Shown here: positions 1 through 44,958 of the stretch, in pieces
Layout: each line of letters begins with the position of its first letter
How positions within the stretch are numbered: position 1 is the first letter of the stretch
Source: Deltaproteobacteria bacterium
GTDB lineage: Bacteria; Desulfobacterota; Binatia; UBA9968; JAJDTQ01
Length of the DNA stretch: 44,958 bases
Direction of reading: 5' to 3'
Assembly: GCA_028818775.1 (NCBI GenBank)
Contig: JAPPNE010000107.1
Location: 1 to 44,958 of the forward strand
Made by a program: the position numbers and the translations under genes
The notes under the pieces: generated by a model
What the model saw: only the letters and a program-made list of their open reading frames with translations
The model's database searches: none
What the model was told of the DNA's origin: nothing

Positions 1-153
1 GGGTTCCCCGCGGCCTCTCGGGGGGGGGGCCCGTGCAGGCGTCCCCCACCCCCGGGGGGGGGGGGGGCCCCCCCTCCCCCGCGGCCCCCGGGGGGGGGGG
101 GGGGGGGGGGTTTTCTGGGGGGGGCCCCCCGCTTCCGTTGAAGCCGGAGGCGC
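1..153. other. Low-complexity G/C homopolymer tract at the window edge
   Basis: The first 130 bases consist largely of G and C homopolymers, including a run of about 21 G at 90-110 and about 14 G at 54-67. No credible coding sequence is present. The pattern is what failing reads or a badly resolved contig end produce, so I would not interpret this stretch biologically. Normal sequence resumes near position 130. Confidence 0.7.
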
Positions 154-180
154 GTGGGCGCGTCCCGGCAAGGAGTTCCC

Positions 181-1065
181 ATGGAGCTGACACTCGCACA
201 CTACCGCAACCGCTTCTGCATGTTCCGCACCTACTACGCGCTGGCCGAGGGCATCGTGAAGCCCGAGGGCTTCGATCTCAAGGTCATCGAGGTGGCCGAT
301 CCGCCCAGCCACGAGCTGGAGGAGGTGCTGATCCGGGGCGAGGTGGCGTTCGCCAACGTCTATCTGCCGAACTTCCTCAAGCGCAAGCTCGGCGGCGCCC
401 CCATCGTCGGCCTGTCCACCGAGTGGAAGTCCACCGCCAAGGGCAACGGCGTCTTCGTGCTCAAGGACGGGCCGGTGCAGACGCCCAAGGACCTGGAGGG
501 CCGGCTCATCGCCAGCCACCACTCCGATCCCCACGCCATGCACTGCTACCTGCTGCGCAAGCACTACAAGGTGGACGACTCCACCATCCGCTGGGAGTCC
601 CATCCCCAGGAGGAACTCGTGTCCATCCTCAAGGAGGGCAAGGCCGACGCCGTCACCCTCATCGACCAGGTCTTCTGGCACGGCGAGAAGGACCCCGACG
701 TGCGCTGTCTCTACACCGACGGCGACGCCTGGCGCGGCCTCCACGGCCTCCCCGAGATCATCAAACACATGCTCGCCACCCGCGAGGACCTGTTGCAGGA
801 ACACCCCGAGTTTGCCGGCCAGATCCTCGACGCCTGCCGCAAGTCCATCGCCTACAGCGACGCCCACCTCGAAGAGGTCGCCGACAAGTTCATCGCCAGG
901 TACGGCGGCGACAAGCAGGACATCCTCGCATCCGCCGGCTACCCCAAGATCGAGTTCACCTTCACCGACACCGAGCGCAAGGAAGCCGAAGCCACCATGG
1001 AGATGCTCATCGAGACCGGCCGCCTGGAGGGAAGGGTGGACCTGTCGACGGCGTTCGTGTCGTGA
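181..1065 (+). CDS. NMT1/THI5-like (PBP2-fold) substrate-binding protein without signal peptide
   Basis: A 294-residue protein of the periplasmic-binding-protein type 2 fold, close to NMT1-like and 4,5-dihydroxyphthalate-decarboxylase-like proteins. The start opens with the typical first strand (MELTLAHYRNRF), followed by a YYALAEGIVKPEGFDL segment in which such proteins describe a ligand-binding lobe. The ATG at 181 is preceded by AAGGAG at 170-175 with good spacing, so I prefer it to the in-frame GTG at 154. No signal peptide or lipobox is visible. The protein may therefore be cytoplasmic, an enzyme of the same fold, or its leader may be lost in the damaged upstream sequence. It is followed by a second binding protein on the same strand, and no permease is nearby. 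The ligand is unknown. Confidence 0.8.
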   Translation: MELTLAHYRNRFCMFRTYYALAEGIVKPEGFDLKVIEVADPPSHELEEVLIRGEVAFANVYLPNFLKRKLGGAPIVGLSTEWKSTAKGNGVFVLKDGPVQTPKDLEGRLIASHHSDPHAMHCYLLRKHYKVDDSTIRWESHPQEELVSILKEGKADAVTLIDQVFWHGEKDPDVRCLYTDGDAWRGLHGLPEIIKHMLATREDLLQEHPEFAGQILDACRKSIAYSDAHLEEVADKFIARYGGDKQDILASAGYPKIEFTFTDTERKEAEATMEMLIETGRLEGRVDLSTAFVS

Positions 1066-1084
1066 ATGTCAAGGTCTTGACGCT

Positions 1085-1106
1085 CACCCCATAGCTCTAT
1101 AGGGTG
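1085..1106 (+). terminator. Small hairpin between two binding-protein genes
   Basis: An imperfect inverted repeat (CACCC, ATAG, then CTAT, GGGTG) lies in the 82-base gap after the first binding-protein gene. There is no T run, so termination is uncertain. It could be an mRNA processing or stability element. Confidence 0.25.
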
Positions 1107-1147
1107 GGCCGCACATCACCGTCTCAGACGAATCGAGGGAGGTTTCC

Positions 1148-2188
1148 ATGCGAAGCTTGATTGCAAAGATATTGGCATTCTCACTGGGCGCGGCTCTGTG
1201 TTTCTCCGGCATGGCGCTGGCGTCGAGCGCCGATCTGGTGGCCGCGGCGAAGAAGGAAGGCAAGATCCGGGTCATCATCTTCTCCAGCTACAAGAAGGCC
1301 GCCCAGGAGTTCGAGAAGAAGTACGGCATCACGGTGGAGGGTACCTACGTGGGCGCTCCCGACATTCTCCGCAAGGTGAGCCAGGAATCGCAGGCGGGCA
1401 TATTCGCCATCGACGTTTTCGCCACCTCGCCGGGACCGCTGAGCGGGCTCAACCACTGGACGCAGCCCTACAAGCCCGCCGGATACGAGAGAGTGGCCCA
1501 CGTCATGGAACCGCTCCCCAAGGAGTGGAACCAGATCCCGCTCTTCAACCACGTGGTGGGGGCGTCCTACAACAAGAAGCTGGTGCCGCCGGACAAGGCC
1601 CCCCGGAGCATCCAGGACCTGATCAAGCCCGAGTACAAGGGGAAGATCATCTCCCGCACACCGTGGCTGGGCTCCAACTATCTCGTGCACATCGCGTCCT
1701 TCTACTCGTGGTTCGGAGAGAACGAAGAGAAGTGGGCCGACTACTGGACCAAGTTCAAGGCCAACGTGGCACGGTACGAGCCCAAGTGGGGCCAGCTCCA
1801 CGCGGCAGTGGGACTCAAGGAGTTCTCGCTGGGTATCTTCACGCTGCCCTACACGCCCTACACGTTCGGGCGGAGCTATCCCGACCTCGGCTACTCCACC
1901 TTTCGGGAACCGGCCATCTGGTGGCCCAACATGGCGGCCATCCACAAGAACGCGCCCCATCCCAACGCGTCCAAGCTGTTCGTCGATTTCCTGGTGAGCA
2001 CCGAGGGCCAGAACATCTTCCGGGATGAAGGGCTGCTCGTCGCCGACAAGACCGTGGAGCCCCTGGATGCGCTCAAGAAGGAGTTGACGGGTGTCAAGTT
2101 CTTCGACCCGTCGCCGCAGATCATCGCCCGCGAGGTGAGCCAGAACGGGGCCGAGTGGAAGGCGCGCATCCAGAAGCTCTATCAATAA
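1148..2188 (+). CDS. ABC-type Fe3+/extracellular solute-binding protein (AfuA/FbpA-like)
   Basis: A 346-residue periplasmic solute-binding protein of the extracellular solute-binding family 1/6 type, commonly annotated as Fe3+ transport but often binding organic ligands. Residues 1-25 form a Sec signal peptide with a hydrophobic core and a likely cleavage after ALA (about residue 25). The mature protein begins with a lysine-rich helix and a RVIIFSSY strand typical of this fold, and the C-terminal part contains the family's NAPHPNASKLFVDFL segment. The ATG at 1148 has GGGAGG just upstream. Gene order is binding protein, binding protein, hydrolase, TctC protein, all on the same strand. No permease or ATPase accompanies it, so it must use a transporter encoded elsewhere or act as a sensor. 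Ligand specificity cannot be told from the sequence. Confidence 0.88.
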   Translation: MRSLIAKILAFSLGAALCFSGMALASSADLVAAAKKEGKIRVIIFSSYKKAAQEFEKKYGITVEGTYVGAPDILRKVSQESQAGIFAIDVFATSPGPLSGLNHWTQPYKPAGYERVAHVMEPLPKEWNQIPLFNHVVGASYNKKLVPPDKAPRSIQDLIKPEYKGKIISRTPWLGSNYLVHIASFYSWFGENEEKWADYWTKFKANVARYEPKWGQLHAAVGLKEFSLGIFTLPYTPYTFGRSYPDLGYSTFREPAIWWPNMAAIHKNAPHPNASKLFVDFLVSTEGQNIFRDEGLLVADKTVEPLDALKKELTGVKFFDPSPQIIAREVSQNGAEWKARIQKLYQ

Positions 2189-2237
2189 ACAGCTTCCGAT
2201 AGCCTGAAACGGCGGTGCCGGAACGACGCGAGGGGCC

Positions 2238-3338
2238 ATGTTCGAATTCTTCCCGGGGAACCGGAGCTGGTCCTTCGCGTGCATCCGGCTGCTGGCCGAG
2301 AGCTACTACGGCGGCGGCGAGTTCAACGAGATCCACCGCACCGCGCAGCGCATCAAGCCGGGCGACGTCGAGAGCTGGCACGCCGAGTGGCTCGAGACGG
2401 CGGAAAGGGTGGGCGCCCACGGCCGCGAGCAACAGGCCGCCGGCCATCCGCAGAGCGCGGTCAAGGCCTTCTTCCGCGCCTCCAACTACTACCGGGTGGC
2501 CGAGTTCCTGCTGCCCTTCACCGACGACCGGAAGATCCCCACCTACCGGAAGTCCACCGAGAGCTTCCAGGCCGCCGCGGCGCTTTCGCCCGGCATCGAG
2601 CGCGTGGAGGTGCCCTACGAGGACACCGCCATGCCCGGCTACTTCTTTCACGCTCCCGCCTCGGCCGGAGAGAAGCCGCCCGTGCTGATCTTCACCGGCG
2701 GCGCCGACTCCACCGCCGAGGAGGTCTACTTCGTCGGCGGCCCCGAGGCCGCCAAGCGGGGCCTCGCCCTGCTCATCGTCGACGGCCCCGGACGCGGCGG
2801 CATGCTCCGGCTGCGCAACAGCCTCGCCATCCCCGACTTCGAGCGTCCGATCACGGCCATGGTGGACTACCTCGAAGCCCGCGGCGACGTGGACATGAAC
2901 CGCGTCGCCCTCATGGGCATGAGCATGGGCGGCTACTACGTCACCCGCGCCGCGGCCTACGAGAAGCGCGTCCGGTGCTGCGTGTCCCACTTCGGCCCCT
3001 ACGACTGCTACCGCGACATCTACGAGTACTACGAGCCGCTGAGGGGACAGTTCCGCTGGATCACCGGATCGGACAGCGAAGACGAGGTGCGCCGCCGCCT
3101 GAGCCGGTTCACCCTCGCCGGCAGCATCGAGAAGGTCGAGTGCCCGCTGCTCATCCTCCACGGCGAGGACGACATCATCACCGACCCCCGGTGCGCTTAC
3201 CAGACCTACGACGAGGCCCGGTGTGAGAAGGAGCTGCGCTACCTCCGCGCCGGCGAACCCGGCGCCGTCCACTGCTCCTACGACAACCACGCCGAGATCT
3301 TCCCGTTCATGCACGACTGGGTGGCGGCGCGTCTTTGA
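2238..3338 (+). CDS. Alpha/beta hydrolase, FrsA / 2,6-dihydropseudooxynicotine hydrolase-like
   Basis: A 366-residue alpha/beta-hydrolase. The first about 120 residues form a helical cap-like region, including a KAFFRASNYYRVAEF segment also seen in 2,6-dihydropseudooxynicotine hydrolase and DUF1100/FrsA-like esterases. The catalytic domain follows, with an FTGGADS oxyanion region at about 152-158 and the nucleophile elbow GMSMGG at 227-232 (Ser229). An acidic residue in LHGEDD and a His in NHAEIF near the C-terminus complete a plausible triad. It likely hydrolyses an ester or a C-C bond in a small ketone-containing substrate. It starts 49 bases after the upstream binding-protein gene, suggesting co-transcription and processing of an imported compound. 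The exact substrate is not deducible. Confidence 0.85.
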   Translation: MFEFFPGNRSWSFACIRLLAESYYGGGEFNEIHRTAQRIKPGDVESWHAEWLETAERVGAHGREQQAAGHPQSAVKAFFRASNYYRVAEFLLPFTDDRKIPTYRKSTESFQAAAALSPGIERVEVPYEDTAMPGYFFHAPASAGEKPPVLIFTGGADSTAEEVYFVGGPEAAKRGLALLIVDGPGRGGMLRLRNSLAIPDFERPITAMVDYLEARGDVDMNRVALMGMSMGGYYVTRAAAYEKRVRCCVSHFGPYDCYRDIYEYYEPLRGQFRWITGSDSEDEVRRRLSRFTLAGSIEKVECPLLILHGEDDIITDPRCAYQTYDEARCEKELRYLRAGEPGAVHCSYDNHAEIFPFMHDWVAARL

Positions 3339-3399
3339 AGATGTGTTATAAGGGACCATGCGTTGTCCCATCCGTTCAACCACGACACGGGAGGCCCTC

Positions 3400-4437
3400 A
3401 TGACCAGGAAGATCGTGCGCTCGACGTTCGCCGTGCTCTTGGCTCTGGCCCTGTCCGGCGTCGCGGCCCATGCCGCGGAAAACTTCTACGCCGGCAAGAC
3501 CGTCCGCATCATGGTCGCCTATTCGCCCGGCGGCGGGTTCGACGCGTACTCGCGCCTTCTGGCGCGCCACCTGCCCCGGCACATTCCGGGCAACCCCACG
3601 GTGGTGGTTCAGAACCGGCCGGGGGCCGGCGGCCTCATCACCGCCAACTTCATCTACAACAAGGCCAAGCCTGACGGTCTTACCATCGGCCACTGGGTCG
3701 GCGGGCTGATCCTGCAGCAGTACCTGGGCAACAAGAAGGTGCGATTCGACGCGGCCAAGATGGGCTGGATCGGCGCGCCGGTGCGGATCACCAACGTGTG
3801 CATGACCCACAAGAAGAGCGGCGTCGTCGACCTGGCCTCGTGGCGCGCGGCCAAGCAACCGGTCAAGTTCGGCGGCAGCCAGCCCGGCTCTACCCTGTGG
3901 GACATCCCGCGCATCCTCATCGCCCACACGGACCTGCCCATGAGGCTCATCGAGGGCTACGGCGGCACCGCGCCCGTGCGGGTGGCCGCGGAGAAGGGCG
4001 AGGTCGCGGGCGTGTGCGCGAGCTGGGAAGGGCTCAAGAACCCCTGGGCCGCGCAGCTCGCCAGCGGTGACGTGCGCGTGCTGGCCCAGTTCGTGGACAA
4101 GCCTCACTCGGAGTTGGCCGGCATTCCCCTGACCAACGACGTGATCAAGTCCGACGTGGGGCGGCAGGTGATGAACATCGTGATCCGCGACATCGGCGGC
4201 GCCCTCAACCGGCCGTACTCGCTGCCTCCGGGAACTCCCAAGGACCGGCTGATGGTGCTGCGCCGCGCGTTCGACGCGACCATGAAGGACCCCGAACTGC
4301 TCGCGGAAGCGAAGAAGTCCAGGTTCCCCATCACTCCGGTCTCCGGCGAGGACGTGGACAAGCTCGTGGCCGGTGTCGCCGGTCTGCAGCCCGAGTTGCT
4401 GGCCACCATCAAGAAGACCTTTGCGCCCAAGAAGTAG
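3400..4437 (+). CDS. Tripartite tricarboxylate transporter substrate-binding protein (TctC/Bug family)
   Basis: A 345-residue periplasmic binding protein of the TctC/Bug family. Residues 1-25 are a signal peptide ending in AHA. The mature protein starts with the family hallmark FYAGKTVRIMVAYSPGGG, followed by VVQNRPGAGG. These residues normally contact the carboxylate of the ligand. I chose the ATG at 3400 because GGGAGG lies 8-9 bases upstream; an in-frame ATG at 3358 would add an unlikely polar extension before the signal peptide. There is no TctA/TctB pair adjacent, and the only TTT membrane protein in the window is at 20114-22081. Orphan Bug proteins of this kind are common in Proteobacteria that scavenge organic acids. 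Confidence 0.9.
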   Translation: MTRKIVRSTFAVLLALALSGVAAHAAENFYAGKTVRIMVAYSPGGGFDAYSRLLARHLPRHIPGNPTVVVQNRPGAGGLITANFIYNKAKPDGLTIGHWVGGLILQQYLGNKKVRFDAAKMGWIGAPVRITNVCMTHKKSGVVDLASWRAAKQPVKFGGSQPGSTLWDIPRILIAHTDLPMRLIEGYGGTAPVRVAAEKGEVAGVCASWEGLKNPWAAQLASGDVRVLAQFVDKPHSELAGIPLTNDVIKSDVGRQVMNIVIRDIGGALNRPYSLPPGTPKDRLMVLRRAFDATMKDPELLAEAKKSRFPITPVSGEDVDKLVAGVAGLQPELLATIKKTFAPKK

Positions 4438-4510
4438 CGGGCTACCCCGCTCAGGGGCAGGGGGGAAGAGCTTCGGGTCGAGGCGCCTTCACCCGTCGGC
4501 GACTCGACTC

Positions 4511-5137
4511 ATGGCTCAATCTCCGGGACTGGCATACAGCATCCACACGCCGCGCTTGATCCTGCGCTGCTGGCATCCCACGGACGCCAACCTGTTGCAG
4601 CGGGAGATCAACGACAACCTGGAATACCTGCGCCCCTGGATGGACTGGGCCCAGCAGGAGCCGGAGTCCCTGGAGATGAAGACGGAGCGGCTGCGGCATT
4701 TCCGGGACGACTTCCTCTCGCGGCGGGAATTCGTCTACGGGATATTCGCCCCGGACGGCCTGCGCATCATCGGCGGCACCGGCCTGCACACCCGCGAGAG
4801 CAAGGACGCGCGCGAGATCGGCTACTGGATCGGCCGGTCCCACGCCAACAAGGGCCTGGCCACCGAGTCCACCGCCGCGCTCACGCGGGTGGCCTTCGAG
4901 GTCAACCGCGTGGAGCGCCTGGAGATCCGCTGCGACCCGCGCAACAGGGCCAGCGCGCGGGTGGCCGAGAAGCTCGGCTACGTTCACCGCGGAACGCTCT
5001 ACCGCAACAAGACCGACGCCGAGGGACGCCTGCGGGACACCATGGTGTGGAGTCTGGACGCGGAGGAATATCCCGACAGCCGTGCGTCGGGCGCGTCCGT
5101 GGCCGTCTACAACCGCGGGAAAGTCAGGATACTTTAG
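4511..5137 (+). CDS. GNAT acetyltransferase, RimJ/RimL-like
   Basis: A 208-residue GCN5-related N-acetyltransferase of the ribosomal-protein-alanine acetyltransferase type (Acetyltransf_3). The opening IHTPRLILRCW strand, the mid-protein GYWIGRSHANKGLATES acetyl-CoA-binding loop and the RVAEKLGYVHRG C-terminal motif are all typical. The ATG at 4511 begins exactly before the conserved region; an upstream reading-frame extension to 4373 overlaps the previous gene and is not conserved-looking. It would transfer acetyl from acetyl-CoA to a protein N-terminus or a small amine. Its stop is only 4 bases from the stop of the convergent amidohydrolase. Confidence 0.88.
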   Translation: MAQSPGLAYSIHTPRLILRCWHPTDANLLQREINDNLEYLRPWMDWAQQEPESLEMKTERLRHFRDDFLSRREFVYGIFAPDGLRIIGGTGLHTRESKDAREIGYWIGRSHANKGLATESTAALTRVAFEVNRVERLEIRCDPRNRASARVAEKLGYVHRGTLYRNKTDAEGRLRDTMVWSLDAEEYPDSRASGASVAVYNRGKVRIL

Positions 5138-5141
5138 GCGT

Positions 5142-6272
5142 CTACTGGATATCGTACAGCCGCGCCACGTTGTCGGCGGTGAGGCGCCGGCGCATCTTGT
5201 CGCTCAACTCGCCCATGGTCTGCTGGATGAACTCCTGGGAGTCGGGCCAGATGCCGTCCCGGTGGGGGTAGTCCGAGGCCCAGCAGAAGTTTTCCGGAGC
5301 GTACTCCTCGGCCAGGCGCGCGCCGACCTTGTCGTCCTGGAAGGTGGCCCACATCTGGCGCCGGAACAGCGCACTGGGCGGTGTGCTGATCATCCCCTCG
5401 TACTCGCCTTCCCGGAACTTGGTGTCCAGCCGCTCCAGCACGTACGGGATCCAGCCGATGTGGCTCTCGGCCATGACAACCTTGAGGGCGGGATGGCGCT
5501 CCAGGGTGCCGCACAGGATGATCGACACGAGACACTCGTCGGCCTGCATCGCCACCACCGCTACATGGGCTTCCCGGGAAACCTTCGGGATATCCCCCCT
5601 GAGCTTTTCCTCCGCGCTCCGGGGGCCGACCGTGGTGGTGCCGTGGCCCGCGCCGATGTGGAAGGACAGCGCCACTTCCTCCTCCTCGGCGGCGTCCCAC
5701 ATGGGTTCCCACATCTCGTGCCAGATGGGCGCGGGGCCGTTGAAGAAGTCGAACAGCGCGCCCTTGAGCCCGAGCCCGTTCCTGCCGATGCGGCGGATCT
5801 CCGCGGCCGCGGCGTCGGCGGAATGGGCGGGGATGTCGGCGATGCCGATGAAGCGGTTGGGATCGTGCTCGCAGAACTCGGCGATGAAGTCGTTGTAGGC
5901 CCGGTAGGTCGCGGTGATAACGTCCGGGTCCTTGATGCTGTCCTCGACGAAGCGGATGCCGTAGATGACCTCGGCGGCGATGCTGTCGATGTCCAGGTCC
6001 CTGGCCCTGAGCTTCGGATCCGAGGGATGGGTGGGTTCCCACCCGGCCTCGCGCATCCTGCGGCCCCGGTGGTTGGTCATGGGCTGCCGCCCCATCCAGG
6101 CCCGGTGTCCTCCCATCATGGCGCCGTCCCCAACCCACGTGGGTTTGCCGTCGACGGTGTGCACGTTGGGCACGCGGTCCTTCAGCTTCGCCGGCGCGCG
6201 GGACCGGAACGTATCCTCGTCGAGGTAGAAGAGGTCCATGTGTCCGTCTGCAGAGATGATTCGGTCGCTCAT
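5142..6272 (-). CDS. Amidohydrolase family 2 (ACMSD-like) metal-dependent hydrolase
   Basis: A 376-residue TIM-barrel amidohydrolase of the Amidohydrolase_2/ACMSD group. The N-terminus carries IISADGHMDL, where classic members have a DxHxH metal motif; here the second metal ligand position is occupied by an acidic residue, as in a large subgroup of this family. Further metal-site histidines are visible in ALSFHIGAGHG and AESHIGWIPY, and the C-terminal FCWASDYPHRDG gives the conserved Asp and His. GGAGGGAACGATC precedes the start at 6272. Such enzymes hydrolyse or decarboxylate aromatic and cyclic carboxylates. The gene is a single transcription unit, convergent with the acetyltransferase and divergent from the dehydrogenase gene at 6503. 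Confidence 0.88.
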   Translation of the reverse strand: MSDRIISADGHMDLFYLDEDTFRSRAPAKLKDRVPNVHTVDGKPTWVGDGAMMGGHRAWMGRQPMTNHRGRRMREAGWEPTHPSDPKLRARDLDIDSIAAEVIYGIRFVEDSIKDPDVITATYRAYNDFIAEFCEHDPNRFIGIADIPAHSADAAAAEIRRIGRNGLGLKGALFDFFNGPAPIWHEMWEPMWDAAEEEEVALSFHIGAGHGTTTVGPRSAEEKLRGDIPKVSREAHVAVVAMQADECLVSIILCGTLERHPALKVVMAESHIGWIPYVLERLDTKFREGEYEGMISTPPSALFRRQMWATFQDDKVGARLAEEYAPENFCWASDYPHRDGIWPDSQEFIQQTMGELSDKMRRRLTADNVARLYDIQ

Positions 6273-6354
6273 GATCGTTCCCTCCGGTTCCCACTTCTCT
6301 CACAGTCTTCCGGTACTGGCAAGTCTGACGACGTCGTGTCGCCCCCGCCGGGAG

Positions 6355-6414
6355 CCCGTGTCAGGCCCGGGATGACGGAGGGCGGACCCAACGTCATCCC
6401 GGGCCTGACGCGGG
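6355..6414. repeat. REP-like palindromic element
   Basis: An 18-base perfect inverted repeat (GTCAGGCCCGGGATGACG at 6360-6377 and its complement at 6392-6409) extends to 22 of 23 matching bases at 6355-6377 and 6392-6414, with a 14-base loop. It lies in the 230-base region between divergent genes. Its six-frame shadow contains the VIPGLTRDP-type string familiar from dispersed palindromes in proteobacterial genomes. It is probably a REP-type repeat. Confidence 0.75.
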
Positions 6415-6502
6415 ATCCGGGGCATGCCCGTGCCGAACGGCCTTCCCGATTTGACTGGCTCGATCGGGCGTGCAACCATCCCGGAACCGAGGAGGACCAT
6501 CC

Positions 6503-7702
6503 ATGACCACGACGGCCAACGATCTCCAGGGCGAATGGCGCGACCGCGCCGCGGTGCCGGACCACGTGATCTGGGGGCCTGGATCGCATGAGCGCCTGAA
6601 GGGGCTGCTGGAAGAGATGGGTTGCGGCCGGGCGCTGCTTCTGACCAGCGGTTCGCTCAAGAAGCGCACGCCGTGGGTGGACAGGATCGTCGACGGGCTG
6701 GGCGGCATGGTGGCGGCGGTCCGCAGCGACAGCGCGGAGTTCACCCCCGACTGGCTGTGCTTCGACACGGCCCGGCAGGCGCGGGAGGTCGAGCCCGACG
6801 TCATCGTCACCGTGGGCGGCGGCAGCGTGGCGGACTGGGGCAAGGCGGTGGCGTTCATCCTCGCCCAGGGCCTTGAATCGGTAGAGGAACTGGACGGGTA
6901 TGTGGCCTCCCCGGACAACCAGCGGCTGGCTTCGCTGCCCCGACCGCCGATACCGCAGGTGGCGATGCCTACCACCCTGTCGGCCTCGGAAGCTACCTGG
7001 TCGGTGACCATCAACCGCCCGGAGCGCAAGTTCAAGGACCACGTGCGGCACCCGGACCTGGTGCCCAAGGCGGTGATCCTCGACGCCGCCATCGCCTCGT
7101 CCACCCCGGCCGGCCTGTGGTGCGCCACCGGCCTCAAGGCCATGGAGCACGTGGTGGAGAAGCTCTACACCGTGGACCGCAACCCCGTGGTGGACAACAT
7201 GTGCCTCAAGGCCGGCGAGCTGCTGTACCGCTACCTGCCGCGCTGCAAGGACAACCCCGAGGACCTGGAGGCCTTCACCCAGTGCCAGGTGGCCCTGGTA
7301 GGCGTGGGCTTCCACGGACGCGGCGTGCACAAGGGACTGTCGCAGGTCATCGGCTGGCAGCTCGGCGCCTACGGCGTCTCCCACGGCCACACGTCCTGCG
7401 TCATCCTGCCCCACGTGATGGAGTTCAACCGCTCCATCAGCCTCTCCGCCCAGGCCGCTCTCGGCCGCGCCCTGGGCGGCGACGCCGCCACGGACGACGA
7501 GGCGGCGGAGAACGCGCAGGCCGCCGTGGCCGGGCTGGTGCGGGACCTGGAGCTGCCGAGCCGGCTGCGCGACGTCGGGATCCCGCGCGAGGACCTTCCC
7601 GAGATTGCCAGGAAGGTCATCGTGTCGCCCAACATCATCTACAACCCGAAGCCGGTGACGCAACCCGGGGAGGTTCTGGGGGTGTTGGAGAGGGCGTGGT
7701 AG
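6503..7702 (+). CDS. Iron-alcohol-dehydrogenase-fold enzyme, maleylacetate-reductase-like
   Basis: A 399-residue member of the iron-dependent ADH superfamily. Residues 103-114 (VTVGGGSVADWG) form the NAD(P)-binding GGGS motif and TTLSASEAT (157-165) is the next conserved block, as in maleylacetate reductases. By eye, the metal site is altered. The position of the usual Asp is Lys212 (GLKAMEH), the first His of the HxxxH motif is Lys277 and the second is Gln281, whereas His216 and His294 remain. The enzyme may therefore be metal-independent. ATG at 6503 has GGAGG 8 bases upstream, so I prefer it to the in-frame start at 6470. It is followed after 3 bases by hyuA, so it probably belongs to the same degradative operon, as an NAD(P)H-linked reductase of a carbonyl or enoyl intermediate. 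Confidence 0.82.
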   Translation: MTTTANDLQGEWRDRAAVPDHVIWGPGSHERLKGLLEEMGCGRALLLTSGSLKKRTPWVDRIVDGLGGMVAAVRSDSAEFTPDWLCFDTARQAREVEPDVIVTVGGGSVADWGKAVAFILAQGLESVEELDGYVASPDNQRLASLPRPPIPQVAMPTTLSASEATWSVTINRPERKFKDHVRHPDLVPKAVILDAAIASSTPAGLWCATGLKAMEHVVEKLYTVDRNPVVDNMCLKAGELLYRYLPRCKDNPEDLEAFTQCQVALVGVGFHGRGVHKGLSQVIGWQLGAYGVSHGHTSCVILPHVMEFNRSISLSAQAALGRALGGDAATDDEAAENAQAAVAGLVRDLELPSRLRDVGIPREDLPEIARKVIVSPNIIYNPKPVTQPGEVLGVLERAW

Positions 7703-7705
7703 CCA

Positions 7706-9829
7706 ATGGTCTTGAATGCATCGCCAAATCGGTACTTAGTCGGCGTCGACATTGGCGGCACCTTCACCGACTGCGTTGCCATGGATGCGGGCGGCACCAT
7801 GACCGTGGGCAAGGCGCTGTCCACGCCGGACGACTACTCGGTCGGGGCGCTGAATGCGGTGCGTGACGCCGCCGGAAACCTCGGGCTCGGAGACGAGGAC
7901 GAGCTGCTCGCGTCGGCCCGCCTCTTCTTCCATGCCTGCACCATCGGCGACAACGCGCTTCTAACAGGATCGGGCGCGGTTACCGGCCTGATCACCACCA
8001 GGGGGTTCGCCGACACGCTCCGCATCATGCGCGGGCGCTTCACGGACGGAGTGCCCGAGTCGGAGATCTTTCATCTGTCCCGGCTCGACAAGCCCGCGCC
8101 CATGGTGCCGCGTCCGCTGGTCAAGGAGGTGGACGAGCGGGTGGACTACAAGGGGGCCGTGCTGGTGCGGCTGGACCCGGCCCAGGTGGCAAGGGTCGTG
8201 GAGGAGTTGGTGGCGGACGGCGCCGAGGCCCTCGCCGTGAGCCTTATTTGGTCCGTGGCCAACGAAAGCCACGAACGGGCCATCGCCGACATGGTCGCGG
8301 GGAGCCACCCGGAAGTATTCCTCAGCCTCTCCAGCGAGGTGGCGCCTTACCTGGGTGAGTACGAACGCACCGCCACCACCGTGTTCAACGCGTGCATCGG
8401 GCCGCGCATCTCCACCTACATCAACCGGCTCGGGGCACGGCTTCAGGAGCGCGGGCTGGCGGGCGAACCCCTGATCATGCAGTCCTACGGCGGCGTGCTG
8501 GGAGTCGATGCCACCGCCCGGAACGCCATCGGCACCATCGAGTCGGGTCCCTCGGCCGGAGTCACGGGGAGCGCTTGGCTCGGCCGGCTCATGGACCTGC
8601 CCGACATCCTGGCCACGGACATGGGCGGCACCACGTTCAAGGTGAGCGTCATCCGGGATGGGGTCATCGAGAAGGACTACAAGCCGGTGCTGCTGCGCCA
8701 CCAGATCTACGCCACCAAGATCTGGGTCGAGTCCATCGGCGCGGGCGGCGGCAGCATCGCCTGGACCGATGCCAAGACGGGGCTGCTCAAGGTGGGGCCG
8801 GAGGGCGCCGGCGCCCAGCCGGGCCCCGCGTGCTACGGCCTCGGCGGCGCCGAGCCCACGGTCTCCGACGCCGACCTCGTGCTCGGCTACCTCAATCCCG
8901 ACTACTTCCTGGGCGGGCGCCTGTCGCTGGACGCCGGGCGCGCGCGGCGCGCCATCGAAGAGAAGGTCGCCGAACCCCTGGGCCTCTCGGTGGAGGCCGC
9001 GGCCGGCGGCATCTACCGCATCATCAACGCGCACATGAGCGACCTGATCCGCCGCGCCACGGTGGAGCGGGGCTACGACCCGCGGGACTTCACGCTGTTC
9101 GCCTTCGGCGGTGCCGGGCCGGCGCACGCGGCGCGCTACGCCGCGGAGCTGGGCATCAGGCAGGTGGTGGTGCCGCTCACGGCGTCGGTGCACAGCGCCA
9201 CGGGGCTGGTCAGCTCGGACGTCGTCTACCAGTACGGCAAGTCGGACCGGATGCAGGTGCCGGCGGAACCGGAGCGCGTCAACCGCGCCTTCGACGAACT
9301 GGTGCGGCGCGCCCGCGCCGATCTGGCCAGCGCCGGCTTCGAGGGCGGCAGCGTGCGCATCGAGCGCAGCCTCGACATGCGCTATCGCTACCAGGTGCAC
9401 GAGTTGAACGTGGTCATGCCCGAGGGTACGACGCCCCTTTCGGAAGAGATGCTCAACGGCGTGTACGAACGTTTCGACGACCTGTACGAACGGACCTACG
9501 GCCGCGGCTCCGGCTACCGCGAGGCGGGGAAGGAGATCATGAACTTCCGCCTCACCGCCACCGGCGTGCTGGACAAGCCGCGGATCCAGTCGTACCCTCT
9601 GTCCTCGGCCGCTCCGGACGCCGCGCTGAGGGGCCGCCGCCGGGTTTTCTTCGAGGAGTTCGACGAACCACGGGACACCCCGGTGTACGACTTCGACGCG
9701 TTGCGTCCGGGGAACGAGACGGCCGGTCCCGCCATCATCGAGACCCCGGTGACCACCATCGTGGTAAACCCGGCGGATCGGGCCGTCATGGACGCCTACC
9801 GCAACGTCCGGCTCCTCGTCGGCGGTTGA
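7706..9829 (+). CDS. hyuA: Hydantoinase/oxoprolinase subunit A (HyuA, ATPase subunit)
   Basis: A 707-residue protein of the N-methylhydantoinase/5-oxoprolinase/acetone-carboxylase A-subunit family. It starts with YLVGVDIGGTFTDCV, the phosphate-1 loop of the ASKHA ATPase fold. The middle contains ATDMGGTTFKVS and ESIGAGGGSIAW, and further on FAFGGAGPAHA, all hallmark ATP-binding motifs. In the family this subunit activates the substrate (a cyclic imide, 5-oxoproline or a ketone) by phosphorylation for the partner HyuB. The length matches the family. The ATG at 7706 overlaps nothing, and a GGAGAGGG ribosome site lies within the end of the preceding gene, indicating translational linkage. The substrate could be a hydantoin-like ring or a ketone; the sequence does not discriminate. 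Confidence 0.92.
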   Translation: MVLNASPNRYLVGVDIGGTFTDCVAMDAGGTMTVGKALSTPDDYSVGALNAVRDAAGNLGLGDEDELLASARLFFHACTIGDNALLTGSGAVTGLITTRGFADTLRIMRGRFTDGVPESEIFHLSRLDKPAPMVPRPLVKEVDERVDYKGAVLVRLDPAQVARVVEELVADGAEALAVSLIWSVANESHERAIADMVAGSHPEVFLSLSSEVAPYLGEYERTATTVFNACIGPRISTYINRLGARLQERGLAGEPLIMQSYGGVLGVDATARNAIGTIESGPSAGVTGSAWLGRLMDLPDILATDMGGTTFKVSVIRDGVIEKDYKPVLLRHQIYATKIWVESIGAGGGSIAWTDAKTGLLKVGPEGAGAQPGPACYGLGGAEPTVSDADLVLGYLNPDYFLGGRLSLDAGRARRAIEEKVAEPLGLSVEAAAGGIYRIINAHMSDLIRRATVERGYDPRDFTLFAFGGAGPAHAARYAAELGIRQVVVPLTASVHSATGLVSSDVVYQYGKSDRMQVPAEPERVNRAFDELVRRARADLASAGFEGGSVRIERSLDMRYRYQVHELNVVMPEGTTPLSEEMLNGVYERFDDLYERTYGRGSGYREAGKEIMNFRLTATGVLDKPRIQSYPLSSAAPDAALRGRRRVFFEEFDEPRDTPVYDFDALRPGNETAGPAIIETPVTTIVVNPADRAVMDAYRNVRLLVGG

Positions 9830-9847
9830 GGCACGAAAGGGATTCCC

Positions 9848-11941
9848 ATGGACACGCGCATACACGGCGTCGATCCCGTCACCTTCGAGATCCTGTCGCA
9901 CCGGCTGCACCAGGTCACGCGCGAGATGGGCATTACCCTGGAGCGCACCGGCGGCACCGTCAACACCACCCAGCAGCGGGACTACATGGCGTCCCTGTAC
10001 CGCCCGGACGGCGACATCCTCTCCGCCGGGGCCACCCTGGGACAGCACGTGGTGTGCGCCTCCTACGCGGTGAAGCGCATCATCGAACGCTTCCCGCCGG
10101 ACGAAATCTTCGAGGACGACGTCTTCCTGCTGAACGATCCCTACCTCGCCGCCATCCACCAGTCGGACATCTACGTGGTCTCGCCGATCCACCATGGCGG
10201 GCGGCTGGTGGCCTGGAGCGCCACCTTCGTGCACGTGAACGACGTGGGCGCGCTGTCGCCGGGCGGGGACTCGCCCGACGCCACCGAGATCTTCCACGAG
10301 GGGCTGCGTGTTCCCGGCATCAAGCTCGTGGAGCGCGGCGCGCTGCGCCGGGACGTCTTCGACACCCTCACCAACATGACGCGCCAGCCGGGCATGGTGG
10401 GGCTGGACCTCAAGTGCGAGATCGCCGCCAACAACGTGGCCAAGGCGCGCCTGCGGGAGATGTACGCGCACTACGGCGCCGAGCTGCTCGATGCCGTGGC
10501 CGGCGAGATGATCCGCTACACCGAGGCGATCTTCCGGGAGCGCATCGCGTCGTTCGAGGACGGCGAGTGGACCGAGGAACTGGCGCTGGAGGCCCAGGAC
10601 ACCTGGCGCATGAAGGTGGCGCTGCGCAAGCGCGGAAACCGGCTCATCTTCGACTTCACCGGCACCGACCCCCAGGCGGTGACCGGCGTCAACCTGCCGT
10701 TCCACGGCACCGCCGGTTTCTGTTTCGCCGCGGTGTTGACCACGCTGGTGCACGACCTTCCCAAGAACCACGGGGTGATCCGGCCGCTGGAAGTCATCGC
10801 TCCCGAGGGCACGCTGGTGAACGTCAGCTATCCCGGCCCGGTGTCCCTCAACACCACCTCCTGCGGCTTCAGCATCGGGTTCCTGGCCAGTTCCGTGCTG
10901 ATGCAGATGCTCGGCACCCACGAGCACTGGCGCGACGAGATCGTCACCCCCAACGCCAGCCACCGGAACGGCAAGCACTCGGGGCTGAACCAGTCCGGCC
11001 GCTACTGCGTCTTCAATCTCGCCCACGGCGCCATGGACGGCAACGGCGCCCGCGCCCACGCCGACGGCATCGACTCCGGCGGCAACTACATGAACTGCCC
11101 CAACGCCGAATGGTTCGAGCTGAACTTCCCGGTGCTCTACCTGTTCCGCCGCCACGCGACGGACTCGGCCGGGCCCGGACGCTACCGCGGCGGCCTGGCC
11201 GTGGAGACCGCGCACACGCCCCACGACGCCCCCGAGGGGCGCCTCGGGGGCGTGGCCTACGGCGTGGCCGGACTCAGGAACTCCGGCCACGGCATGTACG
11301 GCGGCTACCCCGGCGCGCCCAGCGTCATCGTGCTGCGGGAAAAGACTCGGGTGCGCGAGGTCATGAGCCGCGACCGCAACGCCGTGGACCTCGACGAGGT
11401 GGGCGGCACCGAGCGCGTCCTGCCGTACTGCAACTTCGAGTTCAACGACGGCGACGTGCTCTACATGCGCGTGGCCAGCGGCGGCGGCTACGGCGACCCG
11501 CTGACGCGCCAGCCGGACCGGGTGCGCGCGGACCTGGTGGACGGAGCGGTCTCGGAGGGCGCGGCGCGGGACATCTACGGGGTTGCATTCAGGCCCGAGA
11601 CACGGGAGGTGGACGACGCGGCAACCGAAGCGTTGCGGCGACGCCTGCGCGGTGGGGACGGCGCGTTGCGGGAACAAGACGGAGCGCGGGACAAGGCGAA
11701 CCGCGCGGCAAGCCGAGCGGCGGTCGTTCCCGGCGGGGACGACACGACGCCGTGCCCGCGGTGCGGCTCCGCCAACGCGCCGATTCAATCAGAAGCGGAC
11801 GGCGCCCTCGAAGAGCATACTTTCCCACCGACCGAGGCAGGCCCGCTCATGAGCGACCTTCACGGCCGCTACCTGTTCGAGAAGCTCTACTGCCCGTCGT
11901 GTCATGTCCTGCTCAAGGCTCACATGGTGTCGGTGACATGA
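9848..11941 (+). CDS. hyuB: Hydantoinase/oxoprolinase subunit B (HyuB) with extra C-terminal four-cysteine domain
   Basis: A 697-residue HyuB-family protein, the catalytic partner of HyuA. The conserved core runs to about residue 570 and includes the opening DPVTFEILSHRL, GDILSAGATLGQHV, FLLNDPY, NGDGA-type and ASGGGYGDPL motifs. Family members are usually about 520-600 residues. Here about 130 extra residues follow: a charged Ala/Arg-rich linker and then a compact module with Cys636-x2-Cys639 and Cys682-x2-Cys685, probably a zinc ribbon. The module's GRYLFEKLYCPSCHVLL segment is loosely reminiscent of acetone-carboxylase gamma subunits. That would suggest a carboxylase-like complex with the third subunit fused on, but this is inference. 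A ribosome site (GAAAGGGA) precedes the ATG, and the gap after hyuA is 18 bases. Confidence 0.9.
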   Translation: MDTRIHGVDPVTFEILSHRLHQVTREMGITLERTGGTVNTTQQRDYMASLYRPDGDILSAGATLGQHVVCASYAVKRIIERFPPDEIFEDDVFLLNDPYLAAIHQSDIYVVSPIHHGGRLVAWSATFVHVNDVGALSPGGDSPDATEIFHEGLRVPGIKLVERGALRRDVFDTLTNMTRQPGMVGLDLKCEIAANNVAKARLREMYAHYGAELLDAVAGEMIRYTEAIFRERIASFEDGEWTEELALEAQDTWRMKVALRKRGNRLIFDFTGTDPQAVTGVNLPFHGTAGFCFAAVLTTLVHDLPKNHGVIRPLEVIAPEGTLVNVSYPGPVSLNTTSCGFSIGFLASSVLMQMLGTHEHWRDEIVTPNASHRNGKHSGLNQSGRYCVFNLAHGAMDGNGARAHADGIDSGGNYMNCPNAEWFELNFPVLYLFRRHATDSAGPGRYRGGLAVETAHTPHDAPEGRLGGVAYGVAGLRNSGHGMYGGYPGAPSVIVLREKTRVREVMSRDRNAVDLDEVGGTERVLPYCNFEFNDGDVLYMRVASGGGYGDPLTRQPDRVRADLVDGAVSEGAARDIYGVAFRPETREVDDAATEALRRRLRGGDGALREQDGARDKANRAASRAAVVPGGDDTTPCPRCGSANAPIQSEADGALEEHTFPPTEAGPLMSDLHGRYLFEKLYCPSCHVLLKAHMVSVT

Positions 11942-12040
11942 CCGCAGTCACCATTGACGCCCGGAAGCCGCGCGGCGGCGCCCGTCCTACGCCCGGACCG
12001 ACGAAGCCCTTGCCACATGGACTTGGTCCGCCCAAGACGC

Positions 12041-12107
12041 GGCAGTAAAGTGCCAATCCTCCCCAATTTTGGGGAAGCGCGAGGCCGCGAAATCGGCTTA
12101 CGTTCCA
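12041..12107 (+). repeat. Copy A of a dispersed ~67-bp element upstream of the luxR-type gene
   Basis: The 67 bases here match the complement of 13981-14047 without gaps; the core 40 bases (12061-12100) agree at 33 positions. The copy contains a near-palindrome CCCCAA-TT-TTGGGG at 12061-12074 followed by AAGCGCGAGGCCGCGAAATC. It sits about 120 bases upstream of the regulator start and could hold an operator or be a mobile intergenic repeat. Confidence 0.65.
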
Positions 12108-12226
12108 AGAACCTGTCGGCGAGTCGTTTCCGAATCGATCGCGAGGTTGGTTGTTCGGTGTAGGCTCCTGGTGCTGGAAACAATGGGAATCGGGTCCACG
12201 GAAAGTCGGCCCGGAACGGCGCGGTC

Positions 12227-13378
12227 ATGAACGAAGAGGGGACCTTCGAGCGCATCCTCGCTTCGCTGCACGAGGCGGCGCTCGACCCTGCCCGCTGGCC
12301 GGGCGCGTCCTTGCTGATCGACGAAGCCTTGGGCACGCACGGCAGCAGCTTGGTGTGTGCCGAGGGCGAGTCGGTAGAGGACATCCGGTTCCATCTGTTT
12401 CAGACCTACTTCCGTGGAGAACGGCACCCGGAAGTGGAGCGTCTCTACTTGGAGACCTATTATCCCCTGGACGAACAAGTACCCCGCGTGTTGCGCGCGC
12501 CCTTCAACCGGTTGTTCCGCATCACCGACTTCTACACCGAGCAGGAGCTGAAGACCTCCGAGGCGTACAACGCGCACCGGACCCACGGCCATGCCGGGGA
12601 TGCCATCGAAGTGCGGCTCCGAGGGTCCCACCGCTTGCGCATCCTATGGCAAGTCAGCGACCCGGTGGACGGGGACGGCTGGTCGTCAGGGCAACTCGAC
12701 CGTATTCGAGGTCTCCTTCCGCACATCCGTCACTTTTTGCGCGTGCAGCAGACTCTCGCCGGCGCCGATGTCCTGGGGGAGCCGCTCACGGACCTGCTCG
12801 AGGTCTCCGGGCTGGGCATCATGCAACTCGACGGGCGCGGGCGGATCGTGGCGGTGAACGACCATGCCCGGGATCTGCTGCGGACCGGCAACGGCGTGCT
12901 CGACAGGGACGGGTTGCTGTGCGCCCGCTTGCCGCGGGACAACGACGGTCTCCAGAGGCTCCTGAACCGCGCGTTGCCGCAATTCGGAGTTCGAGGCGCC
13001 GGCGGGTCGACGGTCGTGACACGCGCGGATACGCTGCTCCCGCTGGTGCTGCATGTGCATCCGGTGGAATGGCAGAAGACGGACTTTCCGTTCGCGCCGG
13101 TGGGGGCGCTGGTGCTGGTCGTGGACCCGGTGAGCGGGACCGCCTTCGACCCCGCCTTGGTTGCGGCGGCCCTCGGTCTCACCGGGATGGAAAGCCGGGT
13201 CGCGATACTGCTCGCCCAAGGCATGAGCGTGCGCGACATCGCGAAGACCACGGGCCGCAAGGAGAGCACTATCCGCTCCCACGTGAAGCACATTTTCGCC
13301 AAGCACGGGCTCTCCCGGCAGGCGGAGCTGGTGCGCCTGGTGGGCCTTCTGGCCCGCGCTCCCAAGGCCGGACGTTAA
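12227..13378 (+). CDS. LuxR-family transcriptional regulator with PAS-like sensor
   Basis: A 383-residue DNA-binding regulator. The C-terminal about 60 residues form a LuxR/GerE helix-turn-helix: LTGMESRVAILLAQG, then SVRDIAKTTGRKESTIRSHV as the recognition region, then KHIFAKHGLSRQAELV. A PAS-like segment (GLGIMQLDGRGRIVAVN) occupies the middle near residue 200. The N-terminal 170 residues are a variable input region rich in Trp and Arg. It is not a response regulator, as no receiver Asp is visible. The ATG at 12227 has CGGCGCGGTC upstream, a weak ribosome site. Repeat copy A lies upstream and copy B is inverted downstream, flanking the gene and a decayed porin, so the regulator may have controlled those surface genes. 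Confidence 0.88.
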   Translation: MNEEGTFERILASLHEAALDPARWPGASLLIDEALGTHGSSLVCAEGESVEDIRFHLFQTYFRGERHPEVERLYLETYYPLDEQVPRVLRAPFNRLFRITDFYTEQELKTSEAYNAHRTHGHAGDAIEVRLRGSHRLRILWQVSDPVDGDGWSSGQLDRIRGLLPHIRHFLRVQQTLAGADVLGEPLTDLLEVSGLGIMQLDGRGRIVAVNDHARDLLRTGNGVLDRDGLLCARLPRDNDGLQRLLNRALPQFGVRGAGGSTVVTRADTLLPLVLHVHPVEWQKTDFPFAPVGALVLVVDPVSGTAFDPALVAAALGLTGMESRVAILLAQGMSVRDIAKTTGRKESTIRSHVKHIFAKHGLSRQAELVRLVGLLARAPKAGR

Positions 13379-13566
13379 CCGTCTGGATCGAGGGCCAGAA
13401 GGTCACGGTAAGCGCGAGATTCCCGCTCCCCGTCGTGACCATCGCGCCGGTCGAGTACACGGCTGGGTTCCGGGTCACGGCGCACTGGTGAGCGCCGACG
13501 TGCCAGGACAGGTGGCGATGAGCGGACCGGAAGGGACGCGACGCGGCGTGACCGGCACCGGGCCGG
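13379..13566. other. Gene-free segment after the regulator
   Basis: No ribosome site, known motif or consistent coding frame is visible. On the minus strand the porin frame loses family resemblance after an AFGAPRAR segment, so this is probably degraded 3' porin sequence or unrelated debris. Confidence 0.45.
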
Positions 13567-13839
13567 CCTCGCGCGGGGTGCGCCGAACGCGTGCCAGACG
13601 GTAGACGCGGTGAAGGGGTTGACGGTGTCGGTCAGACCGAACGGAACCGCCATCTTGCCGATGCTGGCAAAGAAGGGCGTCCGGTCAAGGTTGCCGAACA
13701 GGACATAGGCCCGCCGGACCTGGACCTGGTTGCGTTCGAGATCGGTATTCGTGCCCTTCCCGAAACTCTGTTCCGGGTCGAACAGCGTCACCGCGTGGCC
13801 CGAGATCCAGTCGCCGAGCATAGCTGTTGCCCCAACCCC
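13567..13839 (-). pseudogene. Internal fragment of an LbtU-type outer-membrane porin
   Basis: The minus-strand frame from about 13839 to 13567 reads GVGATAMLGDWISGHAV, then LERNQVQVRRAYVLFGNL, then PFGLTDTVNPFTASTVWHAF. These are conserved strands of LbtU-family porins, first described as siderophore-uptake proteins of Legionella. A normal member is about 400-500 residues. Here a stop codon lies just upstream at 13843-13845 and the family signal breaks off after about 90 residues, with neither a signal peptide nor the C-terminal strands present. I call it a truncated remnant. It is transcribed in the opposite sense to the regulator and downstream of repeat copy B on that strand. Confidence 0.75.
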
Positions 13840-13980
13840 CCGCTATTGCCGCAGGCTCGGCGCGAAACGCCGCTACCTCCCCTGACGACCGACGGCGACA
13901 ATCGTATCTTGTCCCTCTTGATCACATGTCTCCCTTGTCTGTACGGTTCGCGCCGGAGCCGCCTCCGGAGACGTTGATAC

Positions 13981-14047
13981 GGAAGATAAAGCCGATTGCG
14001 CGCCTTCGCGCTTCACCCATATTGGGGAGACTAGCGCATTTCTTGCC
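13981..14047 (-). repeat. Copy B of the dispersed ~67-bp element
   Basis: The minus strand reads CTCCCCAATATGGGTGAAGC followed by GCGAAGGCGCGCAATCGG, matching copy A at 12041-12107. It lies upstream, on that strand, of the porin remnant. A separate perfect hairpin, CCGGAG-CCGC-CTCCGG, occurs nearby at about 13953-13968. Confidence 0.65.
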
Positions 14048-14103
14048 GTCTCTTTCCGCTGAGCGCCTCCAGCCCCCTTGACCGGACGCGGTACGGAATG
14101 CGG

Positions 14104-14172
14104 CGGCCGGCTCGGTGTCTCCGTCCGCACGGCCGTGGCGAGCCTCGAGGGCGAGGGCGAACGCCGGCTGGG
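14104..14172 (+). repeat. Left arm of a perfect 69-bp inverted repeat
   Basis: These 69 bases are the exact reverse complement of 14497-14565. The sequence is part of an autotransporter barrel coding region, read on the minus strand in this arm (an LALEARHGRADGDTEPA frame). Spacer between arms is 324 bases. Confidence 0.9.
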
Positions 14173-14600
14173 TGGAGGCGGGCTTCGGGCTGCGCTACGT
14201 TGCCTCGGCCCGGGGGCTCACGGTGGAGGGCCGCGTGCGCGGGCTGCTCACGCACTCGGACGGCACCTACGAAGAGTGGGGCGCGGCCCCGGGCGGCGCG
14301 GAGCGGTTGTGGACCGCGGCTCCCGCCCCGGGTCTCGCGCCGGACGAAGCGTTCGCGGCGAAGGCCGGGCTCAAGGCGGAACTCGGCTACGGCCTGCGCC
14401 CGCCCGCGGGCGCCGGCGTGCTCACGCCCTACGCGGGCTTCTCCATGGCCGGCAACGGTGCCGCACGCACCTACCGCATCGGCACACGGTGGACCGCCCA
14501 GCCGGCGTTCGCCCTCGCCCTCGAGGCTCGCCACGGCCGTGCGGACGGAGACACCGAGCCGGCCGTCGCTGCCCTGCTCCGCGCATCGTTCCGCTGGTAG
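14173..14600 (+). pseudogene. C-terminal fragment of an outer-membrane autotransporter barrel
   Basis: The plus-strand frame reads VEAGFGLRYVASARGLTVE, a RGLLTHSDGTYEEWG strand, then LTPYAGFSMAGNGAARTYR and ends in AALLRASFRW with a terminal aromatic residue, the usual outer-membrane insertion signal. This is the last third of an autotransporter-type barrel. The segment between EEWG and GAERLW is about 25 residues shorter than relatives I recall, which fits an internal deletion. There is no start codon, signal peptide or passenger domain. The 5' end is abruptly replaced at the edge of the 69-bp inverted repeat, whose right arm lies inside this frame. It is a decayed or rearranged gene. Confidence 0.7.
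14497..14565 (-). repeat. Right arm of the perfect 69-bp inverted repeat
   Basis: Exact reverse complement of 14104-14172. It encodes, on the plus strand, the penultimate strands of the barrel fragment (FALALEARHGRADGDTEPA frame). One mismatch occurs immediately outside the repeat, after which the two flanks diverge. Confidence 0.9.
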
Positions 14601-14644
14601 CTCTCGGCCGAGCGGGTCGCGTCTTCATTGCGACCGCCTGTCCG

Positions 14645-15565
14645 CTAAGTCTCGGTATCGTTCTGTTCCTTGGGCACGGAGGCGAGCATTCTCTCCACGA
14701 AGAACTCTGCGGCTTTGTAGGAGCTGCGCACCATGGGGCCGGCAGCGACGTAGCGGAACCCAAGCGCCACCGCCTGCTCTTCGTAGTCCCGGAAACGGTC
14801 CGGGTGCACGAACTCCGCTACGGGGAGGTGCTTCCGTGTGGGCCGGAGGTACTGGCCGAGGGTGAGGATGTCTACGTTGCGGGCGCGCAGGTCGTGCATG
14901 GTGGCGAGGACCTCGGCGCGGGTCTCGCCCATGCCGAGCAGGATGGCGCTCTTGGTGTAGATGCGCGGGTTCAGTGCCTTGACGTTCGTGAGCACGTCCA
15001 GGGTTTGCTCGTAGCCGCAGCGCCGGTCGCGCGCATAGCGCGTAAGGCGGCGGACGGTCTCGATGTTCTGTCCGATGACCTGGGGCGCGACGTCCACGAC
15101 CTTCCCGAGGGCGCGGATGTCGCCGCGAAAATCCGGGATCAGTGCTTCGATGATCAGCTCCGGGCAACGGCGCCGGGTCTCGTGGATGGTGTCGGCGAAG
15201 GCCCCGGCGCCGCCGTCTTCCAGGTCGTCCCGGTCCACGGAGGTGAGGACCACGTAGCGCAGGTCCATGCGCGCCAATGCCTCGGCCACCCGCCTGGGCT
15301 CGTCCGGATCCACGGGCGTGCCCGCCTTGGCGGTCTTTACCGCACAGAACCGGCACCCGCGCGTGCACACGTCACCGAGGATCATGATGGTGGCCGTTCC
15401 CGCGCGCCAGCACTCGGCCAGATTGGGACAGCGCGCCTCCTCGCACACGGTGTGCAGCTTGAGCCCGCGGAAGTTGTCCTTGAGGCGGTTGTAGTCGGGA
15501 CCGGCGGGCAGCCGCACCTTGAGCCACGGCGGCTTGCGCGCCGTCTGTGCAAGCGTGTCGATCAT
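14645..15565 (-). CDS. lipA: Lipoyl synthase
   Basis: A 306-residue radical-SAM enzyme that inserts two sulfurs into the octanoyl chain on lipoyl-carrier proteins. The auxiliary-cluster motif C-x4-C-x5-C is at Cys41, Cys46 and Cys52 ([12 protein letters not shown]), and the radical-SAM motif C-x3-C-x2-C is at Cys67, Cys71 and Cys74 (CTRGCRFC). The conserved RSSY motif (280-283), whose serine ligates the auxiliary cluster, lies near the C-terminus. Length and all motifs are normal, so it should be active. No lipB or lipoylated dehydrogenase genes are adjacent. It is a housekeeping gene in an otherwise accessory neighbourhood. Confidence 0.97.
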
Positions 15566-15618
15566 CGTGTTTCCAGCCTAACCCACGAACCGCGAAATGA
15601 CCACCGTACTTCGGACAC

Positions 15619-15716
15619 GTCATTCCCGCGGAAGCGGGAATCCAGGCCGGGGGAGGCCGGAAACGCCGCTATAGTGCCCCGCCACCACCCCTGGATTCCC
15701 GCTTTCGCGGGAATCA
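15619..15716. repeat. Paired palindromic repeat (WIPAFAG-type REP)
   Basis: Two facing hairpins, ATTCCCGCGGAAGCGGGAAT at 15622-15641 and ATTCCCGCTTTCGCGGGAAT at 15695-15714, are separated by about 53 bases, and their flanks are also complementary (TCCAGG and CCTGGA). The accidental translation contains SFPRKRES and WIPAFAG, the signature of a very widespread proteobacterial dispersed repeat. It fills the gap between lipA and the hydrolase gene. Confidence 0.88.
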
Positions 15717-15781
15717 CGGAAAGGGGAGTTAGGTGCTGTTTCGTGGTTGGGCCGGGCCTTGACGCAGCCTGTTTCGGGCCT

Positions 15782-17077
15782 TCAGCGCGTGAAGAACCCC
15801 TCCACGATGGCGTCGTGCCACAGCCGGCACACCGGGGGGATGATGCCGCGCGGGAGGTCGTCGTAGGTGAGGCCCCAGGTATGGATCCCGGCGCCCAGGG
15901 AGACGCAGGCCACCTTGGGCGCCGGGTCCATGGCGGCGTAGAGCGGCTGCGCGTCGCAGCAGCGCCGCAGGGTGACCGTGTCGTCGTCCAGGCCGTGCAG
16001 CGAGAGCATGGGAGGGACGGGCTTGGCGCCGGGACCGGACAGCTCCCGCAGGTAGCCGAGATAGCGGGCCACGAGCCGTTCCTCGTCCGCGCCGCTCATC
16101 TTCAGGCGCCGGGCGGTGACGCGGGCGGCTTGGTCGAGGGCGCCGGCGCCGTTCTTGTGGACGAAGTCCTCGGCCTTGAAGTTGGTGCGCTTCTTCGACA
16201 CCTCCCACTTCTCCATGGTGAGCTCCATCAGCATGGGCAGGCCGTAGCCCTTGTCCTTGAGCCCTTCGTAGAGGTAGCGCGCCGTGTCGCGCCAGGTGCG
16301 CAGGCGCAGGTGGTTGAAAGGGAACTCCCAGCGGTCGCCGGTGGTGGCCGTGTAGATGTAGGCGAACGTGGAGGAGCCGTAGCCGAGCACGCCCTCGACA
16401 TTGGAGACGCGTTGGGCCGTGATCATGGCGAACGGTCCGCCGGTTGAGTGGCCGTGGACGTAGAGGGCGTACTCGGACGGGTCGAACTCGCGCCGGCAGC
16501 TCTCCCGCAATGCTTCCTCGAAGGCCACGGGCCACGCGGCCATGCGGTGATAGAACTCGGTGCCCTCCCGCGCCACCAGCGAAATGACGGTGCCGTAGCT
16601 CTCGCGCCGGGCCTCATCGCGCGCCACTTCGTACTGGTCGCGCGTGATGCGCGTTTCCTTGGTCCACAAGGGCGTCCGGCCGCTGCCGTCGGGCTCGAGC
16701 GTATCGCCCGGCCAGTCCCTGGAGGGGTCCGGCAGGTAGAGGCGCCCGGGAAAGGTCATGAGCGTGACCTTGAAGCCGAACTTCGTGGCCAGCATGCGCG
16801 CCACGGGCTCCAGCGACTTGAAGTCCGAGGTGCCGCCGTGCAGCAGGAAGATGCCGGCGCGCCTGCCGTCCGGGGCCTTGGGGATGCGCGCTGGGTCTTC
16901 CGGCGCGTAGGTCATCGTGCCGATGTCCCAGTCCATCTCCAGGGCGCGGATGCGGAAGATGTCCTCGCGGTTCCCCACCGGGATGTCGGGCAGGTCGAGG
17001 GTTTCGCGGGAGAGCTTGACCACCTCGGGACGGGGGATGGTGTCCGGGGGCGCCCACGCGCCGTTGCCAGCATTCAT
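15782..17077 (-). CDS. Alpha/beta hydrolase of unknown specificity
   Basis: A 431-residue alpha/beta-hydrolase. LLHGGTSDF at about 78-86 is the oxyanion-hole region, and the nucleophile elbow is HGHSTGG with Ser211. An acidic residue in LHGLDDDTV and a His in GAGIHTWG near the C-terminus complete a plausible triad. A long insertion of about 90 residues between the first strand and the nucleophile, and another of about 120 residues after it, make it larger than typical esterases. There is no signal peptide, so it is probably cytoplasmic. The start at 17077 has GGAGGT 6 bases upstream; a second ATG at 17073 is in another frame. The neighbours are lipA and a nucleoside transporter, which do not suggest a substrate. 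Confidence 0.85.
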   Translation of the reverse strand: MNAGNGAWAPPDTIPRPEVVKLSRETLDLPDIPVGNREDIFRIRALEMDWDIGTMTYAPEDPARIPKAPDGRRAGIFLLHGGTSDFKSLEPVARMLATKFGFKVTLMTFPGRLYLPDPSRDWPGDTLEPDGSGRTPLWTKETRITRDQYEVARDEARRESYGTVISLVAREGTEFYHRMAAWPVAFEEALRESCRREFDPSEYALYVHGHSTGGPFAMITAQRVSNVEGVLGYGSSTFAYIYTATTGDRWEFPFNHLRLRTWRDTARYLYEGLKDKGYGLPMLMELTMEKWEVSKKRTNFKAEDFVHKNGAGALDQAARVTARRLKMSGADEERLVARYLGYLRELSGPGAKPVPPMLSLHGLDDDTVTLRRCCDAQPLYAAMDPAPKVACVSLGAGIHTWGLTYDDLPRGIIPPVCRLWHDAIVEGFFTR

Positions 17078-17097
17078 TCGTTACCTCCAATCACAAT

Positions 17098-17143
17098 CCG
17101 TTCGCCCTGAGCGTAGCAAAGCGAAGTCGAAGGGCGCCATCTT
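17098..17143. repeat. Dispersed repeat, copy 1 (CGTCCTGAGCGTAGC family)
   Basis: These 46 bases match the complement of 27478-27523 at 44 positions; a third, longer copy lies at 33835-33885. The element starts CCGTTCGCCCTGAGCGTAGC and ends GAAGTCGAAGGGCGCCATC. It fills the gap between two minus-strand genes. Confidence 0.85.
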
Positions 17144-17157
17144 CGGGACGCAGGGGC

Positions 17158-18471
17158 TCACATGCCCAGCAACCCTTGCTGCCCGTAGTAGTAGAAGCCC
17201 GCGACCGCGCCGGTCATGAGGGTCGCGAGGGTGGCGCCTACGAGGGCGCGGAGTCCCAGCGCGGACAGGTCGCCGCGGCGCGCCGGGGCGAGGGCGCCGA
17301 TGCCGCCGATGAAGATGCCCATCGAGGCGACGTGGGCGAAGCCGCACAGCGTGTAGGACAGGACCAGGATACCGCGCGGCGAGATCGCGCCGTCGGCCGC
17401 GAGCCTGCCCAGCTCCTGGTAGGCGACGACCTCGGTGAGGATGGCGCGCCCTCCGAGCAGGCGGCCGGCGGCCGTGAGATCGGTCTCCGCAAGACCCAGG
17501 AGCCACGCCAGGGGCGTGAAGATCCAGCCCAGGAGGCGCCGCAGGTCCACGGGTCCGGCGAGAGCATCGCTCAACGGCGCGGTGAGCTTGAGCAGGCCGT
17601 AGTCGATGAGGGCGACGAAGCCCAGGATGGCCACGAGCAGGGTGCCGATGCCCGCCGCAAGCTTGAGCCCTTCCCAGGAACCGTCCATCAGCGCCGCCAT
17701 GGTGTTCTGCTTGCGTCCGCTCTCGGCCATGGGCGGCACCCCACCCAGGGTGTCCGGAGTCTCGGTTTCCGGCAGGATCAGCTTGGACACCAACGCCGCG
17801 GCCGGTATGGACATGACCGAGGCCGAGACGAGGTGGCCGGCGATGAGCGGAAAGCTGTCCTTCAGAAACAGCACGTAGAGCGCCAGGGTGGTGGACGCCA
17901 CCGTGGCCATGCCGCAGGTGATGAGCGTGAGCAGCTCGGAGCGCGTCATGCGGTCGAGATACGGCCGCACGGTCATGGCCGACTCCACGCCGATGAAGAT
18001 GTTGGAGGAGCCCGCCAGGGACTCGGCCCCGGAGAGCCCCATGGTGCGGTGAAACAGGACCGCGAAGAGCTTCACCACCGGTTGCAGGATGCGCAGATGG
18101 TAGAGCGCGGCCATGAGCGAGGCGAAGAACACCACCGCCGGGAACACCTGCGCCGCCAGGATGAAGCCGATGGACGGCGACCCGCCCGCGGTGGTCTCGC
18201 CCGGGTTGAGCGCCAGCGGGCCGAAGAGGAAACGCGCGCCCTCGTTGCCCGCCCGCAGGATCGTGATGACGGCGTCGTTGATCCATATGAGGGCCGTGCG
18301 GGTCCACGGGATCCAGAAGACCACCGCCCCCAGCACCAGCATCAGGCCGCCGGCCGTGAGCACCGTGCGCCAGGGGACGGGCCGCCGGAAGCCGCCCGCG
18401 GCCCAGGCCAGAAAGGCCAAGGCGATGAGGCCTCCGAGGGAACCCAGGTTGAGCCAGCTCATGGGTTCCAC
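17158..18471 (-). CDS. Concentrative nucleoside transporter (CNT/NupC family)
   Basis: A 437-residue inner-membrane nucleoside:cation symporter. About ten hydrophobic segments are visible. The family signature GAESLAGSSNIFIGVES is present, followed by AMTVRPYL, as is the C-terminal ASMGIFIGGIGALAP region. Length is normal for bacterial CNTs. It would bring in nucleosides with Na+ or H+. The start at 18471 and an internal Met at 18462 are both possible, and no strong ribosome site decides between them. It reads away from the amidohydrolase at 18695 and shares an intergenic region with its promoter. No nucleoside hydrolase or phosphorylase is adjacent. Confidence 0.92.
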   Translation of the reverse strand: MEPMSWLNLGSLGGLIALAFLAWAAGGFRRPVPWRTVLTAGGLMLVLGAVVFWIPWTRTALIWINDAVITILRAGNEGARFLFGPLALNPGETTAGGSPSIGFILAAQVFPAVVFFASLMAALYHLRILQPVVKLFAVLFHRTMGLSGAESLAGSSNIFIGVESAMTVRPYLDRMTRSELLTLITCGMATVASTTLALYVLFLKDSFPLIAGHLVSASVMSIPAAALVSKLILPETETPDTLGGVPPMAESGRKQNTMAALMDGSWEGLKLAAGIGTLLVAILGFVALIDYGLLKLTAPLSDALAGPVDLRRLLGWIFTPLAWLLGLAETDLTAAGRLLGGRAILTEVVAYQELGRLAADGAISPRGILVLSYTLCGFAHVASMGIFIGGIGALAPARRGDLSALGLRALVGATLATLMTGAVAGFYYYGQQGLLGM

Positions 18472-18577
18472 CGTTTAGCGCGACGTGATCGGGCGCGCAA
18501 GATTCGGTCCGCGCGACGCAAGCTGCGATTCACACGGGTAGTGGTTCAGTTTGGTGGCTACTTTCGCGCGACGTTTC

Positions 18578-18606
18578 TTGACAATCTCCCGTGGAGCGGG
18601 TTAATA
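18578..18606 (+). promoter_or_regulatory. Candidate sigma-70 promoter for the amidohydrolase at 18695
   Basis: A perfect TTGACA (18578-18583) is followed after 17 bases by TTAATA, a weak -10 match. It lies 89 bases upstream of the start codon in the divergent intergenic region. Confidence 0.4.
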
Positions 18607-18694
18607 CCCGAAACATCCGGCGCGACACGAATCAGCGAGTCGGCGCCGCGCTCCTCACGCACAACCTTACAACAGGGCCGACCAGGAGGTTCCC

Positions 18695-19774
18695 ATGGCG
18701 AACAAGTATCAGATCATCGACGGCGACGGGCACGTGGTGGAGGACATGGAGGCCATCACCAGCCGCTTCCCGGAAGCGGTGCAGCAGCAGATGCGCTGGT
18801 CCAATCCGTTCCCGCCGCTGGATCACCTGCACTCGGCCAACGCCCACAAGCTCCCGGAGGGCTCGTTCCAACAGGTGGGTTACGACGGCTGGGTGGAATT
18901 CCTGGAAGACGTGGGCATCGACCGGACGGTGCTCTATCCCACCGTGGGCCTGTCCTACGGCAAGGTGATCAGCCAGGACTGGGCCATCGACCTGGCGCGC
19001 GCCTACAATGACTGGATCGCCGAGAACTACGTGAAGAAGAGCCCGCGCTTCCAGGCGGTGGCGCTGATTCCGCTGCAAGAGCCCGCGGAGGCGGTGAAGG
19101 AGCTGCGCCGCGCGGTGGAGGAACTGGGAATGTGCGGCGCCATGCTGCCGTCCACGGGAATCCAGTTGCACCTGGGCCACAAGTACTACTGGCCCATCTA
19201 CGAGGAGGCGGACAGGCTGGGCTGCTGCATCGGCATCCACGGCGGGGCGCACGAGAACCTGGGCATGGACGACCTGCATCCCTACGCCCCGGTGCACGCC
19301 CTCGGCCATCCCTTCGGGCAGATGATCTCCATGGGCGGCATCGTCTTCAACGGCATCTTCGACCGCTACCCCAACGTGCGCATCGGCTTCCTGGAAGGCG
19401 GCGTGGCTTGGCTGCTGATGTGCCTGGAGCGCTTCGACCGTTCCTACGAGACCCACATCCAGCACGATCCCCGGAGCGAGTTCCTGCAGCTCCGGGGCGG
19501 CGAGGCGGTGAGCGATTACGTGAAACGGCACATCGAGGAAGGCCGGATCTTCGTGGGCTGCGAGGGCCACGAGCCCGACCTGGCGCACGCCATCCGCACG
19601 GTGGGCAACAAGCCGTGGGTCTACTCGTCGGATTTCCCTCACGAGGTCAACAACGAGTTCTGCAAGGAAGAGCTGGGCGAGGTGATCGAGAGCGATGAGC
19701 TGACCGACGATGACAAGGCCGCGGTGCTGTCGCGCAACGCGGAACGTTTCTACAACCTGCCGGCGGGACTGTAA
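18695..19774 (+). CDS. Amidohydrolase family 2 (ACMSD-like) metal-dependent hydrolase
   Basis: A 359-residue amidohydrolase, paralogous in fold to the one at 5142-6272. It opens with YQIIDGDGHVVEDM, in which the His and the following Glu are the likely first metal ligands of this subgroup. It continues with GIHGGAHENLG and FLEGGVAWLL, and ends with VYSSDFPHEVNNEF, which supplies the late Asp and His. Enzymes of this group hydrolyse or decarboxylate ring compounds. The start has GGAGGTTCCC immediately upstream and is therefore secure. It is a single gene with its own candidate promoter, ending at a strong hairpin shared with the convergent small gene. Confidence 0.9.
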   Translation: MANKYQIIDGDGHVVEDMEAITSRFPEAVQQQMRWSNPFPPLDHLHSANAHKLPEGSFQQVGYDGWVEFLEDVGIDRTVLYPTVGLSYGKVISQDWAIDLARAYNDWIAENYVKKSPRFQAVALIPLQEPAEAVKELRRAVEELGMCGAMLPSTGIQLHLGHKYYWPIYEEADRLGCCIGIHGGAHENLGMDDLHPYAPVHALGHPFGQMISMGGIVFNGIFDRYPNVRIGFLEGGVAWLLMCLERFDRSYETHIQHDPRSEFLQLRGGEAVSDYVKRHIEEGRIFVGCEGHEPDLAHAIRTVGNKPWVYSSDFPHEVNNEFCKEELGEVIESDELTDDDKAAVLSRNAERFYNLPAGL

Positions 19775-19789
19775 CGTCGACGAGGCGCG

Positions 19790-19831
19790 GGAGGAGATTC
19801 CCGGGTTCACTGATCCCGGAGAATCTTCTCC
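19790..19831. terminator. Strong hairpin between convergent genes
   Basis: GGAGGAGATTCCCGGG (19790-19805) pairs with TCCCGGAGAATCTTCTCC (19814-19831) with one mismatch and one bulge. It lies just after the amidohydrolase stop and overlaps the last codons of the small minus-strand gene, so it may act in both directions. A T run is absent. Confidence 0.5.
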
Positions 19832-20061
19832 AGCTCCTTCCGTTCCCCCTCCGTTATCCGGCCGCCACCCTGGGCATTCTCTCCCGGTCGGCGTGAAAAG
19901 TCGATCCCGTCGAACCGGAAGGCCACGAGGCTCACGATTTCGTGCCGGTAGAGCCAGCCGAGCATCACCGCTAGTATGATTACCGGCAACAGGAGCCATC
20001 CGCGCCATCCCTGAGGTTTCCTCTTGCGCGTCCGCGGTCGTTTCCTGTTGGCTCTGGCCAT
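19807..20061 (-). CDS. Small single-pass membrane protein, unknown function
   Basis: An 84-residue hypothetical protein. Residues 1-20 are strongly basic (Arg/Lys-rich), residues 22-42 form one transmembrane helix (LLLPVIILAVMLGWLY), and the remainder is a charged tail. The positive-inside rule places the N-terminus in the cytoplasm. It starts 52 bases after the stop of the TTT transporter fusion on the same strand and could be the last gene of that operon. The ribosome site is weak. I recognise no family; the regular composition supports a real gene, but only moderately. Confidence 0.55.
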   Translation of the reverse strand: MARANRKRPRTRKRKPQGWRGWLLLPVIILAVMLGWLYRHEIVSLVAFRFDGIDFSRRPGENAQGGGRITEGERKELEKILRDQ

Positions 20062-20113
20062 TGGGGCTGAGATTCCCTGTCCAGCTTTTCGATCGATTGG
20101 CGTGTTGCGCCCC

Positions 20114-22081
20114 TCAACTCCAACTCGAGATCAGCAGAGGCTCGGGCCACAGCACGTGCAACAACTCATCGAATACCAGATAGAGGTAGCCTTCGGCCAA
20201 CGCGCCCAGCAGCAGGGCCGTGCGCCAGCGGGCGCCGTAGGCGAAGGCGTAGCCGGCGGTGAAGAGCGGCAGCGTCACGTGGAAGCCGATCAGGAGGATG
20301 CCTCCCACCAGCGCGGCGATCCAGAGGATTACCTCTCCGGTGCGGCGCAGCACGTCGGGCAGGCCGCTGTCGGTCGCGGCCTCGGCCGCGGATCCGCCAA
20401 GGTGCTTCCGGATACGCAGGATGTCCAGCGTGACCTGGAGCAGCGCTAGGGGAATGCCCACCCCCGCCAGGGAGTAGATGATGAGCGCGCTCCGCAGCGG
20501 CCACTCTTGCGCGACGCTCGCCCCCCACGCCAGCAGCGCGATGAAGCCCAGCGTGTACAGGATGTTGCCGGCGCGCAGCCGGGGGTCGTCCGGCGGCGCG
20601 GCCGGGGCGTCGCCGCGCTTGGCCTCGCGCCGCTTGCGGATAACCGGCAGCATGAGAGTGAAGACCACCAGCGCCAGCAGCAACATCACCGAGGGGCGCA
20701 GCAGCCAGGCGAAGTCGTAGCGGGCGATGGAGAGCCAGAGGTAGGTCTCCATCTGGAACCCCAGCACCGCGGCCACGAGCACCGGAGGACGGGGCCAGTC
20801 GAAGAGCTTCATCAGGTAGCCGACGGCCGAGAAGACCAGGAACGCGTACAGGTCTTCGTGGGCGTAGCTGGCGGCGAACGAGGCCGAGGCGCACAGCACC
20901 AGGGTCACCGGCACGATGACGTAGAAGGGCTGGAGCGAGAGCCGGGCGAAGGTGCCGGCGAAGCCCATGGCCAGGCTGGTGGCCATGAGGTTGGAGATCA
21001 CCAGCACCCACACCATGGCCAGGGTCAGGTGAAGTTGGTCGGTGAGCATGCGGCTGCCGGGATGGATGCCGACGGAGACAAAGGCCGCCAGCATGATGGC
21101 CAGGGACGTGCTGCCCGGGATGCCGAAGGCGATGGTGGGGATGAGCGCGCCGCCTTCCTTGGCGTTGTTGGAGCTTTCCGGCGCGATGACGCCGCGCACG
21201 TCGCCGGTGCCGAAGCGCTCGCTCTGCTTCTCGGTCTGCACCGCGTGGGCATAGGCGAACCAGTCGGCGACGCTGCTGCCGAGGCCCGGCAGGACGCCCA
21301 CCCATACGCCGATGGCGCTGCACCGTACCACCATCCACCAGTGCCGGAACACGTCCTTGATGCCTTCCACGAGGCCGCTGCCGAGGTCCTCGGTCTCCGA
21401 GATGCTGGTGCGTCGCACCGCCAGGTCGATGAGCTCGGGCACGGCGAAGAGGCCCAGCCCGATGAGGATGACGTTGACCCCTTCCCACAGGTAGGCGGTG
21501 TCCAGGGAGAACCGTTCGATGGCGGTCTTCTCGTCCACCCCCACCGTGGCGATGAGCAGGCCGAGGATGGCGGCCAGGAGCCCCTTGAGCGGCGCCTTGC
21601 CGCTGAGGACGCCGATGGCGCTGAGGCCCCAGACCACCAGCACGAAGAACTCCGGCGAGCCGAAGCTCAACACCAGCGGGCGCAGGATCGGCAGCGACGC
21701 CACAAGCACGATGGCGCCCAACACGCCGCCCACCGCCGACGCCATGAAGGCGGCGCCGAAGGCGCGCTTGGCTTCGCCCTTGCGGGCCATGGGGTAACCG
21801 TCCAGGATGGTGGCCTGGGAGCCCGCGCTGCCGGGCACGGCGATGAGCACAGAGGGGAAGGTGTTGGCCGTGTTGGATACCGCGCCGATGCCCAGCAGGA
21901 AGGCGATGGCGTGGTAGGGGCTCATGGTCAGGCTGAAGGGGAGGACCACGGTGAGGATGAGCAGCACGCCCACCCCCGGGAGCGCCGCGAACACGCTGCT
22001 GAGGAGCACGCCTCCCACCATCAGCAGCATGGCCTGGGGCTCCAGGATCCCCAAGAGGCCCTGATAAGCGGCCTCGATCAT
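20114..22081 (-). CDS. TTT-family transporter, TctA permease fused to TctB
   Basis: A 655-residue inner-membrane protein. Residues 1-500 are the large permease TctA, with the conserved LPGVGVLLILTVVLP region at the start, SNTANTFPSVL and IPGSAGSQATILDGYPMA, and the mirrored APESSNNAKEGGALIPT and FGIPGST loops. TctA alone is about 500 residues. The last 150 residues begin with a cytoplasmic linker (KRREAKRGDAPAAPP) and then show four transmembrane segments like those of the small subunit TctB. The two normally separate membrane subunits are therefore one polypeptide here. The partner binding protein TctC is encoded directly upstream (22194-23249), so this is a complete tripartite system for a carboxylate, with two VOC proteins and the selenoprotein subunits further upstream. 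Confidence 0.92.
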   Translation of the reverse strand: MIEAAYQGLLGILEPQAMLLMVGGVLLSSVFAALPGVGVLLILTVVLPFSLTMSPYHAIAFLLGIGAVSNTANTFPSVLIAVPGSAGSQATILDGYPMARKGEAKRAFGAAFMASAVGGVLGAIVLVASLPILRPLVLSFGSPEFFVLVVWGLSAIGVLSGKAPLKGLLAAILGLLIATVGVDEKTAIERFSLDTAYLWEGVNVILIGLGLFAVPELIDLAVRRTSISETEDLGSGLVEGIKDVFRHWWMVVRCSAIGVWVGVLPGLGSSVADWFAYAHAVQTEKQSERFGTGDVRGVIAPESSNNAKEGGALIPTIAFGIPGSTSLAIMLAAFVSVGIHPGSRMLTDQLHLTLAMVWVLVISNLMATSLAMGFAGTFARLSLQPFYVIVPVTLVLCASASFAASYAHEDLYAFLVFSAVGYLMKLFDWPRPPVLVAAVLGFQMETYLWLSIARYDFAWLLRPSVMLLLALVVFTLMLPVIRKRREAKRGDAPAAPPDDPRLRAGNILYTLGFIALLAWGASVAQEWPLRSALIIYSLAGVGIPLALLQVTLDILRIRKHLGGSAAEAATDSGLPDVLRRTGEVILWIAALVGGILLIGFHVTLPLFTAGYAFAYGARWRTALLLGALAEGYLYLVFDELLHVLWPEPLLISSWS

Positions 22082-22193
22082 GTCGTTATCGGCTTTGACC
22101 CGGCGGCCCGCCGGCGCCCATGGTCAGGGCGGCGCGGCAGGCTGCCGGAACCTGAAGGAGCCCTTTGGGGGCCCGTCAGGGAGGAGTTCCCGA

Positions 22194-23249
22194 TCAACGC
22201 TCTGGGACGTCGTACTTCTTGCGCAGCTTCGACGCGTATTGGAGGACTTCCTTGGGGACGTCGACGATCTGCGGGATGCGCTTGTTCAGCGACTCCCCGG
22301 TGACGGAAGTGAGGTCGAGGCTGAACTGCTTGCGCGCGAGCTTGAGGAACTCGGGGTCATGGACGGCCTTCTGGAAGGCTGCGCGGTAGACCTTGACATA
22401 TTCCGCCGGGGTCTTCGGGGGCAGCGCCTGCCACTTGTCAATGGTCGACGGGCCCATCCACGACTCGTACCCTGCCGTGGCCAGCTTGCCGATTTTCTTT
22501 TCGGCCATGAGTTCGGGGAAGATGGGTACATCCTTGAACGACGAGCGCGGCGAGTACCCGTCAACATTGCGGACGCCCTCCTGGGCGATGAGGTTGATGA
22601 CGCCGGCCTCCTTCAACTCGTTGATGATGTAGGCGTTCTGCGTCCCCAGGACGTCGATCTCTCCCTGGCTGATGGCCTTGACCAGCGCACCCGTGCCGGG
22701 ATAGCCGACGATCCACTTGAGGTTCCAGCCCAGGAACTCCGCGCCCCACACGTTCATGGCCTGCCATGCGCGCGCGCCGCTGATGCCGCCGACGTTGACC
22801 TTGGCCGCTTTCTTGTCCGTCAGCCGCTTGTGGGCGTCCTTGCGGATGAACAGCACGCTGCCGCCGCGGTGAATGCCGCCGATGGCGATGAACTTGCGCG
22901 GGTCGTACTTGATCACCTTCCGCCGGAGCACGTGGGGCTGAATCGGGCTCGAGTCCGTCTGCATGAAAGTCATGCCGTCCGGCTTGATGCGGTTGGCCAG
23001 GTAGTTCGCCGCCTTGATCTTGCCGCCGCCCGCCCCCATGTACTGGTAGACGAAGCGCGGGTTGCCGGGCAGGTACTTCTGCATGAAACGGTTGATGAGC
23101 CGCCCGGAAAGGTCGGTGCCGCCTCCGGCGTTGGAGGCGACGATCACCTTGATGGTCTTCCCTTCGAAGGATACGTCGGCCAGGGCCGGCGCCGCCGCCA
23201 CGGCCCACAGAGCGCAGGCCAGAATCGCGCCTGAAAGAATGCGTGCCAT
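22194..23249 (-). CDS. TctC-type substrate-binding protein of the TTT transporter
   Basis: A 351-residue periplasmic binding protein. Residues 1-24 are a signal peptide ending PALA. The mature protein starts DVSFEGKTIKVIVASNAGGG, the first ligand-contact loop of the family, and YMGAGGGKIKAANYL is the second. AAAGGAGGTGCGAG precedes the ATG at 23249, so this start is preferred to the much longer open frame. It lies 20 bases after the VOC protein gene and 112 bases before the TctA-TctB fusion. Operon position implies that the transported compound is the substrate of the VOC and Grd-like enzymes upstream. Confidence 0.9.
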   Translation of the reverse strand: MARILSGAILACALWAVAAAPALADVSFEGKTIKVIVASNAGGGTDLSGRLINRFMQKYLPGNPRFVYQYMGAGGGKIKAANYLANRIKPDGMTFMQTDSSPIQPHVLRRKVIKYDPRKFIAIGGIHRGGSVLFIRKDAHKRLTDKKAAKVNVGGISGARAWQAMNVWGAEFLGWNLKWIVGYPGTGALVKAISQGEIDVLGTQNAYIINELKEAGVINLIAQEGVRNVDGYSPRSSFKDVPIFPELMAEKKIGKLATAGYESWMGPSTIDKWQALPPKTPAEYVKVYRAAFQKAVHDPEFLKLARKQFSLDLTSVTGESLNKRIPQIVDVPKEVLQYASKLRKKYDVPER

Positions 23250-23269
23250 CTCGCACCTCCTTTCTTGGG

Positions 23270-24073
23270 TCAGTGCTCGCTGATATCGATCATCACGCCG
23301 TCCGGGTCGGCGAGCTGGTATTCGCCGAACTTGCACTTGGCGAACAGCTCGAGCCGCGCCTCCGCCTCCGGCCCCGCGCCCACCGGACCGGGGCTCAGGT
23401 AGGGGTTGCGCTTGGACAGCTCCTCGAGCCGGTCCTTCACCGCCTGCACGCTCTCCACCTTGAAGCCGATGTGGTCCAGCGCCGGCCGCTCGATGCCCGT
23501 GCCCGCGTAGTCGGAGATCTTCCACGGCGAGATGATCAGGGTCACCCGGCCGTCGGTCAGGTAGCAGTTGGGATCGTCCGCGGGCTTCTCCGTCTCCAGC
23601 AGGTCGAACACCTCGCGGTAGAACTGCGCCACGCGCTCGGGCTCCACCGCCCGCAGGACGAAGTGCTTCACGTAGCGGTCGGCCTCGCGGTCCCCGTCCA
23701 CGTACACGTCCCGGCGGTTCTCCATCCCTTCCTGGGAGAGGTCGAACACGTTGCCCGCCGGATCGTGGGTGCTCAAGCCGGCGAACGGGCGGTTGCCCGG
23801 ACGCTTGAGGATATGCACCTCCGGGTACTTCTCGGCCATGCGCGCGGCCACGCCCTCGACGTCGTCCACCTCGAAGCCGAAGTGGTCGAACCCCCCCTGG
23901 CGACCGGGCCGGCGCGGGTTGATGTTGATGCCCACGTAGCCGTCGCTCACCACCGAGGCGCTCTCGATGCGCGCGCGCTCGGCGGTCTTCATGCCGAACA
24001 CCGCCTGGTAGAACTTCTCCTCGATGGCGTAGTTCTCGCTTACGATGGCCAGATGCTTGATCCTCGTCGCCAT
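23270..24073 (-). CDS. VOC-superfamily protein with two tandem domains
   Basis: A 267-residue protein with two vicinal-oxygen-chelate modules, at about 1-125 and 135-267. Module 1 begins RIKHLAIVSENY and has GFDHFGFEVDDV; module 2 begins YVKHFVLRAVEPERV and has LDHIGFKVESVQ. These His residues and the later acids are the expected metal ligands, so the protein resembles extradiol dioxygenases, glyoxalases or 4-hydroxyphenylpyruvate-dioxygenase-like enzymes. GGGAGGG precedes the ATG at 24073. It sits between the Grd-like genes and the TTT transporter, all on the same strand. The reaction is not predictable. Confidence 0.85.
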   Translation of the reverse strand: MATRIKHLAIVSENYAIEEKFYQAVFGMKTAERARIESASVVSDGYVGININPRRPGRQGGFDHFGFEVDDVEGVAARMAEKYPEVHILKRPGNRPFAGLSTHDPAGNVFDLSQEGMENRRDVYVDGDREADRYVKHFVLRAVEPERVAQFYREVFDLLETEKPADDPNCYLTDGRVTLIISPWKISDYAGTGIERPALDHIGFKVESVQAVKDRLEELSKRNPYLSPGPVGAGPEAEARLELFAKCKFGEYQLADPDGVMIDISEH

Positions 24074-24215
24074 GTCGTCCCTCCCTTTGCCGAAATTGCT
24101 CTCTTCGCGTCCTGCTCAAGCACGAATGCGACAATGCACTAAAGCTCCCGCGCAAGCAAGGGCGAGGCGGAAGCCGCGAATACGTCCCAAAAGGCCGCCA
24201 ACGCAACGGCCCGAT

Positions 24216-24668
24216 TCACGACCCGGCTGCCGCGTCCCAATCGAACATGCGCCGCCGCCTGCGCGAGTTGAAGTTGATCACCTCCAGCAGCAGGCCGTCG
24301 GGGTCGGAGAAGAAGGTCGCGTAGTAGTCGGGGGAGTACTGCGTGTAGGCCTGCGGTTCGGTGGCCTCGATGCCGGCTGCGCGAAGCTCACGGCAGCCCC
24401 TGTCCACGGCTTCTTCGTCAGCCACGCGGAAGCAGAGGTGCGAGGGCGCCGCCGTGGCCGAGCCCGGCTCCACTGAGGCGTCCTCGCGCGCGACGATCCA
24501 GTAGGTGAGGTGCCGGTTGTCGTAGCGCGCCCGTGGCGACACCTTGTCGGAAGCCCTGCCCTTGCGGAAACCCAGGATCGGCATCACCGTGTCGTAGAAC
24601 GCCTCCGCCACGGCGAGGTCCCGGACGGGAATGAAGATATGGTCGATGCAGATGACTTCAACGGGCAT
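24216..24668 (-). CDS. VOC-superfamily protein, single domain
   Basis: A 150-residue glyoxalase/VOC protein. ICIDHIFIPVRDL gives the first metal His, PSHLCFRVADEE the second and LLLEVINFN the acidic ligand, matching the classic HxE metal triad arrangement. The frame's first Met after the grdE stop is at 24668 with an 8-base gap, so it is probably co-translated. A longer open reading frame upstream runs antisense-like through grdE and is an artefact. It may act on the product of the Grd-like component. A second, two-domain VOC protein follows 142 bases downstream. Confidence 0.82.
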   Translation of the reverse strand: MPVEVICIDHIFIPVRDLAVAEAFYDTVMPILGFRKGRASDKVSPRARYDNRHLTYWIVAREDASVEPGSATAAPSHLCFRVADEEAVDRGCRELRAAGIEATEPQAYTQYSPDYYATFFSDPDGLLLEVINFNSRRRRRMFDWDAAAGS

Positions 24669-24676
24669 GGCAACTC

Positions 24677-26008
24677 TCAGTGCGCCCGGCACGTCCAGTC
24701 GCGGGCGCCCCACAGGTCGGTGCCGCCGATGATCGCGTCGGTGGCGTCCAGCGTGATGGCGTCCAGGGCCGAAACCACGGGGGCGCCGGGGTAGTTGAGC
24801 ACCTGGAGTTCCCGGTAGGCGCCGGCCACCCGGTCGGCGGGCGGAAGCTCCAGGATGCGGTCGCGGCTGCCGGTGCTCACCACCGCGTCGGCGTGGGTGT
24901 CGTAGAACAGCAGCGGCGAGTCGATGCCCTCCTGTCCGCCGTACTCGTACGTGACCAGCACCGTCCTGATGCCCTTCTCCTCGCATGCGCGCACCGTCAG
25001 CATCACCTCCAGGAATGCGTTGCCCGAGCCGAGCCAAGTGATGAGGGCAGCGTCCGCCCCCAGCGCTCGCGCCACTTGCGACGCGTTGTGCGCCGCGACT
25101 TCCTTCTCCCGGAAGACCTCGAAACGGATGCGCTGCAGGATGACGCCAGCGAAATCGACCCGCTTGCCGTGCTCCCGGGAAAGGCGCATGGCCAGCGGCT
25201 GGTTTTGCCAGTCCCAGGTGGTGGGGTAGTAGGCGATGGTCTTGAGGGTGTTGCCGGTGACCGCGCCGTCCATCAGCTCGTTGGGGTGCACCACGGTGGC
25301 CAGGGACTCGCGCACCGGCAGCCCGTAGTATCCCAGGCCGGTGGGCAGGTGTTCCGACTCGGTGATGCAGCCCACGATCACCACGGCCTTGGGCAGATCC
25401 GCGTTGCCGTGCGCGGCGCCGAACGTTTCGACGTTGGCGGGTTCGGCCGCGGCCGTGGTCTCGGCCAGCCTCTGCGCAACGCGGTACTCGGCGGCCTGGA
25501 TCACCTGGTGCGCCTCGGCCTCGATCAGGTCCGACGGCAGCCGCAGGTTCAGCACCAGGCTCGGAACGCGGCTGAAGCCCGACAGGTCGGCCCCCGGCCC
25601 CCACATGTCCAGGATGGCGCTCCGCTGCGCGGTGGTGCCGGTGCGGATGGTTCCCTCGTAGGCGGCGGTGGTGATGAGGGTCATGCCCGTGAGACGGTGG
25701 GTGCGGCCTCGGCCCACGGGCGCCACGGGACTGGTGATGCCGGGGAACACCTGCGTGTCGCCGCCCACCTTCACCCTGGGCTCCACCACGTCGCGGATGC
25801 CGGTGACCCGCACCCGCTCGCCCGGGCGGACGATGTCGAGCCCGGCCTCGAGGATACGGGGATCCCGCGACGCCAGCTCCACCAGCTCGGCTTCCGCCAC
25901 CTCCAGCGCGCCGCCGGCGTATTGCAGCGTGCCGCCGAAGCGAAGCTCCCGCACCGGGAACTCCGCCAGCTCCAGCAGCCTCGCGTGCCGGGCGTTGCCA
26001 GCGCTCAT
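24677..26008 (-). CDS. GrdE-like proprotein (glycine/sarcosine/betaine reductase component B, pyruvoyl-forming)
   Basis: A 443-residue member of the GrdE/GrdG/GrdI family. In the known enzymes this proprotein is cleaved at a Cys, producing a new pyruvoyl N-terminus that binds the amine substrate as a Schiff base. Here the likely cleavage Cys is Cys214 in KAVVIVGCITES. It is flanked by conserved blocks, including RVRVTGIRDVVEPRVKVGG at 65-83 and the C-terminal LSYPGAPVV-type region. The ATG at 26008 overlaps the stop of the selenoprotein gene (ATGA, 26005-26008), so the two subunits are translationally coupled. The real substrate may be glycine, sarcosine, betaine or an unknown amine. Confidence 0.86.
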   Translation of the reverse strand: MSAGNARHARLLELAEFPVRELRFGGTLQYAGGALEVAEAELVELASRDPRILEAGLDIVRPGERVRVTGIRDVVEPRVKVGGDTQVFPGITSPVAPVGRGRTHRLTGMTLITTAAYEGTIRTGTTAQRSAILDMWGPGADLSGFSRVPSLVLNLRLPSDLIEAEAHQVIQAAEYRVAQRLAETTAAAEPANVETFGAAHGNADLPKAVVIVGCITESEHLPTGLGYYGLPVRESLATVVHPNELMDGAVTGNTLKTIAYYPTTWDWQNQPLAMRLSREHGKRVDFAGVILQRIRFEVFREKEVAAHNASQVARALGADAALITWLGSGNAFLEVMLTVRACEEKGIRTVLVTYEYGGQEGIDSPLLFYDTHADAVVSTGSRDRILELPPADRVAGAYRELQVLNYPGAPVVSALDAITLDATDAIIGGTDLWGARDWTCRAH

Positions 26009-27333
26009 GACGCCGCGTCCGGCGTGAACACGGTGCTCTCCTCCACCTCTTCCTCGAGGGCCTTGAGAGCGGTCTCGACGATGGACTTGCGCAGCTTCTC
26101 GTCGACCTCCGGCGGCAGGCTCGGGTCGCCGCACGGATGGGGGATCTTCACGCCCTTGACGATGCGGCTGGCGCCCACCTGTTCCGCCAGCGGGAACATG
26201 GCGCTGATCATCGACACGGGAACTCCGGCACGGTCCAATTCCTTGCTGATCACAGCTCCGCTGCGACTGCAGGTCCCTCACGTGCTCACCAACAGCGCGG
26301 CGTCCACGCTGTTGGCCTTGAGCTCCGCGGCGATCTCCTCGCCCACCCGCTTCATGGCCGCGGGCGAGCCCTGGTTGCCGGGTATGACGTAGTAGGCGGG
26401 GTAGAGATCCTCGTACTTCCCTTCCTGCTGAAGCTCCCGCAGGGCGTCCAGGGGAACGCCGTAGAGCGGGTTGGCGTTCATGTTGGCCACGTTGTAGCCG
26501 CCGTGGACCGCTTCCCACATGCCCGGCTCCATGGTCTTCAATTCCGCCACCGGATACTTGCGCCAGAACGTATTGCGGAAGGTCTTGAAGCCGTCCGGGT
26601 TGCCCCACGGCACCACGCCGCTGGTGGTGACCAGGGCGATCTTGGCCCTGCCCACGTCCTTGACCGCGGCGGCCGGCGCCACCCGGTCCCAGGTCTGCAT
26701 GGGAATTTCGGTGGCGAAGGGTTTGCCCTCGATCTTGTCCAGCAGCATGTCCAGAGCCCGGTCCGCGCCGGTCCGGCCGCTGCGCTCCTGGAAGCGGATG
26801 CCCCGCGGCAGGTAGCCCTCGTCCTCGGCCGCGCCCACGGGTTCATCCTGGAGCCGCCTGAGAACGAAGCGGGCGAGTTCTTCCAGCGCCTTGCTCATGC
26901 CCGCCGCGGTCTCCGTGGTGGGGAAGAGGAACAGCCGCGCGTCGTGGTACTCGCGGTACGCGTCCACCGCCGGGTTGTCCTCGTGCATGGCGGTCACGCA
27001 CACGCGCTCCAGTTCGGCCGCGACCATGTGGCCGATCTCGACGCAGGCCAGCCCGTAGCGCCCGGCGTTGAACGCCGGCCCCAGCACCACCACGTCCGCC
27101 TCGGCCGCCACGATCTCCCGCAGCAGCGCCGCCCGCGCCTCCTTGGGCTCTTCGTGGAAATGGTTGTCGCCGAAGTAGATGGTGGGCGCCACCTCCGCCT
27201 GGCCCTCCAGCAGCCGCTGCAGGCCGCGCGACGGGCCGGCGAGGGCGTCCAGGGTTCCGGCGGGGACGTCCGCCTTCTCCTCCCCGCCGATGCCGGCGAA
27301 GAACTGGTTCACGACGTGTGCCACGCGCTTCAT
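26005..27333 (-). CDS. GrdB-like selenoprotein with in-frame UGA (component B of glycine/sarcosine/betaine reductase type)
   Basis: A 442-residue selenoprotein. Read straight through, the UGA at 26278-26280 is codon 352, giving DAALLVST-U-GTCSRSGAV. This matches the UGTC active-site motif of GrdB, GrdF and GrdH. The family sequence continues without a frame change after the UGA for 90 codons (IPHPCGDPSLPPE, KALEEEVEE) to the true stop at 26005. Known relatives are about 430-440 residues, so the full length fits. Upstream parts show typical blocks (MKRVAHVVNQFFAG, FGDNHF, GPAFNAGRYG, ANMNANPLYGVP). The second Cys of the classic UxxCxxC is Ser here. AAGGAGGCC precedes the ATG. In known enzymes component B reductively cleaves the C-N bond of an amino compound bound to GrdE, transferring a carboxymethyl group to selenoprotein GrdA; no GrdA, GrdC or GrdD is in the window. 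Confidence 0.9.
26249..26267 (-). promoter_or_regulatory. Candidate bacterial SECIS hairpin after the UGA
   Basis: On the coding strand the 19 bases starting 11 bases after the UGA read GTCGCAGCGGAGCTGTGAT. They can form an 8-bp stem (two G-U pairs) with a GGA apical loop at about 19-21 bases after the UGA. Bacterial SECIS elements require such a hairpin with a G in the apical loop at roughly this distance for SelB binding. Confidence 0.55.
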
Positions 27334-27437
27334 GTTGGGCCTCCTTGCCGTTGCGTCACCGTGCCGTTTGCTGACTGCGTCTCACGGCCCACGGTAGCGA
27401 AGAGGAGTACGCCGCGCAAGGGTGCGCCTGGGGCGCT

Positions 27438-27466
27438 TTGACAGGTCTCGTTCGCCTGCGTATGGT
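27438..27466 (+). promoter_or_regulatory. Candidate sigma-70 promoter for the metalloprotease gene
   Basis: A perfect TTGACA (27438-27443) and TATGGT (27461-27466) have an ideal 17-base spacing. Predicted transcription starts near 27473, just before the repeat stem-loop at 27480-27563, and 130-140 bases before the start codon. Confidence 0.6.
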
Positions 27467-27477
27467 TGCCGCCGGGC

Positions 27478-27563
27478 AAGATGGCGCCCTTCGACTTCGC
27501 TTCGCTACGCTCAGGACGAACGGTTACGGGACTCCTGACGAAGCGAGGTGGAAGGGCGCCATC
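27478..27563. repeat. Dispersed repeat, copy 2, forming a long 5'-leader stem
   Basis: Bases 27478-27523 match copy 1 (17098-17143) as its complement at 44 of 46 positions. A second, partial copy in opposite sense lies at 27539-27563. Arms 27480-27504 and 27539-27563 pair at 23 of 25 positions with a 34-base loop. The stem lies between the promoter and the coding region. Confidence 0.8.
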
Positions 27564-27609
27564 GCAATCGATCAGGATCTTTCACACGAAGAGGTCGATC
27601 GCGGAAACC

Positions 27610-29109
27610 ATGAAGGTGCGTGGAACCATGTCCCTGTCCGTGGTCGCCGCGTTTGTGGCGGTCCTGTCTCTTGGCGGCGCCGGCTTGTGGCTACGCGGGG
27701 CGGGAGGTGAACCGCCGCCGGCCCCGGCCGACTCCACGGCGCCACCCGGCGTCCGGCCGGGAAGCGCTCCCGCGCTACCGCTGCAACGTCCGTCTGACGC
27801 GGTCTACGCGCCCACGATCCATCTTGACGACTCACTGCACGTGAACCCGGGCGTAGCGCCCGCACCGGGATCCCTCGACGTCGTGGGTGAGCATGGAAAC
27901 GTCCGGGTGGCGTACGGCCATGTCGCCGACGGCGCGGGCGCGCGCAGGCTGATCGAGTATCTCACGGCCGAAGCCGAGGAGACTTCCGGCATCCGCAAGC
28001 CGCACCGCGTGAGGATGACCGTCCGCGTGGTCGAGGGAGCGACTCCGGAAATGGTCGATCATACGGTGCGCGCGGTGCAGTGGATCAACGCGGCCCTGCC
28101 GCGGCAGCACCGGTTGAGGTTCGACGGCGTTCTCATCCCGCGCGAGGTCGCCGAAGGATTCGGCACGTTCAAGTGTGAGGATGTCCCGTGTGATCGGCCT
28201 CCCATACCGAACGGGGAGATCTTCGTCCGGTTCGCGCCGGCGGAAGTATGGCTCGGGGCCGAACGCGCGGCGGAGGCTCCGCACGTTTCGGGGCAGGGCG
28301 AGTTCGACGGCTGGGTCTTGAGGCGCGGTACGGGTGAGCACCGTCGCTCCCATTGGGCGGGCCAAGTGTGGATGGACCCGGCGCGAGCCGCGGGCGAAAA
28401 CCGTCTGCATGTCCTGGCGCACGAGATTTTGCACGTGCTCGGGCGCCATCACGCCGACCCCGAGCGGTTCCCCGAATCGGTCATGCGTCCCGTGTACGGA
28501 CCGGTGAGTCCGGGCGAGATACTCGATCCGCTGGACCGCGAGGTCCTTCTCGCCGTCCACGGAAGGCTCGCGCCCGGCGCGATGCCCAAGGACATCGCCC
28601 GCGCCCTGGAGTCCTGGGAGGACACCTCGACGCACGTCCTGGGGGAGTTGGGTCCGGCAGGCGCGGCGGTGGCGTTCGGCGCCGGGCGCCGGAACGGCCT
28701 GGCGCGGGCATGGGCCGCGGGACCCGCGTCGCGCACCCATGCCGCGGAAGACAGGCCTCTCTCCGGGAAGACGACCTGGACGGGCCGTGTCTTGGGATTC
28801 ACCCCGGACGGCGAGCTGGTAGGCGGTGCAGCCTATCTCGCGGTTGGATCCGATACCCTCGACGGCGTGCTCCGGGTCACGGCGTTGGAGTCTTGGCCGA
28901 AGGGACAGCCACCGGGCGAAGTCGGCACCGGCGCCCCGTTGGGCGACGGCGAGATCAACTACCGGGTCCGCGTGCGCGGAAGCAGCTTGGTGAGCACTGA
29001 CGGCGACGGCGGCCAAGTCACCGCCGCATTCTTCGGGGACGCCCGCCAGGGAATGGGCGGTGTCGTCGAGCGCGAGGACCTCACGGCAGGCTTCGCGGGC
29101 CGGCGTTAG
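27610..29109 (+). CDS. Exported metzincin-like metalloprotease with C-terminal TbpB-like barrel domain
   Basis: A 499-residue protein. Residues 1-35 include a hydrophobic export or anchor segment (SLSVVAAFVAVLSLGGAG), followed by a Pro/Ala-rich linker and a middle catalytic domain. The zinc motif HEILHVLGRHH (271-281) fits HExxHxxGxxH exactly, with His271, His275 and His281 as ligands and Glu272 as base. ESVMRP (Met292) is a plausible Met-turn, so it resembles metzincins. The last 115 residues (385-499) have the WTGRVLGFTPDG, VTAAFFG and GMGGVVEREDL pattern of transferrin-binding-protein-like beta-barrel domains of surface lipoproteins. The start at 27610 is chosen because upstream codons fall in the palindromic repeat; an alternative is Met at 27628. 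The target is unknown. Confidence 0.78.
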   Translation: MKVRGTMSLSVVAAFVAVLSLGGAGLWLRGAGGEPPPAPADSTAPPGVRPGSAPALPLQRPSDAVYAPTIHLDDSLHVNPGVAPAPGSLDVVGEHGNVRVAYGHVADGAGARRLIEYLTAEAEETSGIRKPHRVRMTVRVVEGATPEMVDHTVRAVQWINAALPRQHRLRFDGVLIPREVAEGFGTFKCEDVPCDRPPIPNGEIFVRFAPAEVWLGAERAAEAPHVSGQGEFDGWVLRRGTGEHRRSHWAGQVWMDPARAAGENRLHVLAHEILHVLGRHHADPERFPESVMRPVYGPVSPGEILDPLDREVLLAVHGRLAPGAMPKDIARALESWEDTSTHVLGELGPAGAAVAFGAGRRNGLARAWAAGPASRTHAAEDRPLSGKTTWTGRVLGFTPDGELVGGAAYLAVGSDTLDGVLRVTALESWPKGQPPGEVGTGAPLGDGEINYRVRVRGSSLVSTDGDGGQVTAAFFGDARQGMGGVVEREDLTAGFAGRR

Positions 29110-29202
29110 CGCGCCTGTCGACCGTTGACGCGCCGCGAACACTTGGCCTATAGGTGAACTGACTCCGGCTGACACACTGGACCGGACGGGAGGTGGTTCA
29201 CC

Positions 29203-30423
29203 ATGGCGATGACGACGCGGGAGGAGAACGCGCTCCTCACCCAGACCGGGCGGGGCACTGCCATGGGCGAGTTGCTCCGGCGTTACTGGTGGCCGGTGGG
29301 CATCTCCGCGCACCTGAAGGACAAGCCCACGTTCATCCGGGTGATGGGCGAGGACTTGGTACTGTTCCGGGACGGCAGGGGCCGGGCCGGGGTGCTGGGA
29401 GCGTACTGTGCGCACCGGCGCGCGAACCTGTGCTTGGGGGACGTGGAAGCGGGCGGCCTGCGCTGCCGGTACCACGGGTGGCTCTACGACGTCGAGGGCC
29501 GTCTCCTGCAGACTCCCGGAGAGCCCCCGGAGAGCACGCTCAAGGACGGCATCCGCCAGCTCGCCTATCCGGTGGAGGAACTGGGCGGCCTCGTCTTCGC
29601 TTATCTCGGCCCCGAGCCCGCGCCGCTCCTTCCCCGCTACGACTTCCTCGTGGGCGACGGCGAGACCTACGTCACGGTGCAGGGTCTTCAGGACTGCAAC
29701 TGGCTCCAGTGCGTGGAGAACGGCCTCGACCCCGTGCACCCGAGCTTCACCCACGGCGGCGCGTGGCCGGACATCGCCAGCACCGAGCCCGACCTGGGAT
29801 TCGAGGAAACGGAGTGGGGGCTCGTCTACAAGGCCTACCGCAAGTCCGACAAGGCCGGTGAGTTCAACTACCGCGAGCATCACCTGCTGATGCCGGGCAT
29901 AAGCTGCGGCGGCAGCGGCGGGCGCTATCTCAAGGGGCCTTCCGGCGGCACGCCGGTGTCGGCCGCGCGCTGGAGCGTGCCCATCGACGACACACATACG
30001 CTGCTGATGCGCGTGCGCTTCAAGCCCGCGGACAATCCCGGCAAGTACGAAGGCGACCCGTTCAGCAAGCGCTGGAAGCCGCCCGAGGACTTCATCCAGC
30101 CCTACAAGGAGTACCGGGACTCCGACAATCCGGTGCTCGGCTACGAGATCCCGCCGCTCCACTTCATCGAGGACGGCATGGTGGTGGACAGCCTCGGCCC
30201 GGTGGTGGACCGGGAAAACGAGAACCTCGGGCCCACCATCGACGACGGCATCATCCGCCTGCGCAACATGTACTTGAGGGAGATGGAGAACGTGCGGCTC
30301 GGGCGCGACCCCAAGAATGTCTTTCGCGATCCCGCGAAGAATGAGAATGTGGTCATCACGGCCTACGAGCGATGGGTTTCTCACGCCGAACGACAGGAGC
30401 TTGAGGGTTCGGCGTCATCGTAA
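29203..30423 (+). CDS. Rieske non-heme iron oxygenase, alpha subunit
   Basis: A 406-residue ring-hydroxylating oxygenase. The Rieske [2Fe-2S] site is formed by Cys69-x-His71 and Cys88-x2-His91. The catalytic iron site follows in the VENGLDPVHPSFTHGG segment, with the bridging Asp and the two His residues. Length and layout match stand-alone oxygenase components of the phthalate/vanillate-demethylase type. GGGAGGTGG precedes the ATG. It starts the cluster oxygenase, cupin, binding protein, permease, so the imported compound is probably the substrate. No reductase or ferredoxin gene is adjacent; electrons must come from elsewhere. It resembles the second oxygenase at 41982-43211 in architecture. 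Confidence 0.93.
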   Translation: MAMTTREENALLTQTGRGTAMGELLRRYWWPVGISAHLKDKPTFIRVMGEDLVLFRDGRGRAGVLGAYCAHRRANLCLGDVEAGGLRCRYHGWLYDVEGRLLQTPGEPPESTLKDGIRQLAYPVEELGGLVFAYLGPEPAPLLPRYDFLVGDGETYVTVQGLQDCNWLQCVENGLDPVHPSFTHGGAWPDIASTEPDLGFEETEWGLVYKAYRKSDKAGEFNYREHHLLMPGISCGGSGGRYLKGPSGGTPVSAARWSVPIDDTHTLLMRVRFKPADNPGKYEGDPFSKRWKPPEDFIQPYKEYRDSDNPVLGYEIPPLHFIEDGMVVDSLGPVVDRENENLGPTIDDGIIRLRNMYLREMENVRLGRDPKNVFRDPAKNENVVITAYERWVSHAERQELEGSASS

Positions 30424-30443
30424 GGAGAAGGGAGAGCGGCAAG

Positions 30444-30761
30444 ATGGCCGTCCACCACGTCAACGAGAAGAGCGCGGAAATGGTCAAGACCGCGCGGGGC
30501 GAAACGAAGTATCTCTACCGCAACGAGCGGGACGGCGGCCCGTCCATCATGATCCGGCACTGGGGTCCCGATACGGACATTCCGGTGCACAGCCATCCGT
30601 TCAACGAAATGTTCTACGTGCTCGAAGGGGAGGTGGAGATCGGCGACACCCTTTACACCGCGGGCTCGTGCGTGTTCATCGAGGGGGGCACGCCCTACGG
30701 TCCCACGCGCGCGCCCAAGGGGGTCAAGGTGCTGCGTTATGCCGAAGCGTTCCAGAAGTGA
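30444..30761 (+). CDS. Small single-domain cupin
   Basis: A 105-residue cupin barrel. The first cupin motif is in PVHSHPFNEMFYVLEGEVEIGD, which supplies the metal-binding His-x-His and Glu; the second is GGTPYGPTRAP. Such small cupins act as dioxygenases, isomerases or regulators. It lies 20 bases after the Rieske oxygenase and 42 before the binding protein, all on the same strand, so it probably acts in the same pathway. The reaction is not predictable. Confidence 0.88.
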   Translation: MAVHHVNEKSAEMVKTARGETKYLYRNERDGGPSIMIRHWGPDTDIPVHSHPFNEMFYVLEGEVEIGDTLYTAGSCVFIEGGTPYGPTRAPKGVKVLRYAEAFQK

Positions 30762-30803
30762 CCGGACGGTAGACAGTATATTGACAGGAAAGGGGAAACG
30801 ACG

Positions 30804-31889
30804 ATGAAGATTCGCAATTTGTGCGCGTTCATGACGGTCGGGCTCTTTCTCTTCGCGGCGCAATCCGCATACGGAGCCAACGCCTACGAGCAGCTCGTGG
30901 CCGCGTCCAAGGCGGAGATGGCCAAGACCGGCGGCAAGCTCCGCATGTCCCTGGACTGGCCCAAGCCGGATACCAAGAACGTGCTGCCGGCCTTCAGCAA
31001 GGCCTACCCGTTCATCAAGGAGATTTCCTACAAGCGCGAGGTGGGCATCGGGCCGTTCGGGCAGTTCCTCATCCAGTTCAAGCAGGGAAAGAACCCGCCC
31101 TACGACATCATGCACATCGCCAGCGAGTTCCAGGCCCAGTACTGGAAGGAGGGCGCGTTCGTGAAGCCTCCGTTCAGCTACGAGGAACTCGCGAAGCACA
31201 CCCCCGCCGGCTGGGCGAAACTGGACCCCAGGGGGATGGACCCGGAGGGCAATTTCCTCTCCACCACGGGCAACGTGCGGGGCAACGCGTGGAACCCCAC
31301 GCTTGTGCCCAAGGGCAAGGAGCCCACGACCTGGGAGGCGTGCCACGACCCCATGTGGAAGGGCAGGGCGCTGATCGACACGCGCAACAAGCTGCAGGCC
31401 TTCCAGCACGATCCCAAGACGCGCGAGAAGCACCTTCAGTGGATCGAGAAACTGGTCGCCAACGACATCGTGCCGGCCCAGGGACAGGGAACCATACTGC
31501 GCCGGGTGGCTTCCGGAGAATTTCCCGTGGCGTGCGCGGTCAACTACCACACGGCCAACCGCATGATCGACCGGGGAGTGAAGAACCTCAAGTTCGCGCT
31601 GCCTGATCCGGTTCCGTTGGAGATCGGCACCCGGCTCTACGTGGCCAAGTGGTCGCAGACGCCGGCCACCACCCAGCTCTGGGCGGTGTGGATATCCACC
31701 GGCGGGCAGGAAGTGCTTGAGAACTACGCCTACCGCGGGTTCCCTTGGGATCCCATATCCAAGAAGTATCCCCTGGCCAAGGGCAAGTACATCGCCATCT
31801 GCGGCGCCAAGTGCGCGCTCAAGTGGGACGAGTACAACCGTGAGTTCCAGGAGTTGCTGGGGCTCCCCGCGGCCAAGAAGAAGAAATAA
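30804..31889 (+). CDS. ABC-type Fe3+/solute-binding protein of the AfuA type
   Basis: A 361-residue periplasmic binding protein. Residues 1-24 are a signal peptide ending AYGA. The mature protein has the KAYPFIKEISYKREVG and PYDIMHIASEF strands of the family, followed by an EVLENYAYRGFPWDP C-terminal helix. It belongs with the fused permease that follows. GGAAAGGGGAAACG precedes the ATG. The ligand is probably a metal complex or an organic phosphate or carboxylate; the pairing with oxygenase and cupin suggests an aromatic or amine. Confidence 0.9.
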   Translation: MKIRNLCAFMTVGLFLFAAQSAYGANAYEQLVAASKAEMAKTGGKLRMSLDWPKPDTKNVLPAFSKAYPFIKEISYKREVGIGPFGQFLIQFKQGKNPPYDIMHIASEFQAQYWKEGAFVKPPFSYEELAKHTPAGWAKLDPRGMDPEGNFLSTTGNVRGNAWNPTLVPKGKEPTTWEACHDPMWKGRALIDTRNKLQAFQHDPKTREKHLQWIEKLVANDIVPAQGQGTILRRVASGEFPVACAVNYHTANRMIDRGVKNLKFALPDPVPLEIGTRLYVAKWSQTPATTQLWAVWISTGGQEVLENYAYRGFPWDPISKKYPLAKGKYIAICGAKCALKWDEYNREFQELLGLPAAKKKK

Positions 31890-31969
31890 GGTCGGGGACG
31901 GCGGCACCCATTACATCCACCGTTTCCGGCCGCGCACCGGGCTGGCTGAGTTGGGGGCGCGAGCACTTC

Positions 31970-33664
31970 GTGGTCGTGCTGAGCGTTGCGCTGCTCCTTT
32001 GGCTCGTGCTCGTGCCTCTGGGCACGCTCATCATCTTCAGCCTTAGGCTTGGCAATCCCTGGGAACCCGGCGGCTTCACCGTCGAGCACTACCTCACCGC
32101 CTATTCGACGCCGCAGACCTACTCGATGTTCTTCAACACGGCGTTGCTGGCCGGGTTCAGCACGGTCATCTCCGTCGGCTTGGCGACCCTCTTCGCGTTC
32201 CTCACGGAGCGCACCGACATGCCGTTCCGCAACGTCGCCTGGGGGCTGATATTGGTGCCCATGGCGATACCCGGACTGCTCTTCGCCGTGTCGTGGACGT
32301 TTCTCCTGTCACCGCAGATCGGCCTCTTCAACGTGTGGATGCGGGACGTGCTGGGATGGTTCGGGGTGGAGGTCGCCAGCGGGCCGCTGAACATCTATAG
32401 CCTGTGGGGCATGGTCCTGCTGGAGGGCCTGCGCGGCGTCACCACCACGTTCCTGATCATGGTGGGGGCGTTCAGGGCCATGGACCCGAGCCTGGAGGAG
32501 GCGGCGCGGGTCGCCGGCGCCTCGGGCCGCCGGACCTTTTTCGGCATTTTCCTCCCGCTGCTGACCCCGGCCATCTTCGGCGCCACCATGTACAGCTTCA
32601 TGACCCACCTGGAGTCGCTGGAGATCCCGCTGATCATCGGCCTGCCGGCGCGCATCCACGTGTTCCCGACCTATATCTATTTCACCACGCAGCGCTTCAC
32701 GCCCCCCGAGTACGGTTTGGCCGCAGCCCTCGGCGCGAGCTTCCTGCTGGTCAGCATCCTGCTGGTGTACGCCTACCGCTACGCCATGCGGCAGGAAGGG
32801 CGCTTCGTCACCATCACCGGCAAGGGCTACCGTCCGCGCCTCATGCCGCTGGGCAGGTGGCGCTACGTGGCGTTCGGCGCCTTTTTCGCGTACTTCGCCC
32901 TGACCATCGCGGCGCCCAGCTTCGTGCTGCTCTGGAGCTCGCTGCTGCCGGTGTACATGACGCCTTCCTGGGAGCTGTTGCCCGACCTGTCGCTGCAGCA
33001 CTACCGCGACATCCTGACCGACAGCGACGTCTGGGACGCCACGCGCAACACCATCGTGGTGGCCCTGGGCGCGGCCACCTTGACCATGCTGCTTTCCCTG
33101 GTGGCGGCATGGGTCGTCATCCGCAAGCGGTTCCGGGGACGGACGTTTCTCGATGCGGTCACGTTCCTGCCCCACGCGCTGCCCGGCGTGATCATCGCCC
33201 TGGCGTTCATGTTCCTCTATCTCCAACCACCCCTCGACGGGCTGGGCCTATACGGCACCGTGTGGATCATCGTCCTGGGGCTGACCGTGAGCTACATTGC
33301 CTTCGGCGGACGCGCCATGAGCGGTGCGCTGGCCCAGGTGCACGCGGAGCTGGAGGAGGCGAGCCATGTGTCGGGCGCGAAGTGGCTCACTCTCATGCGG
33401 CGCATCGTCCTGCCCCTTGTGCTGCCCGCGTTCATCGGCGGCTGGATCTGGGTGGCCTCGCATGCCCTTCGGAACTTCTCCGTGCCGTTGATCCTGGCCA
33501 CGCGCGAGAACTGGGTGCTGTCCGTGATCATGTGGCGCACCTGGGAGGACGGCGACCCGGGGCAGACCTCGGCGTTGGGGGTATTGTTGATCATCGCGCT
33601 GGCGCTGCTGACGGTGGGCGGGCGCTGGCTGGTGGCGCGCATGAACCGGCGGCAGGAGTCGTGA
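31970..33664 (+). CDS. Fused ABC transporter permease (two-domain, AfuB/ThiP-like)
   Basis: A permease of at least 564 residues carrying two copies of the transmembrane domain. The ABC-contact loop appears twice, as EEAARVAGASGRRTF (first half) and EEASHVSGAKWLTL (second half), the classic EAA motifs. About twelve hydrophobic segments are visible. The frame remains open upstream of the GTG at 31970 to about 31892 and reads like conserved N-terminal sequence (APGWLSWGREHF), but contains no ATG, GTG or TTG in phase. A start at ATT 31910 or CTG 31946, or a sequence error, should be considered. No ATP-binding subunit follows; the next gene is a tRNA. Confidence 0.85.
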   Translation: MVVLSVALLLWLVLVPLGTLIIFSLRLGNPWEPGGFTVEHYLTAYSTPQTYSMFFNTALLAGFSTVISVGLATLFAFLTERTDMPFRNVAWGLILVPMAIPGLLFAVSWTFLLSPQIGLFNVWMRDVLGWFGVEVASGPLNIYSLWGMVLLEGLRGVTTTFLIMVGAFRAMDPSLEEAARVAGASGRRTFFGIFLPLLTPAIFGATMYSFMTHLESLEIPLIIGLPARIHVFPTYIYFTTQRFTPPEYGLAAALGASFLLVSILLVYAYRYAMRQEGRFVTITGKGYRPRLMPLGRWRYVAFGAFFAYFALTIAAPSFVLLWSSLLPVYMTPSWELLPDLSLQHYRDILTDSDVWDATRNTIVVALGAATLTMLLSLVAAWVVIRKRFRGRTFLDAVTFLPHALPGVIIALAFMFLYLQPPLDGLGLYGTVWIIVLGLTVSYIAFGGRAMSGALAQVHAELEEASHVSGAKWLTLMRRIVLPLVLPAFIGGWIWVASHALRNFSVPLILATRENWVLSVIMWRTWEDGDPGQTSALGVLLIIALALLTVGGRWLVARMNRRQES

Positions 33665-33682
33665 ACGCCGGGCAGGGTTTGG

Positions 33683-33711
33683 TTGACGAAGAAAGGGCGC
33701 TAAGTTATGGA
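33683..33711 (+). promoter_or_regulatory. Candidate promoter of the tRNA-Leu gene
   Basis: TTGACG (33683-33688) and TATGGA (33706-33711) are spaced by 17 bases and end 10 bases before the tRNA 5' end. The -10 match is only partial. Confidence 0.4.
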
Positions 33712-33721
33712 AACGGCTTGC

Positions 33722-33805
33722 GCCGGGATGGTGGAATGGGTAGACACGCGGGACTTAAAATTCCGCGGGCGTAAGCCCGTGCCGGTTCAAGTCCGGCTCC
33801 CGGCA
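33722..33805 (+). tRNA. tRNA-Leu(UAA)
   Basis: An 84-base class II tRNA. The acceptor stem GCCGGGA/TCCCGGC pairs perfectly, the discriminator base is A and the T arm has the GGTTCAAGTCC sequence. The anticodon loop CTTAAAA gives the anticodon UAA, and a short variable arm follows, as expected for leucine. CCA is not encoded. It reads UUA codons, which are rare in this GC-rich genome. Confidence 0.96.
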
Positions 33806-33834
33806 CTCCCATCCGGCACCCTGCGGGGACCAAC

Positions 33835-33885
33835 CCGTTCGTCCTGAGCGTAGCGCCGCGCCAGCGGCGCGAAGTCGAAGGGCGC
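33835..33885. repeat. Dispersed repeat, copy 3, with internal palindrome
   Basis: The ends match copies 1 and 2 (CCGTTCGTCCTGAGCGTAGC and GAAGTCGAAGGGCGC), but the middle is replaced by a short GC-rich palindrome. It lies between the tRNA and the stop of the MoeA fusion gene. Confidence 0.8.
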
Positions 33886-33896
33886 GTGCGGCGCCT

Positions 33897-35831
33897 CTAC
33901 CCCTGCTCGTAGAGCACTTCTCCGGCGGCGCTGGTGTCATAGCCGCCGAGGGACTCCATCGCATCCCTGAACTCCCCGGACCTGAGCACCGCCAGCAGGG
34001 TGGCGCCTGCAGGCGATTCGTGGAACGACCGCAGCAGCAGCAGGTCGTACTGCTCGTCGCCCACCGGGATGAAGTCGAGCCCCAGCGCCTCGGCCGCGGA
34101 AAGGATGCCCAGGCCGGTGTCCGCGAGGCCGCTGGCCACCGCCACGGCTACCGCCATGTGGGTGAACTCCTCGTGCTCGTACCCCTGTATCGCGGCCGGG
34201 TCCACGCCGAGACGCGCCAGCTCGAAGTCCAGCAGCACCCGGGTGCCGGAGCCGGGCTGGCGGTTGACGAAGCGCAGGTCGGGTCTTCCCAGGTCGGCGA
34301 TGCCCGACAGTCCCATGGGATTGCCGCGCGGCACCAGCAGGCCCTGGCGGCGCTTGACGCAGTGCACGAGCACGACGGGCACGCTCGGCAACACCCGCTG
34401 GATGTCCGGGACGTTGTAGCTGCCGGTATCGGGGTCCAGCAGGTGGGTGCCGGCCATGTGGGTCTCGCCGCGGCGGATGGCGTGCAGTCCCCCCAGGCTG
34501 CCGACGTTGGCGTCGGCGATCTTGAGGCGCGGATCGCGGCGCTTGAGCTGGTCTTCCAGCACGCTGATGGAGAGGTCGTGGCTGCCGGTGCACAGGATGG
34601 TGTGCTCCACTTCGTCCGGCGCGCGCAGCAATTCGACGTCGACCTCCTCGCCGGCGTTGATCCCTTCCACCATACCCGGTATGCGCAGGAATCCGTCGGC
34701 GCGCACCATGGTGCTGATGACGCCGGCGCCGCGCGCCAGCGGCACGGCCACCAGCCGTTTCTCCACCCGCCCCAGGGTCACGCGGACGAATTCCTCCAGC
34801 CCGAGCCTGGAGGGGATCTTGCGCGGCGCCACGGCGCGTACCTTAGGAGGGGATGCCGCGCCCGCGCCCAGCAGCCGTGCGAGCGCGGGCTGCAGGATCT
34901 CACGGGCGATGACGATGGCCGATACCGGATAGCCGGGAATGCCGATGACGGGCTTGCCGCCGGCCACTCCCAGCACGGCCGGCTTCCCGGGCATGACTTC
35001 GATGCCGTGCACCAGAAGCTCGCCCGCGTCGTCCACCACCTCGGCGGTGAAGTCGTGCGCGCCGGCGGAGGAGCCGGCGATGAGCGCTACGATGTGGTGG
35101 TCCTTCAACGCTTCAGCGAGGGCCTGTCTCAGTAGCGCGGGGTCGTCGGGGACCGCGGCAAAGACCGCCGGCGTGCCGCCGGACTCCGTCACCATGCCCC
35201 CCAGCACCGTGGAGTTGAAGTCGATGATCTCACCTGGCCGCGCCGCGTCTCCCGGTACGGTGATCTCGTCGCCGGTTGGGATGACGGCCACCCGCGGGCG
35301 CGCCTTGACGCGTACAGTGGTATGGCCGGCCGCCAGGATGGCGCCGAGGTCGTAGGGCCGCAGCCGGTGGTTGCGCGGCAGCAGCAGCTCGGTGGCCACC
35401 ACGTCCTCTCCCACCAGCCGTACGTTCTGCCACGGGGTCGCCGCCTGATCGATGGACACGGTGGCGCCGCCGGTCTCGCGCACGTTCTCGATCATGATCA
35501 CCGCATTGGCCCAGGACGGCAAAGGCTGGCCGGTGTCCAGGTAGGCGAACCGGCCTTGCGGATCCCCCTCGTCCGCGAGCAACCGCAGCTCGCGCGGGGT
35601 GAACTCCGTCGCTCCGAAGGTGTCTTCCGCGCGTACGCAGATGCCGTCCATGGCCGAGCCGTGGTAGTGCGGCGAGGACATCTTCGCGAACACCGGCTCG
35701 GCGGTGACCCGGTGGAGCGCGCCGGCCACCGCCACCGTCTCGTCCTCCAGCAGGGTTTCGTCGACGCGGCTCAGGAAGAGGGCACGTGCGTCCTCCAGTG
35801 GAGTCTTCTTTAGGTACCGTTTCCGCGCCAT
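33897..35831 (-). CDS. MoeA-type molybdopterin molybdotransferase fused to a PBP-like domain
   Basis: A 644-residue fusion. Residues 1 to about 415 follow MoeA, with HGSAMDGICVRAEDTFGA near the start, IPTGDEI, AGSSAGAHDF and IGIPGYPVSAIVI. About residues 420-644 are a periplasmic-binding-protein-like ligand-sensing domain (HDLSISVLEDQLKRRDP, LVPRGNPMGLSG, NRQPGSGTRVLLD), without signal peptide, so it is cytoplasmic. The MoeA half may ligate molybdate into molybdopterin, while the sensing half may respond to molybdate, tungstate or another ligand. It lies 12 bases after a stand-alone MoeA and is probably co-transcribed with it. Confidence 0.92.
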   Translation of the reverse strand: MARKRYLKKTPLEDARALFLSRVDETLLEDETVAVAGALHRVTAEPVFAKMSSPHYHGSAMDGICVRAEDTFGATEFTPRELRLLADEGDPQGRFAYLDTGQPLPSWANAVIMIENVRETGGATVSIDQAATPWQNVRLVGEDVVATELLLPRNHRLRPYDLGAILAAGHTTVRVKARPRVAVIPTGDEITVPGDAARPGEIIDFNSTVLGGMVTESGGTPAVFAAVPDDPALLRQALAEALKDHHIVALIAGSSAGAHDFTAEVVDDAGELLVHGIEVMPGKPAVLGVAGGKPVIGIPGYPVSAIVIAREILQPALARLLGAGAASPPKVRAVAPRKIPSRLGLEEFVRVTLGRVEKRLVAVPLARGAGVISTMVRADGFLRIPGMVEGINAGEEVDVELLRAPDEVEHTILCTGSHDLSISVLEDQLKRRDPRLKIADANVGSLGGLHAIRRGETHMAGTHLLDPDTGSYNVPDIQRVLPSVPVVLVHCVKRRQGLLVPRGNPMGLSGIADLGRPDLRFVNRQPGSGTRVLLDFELARLGVDPAAIQGYEHEEFTHMAVAVAVASGLADTGLGILSAAEALGLDFIPVGDEQYDLLLLRSFHESPAGATLLAVLRSGEFRDAMESLGGYDTSAAGEVLYEQG

Positions 35832-35843
35832 CGGCCCACGTTA

Positions 35844-37097
35844 TCAGAAAAGCAGCACCTCCACCTCCTCGCCCTGCTCCAGTCCCTCGCTGTTGAGGTC
35901 GATGCACACCATGCCGTCGGCCTTGACCAGGGTGAAGATGGCGCCGGACTTGCTGGGCAGTGGCGCGGCGTATACCGTGTCGCCGCGTCTTTCGAGGGTG
36001 ACGCGTACGTAGTCTTCGCGGCCGGTCTGCGACGAAACATTGGTGTCCATCGCCGCCCGGACCGTGTTGCGTCCCGTTTGCACGCTTAGCGTGCTCTCGC
36101 CCGACAGCGCGCGGATCAGCGGGGCGGCGAACAGGTCGAAGATCACCAGCGCCGACACCGGGTACCCGGGAAGTCCCAACACGGGCTTCCCCGCGGCATG
36201 GGCATAGATGGTAGGCTTGCCAGGGCTTACGGAGATGCCGTGGAAGAAGATCCGGGAATCGGGCAGCGAGCGGATCACCTCCACCGCCATGTCCCGCGTG
36301 CCCATGGAGCTGCCGCCCGAGAGCAGCACCAGGTCGCCCCAGCCGAGGCCCTCGGTCAGCGCGGCGTGCAACGCCTCCGGTTGGTCGGGCACCACGCCGA
36401 GGTCCTTGAGTTCGGCGCCGCATTCGGCGATGAGGCCGGCCAACGAATGCTGATTGATGTTCCGCACCTGTCCGGGGCGAGGCTCCCGGTCCACCGCGAC
36501 GATCTCGTCGCCGGTGGAGATGAGCGTCACGCGCGGTCTCCGGTACACGGACACCGACGCGATCCCGATACCCGTAAGCGCCCCGAGATCGTGGGCGCGT
36601 AGTCTCCGGCCGCGCGCGAACACCGGTTCGCCCTTGCGGATGTCGTCGCCCACCTGGATGACGTTGAGCCAGGGAGAGGCGGCCCGGTATATCTCCACCG
36701 CGCCGTCGCCCGTCTCCTCCGTGTGTTCCACCATGACAACGGCATCGCTGCCGGGCGGAAGCATGCCGCCGGTGGAGATGCGCACGGCCTCGCGCGCGCC
36801 CAGGCGGCGCGTGGCCTCCTCTCCCATTTCCACAGCCCCCACAAGCCTCAGGTAGGCGGGCAGGGCGGGACTGGCGCCGAACGTATCCCGCGCGATGACC
36901 GCGTAGCCGTCCATGCCGGCCCGGTTGAAGTGGGGGAGGTCCACCTGCGAGTAGAGGTCCTCGGCAAGTACCCGGCCCCGCGCCTCGGTCGTGCGCACGA
37001 CCTCGGCATCCACGGGGGCCGCCTGGCGAACGGTCTCCAAGGCTTCGGCCGGCGTCACGACCTTGAAGAAGGCCTTGGGGTTGCTCGTGGTGCCCAT
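35844..37097 (-). CDS. moeA: Molybdopterin molybdotransferase MoeA
   Basis: A 417-residue MoeA that inserts molybdenum into adenylylated molybdopterin. The signature FNRAGMDGYAVIARDTF is present, as are STGGMLPPGSD, SGGSSMGTRDM and GLPGYPVSALVI. Length is normal. Together with the following MoeA-PBP fusion it gives two MoeA paralogues in tandem; one may be specific for tungsten or for a different cofactor form. The start is clear from the MGTTSNPKAFF opening and the gap to the upstream gene is 38 bases. Confidence 0.95.
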   Translation of the reverse strand: MGTTSNPKAFFKVVTPAEALETVRQAAPVDAEVVRTTEARGRVLAEDLYSQVDLPHFNRAGMDGYAVIARDTFGASPALPAYLRLVGAVEMGEEATRRLGAREAVRISTGGMLPPGSDAVVMVEHTEETGDGAVEIYRAASPWLNVIQVGDDIRKGEPVFARGRRLRAHDLGALTGIGIASVSVYRRPRVTLISTGDEIVAVDREPRPGQVRNINQHSLAGLIAECGAELKDLGVVPDQPEALHAALTEGLGWGDLVLLSGGSSMGTRDMAVEVIRSLPDSRIFFHGISVSPGKPTIYAHAAGKPVLGLPGYPVSALVIFDLFAAPLIRALSGESTLSVQTGRNTVRAAMDTNVSSQTGREDYVRVTLERRGDTVYAAPLPSKSGAIFTLVKADGMVCIDLNSEGLEQGEEVEVLLF

Positions 37098-37135
37098 GTT
37101 GCCAGTGCGGTGGGCGCCGGCCGGTGGCCGGGCAT

Positions 37136-38248
37136 TCAGCGCTGCGCCAGCGGCACGTTGCCGAACTTCTCGCGGATCTCGGCGGCGATGTGCTCCAGCG
37201 CTTCCTCCCGTGTGTCGTAGAGGCGTTTCAGCTTGCGCGGCGCGTGCTTGTGAATGGCATAGGCGGTCATCAGGGGCAAAGCGATGGTGCTGTCGACGTA
37301 GCAGACCACGGAGTCGGGCAGTTGGTCCGGGTCCACCTTGCCCCAGCTCACCGCCTCGGCCGGCGTCGCCCCCGACAGGCCGCCCGTGTCCACGCGCGCG
37401 TCGGTGATCTGGATGAAGTAGTCGAAGCCCTTTTCCTCCAGCCCCAGGACTTCCTGGATGTGCGGCTCGGTCTGGAGCAGGAAGTTCTTGGGCGAGCCGC
37501 CGCCGAGGATCACCGCGGCGCTGCGCCCGCCGCGCCGCTTGGCCTCGAGCACCAGGGCGGCGGATTCGTTGACGTCGCGCGACACGTCGAAGCGCAGGCC
37601 GTTGCCCTTGAGCGCCAGGGCCGCCACGTTCATGCCGATGGAGCTGTCCCCGGGCGAAGAGGTGTACACCGGCACGCCGCCCCGGTAGGCGGCGGCCAGG
37701 AGCGAGCGCCGCTCCAGTCCCAGGATCTTCTCGCGTTCGTCCAGATAGCGGCCGACGCGGTAGTGCATCTCCGCAGTGCCCATCTCCTTCTGGAACTCCG
37801 GCGCCTTGAGGACTTCCCGGAAGAAGTCGTCGGTGGAGATGAGGACGTCGTAGTCGAAGAAGATGTCGTAGATGCGCACCACGCCCTGTTCGCGCAGGTC
37901 CACATCGTCGGCGTCGAAGGTGCCGCGGTGCATGGACAGGCCGATGGCGAAGTGGGTGTCGTGGTAGAGGTTGGCGCCGGTGCTGACGATCCAGTCGACG
38001 AAGCCGCGCTCGATGAGCGGAATGAACGCCGTCATGCCCAGCCCCGCCGGCGTCAGCGCCCCGGTGATGCTGAGCCCCACGGTCACGTCGTCCGCCAGGA
38101 TCTTCTCGGTGAAGAGCTGACAGGCCTCCCGCAAGCGTCCGCTGTTGTAGGAGACGAAGTTGTCGTCGACAAGATCGACGATGCTGGTGGCGGCGTCGAT
38201 GGGGCGGGGATCGATTTTCCGGCCTGAAAGAAGGGATGGTTTGCTCAT
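37136..38248 (-). CDS. Deoxyhypusine-synthase-like protein
   Basis: A 370-residue bacterial homologue of deoxyhypusine synthase. The NAD-binding SSPGDSSIG region (197-205) and the GADYAVYI-like [11 protein letters not shown] and [10 protein letters not shown] segments match the family. The catalytic lysine is probably Lys254 in LGGGSPKNF. Eukaryotic enzymes modify eIF5A; bacteria lack it, and bacterial homologues include homospermidine synthase and other polyamine-linked enzymes. The function here is therefore probably polyamine synthesis, but unproven. I start at the ATG at 38248 rather than at 38407, because upstream codons are poor in family character and overlap the preceding gene. Confidence 0.88.
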
Positions 38249-38297
38249 GGCTTCGTCACCGGAGGTCCGGTCTGCCGCGGTCCTGCCGCGCAGCGGG

Positions 38298-39047
38298 CTA
38301 GTACTCCGATTCGCGCGCCGTCCGGAGCTTGCGCTGCCGGAGTTGCATGTAGGCGTTGCGCGCCGAGCTGTAAGGGTCGATGCTGCGCTCCAGCTCCTCG
38401 TAGACATTGTTGTCGAGGGCGCGGTTGTTCACGATGTCGGTGGCGCGGACGGACAGGGGGACGTAGTAGGGCGTGAAATACTGCAGGGGACTCATGAACG
38501 CATCGGCGGCCATTCCCAATCCGTCCCGGATCGTGGTCGGAGGCAAGAGCGGCAGCACGAGATAGGCGCCGTGGCTGAACCCGTAGACGCCCAGCGTGAT
38601 CCCCATGTCCTGATCGCTCGGTTCCAGTCCCAACTTCGTGGCCATGTCGAAGATGCCCGCTATGCCCAGGGTGCTGTTGACGACGAAACGGGCAATCTCC
38701 CGGCTGGCGCTGAGGGGCTTTCCCTGGAGCGTGTTGTTGACCACCTTCCGCACCACGTCGAGGTTGTCGATGGCATTGCGGACCCCCCTCTGTGCCGGTG
38801 AGGGAAGAACGGAGCCGTAGGTAAGGGCCACGGGTTTCAACACAAAACGGTCGAAAGCGCTGTTGAACAGAAACATTCGCTCATTGAACCACTCGATGCG
38901 GTCGTAGTGCTGATCGCGCGTTGCCAGTTCGTCGCGAACGGGTGCGTCGCCTCCAGCGGCGCCGGCGGGTTCCTCCTGGGAGGCGGCGGGTTGGACGAGG
39001 CTCAGGTGGAGCAGCAGCAACAGAAAGGGCAGCCGTAAATTTTTCAT
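38298..39047 (-). CDS. mlaA: MlaA-type phospholipid-transport protein, without lipobox
   Basis: A 249-residue MlaA (VacJ) family protein that helps remove phospholipids from the outer leaflet of the outer membrane. The family core is clear: [46 protein letters not shown] and [16 protein letters not shown]. The N-terminus is a signal peptide ([12 protein letters not shown]) but no lipobox Cys follows, so the protein may be soluble or anchored by its own helices. No MlaBCDEF genes are adjacent. It is probably co-transcribed with the downstream genes. Confidence 0.93.
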
Positions 39048-39199
39048 GAGTGTGGCGGGGCAGGAAGTGGCATTAGAATAGCATTGGCGCGTTCGAAATC
39101 AAGCGCCCCCCGCCAATGTATTCCGGTTTGAAAACCGCCCGTCGATGGGATACCTTGACCTTCGGGTCGCGTGCGCAACGCACCCGGGAAGACGGGACC

Positions 39200-40432
39200 G
39201 TGGAAAAGCGAAACATCGTCCTGGGCGTGACAGGGGGCATCGCCTGCTACAAGGCGCTTGAACTGGTGCGGCTCCTGGTCCAGGATTCGTGCTCCGTCCG
39301 CGTGGTGATGACACGGGGAGCCGCGGAGTTCGTCATGCCGCTGAGCTTCCAGACCCTGTCGGGCGCGCCCGTGGCCACCGACCTCTTCAGCCTGACCCAG
39401 GAATCGGAGATCGGCCACATCGACCTGGCCGACAGCGCCGACCTGCTGGTGATCGCCCCCGCCACCGCCAACGTCATCGGCAAGCTCGCCGCCGGCATTG
39501 CCGACGACCTACTCACCACCGTGGTCCTGGCCACCCAGGCGCCCGTGCTGGTGGCGCCCGCCATGAACGTGCACATGCTGGCGCATCCCTTGGTGCAGGC
39601 CAATCTGGCGAAGCTGCGCGGCGCCGGGTACCACGTCATGGAGACCGCGTCGGGCTCCCTGGCGTGCGGCTACGAGGGCAAGGGCCGGCTTCCGGAGCCG
39701 GCGGTCATCGTCGAGGAGATCCGCGCGCTGTTACGGTCCAAGGACCTTGCGGGCGAGCACATCGTGGTCACCGCCGGCCCGAGCCGGGAGCCGCTGGACC
39801 CCGTCCGGTACCTCTCCAACCGCTCGTCCGGCAAGATGGGGTACGCGCTGGCGCGGGCGGCGGCGCGGCGCGGCGCCCAGGTGACGCTGGTGAGCGGACC
39901 TACGGCGCTGGCGCCACCCACCGGCGTCAGGACCGTCCCCGTGGTCACGGCCGAAGAGATGCGCGGGGCCGTGCTGGCGGAGTTCGAATCCGCCACCGCG
40001 GTCTTCATGGCGGCCGCGGTGGCGGACTACCGGCCGCACGCGGCCGCGGCTCAGAAGATGAAGCGCGGCGACGGCTCCCTCAGCGTGGAGTTCGTGCCCA
40101 ACCCCGACATCGTGGCCGAGCTGGCCGCCCGCAAACGTCACCAGGTCGTGGTGGGCTTCGCCGCCGAAACCGAGTCCCTGCTCGCCAACGCCCGCGCCAA
40201 GCTCGAGAAGAAAAACCTCGACCTGCTGGTGGCCAACGACGTCACCCAGGCGGGCAGCGGTTTCGACGTGGACACCAACGTGGTCACGCTGCTCGGCCGC
40301 GACGGCACCGCCATCCCGCTCCCCCTCATGAGCAAGGACGCGGTGGCCGACCGCGTCTACGACTGGTACCTCCAGTACAAGAAACAATCCCCCCGCCGCA
40401 TCAAGAGCCCGTCCCGGCGCCGTACGGCGTGA
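39200..40432 (+). CDS. coaBC: Bifunctional phosphopantothenoylcysteine synthetase/decarboxylase CoaBC
   Basis: A 410-residue coenzyme A biosynthesis enzyme. The N-terminal flavoprotein (CoaC) shows LGVTGGIACYKALELVR at the start, PAMNVHM (a decarboxylase active-site motif) and a SLACGYEGKGRL loop with its active-site Cys. The C-terminal CoaB part has GPSREPLDPVRYLSNRSSG and AAAVADYRP. I start at GTG 39200, directly before VEKRNIVLG. The preceding in-frame codons from 39116 lack family similarity, and a purine-rich GGAAGACGGG lies just upstream. It converges with the dioxygenase gene, with only 4 bases between stops. Confidence 0.96.
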   Translation: MEKRNIVLGVTGGIACYKALELVRLLVQDSCSVRVVMTRGAAEFVMPLSFQTLSGAPVATDLFSLTQESEIGHIDLADSADLLVIAPATANVIGKLAAGIADDLLTTVVLATQAPVLVAPAMNVHMLAHPLVQANLAKLRGAGYHVMETASGSLACGYEGKGRLPEPAVIVEEIRALLRSKDLAGEHIVVTAGPSREPLDPVRYLSNRSSGKMGYALARAAARRGAQVTLVSGPTALAPPTGVRTVPVVTAEEMRGAVLAEFESATAVFMAAAVADYRPHAAAAQKMKRGDGSLSVEFVPNPDIVAELAARKRHQVVVGFAAETESLLANARAKLEKKNLDLLVANDVTQAGSGFDVDTNVVTLLGRDGTAIPLPLMSKDAVADRVYDWYLQYKKQSPRRIKSPSRRRTA

Positions 40433-40436
40433 GGCT

Positions 40437-40979
40437 CTAACCTTTCCAGACATGGGCCGGTCCTTCGCTTCGGACCGGCGCCTCGGTATGTCCGCATTGG
40501 GTGCAGCGGCGCAGGGACTCGTCCGCGGCCATGACTTCGTAGGCTTTCTGCACCGTGTCCGCGGGTTCATTGAACCGGGCCGTGGTCTCGTAGAGCGTGT
40601 GGGTGCACTTGCCGCACACCCAGATGAAGCCGTCGATCTCGTCCGGGCGGCGCACCCGCTCCACCACCAGGGTGTAGGAGCCGTCCTCCCGGCGCGGCGA
40701 ATGCGGCACCAGAGCCGGCAACAGAAACATCTCGCCCTCCTGAAGAACGGCGACTTCCGGCTTGTGCTCGGGGGTGAGGTAATGGAGGTTCAACTCGCCT
40801 TCGAGTTGGTAGAATATCTCGTCGCCCGGATTGACGTGGAAGTCGGTGCGGGTATTGGGGCCACGGGTCACGAAGGCGATGAAGTCCGAGTCCTCCCAGA
40901 TGACCCGGCGCCGGCCCCAGTCGCCGCGGTTGTCGTCGATCCATTGCTTGAGATTGAAGCGGGTGAGGTGTGGGAACAT
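40437..40979 (-). CDS. nbaC: 3-hydroxyanthranilate 3,4-dioxygenase
   Basis: A 180-residue cupin dioxygenase that cleaves 3-hydroxyanthranilate to 2-amino-3-carboxymuconate semialdehyde. By position, the iron ligands are His48, Glu54 and His93, with Arg44 and Arg96 for the substrate. The rubredoxin-like second iron site of the bacterial form is complete: Cys122-x2-Cys125 (CGKC) and Cys159-x2-Cys162 (CTQC). AAAGGAG precedes the ATG at 40979. The upstream neighbours are an epimerase and a Rieske oxygenase, so the gene may serve a dedicated aromatic pathway; its usual partners for tryptophan catabolism are absent. The ACMSD-like amidohydrolases elsewhere in the window are potential next-step enzymes. 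Confidence 0.94.
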   Translation of the reverse strand: MFPHLTRFNLKQWIDDNRGDWGRRRVIWEDSDFIAFVTRGPNTRTDFHVNPGDEIFYQLEGELNLHYLTPEHKPEVAVLQEGEMFLLPALVPHSPRREDGSYTLVVERVRRPDEIDGFIWVCGKCTHTLYETTARFNEPADTVQKAYEVMAADESLRRCTQCGHTEAPVRSEGPAHVWKG

Positions 40980-41008
40980 GGGGTCTCCTTTCCGACACGG
41001 CGCGGGGG

Positions 41009-41908
41009 TCAGCCGTCGGGTCCGTGGCGCGGGCTGAACCCCAGACTCTTCCGCGCCTTGTCCGAAGCGTAACCACAACAGTTCCCATCCGCCTGGAAAG
41101 CCACCGTTCGAACGCCCGGAAGATGCCGTTCGAGCAGCGCCTGGGTGGGCATGATCAGATAAGTCGTGGGCGCGCAGATGTTGAAGGCCTCGTGACCTTC
41201 GAAGTCCGCTTCCAGGGCCAGACGGCAGGCCGCGGCCGCGTCGCGCACGTCGACGTAGCTCCAGAAGCTGCCGACCCCGCGGCTCATGGGATCCTCGCGG
41301 CGTTTCCTGAGCCGCTGGTAGACGCGTTCGTCGGCAATGCCGGCGAAGCGCAGGCTGGCGATGCGCGCGCCGCTGCCTTGGGCGAAACCGTCGCACAACG
41401 CCTCGCCCGCCAGCTTGGACAGGCCGTAGGGGTCCTGAGGCCGTCGCGGGTGCTTCTCGTCGATGGGAAGGTAGTCGGGAAGAACGGGGCGCAAGGGATA
41501 GTACAGGCCGTACACGGCCAGGCTGGAGCCGATGACGAGCCTGCGGATGCCGAGCGACGCGCCCGCGGCGAGGACGTTGTAGGTCATGGCGACGTTGCGC
41601 TGGAAACGCAGGCTGTCGCCGGCGACGTCCGGGGTCTTCCAGGTCCCGGTGGCTGGGTCGAACAGGCCCTGCTCAGTGTAGGGGAAGCGTTCGCGCGCGA
41701 GGTGGATCACCGCCTCCGCGCCTGCGAACGCTCGTTGCACCGCCTCCGGGTCGGTCAGGTCCACGGCATCCGGGCAGGTTGGTTCCTCCGGCTTGGAGCC
41801 GTCGTTGCCGGCCAGGTCCAGCGGCACGACGGTGTACCCTTGGCGCGACAGCAACTCGGTCACGTATCGCCCCAGCCTCCCGGCGCTGCCCGTGACGGCG
41901 ACCTTCAT
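41009..41908 (-). CDS. NAD-dependent epimerase/dehydratase (extended SDR)
   Basis: A 299-residue extended short-chain dehydrogenase. The Rossmann motif is GSAGRLGRYV and the catalytic YxxxK is YGLSK, within PYGLSKLAGEALCDG. The protein resembles UDP-sugar epimerases, but the neighbouring oxygenase and dioxygenase make a role on a ring-derived compound plausible. It lies 29 bases upstream of the 3-hydroxyanthranilate dioxygenase. The second epimerase at 43243 shares the same SDR type and may be a paralogue. Confidence 0.9.
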   Translation of the reverse strand: MKVAVTGSAGRLGRYVTELLSRQGYTVVPLDLAGNDGSKPEEPTCPDAVDLTDPEAVQRAFAGAEAVIHLARERFPYTEQGLFDPATGTWKTPDVAGDSLRFQRNVAMTYNVLAAGASLGIRRLVIGSSLAVYGLYYPLRPVLPDYLPIDEKHPRRPQDPYGLSKLAGEALCDGFAQGSGARIASLRFAGIADERVYQRLRKRREDPMSRGVGSFWSYVDVRDAAAACRLALEADFEGHEAFNICAPTTYLIMPTQALLERHLPGVRTVAFQADGNCCGYASDKARKSLGFSPRHGPDG

Positions 41909-41981
41909 GCCGCGGCCTTTCGATGCCGCCTCATCCGGTGGTGTCCTGTCGGGTCATTTCGAATGCCGGTTCGGCACGGGA

Positions 41982-43211
41982 TCATTCGGACGGGGCGCCG
42001 TTCTCCGCGTCCGGCTTCGGCGGGTAGGTCCGGATTCCCGTGAACGAGTCCATGCGTATCAGCCGGTCGCTCTCCTCCGGCGAAAGTACCCCTTGCGGCC
42101 GCAACCCCTGCTGCGCCCGCGCGACGGCGTTCAGGATGATGCGGCGCTGGAGGATGATGCCCTTGTCGGACGCCGCCAACCGTTCCTCGCGGCCGGCGAC
42201 ATTGCCTTGGGTGGACTGGGTCATGATGTCCTCGAGGCGCACGCTGCCCCGAAACGGCGACAGCGGCCGGCGGTCGTGCTCGGGCTTTTCCGCGGTGGCC
42301 ACCGGCCGTCGGGACGGCGCCAGCTTGGCCATGAAGTCGGGATCCGGCCCGGTGTAGTGGTCCACCGTGTACAGCGTAAAGTGGTCATCGTCGTCCGGCG
42401 TGATGAACATCCAGTGCGCGTTCCTGGAGCCACGGGCCAGGGCTTCCCTGGGCTCCTTGAAGTGGGTGAACTCGGTGTCGCCGATCTGCATCACGCTGGG
42501 CAGCGCGTAGCTTTTCTCGTCCACGTAGCTCATGCCCGGCTCGGGGGCGGGCTTGTTCGATACCACCTTCATGCCGTAGTCCGTCTCCACGGCATCGAAC
42601 GGCGGCACGTCCTTGGCGTTGAAGAACCAGCTCCGCCAGGTGCCGTCGTCCGGATCGGAGAGGTGCAGGGTGGAGAAGTGGGCAGGGTCGGCGCCGTTCT
42701 CGATGAAGTTGTACCAGTTGTAGTCGTAGTGGCGCGCCGCCTCGATGCGCCGTTGACCGCCGGGCTCCGCCAGGGGCGCATACCGCGGCAACGGCGGCTC
42801 CAGGTCCGGCGGCCCGAGGTAGGCGAAGATCAGCCCGCCCTGCTCCCGCACCGGGTAGGCGAGGTGGCGCACCTTCTCGTGGAACACGCTCCCCGGCGGC
42901 TCCGCGGGCTGCTCCAGGCACGCGCCCGCCACGTCGAAAAGCCAGCCGTGGTACGGGCAGCGCAGCCCCGAGGGCTCGACATCGCCGTACTCCAACGAGG
43001 TGCCCCGGTGCGGACAGTGGAGCCCCAGCAGGCCGAGCCGTCCCTCGCCGTCGCGGAACAGCACCAGGTCCTCTCCGAGAACCCGCACCCGCATGGGAAT
43101 GTCCCGCAGGTCGTCGCCGCGGCCCACCGCCATCCAGTAGCGCCGGAACCACTCGCCGGCGGGCGTCCCCCGGCTCACCCGGGCGAGATCACGCGCGGTC
43201 AGCGCTGCCAT
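41982..43211 (-). CDS. Rieske non-heme iron oxygenase, alpha subunit
   Basis: A 409-residue ring-hydroxylating oxygenase. The Rieske site is Cys66-x-His68 and Cys85-x2-His88, and the catalytic site is in NFIENGADPAHFSTLHLSD with the Asp and His ligands. The layout matches phthalate-dioxygenase-type enzymes, with a C-terminal extension containing VLSPEESDRLIRMDSFTG. AGGAGATAC precedes the ATG at 43211. Flanked by two epimerases, 31 and 73 bases away, it is probably part of one operon with them and the 3-hydroxyanthranilate dioxygenase. The reductase partner is not in the window. Confidence 0.93.
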   Translation of the reverse strand: MAALTARDLARVSRGTPAGEWFRRYWMAVGRGDDLRDIPMRVRVLGEDLVLFRDGEGRLGLLGLHCPHRGTSLEYGDVEPSGLRCPYHGWLFDVAGACLEQPAEPPGSVFHEKVRHLAYPVREQGGLIFAYLGPPDLEPPLPRYAPLAEPGGQRRIEAARHYDYNWYNFIENGADPAHFSTLHLSDPDDGTWRSWFFNAKDVPPFDAVETDYGMKVVSNKPAPEPGMSYVDEKSYALPSVMQIGDTEFTHFKEPREALARGSRNAHWMFITPDDDDHFTLYTVDHYTGPDPDFMAKLAPSRRPVATAEKPEHDRRPLSPFRGSVRLEDIMTQSTQGNVAGREERLAASDKGIILQRRIILNAVARAQQGLRPQGVLSPEESDRLIRMDSFTGIRTYPPKPDAENGAPSE

Positions 43212-43242
43212 GCCTGTATCTCCTCACGCCGGTTTCCGGGTG

Positions 43243-44073
43243 CTAGCGCCATGTGTGCTGCGGTTTCCATCCGAGCAGCTCCTTGGCCCGGTCGTTGGCA
43301 AACACGCCCCGGGTGCCGGTGAGCCCTCGAGCGCGGTCTCCGATGGCCGGCTTGAGTCGCGGCAGGAGATCGCACAGGGGCTCCGCCACGGTGCTGTCGT
43401 CGGCCACCACGAACATCACGGTGCCGCCGGGCAACGGCCGCTCCACCGCCAGCCGGAACGCCACGGCGAGGTCGCGCACGTCGATGTAGCTGTACTCGCG
43501 CCATTCGCCGGGCTCGCGCCCGCCGGTGCGCCGGATTTCGTCGAGCGCCTCGGGCGTGACCACGCCGCTGGGGCGAATCACTACCGACTCGACCCCCTTG
43601 CGGGCGTAGGAGTGCGCGATGGTCTCGCCCACCTGCTTCGACAGTCCGTAGGCGTCGATGGGGCGGCACGGGTGCTCCTCGTCGATGGGCAGGTAATCGG
43701 GCAGGAACGCGCCTTCGCTGTAGGCCCAGCCGACGGCGGCGTTGCTGCTGGTGGACACGACGCGCGGGATGCCCAGCCGGAATGCCGCGTGGTGCGCGTT
43801 GAACGTGCCGGTGACGTTGGTCTCGAACACCACGCCTGTCGGGGCGACGTGGGGATTGTGTATCGCGGCCAGGTGGATGACGGCGTCGCAACCGGCGGCC
43901 GCTTCCACCATCTGGCCGAGGTCCTGCACCTCTCCCACCAGATACTTGGCCGCGCCGCCGTCCCGCGGGCCGGGCAGGCGGTCCAGCACCGTCACCTCGT
44001 GCTCGCCCCGCAACAGTTCGTCCACGACGTGCCCGCCGATCTTGCCCAGACCTCCGGTGACCAGAATCCTCAC
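43243..44073 (-). CDS. NAD-dependent epimerase/dehydratase (extended SDR)
   Basis: A 276-residue extended SDR. The N-terminus starts directly with RILVTGGLGKIGGHVVDE, the NAD-binding loop, and the catalytic motif is YGLSK in AYGLSKQVGETIA. I choose the GTG at 44073, preceded by AGGAGGTATACC, rather than the upstream ATG at 44136. It is the first gene of the minus-strand operon and resembles the epimerase at 41009. The substrate is unknown. Confidence 0.9.
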   Translation of the reverse strand: MRILVTGGLGKIGGHVVDELLRGEHEVTVLDRLPGPRDGGAAKYLVGEVQDLGQMVEAAAGCDAVIHLAAIHNPHVAPTGVVFETNVTGTFNAHHAAFRLGIPRVVSTSSNAAVGWAYSEGAFLPDYLPIDEEHPCRPIDAYGLSKQVGETIAHSYARKGVESVVIRPSGVVTPEALDEIRRTGGREPGEWREYSYIDVRDLAVAFRLAVERPLPGGTVMFVVADDSTVAEPLCDLLPRLKPAIGDRARGLTGTRGVFANDRAKELLGWKPQHTWR

Positions 44074-44274
44074 GGTATACCTCCTGTGCGCGCCCCGGCG
44101 CGGTCCGCGGCCCGAACTCACGTCCGTCCGTGACACGGCCGGCCCGATTGCGCATCAAAAACACGTTACCCCGTCGCCTCGGTTTCAATGATCGTCCTTG
44201 CGGCGCGGGACATCAGGGTGGTACCACCGCGCGGCGTTTTTCGTCAAGAAAGGCGCATTTCCCCACAAACGGCT

Positions 44275-44303
44275 TTGACAGCCGGGGAACAAGGCGATAC
44301 AAG
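44275..44303 (+). promoter_or_regulatory. Candidate sigma-70 promoter for the TRAP transporter
   Basis: A perfect TTGACA (44275-44280) is separated by 17 bases from TACAAG (4 of 6 matches). It lies 60 bases upstream of the dctQ start and in the 291-base gap between divergent genes. Confidence 0.6.
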
Positions 44304-44364
44304 CAGAGGATTTCCGTTACGGGCGCGTTGAACAAGGGTTCCGCAAAAGCGTCGTGGAGGCAGG

Positions 44365-44877
44365 ATGCAAAGAATATCGCGGGCTTACGAAAAGCTCCTG
44401 GATCTTTTCAAGATGGGCGCGGAGATCGTGATCTTCCTGATCTTCTTGCTGATCGTGATCGACGTATTCGTACGTCTCCTGAAGTTCCAGCCGTCCGCCT
44501 ACACCCTGGGCGTGGTGGAGTATGGTCTCCTGTGGTTCACCATGCTGGGGGCGCCATGGCTGGTGCGCATGAAGGGCCACGTGTTCGTGGACTCCCTGGT
44601 TTCGCTTCTGCCGCTGACCGTACAGTACGTGCTGGCGAAGTTCGTCTATGTCGTCTGCATCGTCTGCTGCCTCTTCTTCATCTACTACTCCACGGACCTC
44701 ACCATCGCCGCGTACCTCTCGGGCGAGCTGGACTACCGAGGTGAAGCACAGCCGCTTTGGCTGCTCCTCGTGCCCATACCGGTGTCGTTCACGATGATCG
44801 CCATCGAGTTCCTCCGGTTTCTCGTGGGGATCGACACCATGTACACCTCGCGCACCGAGGTGCGGGAGAACGTGTGA
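44365..44877 (+). CDS. dctQ: TRAP transporter small permease (DctQ family)
   Basis: A 170-residue inner-membrane protein with four transmembrane helices, among them VIFLIFLLIVIDVFV and LAKFVYVVCIVCCLFFIYY. The WLVRMKGHVFVDSL loop is typical of DctQ, the small membrane subunit of TRAP importers. GTGGAGGCAGG precedes the ATG. Its stop overlaps the start of the next gene by one base (TGATG), so they are translated together. No DctP binding protein is visible upstream, so it is expected further downstream. The substrate is probably an organic acid. Confidence 0.92.
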   Translation: MQRISRAYEKLLDLFKMGAEIVIFLIFLLIVIDVFVRLLKFQPSAYTLGVVEYGLLWFTMLGAPWLVRMKGHVFVDSLVSLLPLTVQYVLAKFVYVVCIVCCLFFIYYSTDLTIAAYLSGELDYRGEAQPLWLLLVPIPVSFTMIAIEFLRFLVGIDTMYTSRTEVRENV

Positions 44878-44958
44878 TGGAATGGTACTGGGCTTTCGCT
44901 CTCCTGGTGGGCATGGTCGTCTGTCTGATGGCCATCGGGGTCCCCGTGGCCTTCGCCT
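44877..44958 (+). CDS. dctM: TRAP transporter large permease (DctM family), N-terminal fragment cut by the window edge
   Basis: The first 27 codons of a membrane protein opening with MEWYWAFALLVGMVVCL and ending at VPVAFA, as in DctM. The overlap with the upstream dctQ stop supports the start. The remainder lies outside the window. Confidence 0.85.
   Translation, partial: MEWYWAFALLVGMVVCLMAIGVPVAFA

Follow-up and report, generated by a model that had tools for sequence, protein, structure and literature searches.

A gene of a 'Ca. Binatia' genome that ordinary gene calling divides in two very likely gives rise to a single continuous selenoprotein, and the likely role of this protein, with the chemistry proposed below, is that of catalytic beta subunit in a substrate-specific B component of the glycine/sarcosine/betaine reductase kind. 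The gene is located on a contig of 44,958 nt (the window, i.e., the whole stretch of DNA that was analysed) from a 4.10-Mb 'Ca. Binatia' metagenome-assembled genome (MAG) with a completeness of 97.5%; its named relatives, MAGs labelled 'Ca. Binatia' or 'Deltaproteobacteria', share 61–96% protein identity with it. On its own, the beta protein, by its sequence, adds a member to an already well-known family of selenoproteins. Considered together with its partner subunit, its clade and the absence of GrdD, it is best read as part of a variant of the glycine/betaine reductase kind that would operate without the cofactor-forming site and without GrdD. The features of the beta gene and its operon are listed in Table 1.

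Table 1. Features of the beta gene and the adjoining operon (positions in the window).
Feature	Position	Strand	Basis
Beta subunit (GrdB/F/H family), predicted Sec at codon 352, 442 aa	26005..27333	-	ORFs, profile matches
In-frame TGA, probably read as selenocysteine	26278..26280	-	Sequence; TGA in 71/71 relatives
Shine–Dalgarno-like AAGGAGG upstream of beta start codon	27340..27346	-	Sequence
Bacterial-type SECIS hairpin, 8-bp stem, GGA loop 26259-26257	26249..26267	-	Folding; pairing across 71 genes
Alpha subunit of B component (PF09338, GrdE/G/I-like), without Asn-Cys	24677..26008	-	Profiles, alignment
VOC/glyoxalase-fold protein, same operon	24216..24668	-	Profiles; retained at the B pair in genomes of the same genus
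Second VOC-fold protein, two half-domains	23270..24073	-	Profiles; same-genus context
TctC/Bug-like solute receptor	22194..23249	-	Inspection of sequence and context; no Pfam/NCBIfam match at 0.001
Fused TctA-TctB-like permease, tripartite tricarboxylate transporter	20114..22081	-	Profile matches

The beta frame begins with ATG at 27333, preceded by a strong ribosome-binding site, and ends with TGA at 26007-26005 of the minus strand; its sole internal stop is the TGA at 26280-26278, preceded by DAALLVST and followed by GTCSRSGAV...IPHPCGDPSLPPE. ORF calling with translation table 11 yields an ORF of 351 aa (26278-27333) and a GTG-initiated ORF of 82 aa (26005-26253). Residues 1–351 match positions 1–345 of the TIGR01918 profile (E 1.2e-94), and the 90 residues 3' of the TGA, scored alone, match positions 347–430 (E 4.8e-27); since the two halves abut on the profile, the TGA is located exactly at the Sec position of the family. 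An open frame of 90 codons after the TGA has an estimated chance of roughly one in ten in such GC-rich DNA and is by itself weak evidence, whereas the homology on both sides is not of a kind that arises by chance. The uninterrupted frame of 442 residues, its splitting by ordinary gene calling and the family sequence on either side of the TGA had all been described by the sequence-only reading of this DNA and were borne out. As a practical warning, standard gene calling truncates such catalytic subunits just 5' of the Sec codon. In the region 7706-11941, two neighbouring genes share a frame with a TGA at 9827 between them; by eye, they resemble a pair of the hydantoinase A/B type with an ordinary stop and start rather than a second selenoprotein gene. 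From nine orthologs, AlphaFold2 produced a model of poor quality (mean pLDDT 56.5), and sequence search found no relative of beta or alpha with a solved structure.

Profile searches of the same assembly revealed the genes selA (582 bits), selB (388 bits) and selD (372 bits), adjacent to one another on contig C61, and tRNA-Sec (selC) on contig C13 with 73 bits, above the Rfam cut-off. The gene selD (L057:5556-6584) contains one in-frame TGA, so selenophosphate synthetase is probably itself a selenoprotein. Two more full-length GrdB-type genes, each with a TGA, were found in the host genome, on contigs C177 and C150. Genome-wide reassignment of UGA, for example to Trp or Gly, would give an open frame indistinguishable from that of Sec decoding but is hardly conceivable and already contradicted, since TGA terminates many predicted genes of the host genome, the codon coincides with the position at which the family is known to carry Sec, and SelA, SelB, SelD and tRNA-Sec are present. 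A short PrdB-like gene with an in-frame TGA (contig C23, L056:1123-1722; TIGR04483, 116 bits against a cut-off of 300), adjoining cupin- and VOC-like genes, likely encodes another selenoprotein. As for respiration, a search of the whole host assembly gave no heme-copper oxidase subunit I; two Rieske-type oxygenase-like genes of the window (29203-30423 and 41982-43211) suggest some oxygen use by the host.

The Sec codon is TGA in all 71 distinct GrdB-type genes compared, including those from independent assemblies of close relatives; the set comprises relatives together with genes of Clostridia, Enterococcus and Photobacterium. Three apparent Cys variants at this codon proved to be false matches to a later CGDPSL motif and were removed from the set. 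Among six close orthologs of the same length, substitutions 3' of the TGA lie mostly at third codon positions, and six ortholog pairs have dN of 0–0.027 against dS of 0.15–0.38 (dN/dS below about 0.11), values indicating that the codons downstream of the TGA are under purifying selection. A pseudogene, a nonsense mutation or a sequencing error would agree with the two ORFs of ordinary gene calling; however, the presence of this TGA in 71/71 genes, independent assemblies included, the purifying selection after it and the complete Sec machinery of the genome already contradict this explanation, which is very improbable.

The SECIS hairpin begins about 10 nt 3' of the UGA, with a conserved GGN loop 19–21 nt past this codon, at nt 22–24 counted from its U. 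In this hairpin, nt 19, which opens a Ser/Cys/Gly codon, pairs with nt 27, the synonymous third position of an Ala codon, and the pair is maintained in 71/71 genes as AGC+GCT (58), TGC+GCA (12) or GGC+GCC (1), while GCT and GCA account for just 13% and 11%, respectively, of Ala codon usage in the same genes. Since the pair changed its state about three times independently on the tree, the weight of the hairpin lies in a synonymous base held over long divergence and not in many covariation events. The single-sequence folding z-score of the window hairpin (-0.93) is modest and unremarkable. The sequence-only reading had proposed that the UGA is decoded as selenocysteine and had named the absence of Sec machinery as the main finding that would speak against it; selA, selB, selC and selD are all present, and the Sec genes, the invariant TGA, the purifying selection and the hairpin together support the proposal. 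We infer Sec decoding of the beta UGA from this well-supported set of observations, about as firmly as DNA permits.

Beta matches the broad selenoprotein B models TIGR01918 (434 bits, cut-off 65) and PF07355 (363 bits, cut-off 22) but is below the cut-offs of all specific models, namely, GrdB (407/602 bits), GrdF (411/800) and GrdH (384/775); reference proteins reach 946 bits (Acetoanaerobium GrdB), 810 bits (Acetoanaerobium GrdH) and 858 bits (Peptoclostridium GrdF) on their own models. Its motif UGTCSRSG is of the type UxxCxxS, in which Ser replaces the second Cys of UxxCxxC, while the six references, from clostridia, enterococci and Photobacterium, read UGTCTRCG (UxxCxxC). In a quick tree, beta is placed in a 37-row Binatia clade (SH-aLRT 100), separate from every reference protein; UxxCxxS is found in nearly all members of this clade, and in other Binatia clades the first Cys is lost (UGTS) or both Cys are retained. 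Of the earlier description of the protein as complete and GrdB-type, membership in the selenoprotein B family stands, but assignment to glycine reductase proper does not, given the GrdB score and the missing UxxCxxC. The comparison with GrdB, GrdF and GrdH suggested there likewise gave a match to the broad family and missed each specific cut-off.

The alpha gene, the start of which overlaps the beta stop by ATGA, encodes a protein matching PF09338 (Gly_reductase) with 298 bits. The glycine-type alpha, GrdE, is a pro-protein cleaved to yield a pyruvoyl group (PMC9908766), while GrdI of betaine reductase and FarE of fluoroacetate reductase are described as lacking such processing (PMC10838667). 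The Asn-Cys processing site is absent from alpha, which has GAVTGNTLKTIAYYP where GAITSGNCVAPCDK stands in references. In an alignment of 85 alphas, it is absent from every Binatia alpha and from two betaine-type references and present in four glycine- and sarcosine-type references. The CIT motif at alpha residues 214–216 was rejected as a processing site, being located at another position in the GrdG alignment. Since the Binatia alphas lack Asn-Cys, the substrate is presumably not bound as a Schiff base on alpha, and an amine substrate like glycine is thus unlikely. Additional alpha genes without a beta of their own were observed beside a B pair in the loci L103, L109, L113, L119 and L150, in some cases with solute-receptor genes in between.

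The genes of the remaining components were also found in the host genome: GrdA (NF040748, 211 bits against 130), with a TGA in the motif CFVUT, and GrdC, or component C beta (NF040746, 508 bits against 450). They adjoin each other on contig C21, apart from the B pair. In five relatives (L105, L113, L117, L119 and L141), genes of the beta clade are arranged as beta-alpha-grdC-grdA, which links the B component to components A and C; the partnership of the host B pair with the distant grdC-grdA genes is proposed from these relatives. GrdA was found in 24 of 39 Binatia genomes, and GrdC above the cut-off in 22 of 39. GrdD (component C alpha) and GrdC constitute protein C, by which acetyl phosphate is formed (PMC9908766); GrdD was found above the cut-off in none of the 39, including one 1-contig and one 4-contig genome. 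As a control, a true GrdD scored 552 bits against the cut-off of 350, and four weak matches were inspected and read as PlsX. A diverged enzyme outside the GrdD model could do the work of GrdD. In one 8.3-Mb Binatia relative, G033, 20 GrdB-type genes were found (L131-L146), sometimes with several B pairs in a row, and this set looks like a substrate-diversified family.

Shared family and subunit pairing, canonical GrdA and GrdC and the presence of acetate kinase in the host genome would also agree with an ordinary but diverged B subunit of glycine, sarcosine or betaine reductase, with release of acetyl phosphate. This is unlikely: beta is far below the GrdB, GrdF and GrdH cut-offs, which true references exceed, and belongs to a separate clade; the missing pyruvoyl site excludes the known mechanism of glycine and sarcosine reductases, but not that of betaine reductase; GrdD was not found in the 39 genomes; and acetate kinase was not found in the near-complete genomes G001 and G003, the two most contiguous of the same genus.

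The genes of alpha, two VOC-fold proteins, the TctC-like receptor and the TctA-TctB permease are located on one strand with short gaps, and this order is conserved in the same-genus genome G003 (L123). The paralogous B pair on contig C177 is likewise followed by TctC- and TctA-like genes, and NMT1/SsuA-type receptors adjoin B pairs in other relatives. Such transporter and receptor genes beside B pairs suggest that the substrates are small organic acids, or compounds related to them, that are taken up from outside.

Sponges are known for organohalogens, and sponge hosts, together with a haloacid dehalogenase type II gene near the L105 cluster, would suit a FarB/FarE-like reductive dehalogenase with haloacids as substrates. 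In agreement with this reading, processing cysteines are missing from the known FarE, as are the CxxC cysteines from FarB (PMC10838667). It is nevertheless improbable, since alpha scores about 112 bits (112.6) on the FarE model with a cut-off of 675, the radical SAM and antiporter genes of the far operon were not seen beside the B pair, and the neighbouring dehalogenase occurs in just one relative.

For the variant reductase preferred here, the proposed mechanism is modelled on the known glycine reductase scheme (PMC13188914). SelB and tRNA-Sec would decode the UGA at the SECIS hairpin within the coding region, and the B component, formed by beta and the translationally coupled alpha, would bind a small carboxylate, for which the transporter encoded in this operon is the probable importer. 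Sec352, as the selenolate, would displace a good leaving group at the alpha-carbon of the substrate; because alpha is unable to form pyruvoyl, primary and secondary amines are improbable as this group, and a quaternary ammonium, a halide or similar is more likely. The carboxyalkyl group would then move to the Sec of GrdA, which would be reduced by a thioredoxin system, and GrdA and GrdC would yield an acyl group held by GrdC as a thioester. With GrdD missing, release of the acyl group through the established acetyl phosphate pathway is improbable; as GrdC is FabH-like, transfer to coenzyme A may be guessed.

A broader proposal, tentative and somewhat doubtful, is that Binatia possess up to 20 carbonyl-free, Sec-dependent B components per genome, served by one or two GrdA/GrdC and no GrdD, with the acyl group passing to a non-phosphate acceptor such as coenzyme A; these would be reductases of C-N, C-X or other bonds for carbon acquisition and not for Stickland-type energy conservation. 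In the literature consulted, enzymes of the glycine reductase type are described mainly from anaerobes making acetyl phosphate from amino acids. The sponge-associated and groundwater lineage would have kept the selenoenzyme core, multiplied the substrate-binding pair and dispensed with pyruvoyl formation and with the subunit that releases acetyl phosphate, which, if true, opens a set of selenium-dependent reductions without assigned substrates. A literature search found no paper connecting Binatota with selenoproteins, and glycine reductase is not mentioned in the Binatota papers searched.

Among known systems, D-proline reductase PrdB (TIGR04483) shares distant homology with beta near the Sec site, but the score is 85 bits against 300, and PrdB is about half as long. 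Similar to glycine reductase GrdB/GrdE (TIGR01917), the present system has Sec in UGTC, a beta-alpha pair and GrdA and GrdC in the genome; it differs in the sub-threshold GrdB score, UxxCxxS in place of UxxCxxC, the lack of Asn-Cys in alpha and the lack of GrdD. Sarcosine reductase GrdF/GrdG (NF040794/NF040793) has the same Sec site and provides the top specific model for alpha, although the score of 202 bits is below the cut-off of 780, that of beta is below the GrdF cut-off, and the SGNCVAPC processing site of GrdG is absent. Betaine reductase GrdH/GrdI (NF040795) likewise has an unprocessed alpha without a pyruvoyl site; unlike it, beta misses the GrdH cut-off and has lost UxxCxxC, the transporter is tripartite instead of BCCT, and GrdD is absent. 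Fluoroacetate reductase FarB/FarE (PMC10838667) resembles the present pair in an alpha without processing cysteines, in active-site Cys loss in beta and in the predicted use of GrdA and GrdC, and differs in the low match of alpha to FarE, in the operon partners and in that the present beta retains the first Cys of UxxC.
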